In this document: in pieces, positions 1 through 36,603 of the stretch
Numbering within the stretch: the first letter of the stretch is position 1
Layout: the number at the start of each line of letters is the position of its first letter
Virus record (IMG/VR): IMGVR_UViG_3300033978_000922
Location: 1-36,603 of that record
DNA: 36,603 bases
Reading direction: 5' to 3' (one strand)
DNA from: a virus
Translations under genes and position numbers: made by a program
The notes under the pieces: generated by a model
Databases searched by the model: none
Told to the model about the DNA's origin: nothing
The model's input: the letters and a program-made list of their open reading frames with translations, nothing else

Positions 1-2136
1 GCAAAAGCTGACAGGGATTATTTAGCGGAAAAAACTAAATTAGAATCCCAATCTCTCCAGGCAAGTGCTGACAACGAGAAAAAACAACGGGATGCAGCAA
101 TTAAATTTCTTGACACTAAACAGAAAGAAGCTCAAGACATCCTTCAAAAATCCCAGAATCAACAGTTAATTAATATCCAGAAACTAGAAAATGCAGGTGT
201 TGTAATTAAAGAGGAAACCGAACTACTGAAAACTAAAGCTACTGGAGAAAGAATTAATAATGATTTACGGCTAGAACAGGAAAGGTTAAAGAAATTAGAA
301 TCACTTGAAAAGCCCAAAAACCAACAAGAAAGATTAGCTCTTGATGCACAAATTCGAGGTTCTAGGCTAAAAACTCAAGACTTGATTCGCCAAGGATTAG
401 AGAATGAGCAAAAAGCTTACGACGGGCAAATTAGCTTAGTTAAAGCCAATATCAAATTAGAGAGTGAAGCTAAGGAGACTAAACTAGAAAGACAGCGTTT
501 GACATTGGGCGAAGCCGCGATCGCGCAACAAATCGCTAGACAAAAAGTTACTGATTTAGAGAATGAATTAGCATTAGAAACTAGAAATAAACAACGGCGA
601 TCGGCGATAATTCTGGAGTTAGAAAAAGCTAGGACTGCGGCGAGACGGGCGGGGATTGCTGATGAATTAAATGATTTTGATAACACTACTGCACAACTAC
701 AAGCTGGACTTGAGAATAGATATAACAATGGTCAAATCTTTCAATCACGAATTAGAACTATTGAGGCGCAGAGAGCCGTTGAACGCGCTCAAAAAGAATT
801 TGACCTTGAAAAAGATAATGTTGATAAAAAATATAAATTACAATTGGCACTGGAGAAAGCTAAGACGGCTTTACTTGATGCCCAAATTGCCGAGCGTAAG
901 GAATTAATTGAAACTGAGAATCAGGAATATCTTAATCAAATCGAGGAGCAGAACCAAGCAATTAAACGCCAGTCAATGCTGTACGAAGTCATGGCTTCTG
1001 CACTGACCGAGAGAAACAAGATTTTAGAAGCTGGTAAAAATTTAGCTGCTGCTGCTGCCGGATTCATAGCTAGTGAACTTGATGTTTTATCTAAAGTTGA
1101 AACCAGCGAATATCGTCGTAAACAATTAGCGGAAATTGCGGCGGCTATTAAATTAGAGGCATTGCAAAAACAACAGGAATTTGAGCGTCAAAGTTTAGAA
1201 AATCAAATACTACAAAATAAATTAGCCTTGGAACGTGAAGCAATTCAAAACAGAATTAACCAAGCTACTAAAATAGCTGAAATTGCTAAACAACAAGCTG
1301 AAATTGAAGTTTTCAAAGCAGATCCTCGCAATGAAAATCGTTCCGGTAGAGCGCAATTGAGAGCCAAAGAATTAGCTTTAGAAGCTAATCAATTTGGATT
1401 GGTTCAATTAGGGCTGCAAGGTGGATTAATTCAACAGCAATTAGGAGGACAAGATGCTTTGGCTAACATCCAACGGCGATCGCTCGAACTCAAGCAAAAA
1501 GGAGATCAACGGCAAGCTGAAGCTGAATTAATTAATGCTTTACCACCGGGAAGAAGGCAACGAGCCGCAAGGGCATTAGAACAGCAGATTATAGAAGAAC
1601 AAGGATTTAGTAATTTTCAAGGCTTTATAGATGCTGGATTATCAAAATCCAGAGGGATAGTTGAAAAGAGATTTGGTATTACACCATCCATAGACTTGCT
1701 TGGTGCTGTAGACCCAGAATTAGCAGGACTGCTAGAAAACTTATCTCCATCTCAACGAGCAGCCGCTATAGGAAACGTCCAAAGCAATTTTGACAAACAA
1801 TTTGGTGGCACTCAGTCATTGAGTAATGTTTCCTCTCCTAATCCCACTGGTAAACCATTGCAGTTACTTCCAGAATTTCAGGGTAAATTAACTCTACCTT
1901 CACCAACTCAAAGCGGTTCATCAATTGTGAATTTAGAGAAATCTGGTAATTTGTTCCAAACTGGTGTAGAGAAATTAATTGATTATTTGGATAGCCAGAA
2001 GAAAGATACTAGAGGCACTAATTACAATATCAATATCACGTCACCGGTTGGCAATACTTCTACCTCTGGAACTGCTAAAGTATCCACATTGGAAGATACC
2101 CTGAGAATTGCTAAACAATTAGCAGGTATTCGCTGA
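1..2136 (+). CDS. Tail tape-measure-like coiled-coil protein, C-terminal part
   Basis: The reading frame is open from the first base of the window, so the 5' end is missing; 711 codons remain. The first roughly 450 residues are almost entirely charged, Gln/Glu/Lys/Ala-rich heptad-like sequence, typical of long coiled coils. A short Ala-rich hydrophobic patch (AAAAAGFIASEL) lies near window residue 350, and the last 200 residues are less helical and Ser/Pro/Gly-richer. A long coiled-coil protein upstream of other virion genes suggests a tape-measure protein that sets tail length and lines the tail tube. I see no peptidase or transglycosylase motif in the visible part. Another coiled-coil virion or cytoskeleton-like protein remains possible. 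Confidence 0.6.
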   Translation, partial: AKADRDYLAEKTKLESQSLQASADNEKKQRDAAIKFLDTKQKEAQDILQKSQNQQLINIQKLENAGVVIKEETELLKTKATGERINNDLRLEQERLKKLESLEKPKNQQERLALDAQIRGSRLKTQDLIRQGLENEQKAYDGQISLVKANIKLESEAKETKLERQRLTLGEAAIAQQIARQKVTDLENELALETRNKQRRSAIILELEKARTAARRAGIADELNDFDNTTAQLQAGLENRYNNGQIFQSRIRTIEAQRAVERAQKEFDLEKDNVDKKYKLQLALEKAKTALLDAQIAERKELIETENQEYLNQIEEQNQAIKRQSMLYEVMASALTERNKILEAGKNLAAAAAGFIASELDVLSKVETSEYRRKQLAEIAAAIKLEALQKQQEFERQSLENQILQNKLALEREAIQNRINQATKIAEIAKQQAEIEVFKADPRNENRSGRAQLRAKELALEANQFGLVQLGLQGGLIQQQLGGQDALANIQRRSLELKQKGDQRQAEAELINALPPGRRQRAARALEQQIIEEQGFSNFQGFIDAGLSKSRGIVEKRFGITPSIDLLGAVDPELAGLLENLSPSQRAAAIGNVQSNFDKQFGGTQSLSNVSSPNPTGKPLQLLPEFQGKLTLPSPTQSGSSIVNLEKSGNLFQTGVEKLIDYLDSQKKDTRGTNYNINITSPVGNTSTSGTAKVSTLEDTLRIAKQLAGIR

Positions 2137-2166
2137 TATAATAATATTTATTTTGCGATCGCATCT

Positions 2167-2781
2167 ATGACATTTAGTATTGATATTCCCCATTTTAAAT
2201 GTTTTATTAATAAATCATTTCTTTATGATTGGGATTCTCAGCAAATTGGATATATACCCGTTCGCGTATTTGGACTAACTTCTATTCCTGGTAGATCCGT
2301 TGGTTTCAACCTGATGACTAACCAAGGAGCGCAATTTGCTAGAGTCCCCATTCATGCCTTAGCTTGGAAGGAAGATGGTGAGCAGTTGCCATTGGATTGG
2401 TTGCAATTGTGGGATTGCCTAAGTTATGAACCCTGCGCGATCGCCTATTCTTATCTTTCCGAATTACGCTGTAAGACTATTCTCAAAGACAGAAAATGGT
2501 ACGATGGCGAATATGTATTCACGATTGATTGGGCTGGTGGTGACTGGGCGGAAGACCCCAGTGAGCATAAATGTGGCCATGTTTTAAAATTGGATAATGG
2601 ATGTTTCGCAATACAACCAAATAATAGAATTGTTTGGTTCGATCCGAGTTTTATAACTGAACCACTAACGGAAAATCCTGGATATAAAATCCACACTCAC
2701 AGATATAAAAGCGAATCTTCTGGTAAGTGGATATCGGAAGATAGTGATAAATTTTTCTATGATATTCAAAAATACGAATAA
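2167..2781 (+). CDS. Hypothetical phage protein, probably tail-associated
   Basis: A 204-aa soluble protein starting 30 bp after the tape-measure-like gene, so probably co-transcribed with it. It is rich in aromatic residues (many Trp and Tyr, e.g. VFTIDWAGGDWAEDPSEHKC) and looks beta-rich, with no membrane segment or signal peptide. I do not recognise the family. Position directly after the tape-measure-like gene is where phages place distal-tail and baseplate proteins, so a minor tail role is a positional inference only. Confidence 0.6.
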   Translation: MTFSIDIPHFKCFINKSFLYDWDSQQIGYIPVRVFGLTSIPGRSVGFNLMTNQGAQFARVPIHALAWKEDGEQLPLDWLQLWDCLSYEPCAIAYSYLSELRCKTILKDRKWYDGEYVFTIDWAGGDWAEDPSEHKCGHVLKLDNGCFAIQPNNRIVWFDPSFITEPLTENPGYKIHTHRYKSESSGKWISEDSDKFFYDIQKYE

Positions 2782-2922
2782 GTAAATTGATGAGAGCGAT
2801 CACTTATCCCTACTCAACGCACAATCTTGTAGAGTTAGTGAGCGATCGCATTTCCATTGTACATCGTTTTTAACTAATGTTATTATCTCTATTTAATTTG
2901 TAATATACAATAAAACAGGATT

Positions 2923-3300
2923 ATGCAACTAGAAAGAATGCCGCAGCTTGGTCAAGTCTGGCAAGATTTTAAGAATAATAAATACAAAATACTTTTTGTC
3001 ACTGGTAGTCCAATTAAATTGCTGGAGGATTTATATAATGTTAATGAAGACATTAAACATCATGAAACAGGATATAAATGTCTTCTAGCCTATAAGAACA
3101 ATAAGACTGCTTTGATTTACGAACATGATGTGTGTACTGGCAATTGTTTAGAAGGTGATTATGTGATTTATCGGCGCATGAATCCTAAGTATCCACAAAT
3201 ATGGGCGTGTTCATTAGACGAGTTTTTAGGGATAATTAGTTCACCTTATATTGAGGATGTTGTTTGTAATAATTATCCAAGATTTAATAGGGTTAGTTAG
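2923..3300 (+). CDS. DUF1653-like small protein
   Basis: A 125-aa protein. The order GQVWQDFKNNKYKILFV ... ALIYEHD ... YVIYRR ... IWACSLDEFLGII resembles DUF1653-type domains, in which a short beta-rich module reads roughly as H/K-x-G-x-x-Y-x-V followed by VVY and ending in W-x-R-P-L-x-x-F. The function of that family is unknown. The gene sits alone between two gaps (140 bp upstream, 409 bp downstream), so it may be a late-acquired cargo gene. The family assignment is by eye and moderate. Confidence 0.55.
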   Translation: MQLERMPQLGQVWQDFKNNKYKILFVTGSPIKLLEDLYNVNEDIKHHETGYKCLLAYKNNKTALIYEHDVCTGNCLEGDYVIYRRMNPKYPQIWACSLDEFLGIISSPYIEDVVCNNYPRFNRVS

Positions 3301-3452
3301 TATTCTAGATATTAGTGTGTGTTTGTAAATATTAGAAGCGCGATCGCCCCAAACTCGAAATAATAAAGTTACACGCATAGAGAAGCATAAACAACTATCA
3401 CTATTTAGCTAATCCATCAAAAGCATTGATATTACTGCACTTTATAACTCAT

Positions 3453-3556
3453 GAGTACAGAATCTTTTTCTTAGTTATAAGAGATTTAATTTCTTTTATT
3501 CCAAGAGAAGAAATAAATTAAATATATATAATAATCAAGAGAAAGATTCTGTACTC
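3453..3556. repeat. Nested long inverted repeat (possible cruciform, operator or origin)
   Basis: Outer arms 3453-3472 and 3537-3556 are 20 nt each and match at 19 of 20 positions (GAGTACAGAATCTTTTTCTT against the reverse complement of the right arm). A second pair, ATTTAATTT at 3484-3492 and AAATTAAAT at 3515-3523, nests inside. The centre is very AT-rich. The element ends 30 bp before a consensus promoter. No gene lies in 3301-3709 and this is its main feature. It could be an operator, a replication-origin element or a structured transcript. Confidence 0.65.
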
Positions 3557-3585
3557 AAGCTAGATACAGTAAAGCTTTTAGATGC

Positions 3586-3613
3586 TTGACATTTAGTGGA
3601 AATAGTTTACAAT
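3586..3613 (+). promoter_or_regulatory. Consensus sigma-70-type promoter
   Basis: TTGACA (3586-3591), a 16-bp spacer and TACAAT (3608-3613). This is the best promoter match I found in the window. It would drive the gene at 3710 with a leader of about 90 nt. Confidence 0.65.
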
Positions 3614-3624
3614 GTATAGAACGG

Positions 3625-3664
3625 ACAAAACGCCCCAGTGTTTTAGACACTAAGACGTTTTTGT
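3625..3664 (+). promoter_or_regulatory. Leader hairpin, attenuator-like
   Basis: An outer stem ACAAAACG (3625-3632) can pair with CGTTTTTGT (3656-3664, one extra T). An inner perfect stem AGTGT/ACACT (3637-3641, 3647-3651) has a TTTAG loop. The structure would start just after the predicted transcription start, and its 3' side is T-rich, so it could work as an attenuator or as an RNA element controlling the gene at 3710. Confidence 0.45.
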
Positions 3665-3709
3665 TTATCTGCCCGCTCGACCTGACCGATAAGACCGAGA
3701 AAAGAATAT

Positions 3710-4591
3710 ATGAATCATACTGCAAATCTACTCCAGTCACAAGGTACAACCGTACTCAATCAGATAGAAATTGCCGAAACCCGCGAATTAGCGTTTGAAT
3801 TTGCCAACAATTTAGATAACAAACAACTCCTAACCCAAATGGGGATGTTTAACGCCTACGCATGGAGAGCCGCCGTAAATCATAACGCGCTCTATCGTGA
3901 AGGCGACAAATACAGAATTAGCTATCCAGAATGGAACAACTTGCTCAATTGTTCACGCCAAGGGCAATTAGAAATTGTTGTGGCCACTGAATGGCTACAA
4001 GAGTACATGAAGGAGAACTGGAAAGGAGCGTGTCACAGCGAAAATACCCTAAGAAAATATCGGAAATTGCAATTACAATTAGGATTATTTTACTTTGACA
4101 TTGAGAACCGCCCCAAGGGTGCATATTGGGGAAGCAGAAACGGACAAAAAGGCCACGCTACAGCTACACCACCAAAGCTAGAAAGAGTAGACTTATCCAG
4201 AATATTGATTTTCTATCAAGTTTTTGATCAAGTCTACAGAGACAGGCTGAATCAAATACTAACTATTTCTGAAGATATAACTGCTTTTGACTTTATGCCG
4301 GAACACGGTGGCATGGTCATGATCGAGTTGTACAATGCCCTGAATATTAGCGACTTTCAGGGAAATGTTGGTGCATCAGAAATAGTTTGTGAACCACAAA
4401 AGGAGGTGTCAGTAGCAAAACCTCGCGTAGCTTTCAAATGGAGAAATAATCCTAAAAACTTCTTTGATCCGGCAATTTGGAAGTATTTAGTCACCAAAGC
4501 TAATTTTGTGGCCAGCCAAATCAAAGAAATTGCTGTAGAAATAGCTTCTGAACTAATGCCTCTTGGGACTCTTGAGGAAGTTTCGTATTAA
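3710..4591 (+). CDS. Unknown phage protein with its own strong promoter
   Basis: A 293-aa protein of unrecognised family. The ATG follows GAGAAAAGAA, a weak ribosome-binding site, and sits about 95 bp after a TTGACA/TACAAT promoter. The middle carries a basic stretch (HSENTLRKYRKLQLQL) and the sequence is mostly helical with many Trp/Tyr; no catalytic motif or membrane segment is evident. A dedicated promoter, an RNA hairpin and a large inverted repeat in front of it suggest a tightly controlled, possibly DNA-binding or replication-related protein. That role is inference only. Confidence 0.6.
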   Translation: MNHTANLLQSQGTTVLNQIEIAETRELAFEFANNLDNKQLLTQMGMFNAYAWRAAVNHNALYREGDKYRISYPEWNNLLNCSRQGQLEIVVATEWLQEYMKENWKGACHSENTLRKYRKLQLQLGLFYFDIENRPKGAYWGSRNGQKGHATATPPKLERVDLSRILIFYQVFDQVYRDRLNQILTISEDITAFDFMPEHGGMVMIELYNALNISDFQGNVGASEIVCEPQKEVSVAKPRVAFKWRNNPKNFFDPAIWKYLVTKANFVASQIKEIAVEIASELMPLGTLEEVSY

Positions 4592-4738
4592 TTACTAAAT
4601 TTGGAAAATAGCAAAATGAGAAAAATTAAAGTTAGCTTCTTTGAGCGAAGACTGATATTCAATTATTGAATCGAAAACTGTCAAAACTTATGAAGTTAGA
4701 AAATTCAGGATTGTAGCGATCGCGTAATAGGAGTAAAA

Positions 4739-5044
4739 ATGATCACCGCAGGAAAACTAGAAGTAACAGCTAAAATCACAGAACTACCCAAATCATCCAC
4801 TGACAAGAACAAGTGGCATGAGTTCTTTGTTAATTGTGACGGGACTAAAATCAGGGTTCACGTCAAGCCTAAAGTTTGGAATAAACTGCTTTATGCTCAT
4901 GAGAATTACCCTATGTGGGTGGCATCAATCACGGGTAAAGTAGGTGAACCAATATCAGGTGGCTTTAACATCCTTGAACCTGCTATCCAAGTATTCGAGA
5001 AAAAGCCCAAGCCCCCAAAAGAAGAACCAGCAGCAGAAAATTAG
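4739..5044 (+). CDS. Small OB-like beta protein with Lys/Pro/Glu tail
   Basis: A 101-aa protein with a good ribosome-binding site (TAGGAGTAAAAATG). Residues 1-85 alternate beta-type segments (LEVTAKITEL, IRVHVKPKVW, MWVASITGKV) as in small OB-fold nucleic-acid-binding proteins. The tail is charged and proline-rich (EKKPKPPKEEPAAEN), like the flexible tails of single-strand-binding proteins. No specific family is recognised, so the OB assignment is by pattern only. Confidence 0.55.
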   Translation: MITAGKLEVTAKITELPKSSTDKNKWHEFFVNCDGTKIRVHVKPKVWNKLLYAHENYPMWVASITGKVGEPISGGFNILEPAIQVFEKKPKPPKEEPAAEN

Positions 5045-5078
5045 TTAATGAGCGATCGCAATTAATGAGCGATCGCAA
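5045..5078. repeat. Two perfect 17-bp tandem units containing HIP1
   Basis: The unit TTAATGAGCGATCGCAA occurs twice head to tail, at 5045-5061 and 5062-5078. Each copy carries one GCGATCGC. The surrounding gap 5045-5219 holds nothing else clear except a -10-like TATAAT at 5157-5162. Confidence 0.8.
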
Positions 5079-5219
5079 TTGCATGGGAATTGCGAAAACA
5101 AGGATTTGATGTTTTACTTTTCCCTGTAAAATAACGTATTTTTATGGCATTTACGGTATAATCATTTAGAATAAATACTTGCTACTAATACTTTAAAGTC
5201 GTTTATCCATAGTATTTTT

Positions 5220-5603
5220 GTGCAATTTGAAATTGATCGTAACAAGATAAATGAATTAAAAAATATGAGTAATTATAGGAAAACTCGTATTTGCCAAGGT
5301 ACGTCTGTGTATACGTGGGGAAGATGGATAAAAGATAAACATTCCCCTGGTATCCGAACCTTAGAAGACATATCTAAACACAGTGATTTTAACTCAGCAG
5401 AATTAGCGATCGCTATTCTAGAGCTTCGGCAAGAATATCTGGAAAAGCAATCTTCTGGTTACTCATTTGAACGGCAGGTAGAAGAAATGAGTGAAGAACA
5501 ATCAAAAGAACTTTTAATAAAGTTGTATAAGCATATAACAGATTGTTCTGGAATGCCCGAACTTGATGATTTCGAGAAGCGCGTATTCCCACTAGTCAGT
5601 TAG
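5220..5603 (+). CDS. Putative Cro/CI-like DNA-binding protein
   Basis: A 127-aa protein starting at GTG; an in-frame ATG at 5265 is an alternative start. Residues 8-60 resemble an XRE-type helix-turn-helix: an INELKN helix, then TSVYTWGRWIKDKHSPGIRT, which matches the recognition-helix-plus-turn pattern in which a Trp/Tyr-bearing helix is followed by a Pro-containing turn and a TLEDIS helix. The C-terminal half is acidic and helical. A TATAAT-like -10 lies about 60 bp upstream. Likely a phage regulator; target unknown. Confidence 0.5.
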   Translation: MQFEIDRNKINELKNMSNYRKTRICQGTSVYTWGRWIKDKHSPGIRTLEDISKHSDFNSAELAIAILELRQEYLEKQSSGYSFERQVEEMSEEQSKELLIKLYKHITDCSGMPELDDFEKRVFPLVS

Positions 5604-5665
5604 TATTTTCTATTCATTCGTTTATGCAGATGCTATAATCTCAATAAATTACTAGTATCAAAATT

Positions 5666-5935
5666 ATGCCTACCAAAAAGATAGAACCTGAGATTTTAGA
5701 GACAACTGAAGAAGTCCCAGAAATAGCCGCTCCTTTTGGAGGAATAACATCTGAGTCTGTTTTGGGAGTATTAGGCGATCGCCGTCGTCAATTTTTGGTT
5801 GAGAATTTCACAGCATCAATGCTAACAGGACTAAAAATTGATTTGGACGGAAAAATGCCAAATCAAGAGCAAAGAAAAAAGATTGTTAATTTTGCTGTCA
5901 AAATGGCAGATGATGTAATTGCAGCAACCGATTAG
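5666..5935 (+). CDS. Small acidic hypothetical protein
   Basis: An 89-aa protein that I do not recognise. The first 25 residues are acidic and disordered-looking (EPEILETTEEVPEIAAP). The remainder is two amphipathic helices, the second being KKIVNFAVKMADDVIAATD. It precedes the terminase pair by 175 bp, a gap that contains two HIP1 sites and no other signal I can see. It may belong to the packaging or head module by position. Confidence 0.55.
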   Translation: MPTKKIEPEILETTEEVPEIAAPFGGITSESVLGVLGDRRRQFLVENFTASMLTGLKIDLDGKMPNQEQRKKIVNFAVKMADDVIAATD

Positions 5936-6110
5936 GAGTTTGGATATTACGCCATTACAGAAGATTCGGACTTATAAGCGATCGCTGGGACTGGATTAAG
6001 AGCGATCGCTGGCAGTAAATCAATAATCCCTAAGAAGTATTTCATATTGCCTCTAAATGTGTTATCTATAAATCAAGTATTATTAATTAGCCACTTACTA
6101 ATAATCGAGG

Positions 6111-6611
6111 ATGTCTGAGAAACCCGTATACGAAAAACTAGAAACTGAAACACCAAAAGCTTATGAAGCATTTTGCGCTTATCGTGATATGGGTTCATCG
6201 CGATCGCTTCATAGGGTAAGGGACGAAGAGGGCAAATCTCATGGTACTTTAGAGAAATGGTGTAGAGATCACAATTGGGTCAAAAGAGTTGAGGCTTACG
6301 ACATAGACCAAGAAGCGATCGCTAGACAAATTTTAGAGGAAGAAAATAGAGAAGCTTACAGAGAAAAGTTGAGAAAGTATCGCCAAGAAAATGAAGAAAT
6401 TGGCAATGCACTTCGAGCAACTGCTGTAATTGTGTTAAAGAAATTCAGAACATTTGCTAATGATTTAGATCCTAAAGATATCAAGCCTAGCAATTCGGCT
6501 AATATTGTTAGAGCAATAGATACTTGTTTAACACAAGGCGATCGCTTGTTATCTGATTCTTTGGCAATAGAAAAACTATTACAACAGATGAGTTCTGATG
6601 AGGAAGATTAG
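6111..6611 (+). CDS. terS: Terminase small subunit (TerS-like)
   Basis: A 166-aa protein. Residues 25-65 (AYRDMGSSRSLHRVRDEEGK then LEKWCRDHNWVKRVEAYD) match the helix-turn-helix of phage small terminases, where a final W-x-x-R-V-x-A-Y/W-D motif is characteristic. A helical oligomerisation-type region follows (residues 70-115). Its 3' end overlaps the large subunit by 14 nt, indicating translational coupling. TerS recognises phage DNA and regulates the large subunit during packaging. Confidence 0.75.
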   Translation: MSEKPVYEKLETETPKAYEAFCAYRDMGSSRSLHRVRDEEGKSHGTLEKWCRDHNWVKRVEAYDIDQEAIARQILEEENREAYREKLRKYRQENEEIGNALRATAVIVLKKFRTFANDLDPKDIKPSNSANIVRAIDTCLTQGDRLLSDSLAIEKLLQQMSSDEED

Positions 6612-8187
6612 AGGCAAAGATATTATTCTTCAGGATATATATGCCGAAAATCCTTTGGTAGATTATCATTCGCAAAAGTCAGATAAGCGATCGCATAAAG
6701 CCAAGCGAAGTATTCAGGATGAATTTATTGAACAGTTGTGGAAACCGCAAAAAGGATTCCAGCAAAAAGTTTATGAGTCAGAAGCGGATGAACTTTTAGT
6801 GGGTGGCGCGGCTGGACCGGGGAAGACGGCAGTTTTATTGATTGTGGCAACGCGATCGCATAGGAACTCGATTATTTTTAGACGGGAATATTCTCGACTC
6901 AAGGACGTAATTGAGAAAAGTCGCAGATTATTAAATTCTACTAGCGGTAGATACAACAGCACAGATAAAATTTGGCGACTTCCTGGCGGGAGAACATTAG
7001 AATTTGGTGCGGTTCAATATGAAGATGACAAAGAAAACTATCGAGGTCGAGAGCATGATTTAAAAGGTTTTGATGAATTGACAGAATTTAGTCAGACTCA
7101 GTACGAATTTATTATCACCTGGAATCGTTCATCCGAACCTACTCAACGCTGTCGGATTATATCTACCTGTAACCCTCCATCTTCAACTGAGGGAGCGTGG
7201 ATTATTGATTATTGGAGTCCTTGGTTAAAAGAGGATTATTCAGGCGATCGCGCATTACCCGGCGAACTAAGATGGTTCGCAACCTTAGATGGTGAATCTG
7301 TAGAAGTTCCCAATGGTGAAGCGTTTGAACATACCAATCAGGACGGAATAACAGAAACTATTATTCCTCGCTCTCGCTCATTTATCCCTGGTTCATTGGA
7401 TGAAAACATCTACTTGCGAGATACCAATTATCGAGGGATGCTACAGCGATTACCTGAACCACTGCGATCGCAACTCTTGTACGGTTCATTCAAAACTGTT
7501 GCTAAGAAAGATGACCCTTGGCAGATTATTCCAACTGAATGGTACGACGCTGCTGTAGCGAGATGGAAAGAAGCTGCACCAGCCCCACAATCACATTTAG
7601 GAGTTGATGTGGCCAGGGGCGGAGATTGTTCAAGTGTAATTGCCGTAAGACATCATCATTGGCTTGCACCATTAATAGAAATTCCTGGGAAGGATACACC
7701 TGATGGTGATTCTTTAGCTATGGAAATAATCAAGGTGATGCGATCGCAGAAAACAGAAATTAGGATTGACGTGGTAGGAGTCGGTAGTTCTCCTTACGAT
7801 TCTTTGAGAAGATTAAATGTTGAGCCAATTCCTATTAATGGCGGTGCTTCTGTTAAGGACGAAGACGGCAATCCCAAGAAAGATAGAAGTGGCGTTTTGC
7901 AGTTTTACAACCTGCGATCATATCTCTATTGGAATATGAGAGAAATTCTTGACCCCAAAAATAAAATGAATATCGCTTTACCGCCTGACTCCAGATTAAA
8001 AGTAGAGTTGTTAGCACCGCGTTGGTCAGTCACAAAAGGTAGGACTGAATTTGGGGAAATCAGAGTCGAAAGTAAAGATGATATTGTTAAGAGAATCGGG
8101 CGATCGCCTGATAAAGCAGATGCCACGGTTTACGCATTTGGGGAGATAGAAAATGAATTGTCTTATGAGTGGATGCGGGAGATTTGA
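6598..8187 (+). CDS. terL: Terminase large subunit
   Basis: A 529-aa ATP-driven DNA-packaging motor and headful or site-specific nuclease. Walker A is GGAAGPGKT (residues 69-77, Lys76) and Walker B is KGFDE (156-160, Asp159/Glu160). The RNase-H-like nuclease begins with LGVDVARGGDCSSV (Asp337), and a late SPDKADATVYAFG motif completes the acidic site. Length is normal for TerL. The TGA stop (8185-8187) is flush with the first CRISPR repeat: the array follows with no spacer DNA, and its minus-strand transcript would run antisense into the terL 3' end. Confidence 0.95.
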   Translation: MRKIRGKDIILQDIYAENPLVDYHSQKSDKRSHKAKRSIQDEFIEQLWKPQKGFQQKVYESEADELLVGGAAGPGKTAVLLIVATRSHRNSIIFRREYSRLKDVIEKSRRLLNSTSGRYNSTDKIWRLPGGRTLEFGAVQYEDDKENYRGREHDLKGFDELTEFSQTQYEFIITWNRSSEPTQRCRIISTCNPPSSTEGAWIIDYWSPWLKEDYSGDRALPGELRWFATLDGESVEVPNGEAFEHTNQDGITETIIPRSRSFIPGSLDENIYLRDTNYRGMLQRLPEPLRSQLLYGSFKTVAKKDDPWQIIPTEWYDAAVARWKEAAPAPQSHLGVDVARGGDCSSVIAVRHHHWLAPLIEIPGKDTPDGDSLAMEIIKVMRSQKTEIRIDVVGVGSSPYDSLRRLNVEPIPINGGASVKDEDGNPKKDRSGVLQFYNLRSYLYWNMREILDPKNKMNIALPPDSRLKVELLAPRWSVTKGRTEFGEIRVESKDDIVKRIGRSPDKADATVYAFGEIENELSYEWMREI

Positions 8188-8732
8188 TTACCAATCACAT
8201 GACATCCTCTGTTATTCCTAACTGTTATTCCTAACAAGATATTTATATATTTCTCCTACTTGCCAATCACATGACATCCTCTGTTATTCCTAACTGTCAC
8301 AAAATAATTTTTGTCTTAAAACTATTATTACTTGCCAATCACATGACATCCTCTGTTATTCCTAACGTCTGTCATAGCAGCAATTAATCTTTTTATTCAA
8401 CTTGCCAATCACATGACATCCTCTGTTATTCCTAACTCTACTTTGGTTAATTTTCTTCCCTGTTCATTAGCACTTGCCAATCACATGACATCCTCTGTTA
8501 TTCCTAACGACCGCCAAGTCTGAGGGGTTTTGTTTTGGGAGTTGTCATAATGCTTGCCAATCACATGACATCCTCTGTTATTCCTAACTGGTTTAGAAGG
8601 GGCGCGGCTCGGTGCGGACAACGCCTTGCCAATCACATGACATCCTCTGTTATTCCTAACTATCCTTCCGCATAATGCAGTCTATTATATTTGCGACTTG
8701 CCAATCACATGACATCCTCTGTTATTCCTAAC
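8187..8732 (-). CRISPR. Phage-borne CRISPR array, 8 repeats and 7 spacers
   Basis: The repeat is 36 nt. Seven perfect copies start at 8259, 8331, 8401, 8473, 8553, 8625 and 8697. The terminal copy at 8187-8222 has two substitutions in its first four plus-strand bases. Spacers are 36, 36, 34, 36, 44, 36 and 36 nt. On the minus strand the repeat begins GTTAGGAATAACAGAGGATG and ends TCATGTGATTGGCAAG, the usual GTT start of type V repeats. The degenerate copy lies far from the effector gene, so minus-strand transcription with R8187 as trailer is the natural reading. The array ends 5 bp from the effector stop codon. Confidence 0.97.
8210..8235. repeat. 13-nt duplication of the repeat end inside the terminal spacer
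   Basis: TGTTATTCCTAAC closes the terminal repeat (8210-8222) and is repeated immediately at 8223-8235. The last spacer therefore begins with a tandem copy of the repeat end, leaving 23 nt of unique sequence (8236-8258). Confidence 0.9.
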
Positions 8733-8737
8733 CCCTG

Positions 8738-10378
8738 TCACCAGAGAGTAAGCTGTGTATGGTTTTGAGAGGCACTTTCCGAAGGTCGCTGTTTTTTTGG
8801 CATTTTCTTTTTATTTTTGGCTGTTGGATTGGCTGAAATTGAGTCATGGCAAGCAACCGAAGTTCCCAGAAATAATGAAGGATGATATGTGATTGGATCA
8901 CCATATTCAGGTGATGGTGCTATTTCCGATCGCTCGGTCTTAGCTTCCTGATGACATTCCGTACTGGAATCAGAGTCAGGCTTTCGGGTTTCCCCATGTT
9001 CCCACGCCCAAGCGCGGTACACTGTTTTAAATTCTTTCTGCCCTTTAATCAAGATGTTTTTCGCTGCATTAGAATCGCGCCCATCTTCATAGCCACATTC
9101 TGTACAGCGATGGGTTCTTTGACTCAAGGCTTTTTTAATTTTAGCACCACAATTTGAACAGTCAACTGTAGTGTAATGAGCCGCAACTTTTACAAACTCT
9201 CTGTCAGTATCCTTGCACTTTGTTTCAATTTTACTAATCAAATCTCCCAAGGCAGCATCAGCAAAACTTTTATTTAATCCTGCTTTACGTTTTGCCCCAT
9301 TCTGTTCATAGCCTTTACCATCCTCACGCTTTTTAGCTTTTGGCTTGCGACTAAGATTTTGTATTTTTAAATCTTCCATCACAATACCGGAATATTCCCG
9401 TACTACTTTAGTAGATAGCTTATGATTAAAAGCGTTACGACTGCGACGGATTTTTTCATGATGCAATGCAATCTTTTGATAAGTTTTCTTCTGGTTACAT
9501 CCTCCTTTCTGTTGTCTGGATGCTTTACGCTGTAATCGTCTTAACTTAGTTTGTTGTTTCCTAAATAGTTTTGGTGGTGCAACTTCTCTACCTTGATCTG
9601 TCGTTATAACTGATAATAAGCCTGGATCAATTCCTACTGCTTTATCGGATTTTGGCAGGGATTCATTCGGAATATCAACACATACATGAAGATAGTATCC
9701 TGATGGTTCTTTGACTATTTTGGCACTACCCCATTCTATCCAATCATGTCTAGCAAATAAGCTTTTAATTTTGAGTTTACCAAGTTTAGGAAATTGGATA
9801 AAGCCATTATCAGATCCGGGTATTCTTTCCGGTTTTAACAGTTTTGACTTACCGCCTGCATGAAGACTTGTGAGCGATCGCACTTTATCCTGCTTACCTT
9901 TAAATTTAGGTTTTTGAGTAGGACGTTTAGGGTCGCTGTATGCTTGCCATGCTTTTTTAAGTGTATCCGCCATACCCTCTTTAAATTCAGATGGTATATC
10001 AATTACAAATTGTGGAGAATTATCATTTCTAAAATATTTAAATTTCCCAGGTTCTTCAATGTTCCTGTATTCTCTAATTGGACAATAAGGATAGCCACTT
10101 TTAGGACGGACAACACCACCACCGACTAATCTGATTTTCTCCCATTTCTCAGTAGTCTTACCCTTCTTATCTGTGGTTTCAACTTTACGCCATTTCCATC
10201 GCAGTGGTAGTCCATCGGGGATATTGCGATCGCCTATTTGAGTTCTGTAATACTTCTGTCTATCAGCAAGTTTGAGAGATAGACCTTTATTCCACACCCA
10301 TTTAATATCTTGCAGCCATTTATCAATAGTCTGTGACTGTGCGAGTGTGGGATAAATTTTAAATTCGATAGTTTTCAT
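8738..10378 (-). CDS. cas12: Compact TnpB-like type V CRISPR effector (Cas12, type V-U class)
   Basis: A 546-aa RNA-guided nuclease of the TnpB/Cas12 superfamily. The N-terminus (MKTIEFKIYPT, then WVWNKGLSL) is that of TnpB/OrfB_IS605. RuvC-I is AVGIDPG with Asp251, RuvC-II is IVMEDL with Glu335, the zinc ribbon is C407/C410/C425/C428, and RuvC-III is GRDSNAAKN with Asp435. The catalytic triad is intact, so DNA cleavage is expected. A Ser/Lys-rich tail of about 100 residues follows the RuvC domain, and its coding DNA overlaps a repeat-complementary sequence. The gene faces against the flanking phage genes and ends 5 bp from a CRISPR array. No tnpA, cas1 or cas2 is present. TnpB-like V-U effectors, including cyanobacterial V-U2, are the closest named relatives; the exact subtype cannot be set by eye. 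Confidence 0.85.
   Translation of the reverse strand: MKTIEFKIYPTLAQSQTIDKWLQDIKWVWNKGLSLKLADRQKYYRTQIGDRNIPDGLPLRWKWRKVETTDKKGKTTEKWEKIRLVGGGVVRPKSGYPYCPIREYRNIEEPGKFKYFRNDNSPQFVIDIPSEFKEGMADTLKKAWQAYSDPKRPTQKPKFKGKQDKVRSLTSLHAGGKSKLLKPERIPGSDNGFIQFPKLGKLKIKSLFARHDWIEWGSAKIVKEPSGYYLHVCVDIPNESLPKSDKAVGIDPGLLSVITTDQGREVAPPKLFRKQQTKLRRLQRKASRQQKGGCNQKKTYQKIALHHEKIRRSRNAFNHKLSTKVVREYSGIVMEDLKIQNLSRKPKAKKREDGKGYEQNGAKRKAGLNKSFADAALGDLISKIETKCKDTDREFVKVAAHYTTVDCSNCGAKIKKALSQRTHRCTECGYEDGRDSNAAKNILIKGQKEFKTVYRAWAWEHGETRKPDSDSSTECHQEAKTERSEIAPSPEYGDPITYHPSLFLGTSVACHDSISANPTAKNKKKMPKKQRPSESASQNHTQLTLW
8843..8896 (-). ncRNA. Candidate tracrRNA/scaffold anti-repeat inside the cas12 3' coding end
   Basis: On the plus strand, 8879-8896 reads AGGATGATATGTGATTGG. 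The minus-strand CRISPR repeat contains AGGATGTCATGTGATTGG, so only two adjacent bases differ, and similarity extends to 23 of 29 positions over 8868-8896. The effector mRNA strand therefore carries an anti-repeat able to pair with each crRNA repeat (6 bp, a 2-nt internal loop, 10 bp). A second short complement, CTTGCCATGAC on the minus strand (8843-8853), could pair with the GTCAT and GGCAAG parts of the repeat. The extent of any mature RNA is unknown. The coding sense is preserved (PITYHP, residues 495-500). Confidence 0.6.
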
Positions 10379-10411
10379 GTAGACTTGAAATGTGGGTGTG
10401 CTATACCTACT

Positions 10412-10454
10412 CCTAGTGGTGAATCGGTGCTATCAACACCATCACGCGACTAGG
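10412..10454 (-). promoter_or_regulatory. 43-bp imperfect palindrome in the cas12 5' leader
   Basis: Outer arms CCTAGT (10412-10417) and ACTAGG (10449-10454) pair perfectly. Inner GTG and GGTG pair with CAC and CACC around a 7-nt loop CTATCAA. A -10-like TATAGT lies upstream on the minus strand (10472-10467), which would place the hairpin in the 5' untranslated region of cas12, 34 bp before the ATG. It may be a regulatory hairpin or a remnant of an IS605-type left-end structure. Confidence 0.55.
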
Positions 10455-10599
10455 TTTAATATTAAGACTATATCATAATGAGCAATAAACCAGAAAAAGC
10501 CCCAATTAGTGAAATAATCCCTATATTGGTTGCTATAAAATCGTGATGAGGCTTATACTTGCTCCGGTGACGCTAAAGTTATATTTTTCAGTGCTTATC

Positions 10600-10926
10600 A
10601 TGAGTGACCAAAGAACCGAAGCTCAAAAAAAACTTGATGAAATGTTATTTCGTCTACAACTTGAATCCAAATTATCCGTATTTGCTTGGTTGTATCTAAT
10701 AGGCGATCGCCCCTCTGATCTATCCCATCAAGAAATAATAGAATTAGCAATAACAGCTACCTCCGTTAGACTACAAAGACTCGATATTCCTGATAAATTC
10801 CCGTTAGGATTAATCTTGATTTGGGGTGATGCCAGTTTAGCAGCTTGTAATATCAACCCGGACAAAAATAGAGTTATGTTATTTACAGCATCCATTGAGA
10901 ATTACATTCTAAACCAGGACATTTAA
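10600..10926 (+). CDS. Small phage protein sharing an N-terminal motif with the next gene
   Basis: A 108-aa protein from the ATG at 10600; an upstream in-frame ATG at 10543 would add 19 hydrophobic residues, but the chosen start gives an N-terminus (MSDQRTEAQKKLDE) that matches the next gene's (MTDLRPESQKKIDE). The centre is helical and hydrophobic (LAITATSVRLQRL). Function is not recognised. Position before the fibre genes and the shared motif suggest a virion or assembly role. Confidence 0.6.
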   Translation: MSDQRTEAQKKLDEMLFRLQLESKLSVFAWLYLIGDRPSDLSHQEIIELAITATSVRLQRLDIPDKFPLGLILIWGDASLAACNINPDKNRVMLFTASIENYILNQDI

Positions 10927-11021
10927 GCGATCGCCCCAAAAACTATGCAATATCTAACAATCAAAGAACTACACGTCGTAGAAAAAAGAGATAAAATTGT
11001 AATACCTGCGAATTACTATTT

Positions 11022-12608
11022 ATGACAGATTTACGACCTGAAAGCCAAAAAAAGATTGATGAGGCTTATCTAGACTATCCTAATCCCGGTGACTTCCCTG
11101 AATTTGATGCAGGGAAATATGGAATTACTGAGTTTAAACAGGCGATCGCAAATGCCGAGGTTGGAGCAGTCTTAGGCTCAGGATCTGCTGCTGAGTTCGG
11201 AACTAAAATAGACGCTGCAACAATGCCTACGGGCGGGACTGGCAATTTAGGCTGGTTGTCTGCAATTTGGAAATTAATAAGCGATCGTATCCCTGCACTT
11301 TCAAACGGGAAAATCCCCGTAGAAGTAGGGAGTTTGAACGTTTCTGTCAGCAATGCTTCTTTAGAAATTGCTAATGATGCAGGTAATCCAATTCCTATTA
11401 GTGATGCTGGGGGTAGCATTACTGTAGATGGTACGTTTTGGCAAGCTACACAACCCGTGAGTGCAGCCAGTTTACCTTTACCGACTGGTGCAGCTACAGC
11501 AGCTAAACAACCCGCGCTAGGAATAGCCGGAACAGCTAGTACAGACGTAATTACTGTGCAAGGCATTGCGGGAGGTGTTGCTCAACCTGTAACCATTGCC
11601 ACATTACCAGCATTAGCAACTGGTACAAACACCATAGGAGCTATTAGTAATACTTCATTTGCCGCTACACAAAGCGGCACTTGGAATATCACTAATATTT
11701 CCGGTACTGTTTCTCTGCCCACTGGAGCATCTACCAGTGCTTTACAGACTACGGGAAATACTTCTTTAAGTAATATTGACTCCAAAACCCCGGCATTAGG
11801 TCAAGCTTTGGCTGCGGCTAGTAGTCCAGTAGTATTACCATCGGCAATGGTGACTGATTTAAAATCAGTAAGCATTACAGGAACATTGCCAGCATTTGCG
11901 TCTACACCTACTTTTAATATTGGTACAGCACCAAGTTTAACTTTCACTAACACTAGCTTTACAGCTAACGCTGGCACTAACCTCAACACATCAGCATTAG
12001 CGTTAGAAAGTGGTGGTAATCTAGCGGGAATAAATACTAAATTACCTTCAGGCTTGACTGTTAGTAGCACTAGATTGCTGGTAGATGGTAGTGGTGTAAC
12101 TCAGCCTGTAAGTTTGGCTAGTGTACCCGCAGGGCTGGCATACGAAAGCACTGTAACTATTACTCGTGCTGCAAATACCACAGCTTATATAGCTAATGAT
12201 GTGTATGGTGGTGTATTCCAGCTTACTAACATAGGTGCTAGTGGTGGGTATGTATTCCTAAACTACTTAGGAATTATCTTCAATATCACAGCCTTACCTA
12301 GTGGGATGGGTGCTTTTGCTGTTTATCTTTATTCAGGTTCACCACCGTCTGCTATTGCTGATAACAGCCCATTTAGTATTCCTGCCGGAGATACAGCAAG
12401 TATTTTAAATCTAAATGGAATTATTTTAACAGCTTCATTAGCAAGGGGCGGTGGTCGTGTAGTAGCTGAAGCTTTGAATATAAATCAACTATTTAAGTTG
12501 GCTACTGGGCAAACTTCTTTATGGGGTTATCTCGTGACATTAGGGGGGTTCAATCCTGCGGCTAACTCTGAAACAGCAACCATCTGTGCTAGGAGTTTTG
12601 CACCATGA
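11022..12608 (+). CDS. Tail-fibre-like structural protein
   Basis: A 528-aa protein rich in Ala, Thr, Ser and Gly. After a short helical N-terminus it becomes repetitive beta-type sequence, with the phage-fibre signatures LPTGAATAAKQPALG and LPTGASTSALQTTGNTSLSN (the LPxGAxTxxxQ motif recurs in tail-fibre proteins). The C-terminal 160 residues (from about VTITRAANTTAY) look like a separate globular beta domain. It overlaps the next gene by 4 nt (ATGA), so the two are translationally coupled. Likely a baseplate-attached fibre or appendage subunit. Confidence 0.75.
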   Translation: MTDLRPESQKKIDEAYLDYPNPGDFPEFDAGKYGITEFKQAIANAEVGAVLGSGSAAEFGTKIDAATMPTGGTGNLGWLSAIWKLISDRIPALSNGKIPVEVGSLNVSVSNASLEIANDAGNPIPISDAGGSITVDGTFWQATQPVSAASLPLPTGAATAAKQPALGIAGTASTDVITVQGIAGGVAQPVTIATLPALATGTNTIGAISNTSFAATQSGTWNITNISGTVSLPTGASTSALQTTGNTSLSNIDSKTPALGQALAAASSPVVLPSAMVTDLKSVSITGTLPAFASTPTFNIGTAPSLTFTNTSFTANAGTNLNTSALALESGGNLAGINTKLPSGLTVSSTRLLVDGSGVTQPVSLASVPAGLAYESTVTITRAANTTAYIANDVYGGVFQLTNIGASGGYVFLNYLGIIFNITALPSGMGAFAVYLYSGSPPSAIADNSPFSIPAGDTASILNLNGIILTASLARGGGRVVAEALNINQLFKLATGQTSLWGYLVTLGGFNPAANSETATICARSFAP

Positions 12609-13777
12609 GAAATGCTACTAGATCGGTGGTTTTGAGAAAAAGTGGAATAGACAGAGACAGTTTGTTGTCCAAATTCTTATTTTATTTTGATGCTAACCAA
12701 GGCGTAACATCTACAGGAAGCAATATTTCTGAATGGCAAGATATAGCTTCAGGATTAGTGGCTACTCAAGCTACCAGTGCTTCACAGCCTTTAATTGATT
12801 TTAGAAATGGACAGGTTTATGTAGATTTTGCAAACAATAACACTAGATTTTTAACTGTCAATAATCCTCTGACTATTGCTAATGCCAGTAAGGTTTATTT
12901 TTGTTTTAGCAATGTAATTATTGCTGGGACTATCAATGCTTCTTCCATATCTTCATTTGAATTAGGAAGATATGGGAATCTCTTCAGTGCGATTATTTTA
13001 TTTAATGGAATGCCTTCTGTTGAAGAGGATTCAATAATACTTGAATTTTTAAAAGGAAGGTTAATCTACAATTCTCAAACTATAAATTCTATTTTTTTGC
13101 AAGCAGGAGATTTATTAACAAAAAGAGTCAGTACAATATCAGACGTATTTTTTCCTAGTATTACTAACTTTCAATCGGCTTTTCAAGGTTGCTCATCACT
13201 AACTAGCTTCCCTTTGATTGATACTAGAAATGTGACTAGCCTTCAATCTACTTTTTTTGATTGCTCTTCCCTGGCTAGTCTTCCATTACTAGATACAAGG
13301 AATGTCAGTGCTTTTTCATTTATATGTCGTGGATGCTCATCCCTAACTAGCTTTCCATTAATTGATACTAGCAATGGTACAATTTTTAATCAAGGATGGT
13401 CTTTTACCCCTTCATTAACTAGCTTCCCATTAATTAATATCAACAAAGGGACTACTTTTCAATTTGCTTGGATTAATTCTGGAATGGTCAACTTTCCAGC
13501 TAACTTTTTTGATAATTGGACGGCTACTCCAATAGCGAGTTGTTTTGAAGGTACTTGGCAAAATTGCACAGCATTAACTTCGCAATCTGTAGAGAATATT
13601 TTAGTATCAATAGCTGCTTCTGGAAGGTCTGCACCCGCAGGTGCTACAGGCACACAGCCTGATATTACCATCAACTATAGTACGGCTACAGGATCTTTGT
13701 CTGCCGCAACTAACAGCGCAGTTTCTACTCTCAAATCAAGAGGATGGAAACCTAGAGTTAACGGAACATATATTTAA
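12605..13777 (+). CDS. Leucine-rich-repeat (BspA/DUF285-like) tail-fibre tip protein
   Basis: A 390-aa protein. Residues about 190-290 hold four to five repeats of roughly 22-24 residues built on the pattern GCSSLTSFPLIDTRNVT, as in BspA-type/DUF285 leucine-rich repeats found on bacterial surface and phage tail proteins. Residues 30-70 (DANQGVTSTGSNISEWQDIA) resemble concanavalin-like fibre modules. The C-terminus ends with LKSRGWKPRVNGT, a common closing motif of such proteins. It probably binds the host surface. The start ATG overlaps the upstream TGA. Confidence 0.75.
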   Translation: MRNATRSVVLRKSGIDRDSLLSKFLFYFDANQGVTSTGSNISEWQDIASGLVATQATSASQPLIDFRNGQVYVDFANNNTRFLTVNNPLTIANASKVYFCFSNVIIAGTINASSISSFELGRYGNLFSAIILFNGMPSVEEDSIILEFLKGRLIYNSQTINSIFLQAGDLLTKRVSTISDVFFPSITNFQSAFQGCSSLTSFPLIDTRNVTSLQSTFFDCSSLASLPLLDTRNVSAFSFICRGCSSLTSFPLIDTSNGTIFNQGWSFTPSLTSFPLININKGTTFQFAWINSGMVNFPANFFDNWTATPIASCFEGTWQNCTALTSQSVENILVSIAASGRSAPAGATGTQPDITINYSTATGSLSAATNSAVSTLKSRGWKPRVNGTYI

Positions 13778-13789
13778 GGATTTGAGACA

Positions 13790-14221
13790 ATGACAAAACA
13801 AGAATGGCTGCTTACTCAAATTAAAAAATTCCCTGAATTATCCGCTAGGGAATTAACAGGTAAACTTAATGATAAGATATTGGTTGATAATCCTGAACCA
13901 CAGCAACAAATAGCAGTGTTACCTTCTTTAACTGAAGTGTTGGCTGTTGTCACACCACAGGAGGCTTTTAATATTTCTGAAACCAGAACTTATGACAGGA
14001 TTCTGGAAGCATTTAATCAAGGAAATATCTCTAATATAATTGCTTATTTAGGTGTGCTTAAAGGTGGTGATCTTTTGTCAGGAAGTAGTTATGACAAGTT
14101 GATTGTTTTAGTACAAAAAACACAACCAGATCCAAATTATTATCCTCAAGTCTGGTTGAGTCCGACTGAATTAGCAGGATTTGGGACTATTTTAGTTAAT
14201 GAAATTGAGGAATTGCTTTAA
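13790..14221 (+). CDS. Hypothetical protein of the tail-fibre module
   Basis: A 143-aa protein 12 bp after the leucine-rich-repeat gene and hence in the same operon. The N-terminus (TKQEWLLTQIKKFPELSARE) looks like a small helical bundle. The C-terminus contains QPDPNYYPQVWLSPTELAGF, a Pro/Trp segment. It may be a fibre-assembly chaperone or an accessory fibre subunit; that is inferred from position only. Confidence 0.65.
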   Translation: MTKQEWLLTQIKKFPELSARELTGKLNDKILVDNPEPQQQIAVLPSLTEVLAVVTPQEAFNISETRTYDRILEAFNQGNISNIIAYLGVLKGGDLLSGSSYDKLIVLVQKTQPDPNYYPQVWLSPTELAGFGTILVNEIEELL

Positions 14222-14320
14222 TTTATGTCTGCGCCTATAGCTACGAGATTATAGCGATCGCAATAGCCAACTTAATCCAATTAAATTAACCCTATTTACA
14301 AAAATATTTATTATGTAATT

Positions 14321-14494
14321 ATGGACAATTTAACTCAAAAACTCCAATCATTGCTTGATGGATTTGGCAATAAAAACAATGGTAGAATCGAAAAAAGAGA
14401 AGACGGATTTTATTACATCAACAAAGCGATGACAGCACATCTTGATAGGGACTATCATAATGCGATCGCAATATTAAAGCAGTTATTTATTTAG
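14321..14494 (+). CDS. 57-aa hypothetical protein
   Basis: ATG at 14321, stop TAG at 14492-14494, 8 bp before dcd. The sequence is helical and charged at both ends (MDNLTQKLQSLLDGFGNK ... HNAIAILKQLFI) with a Lys/Arg/Glu centre. TTAGGAGA at its 3' end doubles as the dcd ribosome-binding site, so the two are probably coupled. No family recognised. Confidence 0.55.
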   Translation: MDNLTQKLQSLLDGFGNKNNGRIEKREDGFYYINKAMTAHLDRDYHNAIAILKQLFI

Positions 14495-14502
14495 GAGAAT
14501 TT

Positions 14503-15114
14503 ATGATTTTAAACGACGCAGAAATAACAGAGTTGGCATCCAAAGGAATGATCAATCCGTTTCAATCTCGATTAATTAGAGAGGTTAATGTTTGTGGTCA
14601 TGAGCTAATGGAGAAACAGATCAGAAAAGTTTTAAGCTACGGCTTATCTTCCTATGGTTACGATATCCGCCTAAGCCCTGAAGAGTTCAAGATTTTTAAA
14701 CATATTCCCGGCACAGTTATTAATCCCAAAAACTTTAATCCTAAAAATTTAGAGTCGGTGGAGTTACAAAGTGATTCATGGGGTGATTATTTTATAATTC
14801 CTGCACATTCCTATGGATTGGGCGTTGCTTTGGAAAAGCTAGAAATGCCTCCTGATGTAACAGCAATTTGTGTGGGAAAAAGCACTTATGCCCGCGTTGC
14901 TTTGATAGCAAATATTACGCCCTCAGAGGCTTCGTGGAGAGGACACTTAACACTGGAGATATCTAACTCATCAAGTGCTGATTGTCGCGTTTACGCTAAT
15001 GAAGGAATTTGTCAATTATTGTTTTTCAGAGGTAATCCCTGCGACACTTCTTATCAAGATAGGCAGGGCAAATATCAAGATCAACCGCAAAAAATTGTAT
15101 TAGCAAAGGTGTAA
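14503..15114 (+). CDS. dcd: dCTP deaminase
   Basis: A 203-aa member of the dUTPase/dCTP deaminase trimer family. Diagnostic segments are SSYGYDIRL near residue 50, GKSTYARVAL near 125, then EASWRGHLTLEISN (with the catalytic-type Glu in LEISN) and EGICQLLFF near 165, ending in YQDRQGKYQDQ. It converts dCTP to dUTP and so feeds dTMP synthesis. Good ribosome-binding site (AGGAGA). One base separates it from thyX, which takes the resulting dUMP. Confidence 0.93.
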   Translation: MILNDAEITELASKGMINPFQSRLIREVNVCGHELMEKQIRKVLSYGLSSYGYDIRLSPEEFKIFKHIPGTVINPKNFNPKNLESVELQSDSWGDYFIIPAHSYGLGVALEKLEMPPDVTAICVGKSTYARVALIANITPSEASWRGHLTLEISNSSSADCRVYANEGICQLLFFRGNPCDTSYQDRQGKYQDQPQKIVLAKV

Positions 15115-15115
15115 T

Positions 15116-15850
15116 ATGCAGTTAATCAAAGATCCTCGCTTTCAAGTTGTAATTGATAAAGATGCCAGTTCTCCCAATCCACAGGTTGCTATATGGAAAG
15201 GTCAACATCGTTGTGTCGCTGAAAAGTTTCTTCCTGGCGACTCAACCCCTTCTCCAGAGAGGTGTGGAGAAATAATTATTAAACATCAATTAGCTGGAGA
15301 TAGAGGGCATTACTCTGTTCTTAGAAGTGCATTTGTTAAGTTTCATTGCTTGGGTTTTCCCCATAGTGTTGCGAGTCAAGTAACAAGGCATCAGGATTCG
15401 GCTTTTCTTGTCCAATCAATGCGCTATACGGGGAAACGAGTTGTTGATTGTAGTGATAGCAATATACCTCTTGAGGATGTTTTCTATTTTCGTCCGGCAG
15501 GAAGCTATAGCGATCGCCAGGGAAGCAAGTATGATTACACTAATGCTGACTTATTAGATGACAGGGCAGCTTCGTATAAGTCGGCAATTTTGTATAGCGA
15601 AAAGATTCAGGATGGACACTCTGAGGAACACGCTAGAGATTTTTTAACTTATAATTTCCGTCAGGATTTTGATTTGTCTGGAGACTTGCAAGCTATCTGG
15701 CATTTACTGGATCAACGAACTAAGGCTGATTCTCAAATAGAAGTAAGAACATTAGCTTGGATGATGTTGGATTGTCTTAAAGAATTTACCCCCGAACTAA
15801 CTCAATGGTATTTAGAGAATAGAGCAGGAAAAGCCAGATTAGCTCCTTAA
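15116..15850 (+). CDS. thyX: Flavin-dependent thymidylate synthase
   Basis: A 244-aa protein that methylates dUMP to dTMP using FAD, NADPH and methylene-tetrahydrofolate. The ThyX signature RHQDSAFLVQSMRY (residues 91-104) fits the RH(R/Q)-x7-S flavin/substrate motif. The C-terminal RTKADSQIEVRTLAWMMLD segment with its Arg corresponds to the second substrate-binding region. Paired with dcd (1-bp gap), it gives the phage its own dCTP to dTTP route, common in phages that replicate quickly in slow hosts. Confidence 0.93.
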   Translation: MQLIKDPRFQVVIDKDASSPNPQVAIWKGQHRCVAEKFLPGDSTPSPERCGEIIIKHQLAGDRGHYSVLRSAFVKFHCLGFPHSVASQVTRHQDSAFLVQSMRYTGKRVVDCSDSNIPLEDVFYFRPAGSYSDRQGSKYDYTNADLLDDRAASYKSAILYSEKIQDGHSEEHARDFLTYNFRQDFDLSGDLQAIWHLLDQRTKADSQIEVRTLAWMMLDCLKEFTPELTQWYLENRAGKARLAP

Positions 15851-15891
15851 TTGCGATCGCTCAAAATTACTGTTATACTGTTGAGAATTAA

Positions 15892-15963
15892 GTCCCTGTC
15901 GAATAGTGGTTAATTCTCCAGGTTTTCATTCTGGCAACGAGGGTTCAATTCCCTCCAGGGATA
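15892..15963 (+). tRNA. tRNA-Glu (anticodon UUC)
   Basis: A complete 72-nt cloverleaf without encoded CCA. The acceptor stem GTCCCTG/CAGGGAT has 7 pairs, the first being G-U. The D arm is GAAT/ATTC with loop AGTGGTTA, the anticodon stem is CCAGG/TCTGG with loop TTTTCAT (anticodon TTC), the variable loop is CAAC, and the T arm is GAGGG-TTCAATT-CCCTC. The discriminator is A. It reads GAA/GAG codons. It sits at the convergence of the rightward structural block and the leftward block. Confidence 0.93.
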
Positions 15964-15991
15964 TTTCATTTGAAAATTATTTGACTAATTA

Positions 15992-16264
15992 CTAATTCAT
16001 GAAGTTTTCAAATTTCATTCCCATAGCCGCGAAACCACCTGGCTGGAATGAAAGAATAGCGATCGCTCTAGCAATCTTGTTAAATAGGAAAGCAGCTTTT
16101 CCGGATTCGCCACCATAAAGCAGTGTATCCCCTTCGGATGCTATCAAGTCAGATGTGAGCAAAGCGTCGTTAAGGGTGGCATCGCTAATATATCCAGTAT
16201 TTCTTATTTCTAATATTTGTAATGAGACGGCAAATTCTAAAGTTGTGGTTAATGCAGCGCTCAT
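15992..16264 (-). CDS. Small protein, paralogous C-terminus with the gene at 26898
   Basis: A 90-aa protein whose C-terminal 24 residues (AIAILSFQPGGFAAMGMKFE) match the C-terminus of the protein at 26898-27302 (AIAVLSFQKEGFTAFGLSFK). The family is not recognised. The start lies 2 bp after the stop of the upstream membrane-protein gene and is preceded by GAGG. The hydrophobic C-terminus could be a membrane-proximal or oligomerisation segment. Confidence 0.65.
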   Translation of the reverse strand: MSAALTTTLEFAVSLQILEIRNTGYISDATLNDALLTSDLIASEGDTLLYGGESGKAAFLFNKIARAIAILSFQPGGFAAMGMKFENFMN

Positions 16265-16266
16265 GA

Positions 16267-16545
16267 TTAATCCTCTTGATCATCGTCTTTTTCAGGATGG
16301 AGAAATTGAGCAATTTTAATGGCAATGCTATCTGTGGGGACTCCAAGTAGATAAGCGATTATTGCCAAGTGGGCGATCGCACTTAATTCTGGAATTTCCT
16401 TGAGTGAGAAAGACTTAATTTCGGGAAGTTTATTTTTAGGAAACTCAATCTCAATTCTGATACTGGACATAAACATCGTTGCTACTAGAAGAAAGGCAAA
16501 GAAGTAGCTGTAGCCTTTTCCTACTATGGAGTCTTTTTTGCTCAT
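16267..16545 (-). CDS. Small membrane protein
   Basis: A 92-aa protein with one clear membrane segment (YFFAFLLVATMFMSSI, residues 14-29), a second weaker hydrophobic segment (IAHLAIIAYLLGV, near 58-70) and an acidic C-terminus (HPEKDDDQED). A holin-like or membrane-modifying role is possible, but no endolysin is visible nearby, so this is only a shape-based suggestion. It is co-directional and 2 bp from the next gene. A -10-like TATAAT lies about 85 bp upstream on the minus strand. Confidence 0.6.
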   Translation of the reverse strand: MSKKDSIVGKGYSYFFAFLLVATMFMSSIRIEIEFPKNKLPEIKSFSLKEIPELSAIAHLAIIAYLLGVPTDSIAIKIAQFLHPEKDDDQED

Positions 16546-16684
16546 CGCTCCCCTTTCTGGAAAGATAAGATAAATAGCGATCGCGTGAGGGGCGATCGCG
16601 AAAATAGTTAGGGTGCGTTTTAATTTTGATTATAGCATTTGCAAAAAAATATGTGTTCATGAAAATTTTATACAAATAGCAAAA

Positions 16685-16721
16685 TTTGTCTGTAGCTTCA
16701 AAAGAAGAAACCACAGACAAA
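16685..16721 (-). terminator. Stem-loop downstream of the cytosine methyltransferase gene
   Basis: TTTGTCTGT (16685-16693) and ACAGACAAA (16713-16721) pair perfectly over 9 bp. A nested CTTC/GAAG stem has an AAAA loop. On the minus strand it lies 26 bp after the methyltransferase stop and is followed by a short TTTT run. It is probably a weak terminator or mRNA 3' stabiliser. Confidence 0.5.
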
Positions 16722-16746
16722 TATCATTAATGAAACTGAATTTTAA

Positions 16747-17736
16747 TTAATTCAGGATTAATTTGATAGCTTCACAAATTCGTTGTATCAACAGTGGAGC
16801 GACAGAGTTGCCGATTCCTTTGGTATCTACGGCAGCTTTTCCTGACCAATTGTACGAGTCTGGGAAGGATTGCAGTCGAGCTAATGCGAGAGTGTTGATA
16901 CTTTTAACGGTAGCATTGTCTAAAATGGCATCAATTACCTTAGAGCGATTACCACCCTTTTTATCATCTCCAAGTGTGGCGCGAATCGTCCAACATGGTT
17001 CTGATAATTTTCTGACACTTGGGTTATCTCTGTATCCGATACGTTCAATCAGTAAATTACTTTGTCCATTGGCGGCTTCTTTTTGCTTTGGTGTTAAGTG
17101 GGAATCGGGCAAGGTTGGGATCAAATCAGCGATCGCCTCATACCAACCAATCCAAGGTTTTGTGAGCAAATTTATTTGTATGCCTTCTTGCTTCCCATGA
17201 GTAGAAATTATTTGGGGAATATCAAAACCTTTGGTAATGGCAATACTCAAGAATCTTTCACGGGTTTGAGGTACGCCATAATCAGCAGCATTAAATTTGC
17301 CTTTAAGGATGCGATACCCCTTATTGATTAGGAACGATTCAAATTCTTGATAAACACCTGCTTTAGCGTAAGCTGGAACATTCTCAAGGACTATAAACTC
17401 CGGTTCGTATAAGTTGTAAAACTCATGAGTTGCGCCGAGTACGTTAGCGCGATCGCTGCTTTTGTTAGCAGAAGTATTAGCCCTCGAAAAATCTTGGCAT
17501 GGTGGTGAGGTTTGATGAATCAATATCTCACCATTTCGTTCTTTCTTGGTAGGGATATCTAACTTCTTGAAATTAACCTGAGTAATATCTTCAACTACCA
17601 CATCGCCACAATTAACTTCATAGAGTTCTGCTATTTTGGGGTCAAACTCAATAGCGGAGATTGGCTTTAGTCCTGCGGCGATCGCGCCTATTGTTGAACC
17701 ACCGCAGCCTGAAAAATGGGAAGTGTAGTAAATCAT
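16747..17736 (-). CDS. DNA (cytosine-5) methyltransferase
   Basis: A 329-aa C5-cytosine methylase. Motif I is HFSGCGGSTIGA (SAM binding, residues 7-18), motif IV is TSPPCQDFS with catalytic Cys80, motif VI is VLENVP (116-121), motif VIII is YGVPQTRER, and motif X is GIGNSVAPLL near residue 307. The target-recognition region lies between VIII and X. No cognate restriction enzyme is adjacent, so it is a solitary phage methylase that probably protects phage DNA. Specificity cannot be read by eye. The HIP1 core CGATCG, methylated by m5C enzymes in some cyanobacteria, is a testable target. Confidence 0.92.
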   Translation of the reverse strand: MIYYTSHFSGCGGSTIGAIAAGLKPISAIEFDPKIAELYEVNCGDVVVEDITQVNFKKLDIPTKKERNGEILIHQTSPPCQDFSRANTSANKSSDRANVLGATHEFYNLYEPEFIVLENVPAYAKAGVYQEFESFLINKGYRILKGKFNAADYGVPQTRERFLSIAITKGFDIPQIISTHGKQEGIQINLLTKPWIGWYEAIADLIPTLPDSHLTPKQKEAANGQSNLLIERIGYRDNPSVRKLSEPCWTIRATLGDDKKGGNRSKVIDAILDNATVKSINTLALARLQSFPDSYNWSGKAAVDTKGIGNSVAPLLIQRICEAIKLILN

Positions 17737-17759
17737 GAGTGAATCATTTCCTTTGTTGT

Positions 17760-18440
17760 CTAAATCTTGCCAAGAATATTTATTTCCCAGTCCCTAATAT
17801 TAATTGGTGTCATTAAATCCTTAATTGTTGTCATCAATGCTGCTTGAACCTGCTTGTGAAAATCACCGGCTAAATTACTGAGATTTTCGACATTATCAAA
17901 ATACCAATTTCTGACAGCCATAAACTCTGCTTGACATTCATTTAAAAACCTATCAGCCAGTTCTTTTGGTAGCTCAACATCTGCTTCTGCATAACACTCT
18001 TCTAGGTTATTCAATATCAGCCAAGATTTCAGATGTTCTAATTGCTCCGGGGTGTTGTTCCATTCATATTTAGAAAATACAATTTTATTGTTCTCTTTGC
18101 GCCAAGTTTCAAATCTTTTTTCAAATTTATCTGTGATTATTTCGCACTCTTGGTAAAGTTTATTCCTGGTATCACTATTAGCTAAACACTTGAACGGATA
18201 GCTTTCATGATGCGGAAATACAGCCAATGCTACTGATTCCAGTGGTGTGGACAGATAATAAATAGCTAAATCTTTGTAGCTGTCTCTTCTTTCTGATGAA
18301 TCTCCAAACCTGCGGTACAAATATGCAAATGCTTCGCCATAGTTTAGTGTCCGTCCGTAGGCAGCAATCGCTGTTATATCTTCGGGAAGTTCGGGGAAAT
18401 AATATCTTTGATTTTCTTGAAATTTAAAAAGAGTTGTCAT
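17760..18440 (-). CDS. Hypothetical protein, 226 aa
   Basis: A soluble, mostly helical protein upstream of the cytosine methylase (23-bp gap, same strand). It is rich in Trp, Tyr, Glu and Lys and contains acidic helices such as LEHLKSWLILNNLEECYAEA. No membrane segment, Cys cluster or catalytic motif is visible and I do not recognise a family. Being in the same operon as the methylase suggests action on DNA or early infection, but nothing in the sequence shows it. Confidence 0.65.
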   Translation of the reverse strand: MTTLFKFQENQRYYFPELPEDITAIAAYGRTLNYGEAFAYLYRRFGDSSERRDSYKDLAIYYLSTPLESVALAVFPHHESYPFKCLANSDTRNKLYQECEIITDKFEKRFETWRKENNKIVFSKYEWNNTPEQLEHLKSWLILNNLEECYAEADVELPKELADRFLNECQAEFMAVRNWYFDNVENLSNLAGDFHKQVQAALMTTIKDLMTPINIRDWEINILGKI

Positions 18441-18536
18441 GATTTAAGTTGTGATTATGGTTAAATAGCGATCGCTCTTAATAGGCGATCGCTGTTACTT
18501 GCTAAATTACTCACGCTCAAACAAATTGAGCCTATC

Positions 18537-18796
18537 TTAATCGTTGAACTTTACTCCTAATTTTTCTAAGTCGGCATCTGCTAAGTATCGGCTAATTAGC
18601 GGGACTTAAACACTTTTGAGGAGGAAATAAGCCTCAAATCCTTCCGGGGTAAGGGAAATACATTAAATACCCAAAAACGCCTGTAACCCAGATATAACAA
18701 CAAACCAATCAAAACGATGTAAAACCCATTTGGGATATAAGTTTGAGGATATTTTAAAAGTGTTTTTTGCCTAAGTCCCGTTAGTAATGTTTCCAT
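18537..18796 (-). pseudogene. 24-codon small ORF split by a MITE
   Basis: Removing the 181-bp insert and one copy of the TTAG duplication restores a continuous ORF on the minus strand. It starts ATGGAAACATTA (18796-18785), continues at 18599 and stops at 18537. The product would be METLLISRYLADADLEKLGV plus KFND. With the insert present, the same ATG reads into the element, giving a chimeric 66-aa ORF (18596-18796) with a chance hydrophobic stretch. Whether the short ORF was ever functional is unknown, but it would overlap the 3' end of the upstream gene in the usual operon manner. Confidence 0.55.
18600..18780. mobile_element. 181-bp MITE with terminal inverted repeats and TTAG target duplication
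   Basis: Left end: CGGGACTTAAACACTTTTGA. Right end in reverse complement: CGGGACTTAGGCAAAAAACA, continuing CTTTT. The two agree except for a 7-nt insertion after CGGGACTTA. TTAG occurs on both flanks (18596-18599 and 18781-18784), and TTAG fits the YTAR target of IS5-type elements. No transposase is encoded. It would depend on a full-length element elsewhere in the host. Confidence 0.75.
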
Positions 18797-19004
18797 GATT
18801 TCCCTCTTGATTTGGTAGTAATTGATTATTTGCGATCGCTTCTTTCAATGCTTCCTTTACTTGTTCAAATTGACCACCAAACTCGAATAAGTCTGAGGAT
18901 ATCAGACAATAGCGATCGCCTGTAATTTGCAAAATGATGTCGGCTGGTTCTGCACCAGTGGAAAGACAATGTATCTTGACGTATTGTTCAAAAAGTGCGT
19001 CCAT
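18771..19004 (-). CDS. Hypothetical protein, 77 aa, C-terminus altered by the MITE
   Basis: The start ATG directly follows the upstream stop (TAAATG). The protein is acidic with a beta-type centre (ADIILQITGDRYCLISSDLF) and an amphipathic helix (EQVKEALKEAIANN). Its last codons and stop (AAC GGG ACT TAG) lie in the terminal repeat of the MITE. Without the insert the frame would end two residues earlier, at AAT TAG, so the insertion hardly affects it. No family recognised. Confidence 0.65.
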   Translation of the reverse strand: MDALFEQYVKIHCLSTGAEPADIILQITGDRYCLISSDLFEFGGQFEQVKEALKEAIANNQLLPNQEGNHGNITNGT

Positions 19005-19400
19005 TTAATCCTCTAAAAGTGTGAGTTGAATTGAGTTAATTTGGTGACTATGGTATTGCTCTAAATAGCGCAATACTCTATGCAATTCAGGAGAAATAGA
19101 ATCTGTCCAACGAGGTGGAGGAACTTGCATTTTATCCATCTCATCACAGTATTGATTAAAGAGTTTAACGGCTTTCCAGAATGAGTCTGTGGCATCAAAG
19201 GCTAGTCTATTTAGTTTCGCTCTAATCCTGGTCTTTGTGACAGTATTTGCGTCGTTCCAATAAATAGAATTTGCAACTTTGTGATAAGCGTCTGCATAAG
19301 CTACAAACAGAGTCAATTCTAGTTTCATAGATCCTAGTAACTCATGGTTGCTGGGGATTTGCTCAATCAGACAGTGAATTGTACATTTAGGTATGAGCAT
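19005..19400 (-). CDS. Hypothetical helical protein, 131 aa
   Basis: An all-helical protein with several Trp/Tyr residues and a central basic segment (TKTRIRAKLNRLAFDATD). Its start overlaps the end of the Myb-like gene by 14 nt and its stop abuts the next start, so it lies in a tightly packed operon. No recognised family. The N-terminal Cys residues (CTIHCL) are isolated and do not form a metal-binding pattern. Confidence 0.6.
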   Translation of the reverse strand: MLIPKCTIHCLIEQIPSNHELLGSMKLELTLFVAYADAYHKVANSIYWNDANTVTKTRIRAKLNRLAFDATDSFWKAVKLFNQYCDEMDKMQVPPPRWTDSISPELHRVLRYLEQYHSHQINSIQLTLLED

Positions 19401-19686
19401 TCTGTTTTTTGGCGTACTGAATACGGGAATTGATGCTATTTTCGTTTCGGTCTAACATTTTGGACGCTACTTTTCGGGGATTACTTCTGGCTATTTCTAA
19501 TTCTTGAAAAGTCCAAGTTTTGTAAATAGATTTGGGCATGATTCCAAGCTGTTTGCAACGATATCGAATTTGCGTTGAACTAGCATCAATGATTTTCATT
19601 AATTCAGGAACTGTCATTTCTGCTGCGCGATTTTCTAACAAATAATCTTCATCTTCTGTCCATCTTCTGACTTTACCTTTAGGCAT
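19387..19686 (-). CDS. Small protein with two Myb/SANT-like helix-turn-helix repeats
   Basis: A 99-aa protein. Residues 8-49 (RRWTEDEDYLLENRAAEM, then IRYRCKQLGI) have the Myb/SANT arrangement: W-T-x-E-x-E/D at the start of helix 1 and a recognition helix with basic and aromatic residues. Residues 57-95 (KTWTFQELEIARSNPRKVAS, then INSRIQYAKKQ) repeat the pattern. Expected to bind DNA as a small regulator. Two-repeat Myb-like proteins are known in some phages but less usual than XRE or RHH types. Confidence 0.65.
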   Translation of the reverse strand: MPKGKVRRWTEDEDYLLENRAAEMTVPELMKIIDASSTQIRYRCKQLGIMPKSIYKTWTFQELEIARSNPRKVASKMLDRNENSINSRIQYAKKQNAHT

Positions 19687-19728
19687 TTTTGTACCTCTGA
19701 TTTTTTGATTTTTTATAATTTCTTTCTG

Positions 19729-20406
19729 CTAGATCAAAAATGTCGTTGATGGATTTTCTTTGCCTAGCCTGATGTCAAACACAGCGTCATAGCATTGCCT
19801 ACCACTGTTTTTAATCGGCTTACCATTTTTAAATTGTGGTATGCCATTAATAGTTTTTTGGCATTTACTCATGGGTTCACCGTCTTTCAAGTAATCAATT
19901 CGCTTGGGGATTAAGTGAGTGTGGTGAATATGTGCGTCCAAGTTTTTTAATTTTTCACTTCTTCCTTGACTAGCGAAGGTATCTAGTGGAATTAAAAACA
20001 ACAATCTCGCAGTTGGATTATCAGGATTTAATAGCTTGAGAGAATGACTAATTGCCTTCATGCACAGAGAGAATGGTGGATTAGTAATTATTAAATCGTA
20101 GTCGTTACCGTGCATAAAATCAAAAAAGCTTCCGTTATAAGCAAAGCAATGATTTTTGAGTTTAATAAGTTGCATATAGCGAGAACTTTTTAGTTCTACA
20201 ACATCAAGTATGCGATCGCTCGGTAAATACTTCACGATTTGACCACTTCCTGCGAAGGGTTCTAGTATTTTCATATCTGTTGGTAATACTAAGCTTGCGA
20301 TCGCTTGTGCTTCTTTGTCGGGAGTCTCATAGTCATCACTCGTAAACTCCTCAACCGATCTAATTGATAATAGCTGATTCATGTCATTTTGTCCAGTGGT
20401 TTTCAT
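19729..20406 (-). CDS. N6-adenine-type DNA methyltransferase-like protein
   Basis: A 225-aa class I SAM-dependent methylase fold. Motif I is ILEPFAGSGQI (residues 47-57) and the catalytic motif is LIITNPPFSL (105-114) with NPPF, the gamma-type adenine-methylase signature. The second half is short and lacks an obvious target-recognition domain, so it may be specialised or depend on partners. The start overlaps the upstream stop by one base. Together with the cytosine methylase it suggests that phage DNA is methylated on two bases. Confidence 0.8.
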   Translation of the reverse strand: MKTTGQNDMNQLLSIRSVEEFTSDDYETPDKEAQAIASLVLPTDMKILEPFAGSGQIVKYLPSDRILDVVELKSSRYMQLIKLKNHCFAYNGSFFDFMHGNDYDLIITNPPFSLCMKAISHSLKLLNPDNPTARLLFLIPLDTFASQGRSEKLKNLDAHIHHTHLIPKRIDYLKDGEPMSKCQKTINGIPQFKNGKPIKNSGRQCYDAVFDIRLGKENPSTTFLI

Positions 20407-20636
20407 TATTGTTCTTCCTTATATTCTTCTAGTTTTGGATAGTTTACTGCTGTTTTGTTGAGTGCGGCAAACAAGCTTCCGATGATACGCTTTTTTATGT
20501 TTACTAATTCAGCTTTTTTTTTGCGTAATTCGTCTTGATATTCCGCATATTTGCTAATTGAATTAGTAGATGCAGCAGCTAAATAACAGAGTTGCAGTAT
20601 TTCTTGTTTAACTAAATCCTGCTGATCAATTATCAT
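20406..20636 (-). CDS. Hypothetical helical protein
   Basis: From the ATG at 20636 the product is 76 aa, helical and basic (EYQDELRKKKAELVNIKKRI). In-frame starts at 20708 and 20774 would lengthen it but overlap the upstream gene by 58 or 124 nt. I prefer 20636 because it lies 14 nt after the upstream stop, although no strong ribosome-binding site is visible for it. No family recognised. Confidence 0.5.
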   Translation of the reverse strand: MIIDQQDLVKQEILQLCYLAAASTNSISKYAEYQDELRKKKAELVNIKKRIIGSLFAALNKTAVNYPKLEEYKEEQ

Positions 20637-20650
20637 TTTTAAACTTGGAT

Positions 20651-20914
20651 TCACAGATTCGACTCGTCTTTGATTGGATGCCCAAGTGATGAATCTAGTG
20701 ATAAGCATTTTGATAAATGAGTGCGATCGCTCTCCAACTTTTTCAAATTGTCTAAAGTTTGATTTATGTACCATAATCTCTGTTTAACTTCTCTAAGTTT
20801 TTGATGGTAATAATCGCCATAAATTTCGATGTCTTTAGTAGACAATTCGTGACAATACTCTTTCTCAAGCTTTTCTAGATAGAACTTGAGTGCCTGAAGT
20901 TTGAGGATATCCAT
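20651..20914 (-). CDS. Small coiled-coil protein, 87 aa
   Basis: The sequence is helical throughout, with heptad-like spacing (LKLQALKFYLEKLEKEY, then LREVKQRLWYINQTLDNLKK). It starts 17 bp after dnaB in the same operon. It could be an accessory to the helicase (a loader or inhibitor) by position, but no motif supports that. Confidence 0.6.
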   Translation of the reverse strand: MDILKLQALKFYLEKLEKEYCHELSTKDIEIYGDYYHQKLREVKQRLWYINQTLDNLKKLESDRTHLSKCLSLDSSLGHPIKDESNL

Positions 20915-20931
20915 TTGAGTTTTCCTTGGAT

Positions 20932-22290
20932 TTAGTATTGGGGTTTGGCTAAGTTTTTGAAGTCCATAAACTGCCCTTCAAATAGTAATTTATCTGTTCC
21001 TGTTTCCACGTTCCTGCCTTTAGTTGTGATAAGTTCCGCAACACCAACATCAGTCGTTTCTTTGTTGTAATATTCATCGCGGTAAATCATCACAATTGCA
21101 TCCGCATCTTGTTCAATATTTCCGCTTTCAGCTAAATCACCCACAGTTGGTCGTTTGTCTGTACGCCCTTCTGTGTTTCTATTTAGCTGAGAAAGTGCCA
21201 ATACCGGACAGTCAAATTCACCTGCCATCTGCTTTAGTATTCGGCTAATATTGCCAACTTTAATTCTAAGTTCGCTGTTGGATTTATCACTTTTAGCCAA
21301 CAGGCTCAAGTGATCAATCATTATCAAGCCAGCACCCTCGCCTGTCCTGGCTATAGTTTGCCTGACATTATTTCTTATTTGGGATGGTGAAATATTAAAA
21401 TTATCGTCAATGAACATTTTAGATTTGTGGATAATTTCTGATTTCGTAAGTTCGTAAAATTCAACCCATTCAGATTGAGTAATTTGATTTTTGAAAAATT
21501 GCCCCAGATGGATTCGAGTTATTTTAGCTGCTAATCTAGCTGCTAGTTCCTCTTTACTTGTCTCCAAAGAAAACACAAAAGTATTTTGTGACAATACACT
21601 GGCAACGTGCCACGCGATCGCCATACCACACGCTGTTTTACCCATTGACGGTCTGCCAGCAAGAATAATTAGATTCTTCTTGTGAAGTCCACCAATGCGA
21701 TTATCCAAATCATAAAATCCGGTTTTTGCTGGGGCTGGTTTTAGTCCTGCTTGAATGTCGTATTTCTCTTTGTACAAGCTACCCATCGCCTCTGAAATGT
21801 GAACTAATCCAGAATTAGAATTGCTATTGCTCAGTTCCAAAACTTTTCGTTGGCATTGCTCTGTAGCTTCAGCAATAGGAATCTCTGAGTCCCAAGCAAT
21901 CTTGAGGCTGTCATTTAATGTTTTTATCAACTGCCGACGCTGGTATTTTTCTGCTACTAAATCAGCTAAAGCGTCAATATTGACTGCGGAAACTGTGCGG
22001 TCTACTAATGTTGCTAGTTTATTTTTGCCACCAATTTGAATTAATTGATTCTGATCGGCGAGCAAGTTAGTAACAGAAAGTAAATCAGTTGGTTTTTGCT
22101 GGATATGCAACTTCACCATCGCTTTGTAGATAGTTGCATGAATATCTATGTAAAAAGCTTCTGGTAGCAAGCGATCGCTCACTCGACTAATTGCCTCTGG
22201 ATCTAGTAGAATACCTCCTAAAATTGCTTCCTCCGCTTCAATGTTTTGGGGAGGCAGGTGAATATCTGGAGCAAAACTTAAATCTGACAT
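20932..22290 (-). CDS. dnaB: Replicative DNA helicase DnaB
   Basis: A 452-aa two-domain helicase. The N-terminal DnaB domain begins PQNIEAEEAILGGILLDPEA (residues 14-33). In the RecA-like ATPase, Walker A is GRPSMGKT (212-219), Walker B is LIMIDHLSLL (322-331), motif H3 is VLALSQLNR, and the arginine-region motif is GDLAESGNIEQDAD (384-397). The length is normal for a full hexameric helicase that unwinds DNA at the fork. It lies 17 bp downstream of the winged-helix replication gene, which probably acts at the origin. No intein is present. Confidence 0.95.
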   Translation of the reverse strand: MSDLSFAPDIHLPPQNIEAEEAILGGILLDPEAISRVSDRLLPEAFYIDIHATIYKAMVKLHIQQKPTDLLSVTNLLADQNQLIQIGGKNKLATLVDRTVSAVNIDALADLVAEKYQRRQLIKTLNDSLKIAWDSEIPIAEATEQCQRKVLELSNSNSNSGLVHISEAMGSLYKEKYDIQAGLKPAPAKTGFYDLDNRIGGLHKKNLIILAGRPSMGKTACGMAIAWHVASVLSQNTFVFSLETSKEELAARLAAKITRIHLGQFFKNQITQSEWVEFYELTKSEIIHKSKMFIDDNFNISPSQIRNNVRQTIARTGEGAGLIMIDHLSLLAKSDKSNSELRIKVGNISRILKQMAGEFDCPVLALSQLNRNTEGRTDKRPTVGDLAESGNIEQDADAIVMIYRDEYYNKETTDVGVAELITTKGRNVETGTDKLLFEGQFMDFKNLAKPQY

Positions 22291-22307
22291 GGTAGTTGAC
22301 CTTTAAT

Positions 22308-23489
22308 CTATGCAGAGATGGTGGTTAAATGCTTTGACCAATCAAAATTCGGCAAGTGTTTTAGTGCATATTCGAGATACGCACGATTCCACGACCTGAG
22401 TGAGTAAAAATGCTCTAAATCTTTGCAGTTGTTGTACTGCTCCCATGTCAAAAGATGTTGTACTTGTTGCCAATCACGTACAGCGTCAGGAAGGGGCGTG
22501 AAAGATTCTTTTTTTAGCTTTTGAGAGGAATATTCATCCCACTTCAAAACCAACTGCTCAGGCTGCTTTCTGAAGTGGCTAATGACATTCGATTTAGCTT
22601 CATGGATTGTGCAATTAAACTTGCTCATCCAAGATGTGGCCATCCAGTTCCAAAACTCAGGATTTAACCCACCATCTAAAATCCATTCACCATCAGGAAG
22701 CCATGCCCACATAACATCTTGTGATTTTGGGCGTGTTTTATAGAATGGATCTATCTTCTCGCTTTGTTGCGTCGCGTTGGCGCGGTTGGCGGCGGAAAAA
22801 TTGCCCTCATGAGGAGTTATCGGTTTCTCCAAAGACTCTGATTTTGAAATCAATGAAGCAGTTGATTCTGAGTTGGGGTCTTTGGTGTTTGCATTTTCTA
22901 AATTAATTTCCTCACTCTTTTCCTCTTGGGGATTAAGGGGAAATACCTTAGAAGGGATTCCCTTAGAAGGGACTTCTTTAGAGGGAAATACTTCGTCTGG
23001 CAGATTTGCTAGGGGGGTGGTGGCAGATTTGCTAGGGGTAGTGGTGGCAGATTTGCTAGGGGTAGTGGTGGCAGATTTGCTAGGGGTAGTGGTGGCAGAT
23101 TTGCTAGGGGTAGTGGTGGCAGATTTGCTAGGGGTAGTGGTGGCAGATTTGCTAGGGGTATGTTTTTCCCGAAAATCCACTAATTTCTCTGGGTTGCACC
23201 ATTCTTCCCTTGAAGTAATTTCGTAGACAACTGACTTGCCTGGGGCTGACTTGACAACTGTGATTAAATTTGAATCCAGTAATACTTTTAGCGATCGCCT
23301 AACAATTTTTTCGCTAATTAAGCAGTGCTTAGACATATTCGGGATTGATTCAAAGCATCCGTTTTTCCCAGCACGTCGAACAATATGAGAGTAGATTCGA
23401 TATTCGTAAGGGTCTAGTCCAAAGTCATCAAGATACGATGGGACTACAATTGCAAAATCACGGCGATCTTTAATTTGGTTCACGGACAC
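22308..23489 (-). CDS. Winged-helix replication initiator/replisome-organiser-like protein
   Basis: A 393-aa protein. Residues 15-95 form a winged-helix domain (GLDPYEYRIYSHIVRRAG, then HCLISEKIVRRSLKVLLDSN) of the HTH_36 type, common in phage and plasmid initiation proteins. Residues 110-165 are a low-complexity linker made of six TPSKSATT units. A second Pro/Lys/Ser linker follows, then a C-terminal Trp-rich helical domain (from about residue 255). The gene directly precedes dnaB. Likely binds the origin and recruits the helicase. Confidence 0.75.
   Translation of the reverse strand: MSVNQIKDRRDFAIVVPSYLDDFGLDPYEYRIYSHIVRRAGKNGCFESIPNMSKHCLISEKIVRRSLKVLLDSNLITVVKSAPGKSVVYEITSREEWCNPEKLVDFREKHTPSKSATTTPSKSATTTPSKSATTTPSKSATTTPSKSATTTPSKSATTPLANLPDEVFPSKEVPSKGIPSKVFPLNPQEEKSEEINLENANTKDPNSESTASLISKSESLEKPITPHEGNFSAANRANATQQSEKIDPFYKTRPKSQDVMWAWLPDGEWILDGGLNPEFWNWMATSWMSKFNCTIHEAKSNVISHFRKQPEQLVLKWDEYSSQKLKKESFTPLPDAVRDWQQVQHLLTWEQYNNCKDLEHFYSLRSWNRAYLEYALKHLPNFDWSKHLTTISA
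23001..23163. repeat. 24-bp coding minisatellite, seven copies
   Basis: CAGATTTGCTAGGGG recurs at 23001, 23024, 23048, 23072, 23096, 23120 and 23144. Six intervals are involved: five of 24 bp and one of 23 bp. On the minus strand the in-frame units encode TPSKSATT. The last copy is one base short and reads PLANLP in the shifted frame, so a frameshifting indel ended the repeat run without breaking the gene. Confidence 0.95.
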
Positions 23490-23662
23490 CCCCCATTCTT
23501 TTCAGTAGAAGGGATAAATCCTTTTTTGACAGAGAGAACCATTCGCCCGATCGCTTGACGGGCATAGAAATATTCGATATCATCCAAATAACTCCTACGG
23601 TTTTAAGGTTGGTTAGGGGTCGCCCCTCGGCTACTTGCAATAGTGCGAGGGAATTATTTTTA

Positions 23663-23857
23663 CTACTCTGCCAATAATGACTGAGCGTATTCGAGAACTT
23701 GAGAAGCGATCGCGGGATTTTTGTCAATGCAGTGTAAGATGAGCATTGAGTGAGCAGCGATCGCGATGGGGATACTGACTTGCTTGGTCTTCCCTGATTT
23801 CCATCTCGGTTTGAACCTAGTTTCGATTGGGGGTAAAACTGGTTTTTTGTTTGACAT
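23663..23857 (-). CDS. Small basic hypothetical protein
   Basis: A 64-aa protein (MSNKKPVLPPIETRFKPRWK, then TKQVSIPIAIAAHSMLILHC). A proline/basic N-terminal arm followed by a helical core suggests a small DNA-binding protein. It is the first gene of the replication block. A TATAAT -10 element lies on the minus strand at 23884-23879, about 22 bp before the ATG. A longer frame across this region looks non-coding. The gap 23490-23662 holds no gene I can support. Confidence 0.6.
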   Translation of the reverse strand: MSNKKPVLPPIETRFKPRWKSGKTKQVSIPIAIAAHSMLILHCIDKNPAIASQVLEYAQSLLAE

Positions 23858-24001
23858 ATCTTACTGTTTTCACTTGGATTATAATAGCGCATTGCCTGTA
23901 CAAATGGCAATAGCAAAGATAAAAAATATTTTTTCATGGGAATATTGTGGTAGTACGCTGATTGCGTGCGATCGCATCTAACTAGCGATCGCAAGTGGAA
24001 A

Positions 24002-24940
24002 TTATGCTTTTAGCTGAAAGAAAATACCCCTCCTAGTTGAATTGGCGAGTTCGACTTTTCCTTGCTCCTGAAGTTCTGCAAGTATTTTGCTGACTCCTGC
24101 CGTGCATCTCCTGACATTCCCCAAGTGGTTGGCTATTTCTTGCTTATTTTTGATTCCTTCTTTGAGGAAATTTAAAATTTTATGTTGCGGTTGATTGTTA
24201 TTAAAATCGTAAAGTGCTTTTTTGTTAGCAGTAGAAGCAAATTTTTCACGATTCTCTTGATGATCAAAGTACGAGAGAGCGTCACCCCTGGCTACCAAAA
24301 ATCGTAGACAACAAAGTATGTTTGTTTTACTTTTTTTATCCTTAAAGGTGTTGTAAATTTCTAAAGTGCAAGTGAGGCGATCGCTTGCATCTAAAGCTTT
24401 TTTGACTTTTTCAATTGTTGGGATATTTGGAACGCAAACACCTTTATATTTTTCTAGTACGTCAGCATGGCATGAATGGGCATAAATCCTATTTCTTTGT
24501 TTCCCGGTATATACAACTTGATTACTTTCTACTAATCTTGTTATTGTCACCCACGCTGAGGACGGGGAAGCTCTAAGTTTTCTAGCAATATCTGTACAGG
24601 AAAATCCCGTTTTATGTTTTTTCAGAAGATTAAGAATTTCCGCTTGCAACAGACCTCTACCAAAGAAATTTCTGACTAAATTGATTTTCTTCTTAGTTTT
24701 GGGAGGTTTATCTTTGCGGATTCTGGGAATTTTAACTTTGATTTTTTTGACTGGAGACGGATTAATTTTTGATTCAATTATAGTTAACCGTCTTTGATTT
24801 CTTAAACAAGTTATGCAATCGGGACATAATATTTTAGATTCAGATTTGTAGCAACAACCTCGATATCGGTTACAGCTTCCGCATCTTCCGAAAGTTTTTT
24901 CTATTTGTTTAGCGGTTATGAGTTCAAGTGTTTGCAGCAT
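24002..24940 (-). CDS. Zinc-ribbon plus winged-helix DNA-binding protein
   Basis: A 312-aa protein. The N-terminal Cys cluster (C20, C23, C29, C30, C39, C42, C45) looks like a zinc-binding module. A strongly basic linker follows (KKIKVKIPRIRKDKPPKTKK). Residues about 97-160 form a winged helix of MarR/TrmB flavour (LLQAEILNLLKKHKTGFSCT). At least one more winged-helix-like unit lies at the C-terminus (HKILNFLKEGIKNKQEIANH). It may be a regulator or an origin-binding partner in replication. Confidence 0.7.
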   Translation of the reverse strand: MLQTLELITAKQIEKTFGRCGSCNRYRGCCYKSESKILCPDCITCLRNQRRLTIIESKINPSPVKKIKVKIPRIRKDKPPKTKKKINLVRNFFGRGLLQAEILNLLKKHKTGFSCTDIARKLRASPSSAWVTITRLVESNQVVYTGKQRNRIYAHSCHADVLEKYKGVCVPNIPTIEKVKKALDASDRLTCTLEIYNTFKDKKSKTNILCCLRFLVARGDALSYFDHQENREKFASTANKKALYDFNNNQPQHKILNFLKEGIKNKQEIANHLGNVRRCTAGVSKILAELQEQGKVELANSTRRGIFFQLKA

Positions 24941-24980
24941 GGTAATTATTTGTTGAGTGTGTGAGGCGATCGCTTGTTAG

Positions 24981-25523
24981 TTAAAGAGCGATCGCCTGTT
25001 GATTTGATTTTGATTCTTGCTTTCTGTTGGTTGGACGTGCTTTTTTCGAGATTGGAGTAACTAACACCTGCTCTTTTGTTCTACCGTCAAAAATAATTTC
25101 GTAGTAGCTACCAAATATGTCTTCCCAGGTTGCATCACAAACTGAGATTTTATTGGAAGCTTCAACTTCTCCCTCCCATTTAGCAGAGGATAAATATTCT
25201 TCTAGTAAGTGGCGATGGCAAAATTGCCCATAGGGTTCATAGCAATTGAAAGTTACAATCTTGTCGCTATTTTTCTGAATCCATAAATCAATTAAGTTCC
25301 GATTAGTATTTAACTCTTCTCTGAAAATATCGGTGTATTTATCCTCTGCATCTTTGTCTTTGTTGCTGCTATTCCAAAAATCTAATAACTTTTTAGAAGG
25401 TGCAAATAATCGCAGATGAGTAAAATTACAACTTTTAGGCGGAGAAAGAGAGATAGAAATACTTTCACCTATTTGTCTTCCGCCGTAGTAAGAGGTAAAA
25501 ATTCTTGGTGGTTGTGGTATCAT
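24981..25523 (-). CDS. DUF488-like protein
   Basis: 180 aa from the ATG at 25523; a GTG at 25562 is in frame but lies in a hairpin and is less likely. The beginning IFTSYYGG and the segment TFNCYEPYGQFCHRHLLEEY resemble the DUF488 fold, in which a beta strand ending in C-x-E is followed by CHR. The role of DUF488 proteins is unsettled; several sit with DNA-processing or defence genes. The tail is basic (ARPTNRKQESKSNQQ). Confidence 0.65.
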   Translation of the reverse strand: MIPQPPRIFTSYYGGRQIGESISISLSPPKSCNFTHLRLFAPSKKLLDFWNSSNKDKDAEDKYTDIFREELNTNRNLIDLWIQKNSDKIVTFNCYEPYGQFCHRHLLEEYLSSAKWEGEVEASNKISVCDATWEDIFGSYYEIIFDGRTKEQVLVTPISKKARPTNRKQESKSNQQAIAL

Positions 25524-25546
25524 AGCGATCGCTAAATGTGAATAGT

Positions 25547-25582
25547 AATCCCCGAATTTCACGGGGATTGTTTTTTATTTTT
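25547..25582 (+). terminator. Terminator-like hairpin reading rightward
   Basis: AATCCCCG (25547-25554) and CGGGGATT (25562-25569) form a perfect 8-bp stem with a 7-nt loop, followed by GTTTTTTATTTTT on the plus strand. It has the form of an intrinsic terminator, yet no plus-strand gene precedes it. It could stop antisense transcription of the early block, or act on the minus strand as an mRNA processing hairpin between the 35-aa gene and the DUF488-like gene. Confidence 0.6.
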
Positions 25583-25682
25583 GAGTTTGAATTATGAACA
25601 ACAGGATTGAAACTAAAGCAATTAAAATCGTTTCCAATCCGATGATGAATAAAGTGAAAATCCAAACGTGAAATTCTTGCAT
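25575..25682 (-). CDS. 35-aa single-span membrane peptide
   Basis: ATG at 25682, 2 bp after the upstream stop, TAA at 25575-25577. Almost the whole peptide is one membrane helix (VWIFTLFIIGLETILIALVS, then ILLFII), with a short QTQK tail. Small single-span proteins recur in this window (30299, 36351). The function is unknown; phage examples include lysis-timing, exclusion and anti-defence peptides. Confidence 0.5.
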   Translation of the reverse strand: MQEFHVWIFTLFIIGLETILIALVSILLFIIQTQK

Positions 25683-25684
25683 AC

Positions 25685-26215
25685 TTAAAATAGTGATAGT
25701 TGCCTTCTTGCTCCATCGAGGTATGCGATCGCTTCCTGTTGAAGTGCCGTAACTAAGTCGTAGTCAAGGTTGTCTTGAGCGATCGCATAGGGTGAAGTTG
25801 GGCATGGATAAGATCCGTTAATTTCACATTTTCCAGTAATAGTTATGCCAATGTTGTCTTCTGTATGTTTGAAGGAAACACCGATAACTTGACCCTCTTC
25901 CCATTGATCAGAATCAAGTCCAACTGCTGATATTAGAAGTGGTAGAAGTTTGTCCATGCTGTTGTAGAATTCTTCTCTAGCCTCTTCTTTTGAGGTAAAA
26001 GTAGCGGAAAACCAACCGTCTTTTGCTTTTTCATGAGCCACTTCATACTCGATGGTAATTAATTCGGCATCGGCAGTTCGCCTGGCTTTTACTTTGATAA
26101 TTCTGCGCTCTATGCTTCGAGTTGTAGTAACTATTTCCTCTAGCGGTTCAAATGCTTCGAGGTGGTCAAATGTTGGCTTTACTGGTTCTGTCATTACTGC
26201 TGTTGATTTCTTCAT
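25685..26215 (-). CDS. Hypothetical protein, 176 aa
   Basis: I chose the ATG at 26215 (MKKSTAVMTEP) over an upstream TTG at 26239, which would overlap the preceding gene. The first 50 residues are charged and include a basic stretch (RSIERRIIKVKARR). The middle is alpha/beta with acidic helices, and the end is REALGARRQLSLF-like (actual tail YLDGARRQLSLF). No family recognised. Part of a run of closely packed early genes. Confidence 0.6.
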   Translation of the reverse strand: MKKSTAVMTEPVKPTFDHLEAFEPLEEIVTTTRSIERRIIKVKARRTADAELITIEYEVAHEKAKDGWFSATFTSKEEAREEFYNSMDKLLPLLISAVGLDSDQWEEGQVIGVSFKHTEDNIGITITGKCEINGSYPCPTSPYAIAQDNLDYDLVTALQQEAIAYLDGARRQLSLF

Positions 26216-26220
26216 GGATA

Positions 26221-26475
26221 TTAAATGTTGTGTTTGCAAATAATCTCTTTTTCAAAGAATGGTTGATGATGCTCAATCTCGTCTAGGTCAATGTAAAAAA
26301 GCCAAGCATTTAGTGATTTACATTTTTTAAGTCCGACACAAATCCCCCATCCTTTAATTGTTAGCAAGCGATCGCCAATCCAATATTTAGGGCTTGATAC
26401 TCCTAAATTTATTGGGCGGGGAAATTGCTTTAATTCAAGGGGAATTAATCTTAATGGTGGGATGCTAGTCTGCAT
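26221..26475 (-). CDS. Hypothetical protein, 84 aa
   Basis: A small protein with a Pro/Leu-rich start (IPPLRLIPLELKQFPRPI) and a beta-type core (YWIGDRLLTIKGWGICVGLK, then LNAWLFYIDLDE). The look is of a short SH3-like or beta-barrel domain, but no family is recognised. It overlaps the upstream gene by 11 nt, indicating coupling. Confidence 0.6.
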   Translation of the reverse strand: MQTSIPPLRLIPLELKQFPRPINLGVSSPKYWIGDRLLTIKGWGICVGLKKCKSLNAWLFYIDLDEIEHHQPFFEKEIICKHNI

Positions 26476-26668
26476 TCAATTTCTCCGTCGGGACGTAAAT
26501 AACAACGGGTTGAAGTTTTCCTGATATCTGTAGGTGATTTAATCGAGATGCAATGTGACTATCAGGTTCAGCTATTTTGGCTCTCATTGTCTCCCAGGTT
26601 AGCCCTGCGTAAGTTTCAATTCCTGTGGAGAATAGATCACGAATTTGTTGATCGATTTGTTCATCCAT
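26465..26668 (-). CDS. Hypothetical protein, 67 aa
   Basis: The ATG at 26668 (MDEQIDQQIRDLF) is preferred to a TTG at 26704 that would overlap the upstream gene by 31 nt. The acidic helical N-terminus is followed by LTWETMRAKIAEPDSHIASR, which resembles a helix-turn-helix, and a beta hairpin (LQPVVIYVPTE), so a small winged-helix fold is possible. Function unknown. Confidence 0.55.
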   Translation of the reverse strand: MDEQIDQQIRDLFSTGIETYAGLTWETMRAKIAEPDSHIASRLNHLQISGKLQPVVIYVPTEKLNAD

Positions 26669-26673
26669 ATTGA

Positions 26674-26898
26674 TTAAAAGGGACTGTATTTTGAACTTGT
26701 CCAATCTATTGGATAGGCGTAATTGCTGCTACATAATTCAGGATTTTCCAGAGGTAATGCAGGGGCGAATCCTTGGTTTAAAGCTTCTATTTGCTGATGA
26801 AAATTAAGCTCGCCAAAATAAACTTCTTTGCCAAATCTTTGGCTATAGTCTCCATAGCCTATTATTTTGATTTGATGATAATAGTCCCAGAGAATCAT
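26674..26898 (-). CDS. Hypothetical protein, 74 aa
   Basis: The ATG at 26898 overlaps the upstream TGA (TGATG arrangement), so translation is coupled. The protein is rich in Tyr, Phe and Trp (YHQIKIIGYGDYSQRFGKEV). No family recognised and no membrane segment. Confidence 0.55.
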   Translation of the reverse strand: MILWDYYHQIKIIGYGDYSQRFGKEVYFGELNFHQQIEALNQGFAPALPLENPELCSSNYAYPIDWTSSKYSPF

Positions 26899-27302
26899 CA
26901 CGCTGCATTATCTCCCTTTAACTCTGATTTAAAGCTGAGTCCAAAAGCCGTAAATCCTTCTTTTTGGAAACTCAAGACAGCGATCGCCCATGCTGTCTGA
27001 ATGAAATATTTTCCATAGAGCATAGCTACTCCATATTTTTCAATTATCTCTGCGGTATTTTTTGCTTCTGCTGCCATTTCTTCAGAAATATAACTTTGAG
27101 CATGGATAGCTTGAATCCGCACCAAAACTGCGGCTTTTAGGTTGGGTAGTCTGTCTTCAGGCTCAATGCCTGTATTGCGGTTTAAAGTAGGGAGACATTG
27201 ATCAGCATTGCCTAGCCCTAATTGTTTTTGTCGAGTGTTAAGAAATTTATCAACGGACTTTGTGCGGCGGCCACTGCCACGTTGTGCTGTTTTGGTTGTC
27301 AT
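26898..27302 (-). CDS. Hypothetical protein, 134 aa, paralogous C-terminus with the gene at 15992
   Basis: The basic N-terminus (TTKTAQRGSGRRTKSVDKF) suggests nucleic-acid contact. The helical C-terminus ends in AIAVLSFQKEGFTAFGLSFK, matching the 90-aa protein at 15992-16264. The two also share a Tyr-Gly element just before this block (LYGK and LYGG). Function is unknown, but duplication within one phage and retention of this block point to a conserved interaction surface. Confidence 0.65.
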   Translation of the reverse strand: MTTKTAQRGSGRRTKSVDKFLNTRQKQLGLGNADQCLPTLNRNTGIEPEDRLPNLKAAVLVRIQAIHAQSYISEEMAAEAKNTAEIIEKYGVAMLYGKYFIQTAWAIAVLSFQKEGFTAFGLSFKSELKGDNAA

Positions 27303-27336
27303 ATAATTTAAGTGGTTTTTATTGTTGATTGCGTGG

Positions 27337-27516
27337 TTAATAATCCACGCTTTTCTTTTTTCTGGAGTTGTTGTACCTCTGGCTGTACAACGGTTTTTCT
27401 ATTGGGATAAACTCTGTCGGTTCAATAAGTTTTGCTAGTTCCTCAATAGGTACGCCCTGGCGCACTCGATCCAGTTCATAGTCGGGAACTCGGTAGATAA
27501 TGCAGATAGTTTTCAT
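27337..27516 (-). CDS. Hypothetical protein, 59 aa
   Basis: The ATG at 27516 (MKTICIIYRVPDYELDRV) follows the antirepressor stop by 2 bp; a GTG at 27534 would overlap it. A short beta strand is followed by an acidic helix (GVPIEELAKLIEP) and a basic tail (NNSRKKKSVDY). It may be a small regulatory partner of the antirepressor. No family recognised. Confidence 0.5.
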   Translation of the reverse strand: MKTICIIYRVPDYELDRVRQGVPIEELAKLIEPTEFIPIEKPLYSQRYNNSRKKKSVDY

Positions 27517-27518
27517 TG

Positions 27519-28337
27519 TTATTCCCCTAACCACATTTGGCGATCGCTATCAATTAGTAATCTGTCCAGTTCTGGTAAATACTCTCTTCGCAGTTCTTGA
27601 GTATCTTGGATTCTGGCTTTTAGTTCCCAAGCTTCTGAGGATAGCTTGATTCTTGCTAGATAATCGTTCAACTGGATGTAGTTAGGTTTGCCCGATTTAG
27701 GATAAACGAATCCGTAACGCTTGCAGAGTTCAGTTTTAGTTAAAGTCTCGCCATCGTGTATCAATTGCTCGTTGTGGACAATTCTGTCTCTATACTCAAC
27801 TTCCTTAATTACTTCGTAACCAAAGATTTTTTGTTGAACTGGTTCGGGGCAAGTGCTAACAATAAGATGGCGAGTATCAAGAATTGCTTTTTCTGCGATC
27901 GCTTTTTGTGCTTCAGCTTGAGCTAATTGCAGTTTTAGATGTAGAATCTCAATTTCGTTTGCTGCGTCAGGATGATATTTTTCTACCAATTTCCACTTTT
28001 TCTCGCACTCGATAAAGTAATTGCGAATTTGTCTTCCTTCTTCTGTTTCAGCTAGTAAGCAAAAATGCTTGAGAGCGTCACAGGACATAGTGAATAATTC
28101 AACTTCTACCGTTCCTCCTTGGTGGCGTTTTCTGACCTCCACAAATCGGCGGAAGTCAATTCCTTCAATCATTTTGGATAATTTGCGCTTTGCAGAATCC
28201 TTTCTTGAATATCCAGCTATATACCAAGCAGTGTCAAAATCAACAGGGAATCTAACCCCGTTCTGTTCTTGCTCAAGCCATTTGTCAATTAATGCTTGAA
28301 TGTTTTCTGGTCTTTCTGTATTTATCGCCAAACTCAT
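27519..28337 (-). CDS. Phage antirepressor-like protein
   Basis: A 272-aa protein. Residues 28-115 fit the AntA/AntB-type antirepressor pattern: FDTAWYIAGYSRKDSAKRKL, then EGIDFRRF, a VEVELFTMSCDALKHFCLLA core, and GRQIRNYFIECEKKW. A coiled coil follows (about 125-155, LKLQLAQAEAQKAIAEKAIL). The C-terminal domain (from about residue 200) resembles the DNA-binding or antirepressor tail region. Such proteins neutralise the phage repressor during induction. Overlap with the upstream 51-aa gene is 4 nt (ATGA). Confidence 0.8.
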   Translation of the reverse strand: MSLAINTERPENIQALIDKWLEQEQNGVRFPVDFDTAWYIAGYSRKDSAKRKLSKMIEGIDFRRFVEVRKRHQGGTVEVELFTMSCDALKHFCLLAETEEGRQIRNYFIECEKKWKLVEKYHPDAANEIEILHLKLQLAQAEAQKAIAEKAILDTRHLIVSTCPEPVQQKIFGYEVIKEVEYRDRIVHNEQLIHDGETLTKTELCKRYGFVYPKSGKPNYIQLNDYLARIKLSSEAWELKARIQDTQELRREYLPELDRLLIDSDRQMWLGE

Positions 28338-28489
28338 TTCAATGCCTCTAAGATTTCTTCTGATGAAAATTCTTTAGTTAGTCCGCTATTTTTCTGGTAA
28401 TACAAGCAGGTCCAGTTTCGCCGGCGAAACTTATTGGGACGGAGGACTTTATATTCAACTCCGTCAATAATGAATTTCTTCCCTGGCAT
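28334..28489 (-). CDS. Small basic protein, 51 aa
   Basis: MPGKKFIIDGVEYKVLRPNK, then FRRRNWTCLYYQKNSG. A beta-rich basic N-terminal half is followed by an acidic helix (SSEEILEAL). ATGA overlap with the antirepressor and an 8-bp gap to the upstream RHH gene place it in the immediate-early regulatory operon. No family recognised. Confidence 0.6.
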   Translation of the reverse strand: MPGKKFIIDGVEYKVLRPNKFRRRNWTCLYYQKNSGLTKEFSSEEILEALK

Positions 28490-28497
28490 AACTGAAC

Positions 28498-28656
28498 TCA
28501 CGCGGCTACTCCCACTTCTTCTAAAAAGTCCAGACCTATTTTCAAGGCTAAGTCTGCAAGGTCACTTTGTTTAGTTTCTCGCTTGAGTGATAATGCAACT
28601 AAACGCTTTTTAAGATCAGGATCAATCGGTACTCTGGGTTTTTCTCTAATCAGCAT
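28498..28656 (-). CDS. Ribbon-helix-helix (CopG/Arc-like) regulator, 52 aa
   Basis: MLIREKPRVPIDPDLKKRLV gives a beta strand (PRVPID) and helix A, then LSLKRETKQSDLADLALKIG gives the turn and helix B. This is the minimal ribbon-helix-helix architecture that binds palindromes as a dimer. It is the first gene of the leftward operon and lies divergent to the XRE gene at 28795, the usual layout of a phage genetic switch. Confidence 0.65.
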   Translation of the reverse strand: MLIREKPRVPIDPDLKKRLVALSLKRETKQSDLADLALKIGLDFLEEVGVAA

Positions 28657-28697
28657 TGTTACGTATTCCGTTGGCTACAAAATACAGTATAGCAAGG

Positions 28698-28719
28698 GCT
28701 GTAAGTTTTAGGCTACAGC
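28698..28719. promoter_or_regulatory. Operator-like dyad in the divergent switch region
   Basis: GCTGTA (28698-28703) and TACAGC (28714-28719) form perfect 6-bp half sites with a 10-bp spacer. Related GGCTA/TAGC sequences recur at about 28673, 28689 and 28765. A -10-like TATACT for the leftward RHH gene lies close by. Likely a binding site for the RHH or XRE regulator. Confidence 0.5.
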
Positions 28720-28794
28720 TTAATAAAGCTTAACAATAATTGATGATTTAGCTTGGGAAGTGTAGGCTATAAAGCACTAAAGGAGATGCAAAAA

Positions 28795-29424
28795 ATGAAT
28801 AGTTGTATTAAAAATAAATCTAAGGCTTGGACTAAAGCAGGATTAACAGAATTAGGTAAAATAATTCGATTTAATCGTGAAGCAAGAAAATTAAGTTTAC
28901 GAGTTGCAGCAGAAAAAATAACCCAGCTAACAGGCCAATCAATAAAATTTACGACACTGGGAGATATAGAGCGTGGTGTTGTGATGCCGGAATTCAACAC
29001 CCTCGATGCGATCGCTGCATCGAGACTTGTGTTAGATCGCAACAATAAACCCTTGACGATATATGATTTTATTGATATTGCAAGTGAATCAATTCCTGAA
29101 AAAGCTTGCGAGCCACGATCAGGAGTCATAAAAGGGATTACTGATATGTGTATTAATGTCAAGATAGCGATCGCAACACGATTCTATGGCATTAGCCAAG
29201 ATGATTTAGAAGCTGCGTTTTTAAATCGAAAATCTTCGGCTACTTTGTCGGTCGAAAGATTACGAAAGATTCAGGAAACGGGTGAGGCTGCTATAGGAGA
29301 AAAAAGAATAATTTATATGGTTTTAGATGGACGAGAGCAATTATTCAGTCGTGATGAATGGCTAGGAAATTGCAATTCTTCTATTGAAAATTTGGACGAC
29401 GCGATTTGCAATGGCAAATCCTAA
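28795..29424 (+). CDS. XRE-family helix-turn-helix regulator, candidate repressor
   Basis: 209 aa from the ATG at 28795, preceded by AGGAG at good spacing; an ATG at 28786 is the alternative. Residues 18-70 match an XRE domain (LGKIIRFNREARKLSLRVAA, then FTTLGDIERGVVMPEFNTLD). The remainder contains VLDGREQLFSRDEWLGN and may be an effector or oligomerisation domain. It is the only rightward gene in this block, so it is the best candidate for the lysogeny repressor. Its 3' end overlaps the convergent gene by 44 nt. Confidence 0.75.
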   Translation: MNSCIKNKSKAWTKAGLTELGKIIRFNREARKLSLRVAAEKITQLTGQSIKFTTLGDIERGVVMPEFNTLDAIAASRLVLDRNNKPLTIYDFIDIASESIPEKACEPRSGVIKGITDMCINVKIAIATRFYGISQDDLEAAFLNRKSSATLSVERLRKIQETGEAAIGEKRIIYMVLDGREQLFSRDEWLGNCNSSIENLDDAICNGKS

Positions 29425-30136
29425 TTAATCCAATACCCTCAATGAATTGGATTTCAAAATCCGCATTGTACTCATATCGTTTATAGGGATCTTTCTGTAA
29501 AGATTTTTGAGTAGGGTCTGAAAGATAAGTAGTGTACTCTAAATCATTAATTCGAGTTGGATTTCCATTATTACGCCAAAATTCTCTCATTAAGATAGCG
29601 ATCTGCTTTTCCAGATCGCTTTTATCATATAAAATCGAGATGTCCGCACCATGAAAATCTAGCGGGGTGCGATTAGTATGTTGCAAAACTTTCTTTGATG
29701 TCAACACGCATTTAATCGGCATTTTCCATTCCCATTGCATAGGTAGTAAAGTGATGTAAGTGGGGAATTCTGAAAATCGCGCTATATCCAAAAGTTCTGA
29801 ATAATCAGCAATTTGCTTTGCAGTAAGTGTTGTTATCATCTTAGGTCTTTTTGCGGTTAGGGAGATAAAATCAAATTCATCTTCCCCTAATTTTATGAGC
29901 AATCCTTGACTATTGATGAGACTTTTTAATATTTCAGCTAATTCTTTAATATTAAAAGCTAGAGAACTAGCGCATATTTCATTTAAGCAAGAAATAACAA
30001 TATTTTCTTGTTCCACATTTAAGGTGCAATATTTTAATACATTCCCACAAGTAGAACGCTCAATTAGGTATGTGAGTAAGAGTTGATCTGGGGTGCTTGG
30101 GGTGGTCGTCACGGGGATGAGTAAAAGCAACAACAA
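29381..30136 (-). CDS. Hypothetical protein, about 251 aa
   Basis: The frame begins at TTG (30136) with a Leu-rich stretch; a GTG at 30112 may be the true start, giving 243 aa. The protein is soluble after the first residues, mixed alpha/beta, with LTAKQIADYSELLDIARFSE and a Trp-containing MQWEWKMPIKCVL core. No family recognised. It converges on the XRE gene with a 44-nt tail-to-tail overlap. The gap 30137-30242 has no other gene. Confidence 0.6.
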   Translation of the reverse strand: MLLLLLIPVTTTPSTPDQLLLTYLIERSTCGNVLKYCTLNVEQENIVISCLNEICASSLAFNIKELAEILKSLINSQGLLIKLGEDEFDFISLTAKRPKMITTLTAKQIADYSELLDIARFSEFPTYITLLPMQWEWKMPIKCVLTSKKVLQHTNRTPLDFHGADISILYDKSDLEKQIAILMREFWRNNGNPTRINDLEYTTYLSDPTQKSLQKDPYKRYEYNADFEIQFIEGIGLIRICHCKSRRPNFQ

Positions 30137-30242
30137 AATATTTATACCAGTTAATGGCTACGAGCTTCAAAAAAATCTAACTTTAGATATAGAAATTTAT
30201 TAACGATGTGTGCATCTTATTTGATTTTTTGAATGGCAAGCA

Positions 30243-30274
30243 AGAAAAAAACCACACTTTGCGAGAAAGTGTGG
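30243..30274 (-). terminator. Strong intrinsic terminator of the leftward SSB operon
   Basis: Perfect 9-bp stem CCACACTTT/AAAGTGTGG (30252-30260, 30266-30274) with a 5-nt loop, followed on the minus strand by TTTTTTTCTT. It lies 25 bp past the stop of the 35-aa gene and ends the transcript coming from the 33-31 kb genes. Confidence 0.85.
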
Positions 30275-30298
30275 CTTGAGATTGATCGTTATTTTTTG

Positions 30299-30406
30299 TT
30301 AAAAAGGTTTAGATTTAAACAGACGCGCTATCTGCCTAACATTGAAAACAAAGTAAGGAATGTAAGCGATCGCGCCAATGATATTAGGGATGAATCCCTC
30401 TGGCAT
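30299..30406 (-). CDS. 35-aa membrane peptide
   Basis: From the ATG at 30406 the product is MPEGFIPNIIGAIAYIPYFV plus FNVRQIARLFKSKPF: one hydrophobic segment with a basic C-terminus (positive-inside side). It begins 7 bp after the stop of the 94-aa gene and is the last gene before the terminator. Longer in-frame starts run into that gene and are less likely. Function unknown. Confidence 0.5.
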   Translation of the reverse strand: MPEGFIPNIIGAIAYIPYFVFNVRQIARLFKSKPF

Positions 30407-30413
30407 TTTTTGA

Positions 30414-30698
30414 CTATTTACATAAATTAGATATTGCTTGTTTAGCAAACTGAAAATGTGGTTCTGAATCGTAATAGCCAAGCTTCTCATGAGTATCGGC
30501 AGAAAATCCTCCATGTTTAGGATGAAAAATATCAATACCTAAAATCCCTTGATTAGGTGCGATTATCCTTAAAGTCCAACCTTGATATTCTTCTGTTTCT
30601 TCCCAGTCTGTTGGCTTCCCATAGCTCTCGATATACTTTTCAATGCTTCCTTGATAACAAAAGCTTTGTTCGCTAAGTTGTCCTATTATGTTGCTCAT
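30414..30698 (-). CDS. Hypothetical protein, 94 aa
   Basis: A soluble beta-rich protein with aromatic residues (WTLRIIAPNQGILGIDIFHP, then LGYYDSEPHFQFAKQAI). It begins 3 bp after the SSB stop, hence the same operon and probably translated with it. No family recognised; an SSB or replication accessory by position. Confidence 0.65.
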   Translation of the reverse strand: MSNIIGQLSEQSFCYQGSIEKYIESYGKPTDWEETEEYQGWTLRIIAPNQGILGIDIFHPKHGGFSADTHEKLGYYDSEPHFQFAKQAISNLCK

Positions 30699-30701
30699 TA
30701 T

Positions 30702-31325
30702 TTAATATCCCTCTCTTTGTTCTTGCTTGCTACCTAATAAGTCCAATTGGTTAACTTTAACAACGGCTTTTGAACGCAATTCGCCACTATTTCTGTCATT
30801 CCATTCCTCAAATTTGAGTTCTCCTATTACTCCAATTAATCCACCCTTGCGAACGTAATTCCCCATAACTTCAGCAGTTTTACCCCATGCTTCCAAGCTA
30901 AACCAGTCAGTTTCTTGATAGCGTCTAACTGCTAGTGAGTTTGTCGCTTTATTAGTCCCAGACTCAAAATATTTCATATCTGTATCTTGTCCGATACGCC
31001 CGACAATATTTACAGAATTAATATTAATTGGACTGGAAACCGCTTCAAAATTATTGATTTTGAACTCAGTCAAATAAACTTTGTTTCCGTTTTGCTCCCG
31101 CTTAATGATGTTGATTGAACCAATTACAATGAGATTTTGACTTTGTTGTAGTTGCGCGATCGCTTCTGCTATCTTCCCGAAACTAACGCATCTGATATTT
31201 TTAATTGATTCGGATTTTGATGGATTAACAAAACCTAATTCAAAAATGCAAACTGTCTTGTTGTCTGTGGTGTGTCTTAGTTGTGGAGGGATTACAATTA
31301 TCCCTCCTAGAACTGCATTATTCAT
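30702..31325 (-). CDS. ssb: Single-stranded-DNA-binding protein with two OB folds
   Basis: A 207-aa protein. The C-terminal half (residues about 103-200) is SSB-like: NSVNIVGRIGQDTDMKYFES, then TNSLAVRRYQETDWFSLEAW and GGLIGVIGELKFEEW. The N-terminal half has the same strand pattern (AVLGGIIVIPPQLRHTTDNK, then RCVSFGKIAEAIAQLQQSQN and LIVIGSINIIKREQ), so it appears to be a second, diverged OB fold. The C-terminus ends EQREGY rather than the usual acidic DDDIPF tip, so host SSB-tip partners may not bind. Confidence 0.85.
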   Translation of the reverse strand: MNNAVLGGIIVIPPQLRHTTDNKTVCIFELGFVNPSKSESIKNIRCVSFGKIAEAIAQLQQSQNLIVIGSINIIKREQNGNKVYLTEFKINNFEAVSSPININSVNIVGRIGQDTDMKYFESGTNKATNSLAVRRYQETDWFSLEAWGKTAEVMGNYVRKGGLIGVIGELKFEEWNDRNSGELRSKAVVKVNQLDLLGSKQEQREGY

Positions 31326-31363
31326 TGTTTTTTAGATCGCCACAATGGGCGATCGCTATCTAA

Positions 31364-32560
31364 TTATTCAGTAGGTAATAAATTATTTTCTTGCCATTGT
31401 TGCTGCCTACTGTCTGGGTCAATGTCGTAATCAATTGGATAAGCTGGTTCTCCCGAATAAGAGGGAACCGTTTCTTTGATCGAATCAATGCTTTTCTTCA
31501 GGAATTTGCCGAACTCAGTTAATTGTTCTTCTGACATCACATTCAGATTGCCAGGAAGAGGATATTCCTCACCAATTAAAGATTTGTACTCATTAGATAA
31601 TTCAGCTATTCTTTTCCGAAATTTATCTGCCCGTGTCTCAATAGCCGAAGGTAGTTGCTTGGGAGTTTCTGATACTACCTCAACATCTATGATGGTAGAA
31701 GAGTCTCCAGACAGTAATCCAGCATAAGTAGCTGGAGAAATTGCAATATTACGAGATTCCATTTCTTGAATCCGTTGCCATTTTCGCAGCATCTCCATGT
31801 ATTGCGGATCAATTTGAATTGACAAAGCCCAAGTCGTATCATCGGCTTTTTTGCCTGTTCTTAAATTATTGCTAATAACAGGTCGTTTTATTTTGATCTC
31901 TGTGCGAGTCAAAATGAACGGGATTTTATTTGACCAATGATAAGCAAGGGGAAAATTAGGCGAAGAAGTTAAACTCCCAAAAGCTAATTTTATTTGCTCT
32001 AGCTGCTCAGGAATATTAACTAAATCCTCGTAACTGTGAGTTGTCAGGCATCCAGGAATCATCATGGATTTATCCATTAGTTCCCGAACATAAAAATAAA
32101 GTTTGCCTTCTTTCTGGCATCCTTCTGGGCATTGCTCAAATATCTCGCATCCTCTCATTGGGCATGGATCAGCGACATCAATAATTGGCCTGTATTTATT
32201 CCCTTTTGAATCCTCAGTTATCACGCACTTTTTACTGATAGTGTGGCGATCGCAAACTATCTTTAGCCCACTTGCTTCATAGCTTTTCATGGAAGTCACG
32301 AATATTCTATCTATGTCGTCATAAGGGAGATAGATATTAATTTGATCTGTCACAAAATCTCCGTTTACATCTGGAACTCCATAAGAGTTCGACTGCTTCA
32401 AGACTAAAGATGCAACGTTATTTACTGTTGTTAGTCTTAGCTGTTGATTTAGGTCTTTACCAAATCTGTTAACTTGCTTGCGACCGCCTTTAAAAGCGGA
32501 AACTTCTATTCTACCCAAGCTATTTTCTGGTCTTTTGTCTGTTAGTCCAAAAATACCCAT
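31364..32560 (-). CDS. Recombination-directionality-factor-like protein
   Basis: 398 aa from the ATG at 32560, preceded by AGGAGAC; an earlier in-frame start at 32620 lacks such a site and overlaps the upstream gene. The N-terminus (IFGLTDKRPENSLGRIEVSA) and a Cys cluster (CPMRGCEIFEQCPEGC) followed by LYFYVREL and a THSYEDLVNIPEQLEQI segment resemble Gp3-like directionality-factor proteins of temperate phages, which switch serine integrases to excision. The serine integrase is not in this window. The C-terminal 120 residues are acidic and helical. Moderate confidence in the family. Confidence 0.6.
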   Translation of the reverse strand: MGIFGLTDKRPENSLGRIEVSAFKGGRKQVNRFGKDLNQQLRLTTVNNVASLVLKQSNSYGVPDVNGDFVTDQINIYLPYDDIDRIFVTSMKSYEASGLKIVCDRHTISKKCVITEDSKGNKYRPIIDVADPCPMRGCEIFEQCPEGCQKEGKLYFYVRELMDKSMMIPGCLTTHSYEDLVNIPEQLEQIKLAFGSLTSSPNFPLAYHWSNKIPFILTRTEIKIKRPVISNNLRTGKKADDTTWALSIQIDPQYMEMLRKWQRIQEMESRNIAISPATYAGLLSGDSSTIIDVEVVSETPKQLPSAIETRADKFRKRIAELSNEYKSLIGEEYPLPGNLNVMSEEQLTEFGKFLKKSIDSIKETVPSYSGEPAYPIDYDIDPDSRQQQWQENNLLPTE

Positions 32561-32582
32561 AATGTCTCCTGAATGGTTAAAT

Positions 32583-32948
32583 CTATAAAGTATCCAAGCT
32601 AATGTGTTGGAAAAATTCATGAAGCTGATTTAGTGTTTTTATTTCTGTCTCCCAAAGATATGGAAACAATTTACTTGCACGACCTTCATCGAATTCAACG
32701 ATAAACTCCTCTCTGTGACAAACAATTAATTTGTCTTGTCGAGGCATCAAGACGATGCAATATTTTTTCTTTTTTTTGTAGCCAGCGTATTGATCTCGTT
32801 GCACGAAAATCAATCCATCAATTTCATCTAAATAATCTCGTGCCAGTGAATAAAGATCACTTGATTCACTTAGCATCTTGATGTCTGTTGAAAGTATCTT
32901 AGGAATACCATCAACTATTTCAAAAACTTGATTTACGGAAAATCTCAT
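32583..32948 (-). CDS. Hypothetical protein, 121 aa
   Basis: A mixed alpha/beta acidic protein. It has acidic helices (MLSESSDLYSLARDYLDEID), then a Lys-rich beta segment (YAGYKKKKKYCIVLMPRQDK). It starts the leftward operon segment after an intergenic region (32949-33063) containing two HIP1 sites. No recognised family. Confidence 0.6.
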   Translation of the reverse strand: MRFSVNQVFEIVDGIPKILSTDIKMLSESSDLYSLARDYLDEIDGLIFVQRDQYAGYKKKKKYCIVLMPRQDKLIVCHREEFIVEFDEGRASKLFPYLWETEIKTLNQLHEFFQHISLDTL

Positions 32949-33063
32949 TTGTTTAGCAGCAGAAAGAAACTTGAATTTGTGGTAGCTAAGATAATTATGC
33001 TACCTTCTATTTTAGCAGTTGCGATCGCTCTAATCTTTCAACTAAAGCGATCGCTGAAATTAA

Positions 33064-33381
33064 CTAAACTGCTACAAATTGAGGGACTTTATCACGGCCA
33101 GAACCTCGTTCCATTTCATCATGAAACAGGTAATCATCTATTATCTCTTCATCTGTTTCAGTCACTAAATCTTCCAAGTATTGCTCCCAAGGAGATAAAC
33201 GATCTAGCTTATAACCATTTCGCTTAATCCAACTCTCTGCTTGAAAGTAGGATTTAAAGCCATCACAAACAGTATTTCCATTGCTAATTACCGCATAGCT
33301 TTCTGGTTCGCACTCTTCAAAACCATCGCTATACTTAATTTGAGCAGATAAAATTCTTGCAGAATATACAGGATGTGTCAT
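33064..33381 (-). CDS. Hypothetical protein, 105 aa
   Basis: A beta-rich N-terminal half (YSARILSAQIKYSDGFEECE, then YAVISNGNTVCDGFKSYFQA) is followed by an acidic C-terminus (LEDLVTETDEEIIDDYLFHD). An RHH-type palindrome lies about 80 bp before its start, suggesting control by the RHH gene next to it. No family recognised. Confidence 0.6.
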   Translation of the reverse strand: MTHPVYSARILSAQIKYSDGFEECEPESYAVISNGNTVCDGFKSYFQAESWIKRNGYKLDRLSPWEQYLEDLVTETDEEIIDDYLFHDEMERGSGRDKVPQFVAV

Positions 33382-33458
33382 ACTAAGTTAGACCTTTTAG
33401 GTTGTAAGGCGATCGCTTATCTTTTGCGGGATGGGGCGATCGCTTTGTTTATACAATA

Positions 33459-33477
33459 ATTCTATGTCCATAGAATA
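33459..33477. promoter_or_regulatory. Palindromic operator, copy 1
   Basis: TTCTATG-TC-CATAGAA (centred on 33467) is a perfect dyad with 7-bp arms. The core ATGTCCATAGAATA (33464-33477) is repeated, with one change, upstream of the RHH gene at 33704. On the minus strand a TATAAA -10-like box follows about 16 bp downstream, so the operator overlaps the -35 region for the gene at 33381. Confidence 0.6.
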
Positions 33478-33483
33478 AATTTG

Positions 33484-33690
33484 TCAAGCTATTTTTGAAG
33501 ATTTTTCTTTATTCTCGATAAAAACAGCTAAACCCCTCGCTACAGAAGGGATGCGAATTACTTGCTCTAGTAACTCGCTCATCTTCAAATCAAGACTAGC
33601 AGCATATTCCTCATACAGTGCGATCGCTGTTGGAGTGAGGTTAATGTGCTTGGAAACCTTCTTCTCACTATACTTCTGACTTCGTGCCAT
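33484..33690 (-). CDS. Ribbon-helix-helix regulator, 68 aa
   Basis: KVSKHINLTPTAIALYEEYA, then ASLDLKMSELLEQVIRIPSV. A beta strand and two helices in ribbon-helix-helix order, followed by a helical tail. Strong ribosome-binding site (AAGGAGAGAT). Related palindromes lie on both sides of the gene (33459 and 33701), which fits autoregulation together with control of the next leftward gene. Confidence 0.7.
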   Translation of the reverse strand: MARSQKYSEKKVSKHINLTPTAIALYEEYAASLDLKMSELLEQVIRIPSVARGLAVFIENKEKSSKIA

Positions 33691-33700
33691 ATCTCTCCTT

Positions 33701-33717
33701 TATATGTTCATAGAATA
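33701..33717. promoter_or_regulatory. Palindromic operator, copy 2
   Basis: TATATG-TT-CATAGA with the shared core ATGTTCATAGAATA (33704-33717). It sits just 11 bp before the RHH ribosome-binding region and start, in the RHH promoter or leader, as expected for autorepression. Confidence 0.6.
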
Positions 33718-33796
33718 GAAAATATCACAAAAAATCCCCACTGTCTCTAGTAGGGATAAGTTGTGAATCCTTGCTTGGCGGCGAAATACCATCAGC

Positions 33797-33994
33797 CTAT
33801 CTTTGGTTTCTGGCTGGCACAGAGGAATTAAGTAGTATTCTTACAAGCGGAAAAGATTCGCTTGGTAATGTTTTGATAGCATCCTTGAAAGTGTCCGCAT
33901 CGTTATTGTTAATAGCATCAGCTATAATGTAGGCATTTTCTCTACCGCCTAGAAAACTCGAACTCTCTCTACAAATTTGGTTTACGGATTTCAT
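33797..33994 (-). CDS. Hypothetical protein, 65 aa
   Basis: An acidic helical protein (SFLGGRENAYIIADAINNND, then FKDAIKTLPSESFPL). The start overlaps the upstream stop by 4 nt. No family recognised. Confidence 0.55.
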   Translation of the reverse strand: MKSVNQICRESSSFLGGRENAYIIADAINNNDADTFKDAIKTLPSESFPLVRILLNSSVPARNQR

Positions 33995-34218
33995 TTTCCC
34001 ATCTCCTTAACAACTTTCTCGACATCTTCTGCGGTTAGGACTATTCCGGGTTTTAGTCGGTATGTTATCGAAATATTAAGTCCGCCTTCAATGCTTTGCT
34101 TGACCATGTAGCCTAGAGAAACCATGTAACCGGATATTAACCAATGCTTTGACTTGTGAATTCTTTCCGCCACAGCTTTGCGGAAAGAATTATAATTTTT
34201 GAAAACTTTAACTTTCAT
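33991..34218 (-). CDS. Hypothetical protein, 75 aa
   Basis: A basic protein: MKVKVFKNYNSFRKAVAERI, then a Trp/Tyr beta segment (HWLISGYMVSLGYM), LNISITYRLKPGIVLTAEDV and a C-terminal charged helix. It starts 2 bp after the ATPase stop. It may be an accessory of that ATPase by position. No family recognised. Confidence 0.55.
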   Translation of the reverse strand: MKVKVFKNYNSFRKAVAERIHKSKHWLISGYMVSLGYMVKQSIEGGLNISITYRLKPGIVLTAEDVEKVVKEMGK

Positions 34219-34220
34219 CT

Positions 34221-36059
34221 TTACTCAATAAATAAACATCTGATTCTTTGATCTTGTGCAATCATCGAAGCGGTTGTTCTTGCCTGTTGTATATCGCCTT
34301 CATTGCTTGGCAAAAAACCAATAGCAAGTAATTTATATTCGTTGTTAATACCGTACAAATGCAATTGTCCGGCTGCCTGGTAAATAGTATCTCTGGTGAG
34401 AAATTTTTTAATCTCGATAATTGTCCCACCATCAAAATCAGTGGCGATATCTACAAAGCCGCCATTGCACTTAACCTCTAATTCTGCTTTGTAACCATAC
34501 TGAATAAGTCGAGAGGCGATCGCCTTCTGCAAGTCTTCCTCCCGCCACTTATCCGGCAATTTTAGATTGGCGGTAATCGTTGACCATGTAACTTCATTAT
34601 TCGCGTCTGTCAACTCTAAATTATTTTTGAGAAGTACCAGAGCTTCATGAGTTAATGACGCTCCTGTCACTTGTTGCCAGGCTTGAATCAGTTCAGAATC
34701 GGTAGGATTTCTGCCAAGCTGGCTTATCCAATCTTTTATTATTTGATAAGGATTTGGATTGTCATGTTGAGTCACTTCCGATGATTCCGGCGACTCAACA
34801 TCAAAACTAAATTTACTCAAATCAAGAAACGGAATAACCTCAACCTTTGCCATTTCTCCTAACTTGCGAACCACACAAGCAAACCCCTGAGACTTCTTGA
34901 GAGTGCGCTGCAATTCCATCTGTTCTTGAAGTAATCTCTTAGCTTCAAAATCAGCCGGAAATTTAGTATTAGGATCAGCCAATGCCGAACCCAAGCATAA
35001 AACATCCATTTGAAAAAGAACGGAACTGTCAACACCAATTCTCTCTTTTTTGAGAGAGTGCATACCCAATGTGATATTGATTAAATATTTCCGTCCCTCG
35101 TCTTGAGTTTGAGCAATAATATTCATTACTTCTGCCTTTTCGGCATCAGTCAATCCCATGACAAACCCCTCAAATTCATCACAAATTAATTTGAAAGGCT
35201 GACATTCAGAATGATTTTGTTTAATTCCTTTCTCAATTCTGTAATCGAGTAGCTGCTTGGCACGGCGGAACATCTTCAGGATTTGATCTGGCTTCTTGGC
35301 TACAAACTGATTTAACAAAACATCAGTTGGCACACCTGGCAGCCATTGTGATTCATCCTCATCAAAATGCTTATCCCCAATCCTCAATTCTCCATCGGGA
35401 AAGTGAGTGAGGAATGCGATCGCTTCATAAGCCAAATACACCGACTTACCGCTTCCTTTTGGACCGAATACAGCTTTCGAGGCATTGATAAATTTTGCAT
35501 CCATCCAAGTGTGATCGACGGATACAGCCAAATCATCGGATATTTGTTCAAAAGTAGACTGACCGGGGTTAAAACTTCCCTTGAGTGCGGGCGGTTGCTG
35601 GGCCGCTGGCTGTTCAATCACGGCTTGCTGGATTTGTGGTAATTCCACTAATCCATGCAAGCCATATTGCTGCATCCATCGGCCGCGCTCCTCCACCGGG
35701 AGGCGATTAATTTGAGCCGCTAACTCTCGCTTGGAATTTATTTCTTGAGCAGCTTTTTCATAGGTGAAAGTTCCTCTTAGTTGTTCATTTACTATTTGGA
35801 AATTCGCTTCCTCTATAGCTTGATAAGTTTTCTCCTTCCTCTGTCGGCGATAACATTCTGCCGAAAAACAAAGAGATGAAGTCAAACCCCATATATTTTG
35901 GATTAGTTTGACTTCCTTAATTTGACTTGGGAAAAGAATAGGCAGAGTAGTTCCAATAACTGCGGTTGCACCAAGCAATCCCAGTAAAATCCTTTCAGAA
36001 ATTATTAATGGCTCAAAGCATTTTTTCTCCCTTGCGAATGGATTCGGCGATTCCAGCAT
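34221..36059 (-). CDS. Membrane-anchored FtsK/HerA/VirD4-like ATPase with PD-(D/E)XK-like C-terminus
   Basis: A 612-aa protein. Residues 21-43 form a membrane segment (SERILLGLLGATAVIGTTLP), and a second hydrophobic patch lies near 57-66. A coiled and Pro/Gln-rich linker (80-175) follows. The P-loop is VFGPKGSGKS (197-206) and Walker B is FKLICDEFEG (289-298, Asp294/Glu295), typical of the FtsK/HerA/VirD4 additional-strand ATPases. The C-terminus (about 520-612) contains GGFVDIAT ... GGTIIEIKKF, i.e. Asp537, Glu549 and Lys551, as in restriction-endonuclease-like folds. The ATPase is clear; the nuclease activity is inferred. Confidence 0.7.
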   Translation of the reverse strand: MLESPNPFAREKKCFEPLIISERILLGLLGATAVIGTTLPILFPSQIKEVKLIQNIWGLTSSLCFSAECYRRQRKEKTYQAIEEANFQIVNEQLRGTFTYEKAAQEINSKRELAAQINRLPVEERGRWMQQYGLHGLVELPQIQQAVIEQPAAQQPPALKGSFNPGQSTFEQISDDLAVSVDHTWMDAKFINASKAVFGPKGSGKSVYLAYEAIAFLTHFPDGELRIGDKHFDEDESQWLPGVPTDVLLNQFVAKKPDQILKMFRRAKQLLDYRIEKGIKQNHSECQPFKLICDEFEGFVMGLTDAEKAEVMNIIAQTQDEGRKYLINITLGMHSLKKERIGVDSSVLFQMDVLCLGSALADPNTKFPADFEAKRLLQEQMELQRTLKKSQGFACVVRKLGEMAKVEVIPFLDLSKFSFDVESPESSEVTQHDNPNPYQIIKDWISQLGRNPTDSELIQAWQQVTGASLTHEALVLLKNNLELTDANNEVTWSTITANLKLPDKWREEDLQKAIASRLIQYGYKAELEVKCNGGFVDIATDFDGGTIIEIKKFLTRDTIYQAAGQLHLYGINNEYKLLAIGFLPSNEGDIQQARTTASMIAQDQRIRCLFIE

Positions 36060-36063
36060 TTCA

Positions 36064-36354
36064 TTATCCCCCTACAATTATTCCAATACTTAGTGCAACA
36101 ATGGCCGCCGTTCCAAAAACATAGATAGGGGCAAATCCTACAATGGATTGGTTTCTGGACAGATGCCCGTTGGTCTGATACCAAAGTCCGCACCAATTGG
36201 AGAAGCCCATAGCTACAATTACTAAAAAGCTAACAATGAATAGGGCGATCGCGCCATTTCGAGACTCAGGAAAGCCCTTGATAATTTGTCCCAGAAGCAG
36301 GAAGAAAGAGAATCCAGATACACAGTATCCAGTGTAGAGTAGGTTCTTCATCAT
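36064..36354 (-). CDS. Three-span membrane protein, 96 aa
   Basis: Hydrophobic segments at about residues 5-26 (LLYTGYCVSGFSFFLLLGQI), 35-52 (AIALFIVSFLVIVAMGFS) and 73-95 (GFAPIYVFGTAAIVALSIGI). It lies 4 bp before the ATPase gene and overlaps the upstream 30-aa gene. Probably a membrane partner of the ATPase. No family recognised. Confidence 0.7.
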   Translation of the reverse strand: MMKNLLYTGYCVSGFSFFLLLGQIIKGFPESRNGAIALFIVSFLVIVAMGFSNWCGLWYQTNGHLSRNQSIVGFAPIYVFGTAAIVALSIGIIVGG

Positions 36355-36443
36355 CTTCTCATGTCATATTGTAAATATAAAATCATGCCCAAGAAAAGAG
36401 CAATTAATAGAATCGTAATTACACCTTTAGCGTCTGGAATCAT
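36351..36443 (-). CDS. 30-aa single-span membrane peptide
   Basis: A strong ribosome-binding site (AAGGAGG) precedes the ATG at 36443. The peptide is MIPDAKGVITILLIALFLGM, then ILYLQYDMRR: one membrane helix with a basic end. It overlaps the next gene by 4 nt (ATGA) and the upstream gene by 17 nt. Its tight packing and ribosome-binding site argue that it is translated. Confidence 0.6.
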   Translation of the reverse strand: MIPDAKGVITILLIALFLGMILYLQYDMRR

Positions 36444-36603
36444 TGATTTCAGCCTCCTTACTGGCTAAATAAAAAATATTTGCACAACCAAAAGCCAGTT
36501 CAGAGCCAATCACAAACACACCGCATAATACTTTTAAAAACATCATGCTGGGATTACCTAACTGCTTGAGATTGATTTCGTAATCAGTCCAAAAAGTGTA
36601 GGA
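36427..36603 (-). CDS. Membrane-associated protein, 3' part (gene continues beyond the window)
   Basis: The frame is open to the window edge and ends at TAA (36427-36429). The visible 58 residues include LKVLCGVFVIGSELAFGCAN, a hydrophobic segment, then IFYLASKEAEINDSRR. If the internal ATG at about 36546 were the start, the product would be a 39-aa membrane peptide; otherwise it is the C-terminus of a longer protein. It precedes the membrane/ATPase module. Confidence 0.5.
   Translation of the reverse strand, partial: SYTFWTDYEINLKQLGNPSMMFLKVLCGVFVIGSELAFGCANIFYLASKEAEINDSRR

Follow-up and report, generated by a model that had tools for sequence, protein, structure and literature searches.

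A membrane ATPase-nuclease fusion in an exchangeable cassette of phages and plasmids of filamentous cyanobacteria: a possible DNA-translocation machine

What use would a phage have for a protein that joins a membrane anchor, a P-loop ATPase and a predicted nuclease, and that is encoded behind a string of small membrane proteins? This question is raised by one end of IMG/VR record IMGVR_UViG_3300033978_000922, a fragment of a siphophage genome whose 36,603 nt we refer to here as the window. It is related to Aphanizomenon phage vB_AphaS-CL131 (82.9% DNA identity across 26% of the window's right-hand 16.6 kb). Judged by its sequence, the window is a piece of a CL131-like siphophage with a terminase of its own (the large terminase, TerL, at 6598-8187), and it also encodes a DnaB-like helicase, an O-like initiator, methyltransferases and an anti-repressor. 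Just past the terminase, on the opposite strand, lies a transposase-like gene (phrog_506; 546 aa; 8738-10378, minus strand). Elsewhere, a gene at 2167-2781 (plus strand) matches the ferredoxin PHROG phrog_3704 (E = 4.6e-76), a tRNA-Glu (TTC) at 15892-15963 (plus strand) adjoins the genes for dCTP deaminase and thymidylate synthase, and a protein with an SSB domain (residues 102-196) and about 100 extra residues ahead of that domain adjoins a Gp3-like, recombination-directionality-factor-like protein (genes 30702-31325 and 31364-32620, both minus strand).

The protein in question is 612 amino acids long and is encoded on the minus strand at 34221..36059, as defined by the ORF call, a PHROG match and its homologues; the PHROG, phrog_38189 (E = 1.5e-54), has no assigned function. 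Residues 1-145 (35625..36059) form an N-terminal anchor, a hydrophobic hairpin of two helices according to hydropathy, alignment and a low-to-medium-confidence model. The anchor is followed by a P-loop ATPase core that we call type 1 (residues 160-432; 34764..35582), delimited by alignment and the family network, and by a three-helix, putatively DNA-binding domain (residues 436-485; 34605..34754), delimited by alignment and modelling. The three-helix domain is kept in ATPase types 1 to 3, and its domain matches were all sub-threshold, including a weak match to HNH_repeat in one plasmid homologue. A C-terminal domain (residues 497-612; 34224..34571), predicted to be a PD-(D/E)XK nuclease from alignments, a model, Foldseek and dN/dS, completes the protein. 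Comparison of the window with contig L003, a 96%-identical relative, gave dN/dS values of ~0.05 for the ATPase and ~0.09 for the nuclease (range 0.05-0.1), which argues that both are under purifying selection.

The original prediction had described a transmembrane FtsK/HerA/VirD4-like ATPase, and the anatomy behind that description held up: the anchor is present, and both the Walker A motif (GPKGSGKS, residues 199-206, including K205; 35442-35465, minus strand, placed by alignment) and the Walker B motif (ICDE, with D294/E295) are invariant in all six of the six phage homologues. Also invariant across six phage homologues is an E-G-R-K...G-M-H block (G322-R-K at 322-324, M333-H334), and the Oscillatoria plasmid homologue carries the Q version of this GR...Q/H sensor motif. 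The 612-aa protein itself had no match to the FtsK_SpoIIIE or DUF87 profiles of Pfam; sub-threshold DUF87 matches came from the L004 and Nostoc homologues, an above-threshold FtsK match was found only in the separate MS1 protein, and a PDB profile search tied the ATPase weakly to HerA (E = 0.012). A full-length model (pTM 0.29) was poor across the ATPase, and its structure matches were dominated by the nuclease domain. Putative membership of the FtsK-HerA superfamily is supported by the Walker A and Walker B (DE) motifs, by the GRK...G-M-H/Q motif and, in sister proteins, by weak matches to HerA/FtsK.

The C-terminal domain had been read as a restriction-like nuclease from its D-x(11)-E-x-K block, and conserved residues, a predicted structure and Foldseek all bear this out; neither of the two outcomes named as fatal to it, a fold of another kind or residues that vary, was observed. 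An AlphaFold (AF2) model of residues 485-612 (mean pLDDT 87.4; topology H-E-E-E-H-E-H-E) contains the alpha-beta-beta-beta-alpha-beta core of the PD-(D/E)XK superfamily, and its best Foldseek matches in the PDB, mostly restriction-like nucleases at the top, were EndoMS/NucS, Ecl18kI, Can2, SfsA, EcoT38I and BamHI (E = 1.5e-3 and weaker; probabilities up to 1.00). In nine copies of the domain, whether fused or free, and in a more distant set of six sequences that includes plasmid proteins, the putative catalytic residues D537-x(11)-E549-x-K551 do not vary; D537, E549 and K551 sit on adjacent predicted strands (534-540 and 546-553), and E507 and Q565 are likewise conserved across fused and free copies. 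As HMMER found no relative of solved structure by sequence and the Pfam match, to PDDEXK_9, was sub-threshold (E = 0.056), the fold assignment rests on the model and Foldseek, which support a predicted PD-(D/E)XK nuclease. The model also resembles XisH (2inb, 2okf), the excision factor of the fdxN element of Anabaena and Nostoc. Synonymous divergence between the window and L003 is 0.19-0.26 across the anchor, ATPase and three-helix domains but reaches 0.65 in the nuclease, which suggests a separate exchange of that domain.

The string of small, overlapping membrane genes upstream of the ATPase was found as originally described, and it is conserved. Next to the ATPase gene lies the gene for a protein of 96 aa with about 3 TM segments (36064..36354, minus strand; ORF call, hydropathy and comparison of loci), and the phage-type loci, which we call class A, have a similar small membrane protein upstream of their ATPase. 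It overlaps by 4 bases a 30-aa ORF (36351..36443, minus strand) for a single-TM microprotein. Conservation of its protein sequence among CL131 and related phages (MI(V)PDAKG-I-ILL-ALFLGMIL-LQ) makes a genuine microprotein gene very probable. The window ends within the gene for a 166-aa protein with 3-4 TM segments, of which only the 3' part is present (36427..36603, minus strand; ORF call); this gene is whole in the near-identical contig L002 (3286-3786) and was seen in the CL131 group only. In L003, an internal deletion at about 2380-2530 joins the 166-aa and 30-aa genes, so these two may be dispensable.

Contig L002 gives the gene order beyond the window's edge: an acidic protein of 188 aa, a one-TM protein of 127 aa, a helical protein of 143 aa, the 166-aa protein with 3-4 TM segments, the 30-aa and 96-aa proteins and the ATPase. 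A simpler order, in which genes for a ~180-aa acidic, a 1-TM, a ~145-aa helical and a ~95-aa 3-TM protein precede the ATPase, recurs in CL131, in lytic Nostoc, Anabaena and Dolichospermum phages, in a Leptolyngbya phage and in Nostoc and Halotia plasmids. The same order is found in a GC-richer cyanobacterial genome (G060, L097), and sequence identity among the copies of the operon is low. The gene set is thus present in both cyanobacterial phages and plasmids, where the original prediction had proposed to look for it. That prediction had also seen in the locus a possible sign of phage-plasmid life; what emerged is a cassette common to phages and plasmids of filamentous cyanobacteria, and such a life is not shown for the window phage itself.

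Domain-by-domain comparison indicates that the cassette's central protein has been assembled from parts. Against CL131 gp108, the window protein is 59% identical in the anchor, 76% in the three-helix domain and 84% in the nuclease, and its ATPase core is only 27% identical; with the proteins of phages N1, A-1(L) and Elbi it shares 33-39% identity in the ATPase and 21-26% in the anchor. By this pattern of identities the window protein is a chimera, in which a CL131-group chassis carries an N1-like motor. Profile-profile comparison of the two motor types gave no significant link (probability 2%), and we therefore treat ATPase types 1 and 2 as exchanged cores that are at most distantly related. 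The anchor is combined with a type-1 ATPase and no nuclease in lytic Nostoc, Anabaena and Dolichospermum phages, and with a type-2 ATPase and no nuclease in Nostoc and Halotia plasmids and in contigs L039 and L040; Leptolyngbya phage Lbo402-yong5 has a third ATPase type. The nuclease domain, in turn, occurs as a separate protein (46-50% identical) with a C-terminal hydrophobic helix of its own in two Nostoc plasmids, pNSMS102 and UHCC 0302 unnamed6, and two viral contigs, L031 and L032; in the plasmids this free nuclease is encoded directly behind, or one gene behind, an FtsK-type membrane ATPase.

Matches were found in nine of 50,697 phage records, with hosts in Nostoc, Anabaena, Aphanizomenon, Dolichospermum and Leptolyngbya, and in fifteen of 72,556 plasmids, with hosts in Nostoc, Halotia and Oscillatoria. 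These genera are all filamentous. A first scan of genome contigs found no close cellular homologue of the whole 612-aa protein, and a scan with a profile of the anchor found 30 Nostocales loci. Counted by genome, the anchor profile matched 23 of 193 genomes in the family of a Nostoc genome and 2 of 390 across the class. A type-1 profile search of the class matched 13 of 390 genomes, all 13 of which contain hetR, compared with 198 of the 390 overall. Genome size and plasmid load confound this comparison, since none of the 13 genomes is smaller than 4.9 Mb, and one of them, G001, is the centre of the sample; the sequences are thus only suggestive of an association of the ATPase with filamentous, hetR-positive hosts.

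The examined ATPases of these 13 genomes and those of the phages and plasmids form one connected BLAST network, from which the FtsK-type MS1 protein alone is left out, and in which the links of the type-2 and Lbo402 proteins to the window protein run partly via the anchor. With the ATPases of genomes G132 and G090 the window core shares 36-39% identity over 237-268 aa (E about 1e-39). At nine loci, including those of G132 and G090, the gene downstream of the ATPase encodes a one-TM protein with an M23 domain, often together with an SLT/lysozyme domain and sometimes with trypsin (L079, L092, L095, L096, L098, L099, L101, L102 and L103), and in L100 a CHAP-like protein takes its place; the calls of wall hydrolases come from Pfam in seven proteins and from motif reading in the others. 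Apart from one integrated element and one viral contig, these hydrolase-linked relatives come from contigs of bacteria. Near the ATPase of the Oscillatoria plasmid relative (L016) there is a GH108 gene. Wall hydrolases are absent from the class A loci examined, the window included, and searches of plasmids with one hydrolase-linked ATPase and of phages with the ATPase of G174 gave no match.

Two of these elements deserve separate mention. The chromosomal region L092 (2990-15081) combines, by reading, an annealing-protein-like gene, a tyrosine-recombinase-like gene and an operon of ATPase and M23/lysozyme genes, and by its gene content is a candidate integrative transfer element. The 80-kb viral contig L079 (7026-8705), a phage or a plasmid, has the ATPase with its M23 protein and a glucosaminidase-like protein nearby. 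One Pfam model for TerL gave no match in six viral records, which may be fragments; other TerL families exist.

Nucleases recur around related or analogous ATPases in other forms as well: PD-(D/E)XK domains are fused, as in the window, or separate with a TM segment, and HNH-like genes (CxxC...HH...CxxCH), with weak Pfam support, lie directly downstream of class A ATPases in G060 (L073, 2735-3106), G174 (L094, 9057-9419) and G208 (L093, 9703-10161). In two class A loci a single-TM neighbour protein ends in a bacterial SH3 domain, above the Pfam cut-off in L094. Because PD-(D/E)XK, HNH-like, M23/SLT and SH3 domains occur in the linked genes, their sequences point to ties of related ATPases with the cutting of DNA, through no fewer than two unrelated families of nuclease, and with cutting or binding of the cell wall.

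These ties of its homologues to peptidoglycan hydrolases and nucleases make DNA translocation, a role raised in the original prediction, the best-supported one, with DNA itself as an inferred cargo. We propose, at a probability of roughly 0.4, that phages and plasmids of filamentous cyanobacteria carry, as an exchangeable cassette, the genes of a small machine that spans the envelope and translocates DNA, with the 612-aa protein as its motor. This protein would be held in the cytoplasmic membrane by its N-terminal helices, alongside the 96-aa multi-TM, the single-TM and the helical soluble proteins; the FtsK/HerA-type ATPase, probably a hexamer, would drive double-stranded DNA through this complex. 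Recognition of DNA may fall to the three-helix domain, and the fused nuclease would cut or trim the DNA as it passes. Such a machine would most likely serve to carry the element's DNA over the envelope or septum to the next cell, the task of TraB/Spd in Streptomyces and of TdtA/NurA in Thermus. We infer the DNA cargo, the hexamer or ring and the direction, and, by analogy with these systems, any spread between cells. That phages and plasmids of multicellular cyanobacteria share an undescribed machine of motor and small membrane proteins that sends DNA from cell to cell along the filament, through the septa and without exit, is an extension of this reading that we consider unlikely. Several points speak against a pump: why a lytic phage should move DNA from cell to cell is not obvious, the class A loci examined lack wall hydrolases, the ATPase model is of low confidence and the HerA link is weak.

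In Streptomyces, FtsK-like TraB and three to six small spd genes mediate plasmid spread across septal cross walls, and the cassette resembles this system: in both, an FtsK-like membrane motor is accompanied by a number of small membrane proteins, and the element that carries them belongs to a multicellular bacterium (PMC4170104). We found no sequence link between the window protein and TraB. To our knowledge, TraB has neither a fused nuclease nor a linked M23/SLT hydrolase. Hallmarks of the TraB/Spd system are dsDNA transfer by one protein and recognition of clt/TRS through a C-terminal winged helix; what comes after the ATPase in the window protein is the three-helix domain. A second likeness is to TdtA of Thermus, a ring ATPase of the FtsK-HerA superfamily that sits at the membrane and donates DNA with the help of a NurA-like nuclease; the genes for ATPase and nuclease share one operon of a mobile element (ICETh1 transjugation; PMC5365140). 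However, NurA is a separate and different nuclease, and no matching operon of small membrane proteins is described. PD-(D/E)XK nucleases such as NucS/EndoMS, Ecl18kI, Can2 and XisH have the predicted fold and catalytic residues in common with the window's domain at 10-22% identity, but the window's is fused to a membrane ATPase. HerA-nuclease defence pairs and Zorya likewise combine an ATPase with a nuclease, with membrane association in Zorya, whereas the window protein matches no defence model, its family often lacks the nuclease and some relatives are linked to wall hydrolases. A known anti-phage defence system was considered and set aside: PADLOC gave no match for the window protein, and HerA/mad8-type P-loop matches arose in sister proteins only.

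The main rival to DNA translocation is exclusion of superinfecting phages or plasmids, in which, by analogy with Zorya, a membrane complex would sense incoming DNA at the envelope and the ATPase-nuclease would pull in and destroy it, shielding the resident element. Carriage by competing mobile elements, fusion of the nuclease to the ATPase and the HNH and SH3b partners at some loci would all suit such a role, and the swapping of ATPase cores and nucleases looks like an arms race over specificity. Yet many members have no nuclease at all (N1, A-1, Elbi and the Nostoc plasmids), the wall-cutting hydrolases of the relatives fit passage through the wall better, and no PADLOC defence model matches the window protein. 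Exclusion, which the original prediction had named alongside translocation, is neither supported nor dismissed by these results, and we regard it as a serious though rather doubtful explanation.

An ATPase of this kind might instead act in segregation or membrane tethering, positioning or clearing replicated DNA at the membrane in the manner of FtsK or partition systems, with the nuclease resolving tangled or concatenated DNA. This second rival draws on the FtsK-type relatives, on ParM/StbA-like genes that adjoin the ATPase in L016 (annotated) and L103 (by reading), and on the cassette's position near helicase and DNA polymerase B genes in lytic phages; but the ParM neighbours were seen in two loci only and the wall hydrolases and SH3 domains of the relatives have no obvious role in segregation, which we consider quite improbable. 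The union of ATPase and nuclease in one phage polypeptide also recalls large terminases, and would fit a packaging motor. Such a role is scarcely credible, however, and we rejected it: the window has a separate TerL (6598-8187), the cassette occurs on plasmids, which have no capsids, and a membrane anchor is unlike a terminase. Returning to translocation, some of the plasmids that bear the cassette are typed as having a relaxase and an MPF_T system apart from it, so that it would not be their sole transfer route; annotation and reading of the sequence around the phage and plasmid loci showed no VirB4-type ATPase, relaxase or mating-pair channel genes.

An FtsK/HerA-type DNA motor on a mobile element is a known kind of thing. 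The proteins of phrog_38189 (CL131 gp108 and those of Nostoc phages N1 and A-1 and Anabaena phage Elbi) are annotated as hypothetical or as 'DNA translocase FTSK', and share anchor, three-helix domain and operon with the window; gp108 has the same nuclease but another ATPase core (27%), and the N1, A-1 and Elbi proteins, unlike the window protein, have no nuclease. Searched by terms, the CL131 genome paper mentions neither gp108 nor an ATPase, and the N-1/A-1 genome paper neither FtsK nor an ATPase. The literature found in the library we searched does not describe the family, the swapping of motors in a fixed anchor-nuclease frame, the sharing of the cassette between lytic phages and plasmids, or the link to M23/SLT hydrolases. 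Even if its role were exclusion, the cassette defines a family now annotated merely as hypothetical or 'FtsK'. If DNA is moved, filamentous cyanobacteria would have a DNA pump borne on mobile elements, apart from the type IV systems used for plasmid typing, common to lytic phages and plasmids and built from interchangeable motor and nuclease modules; and this would provide a concrete, testable answer to the question whether phages and plasmids can travel inside multicellular cyanobacterial filaments.
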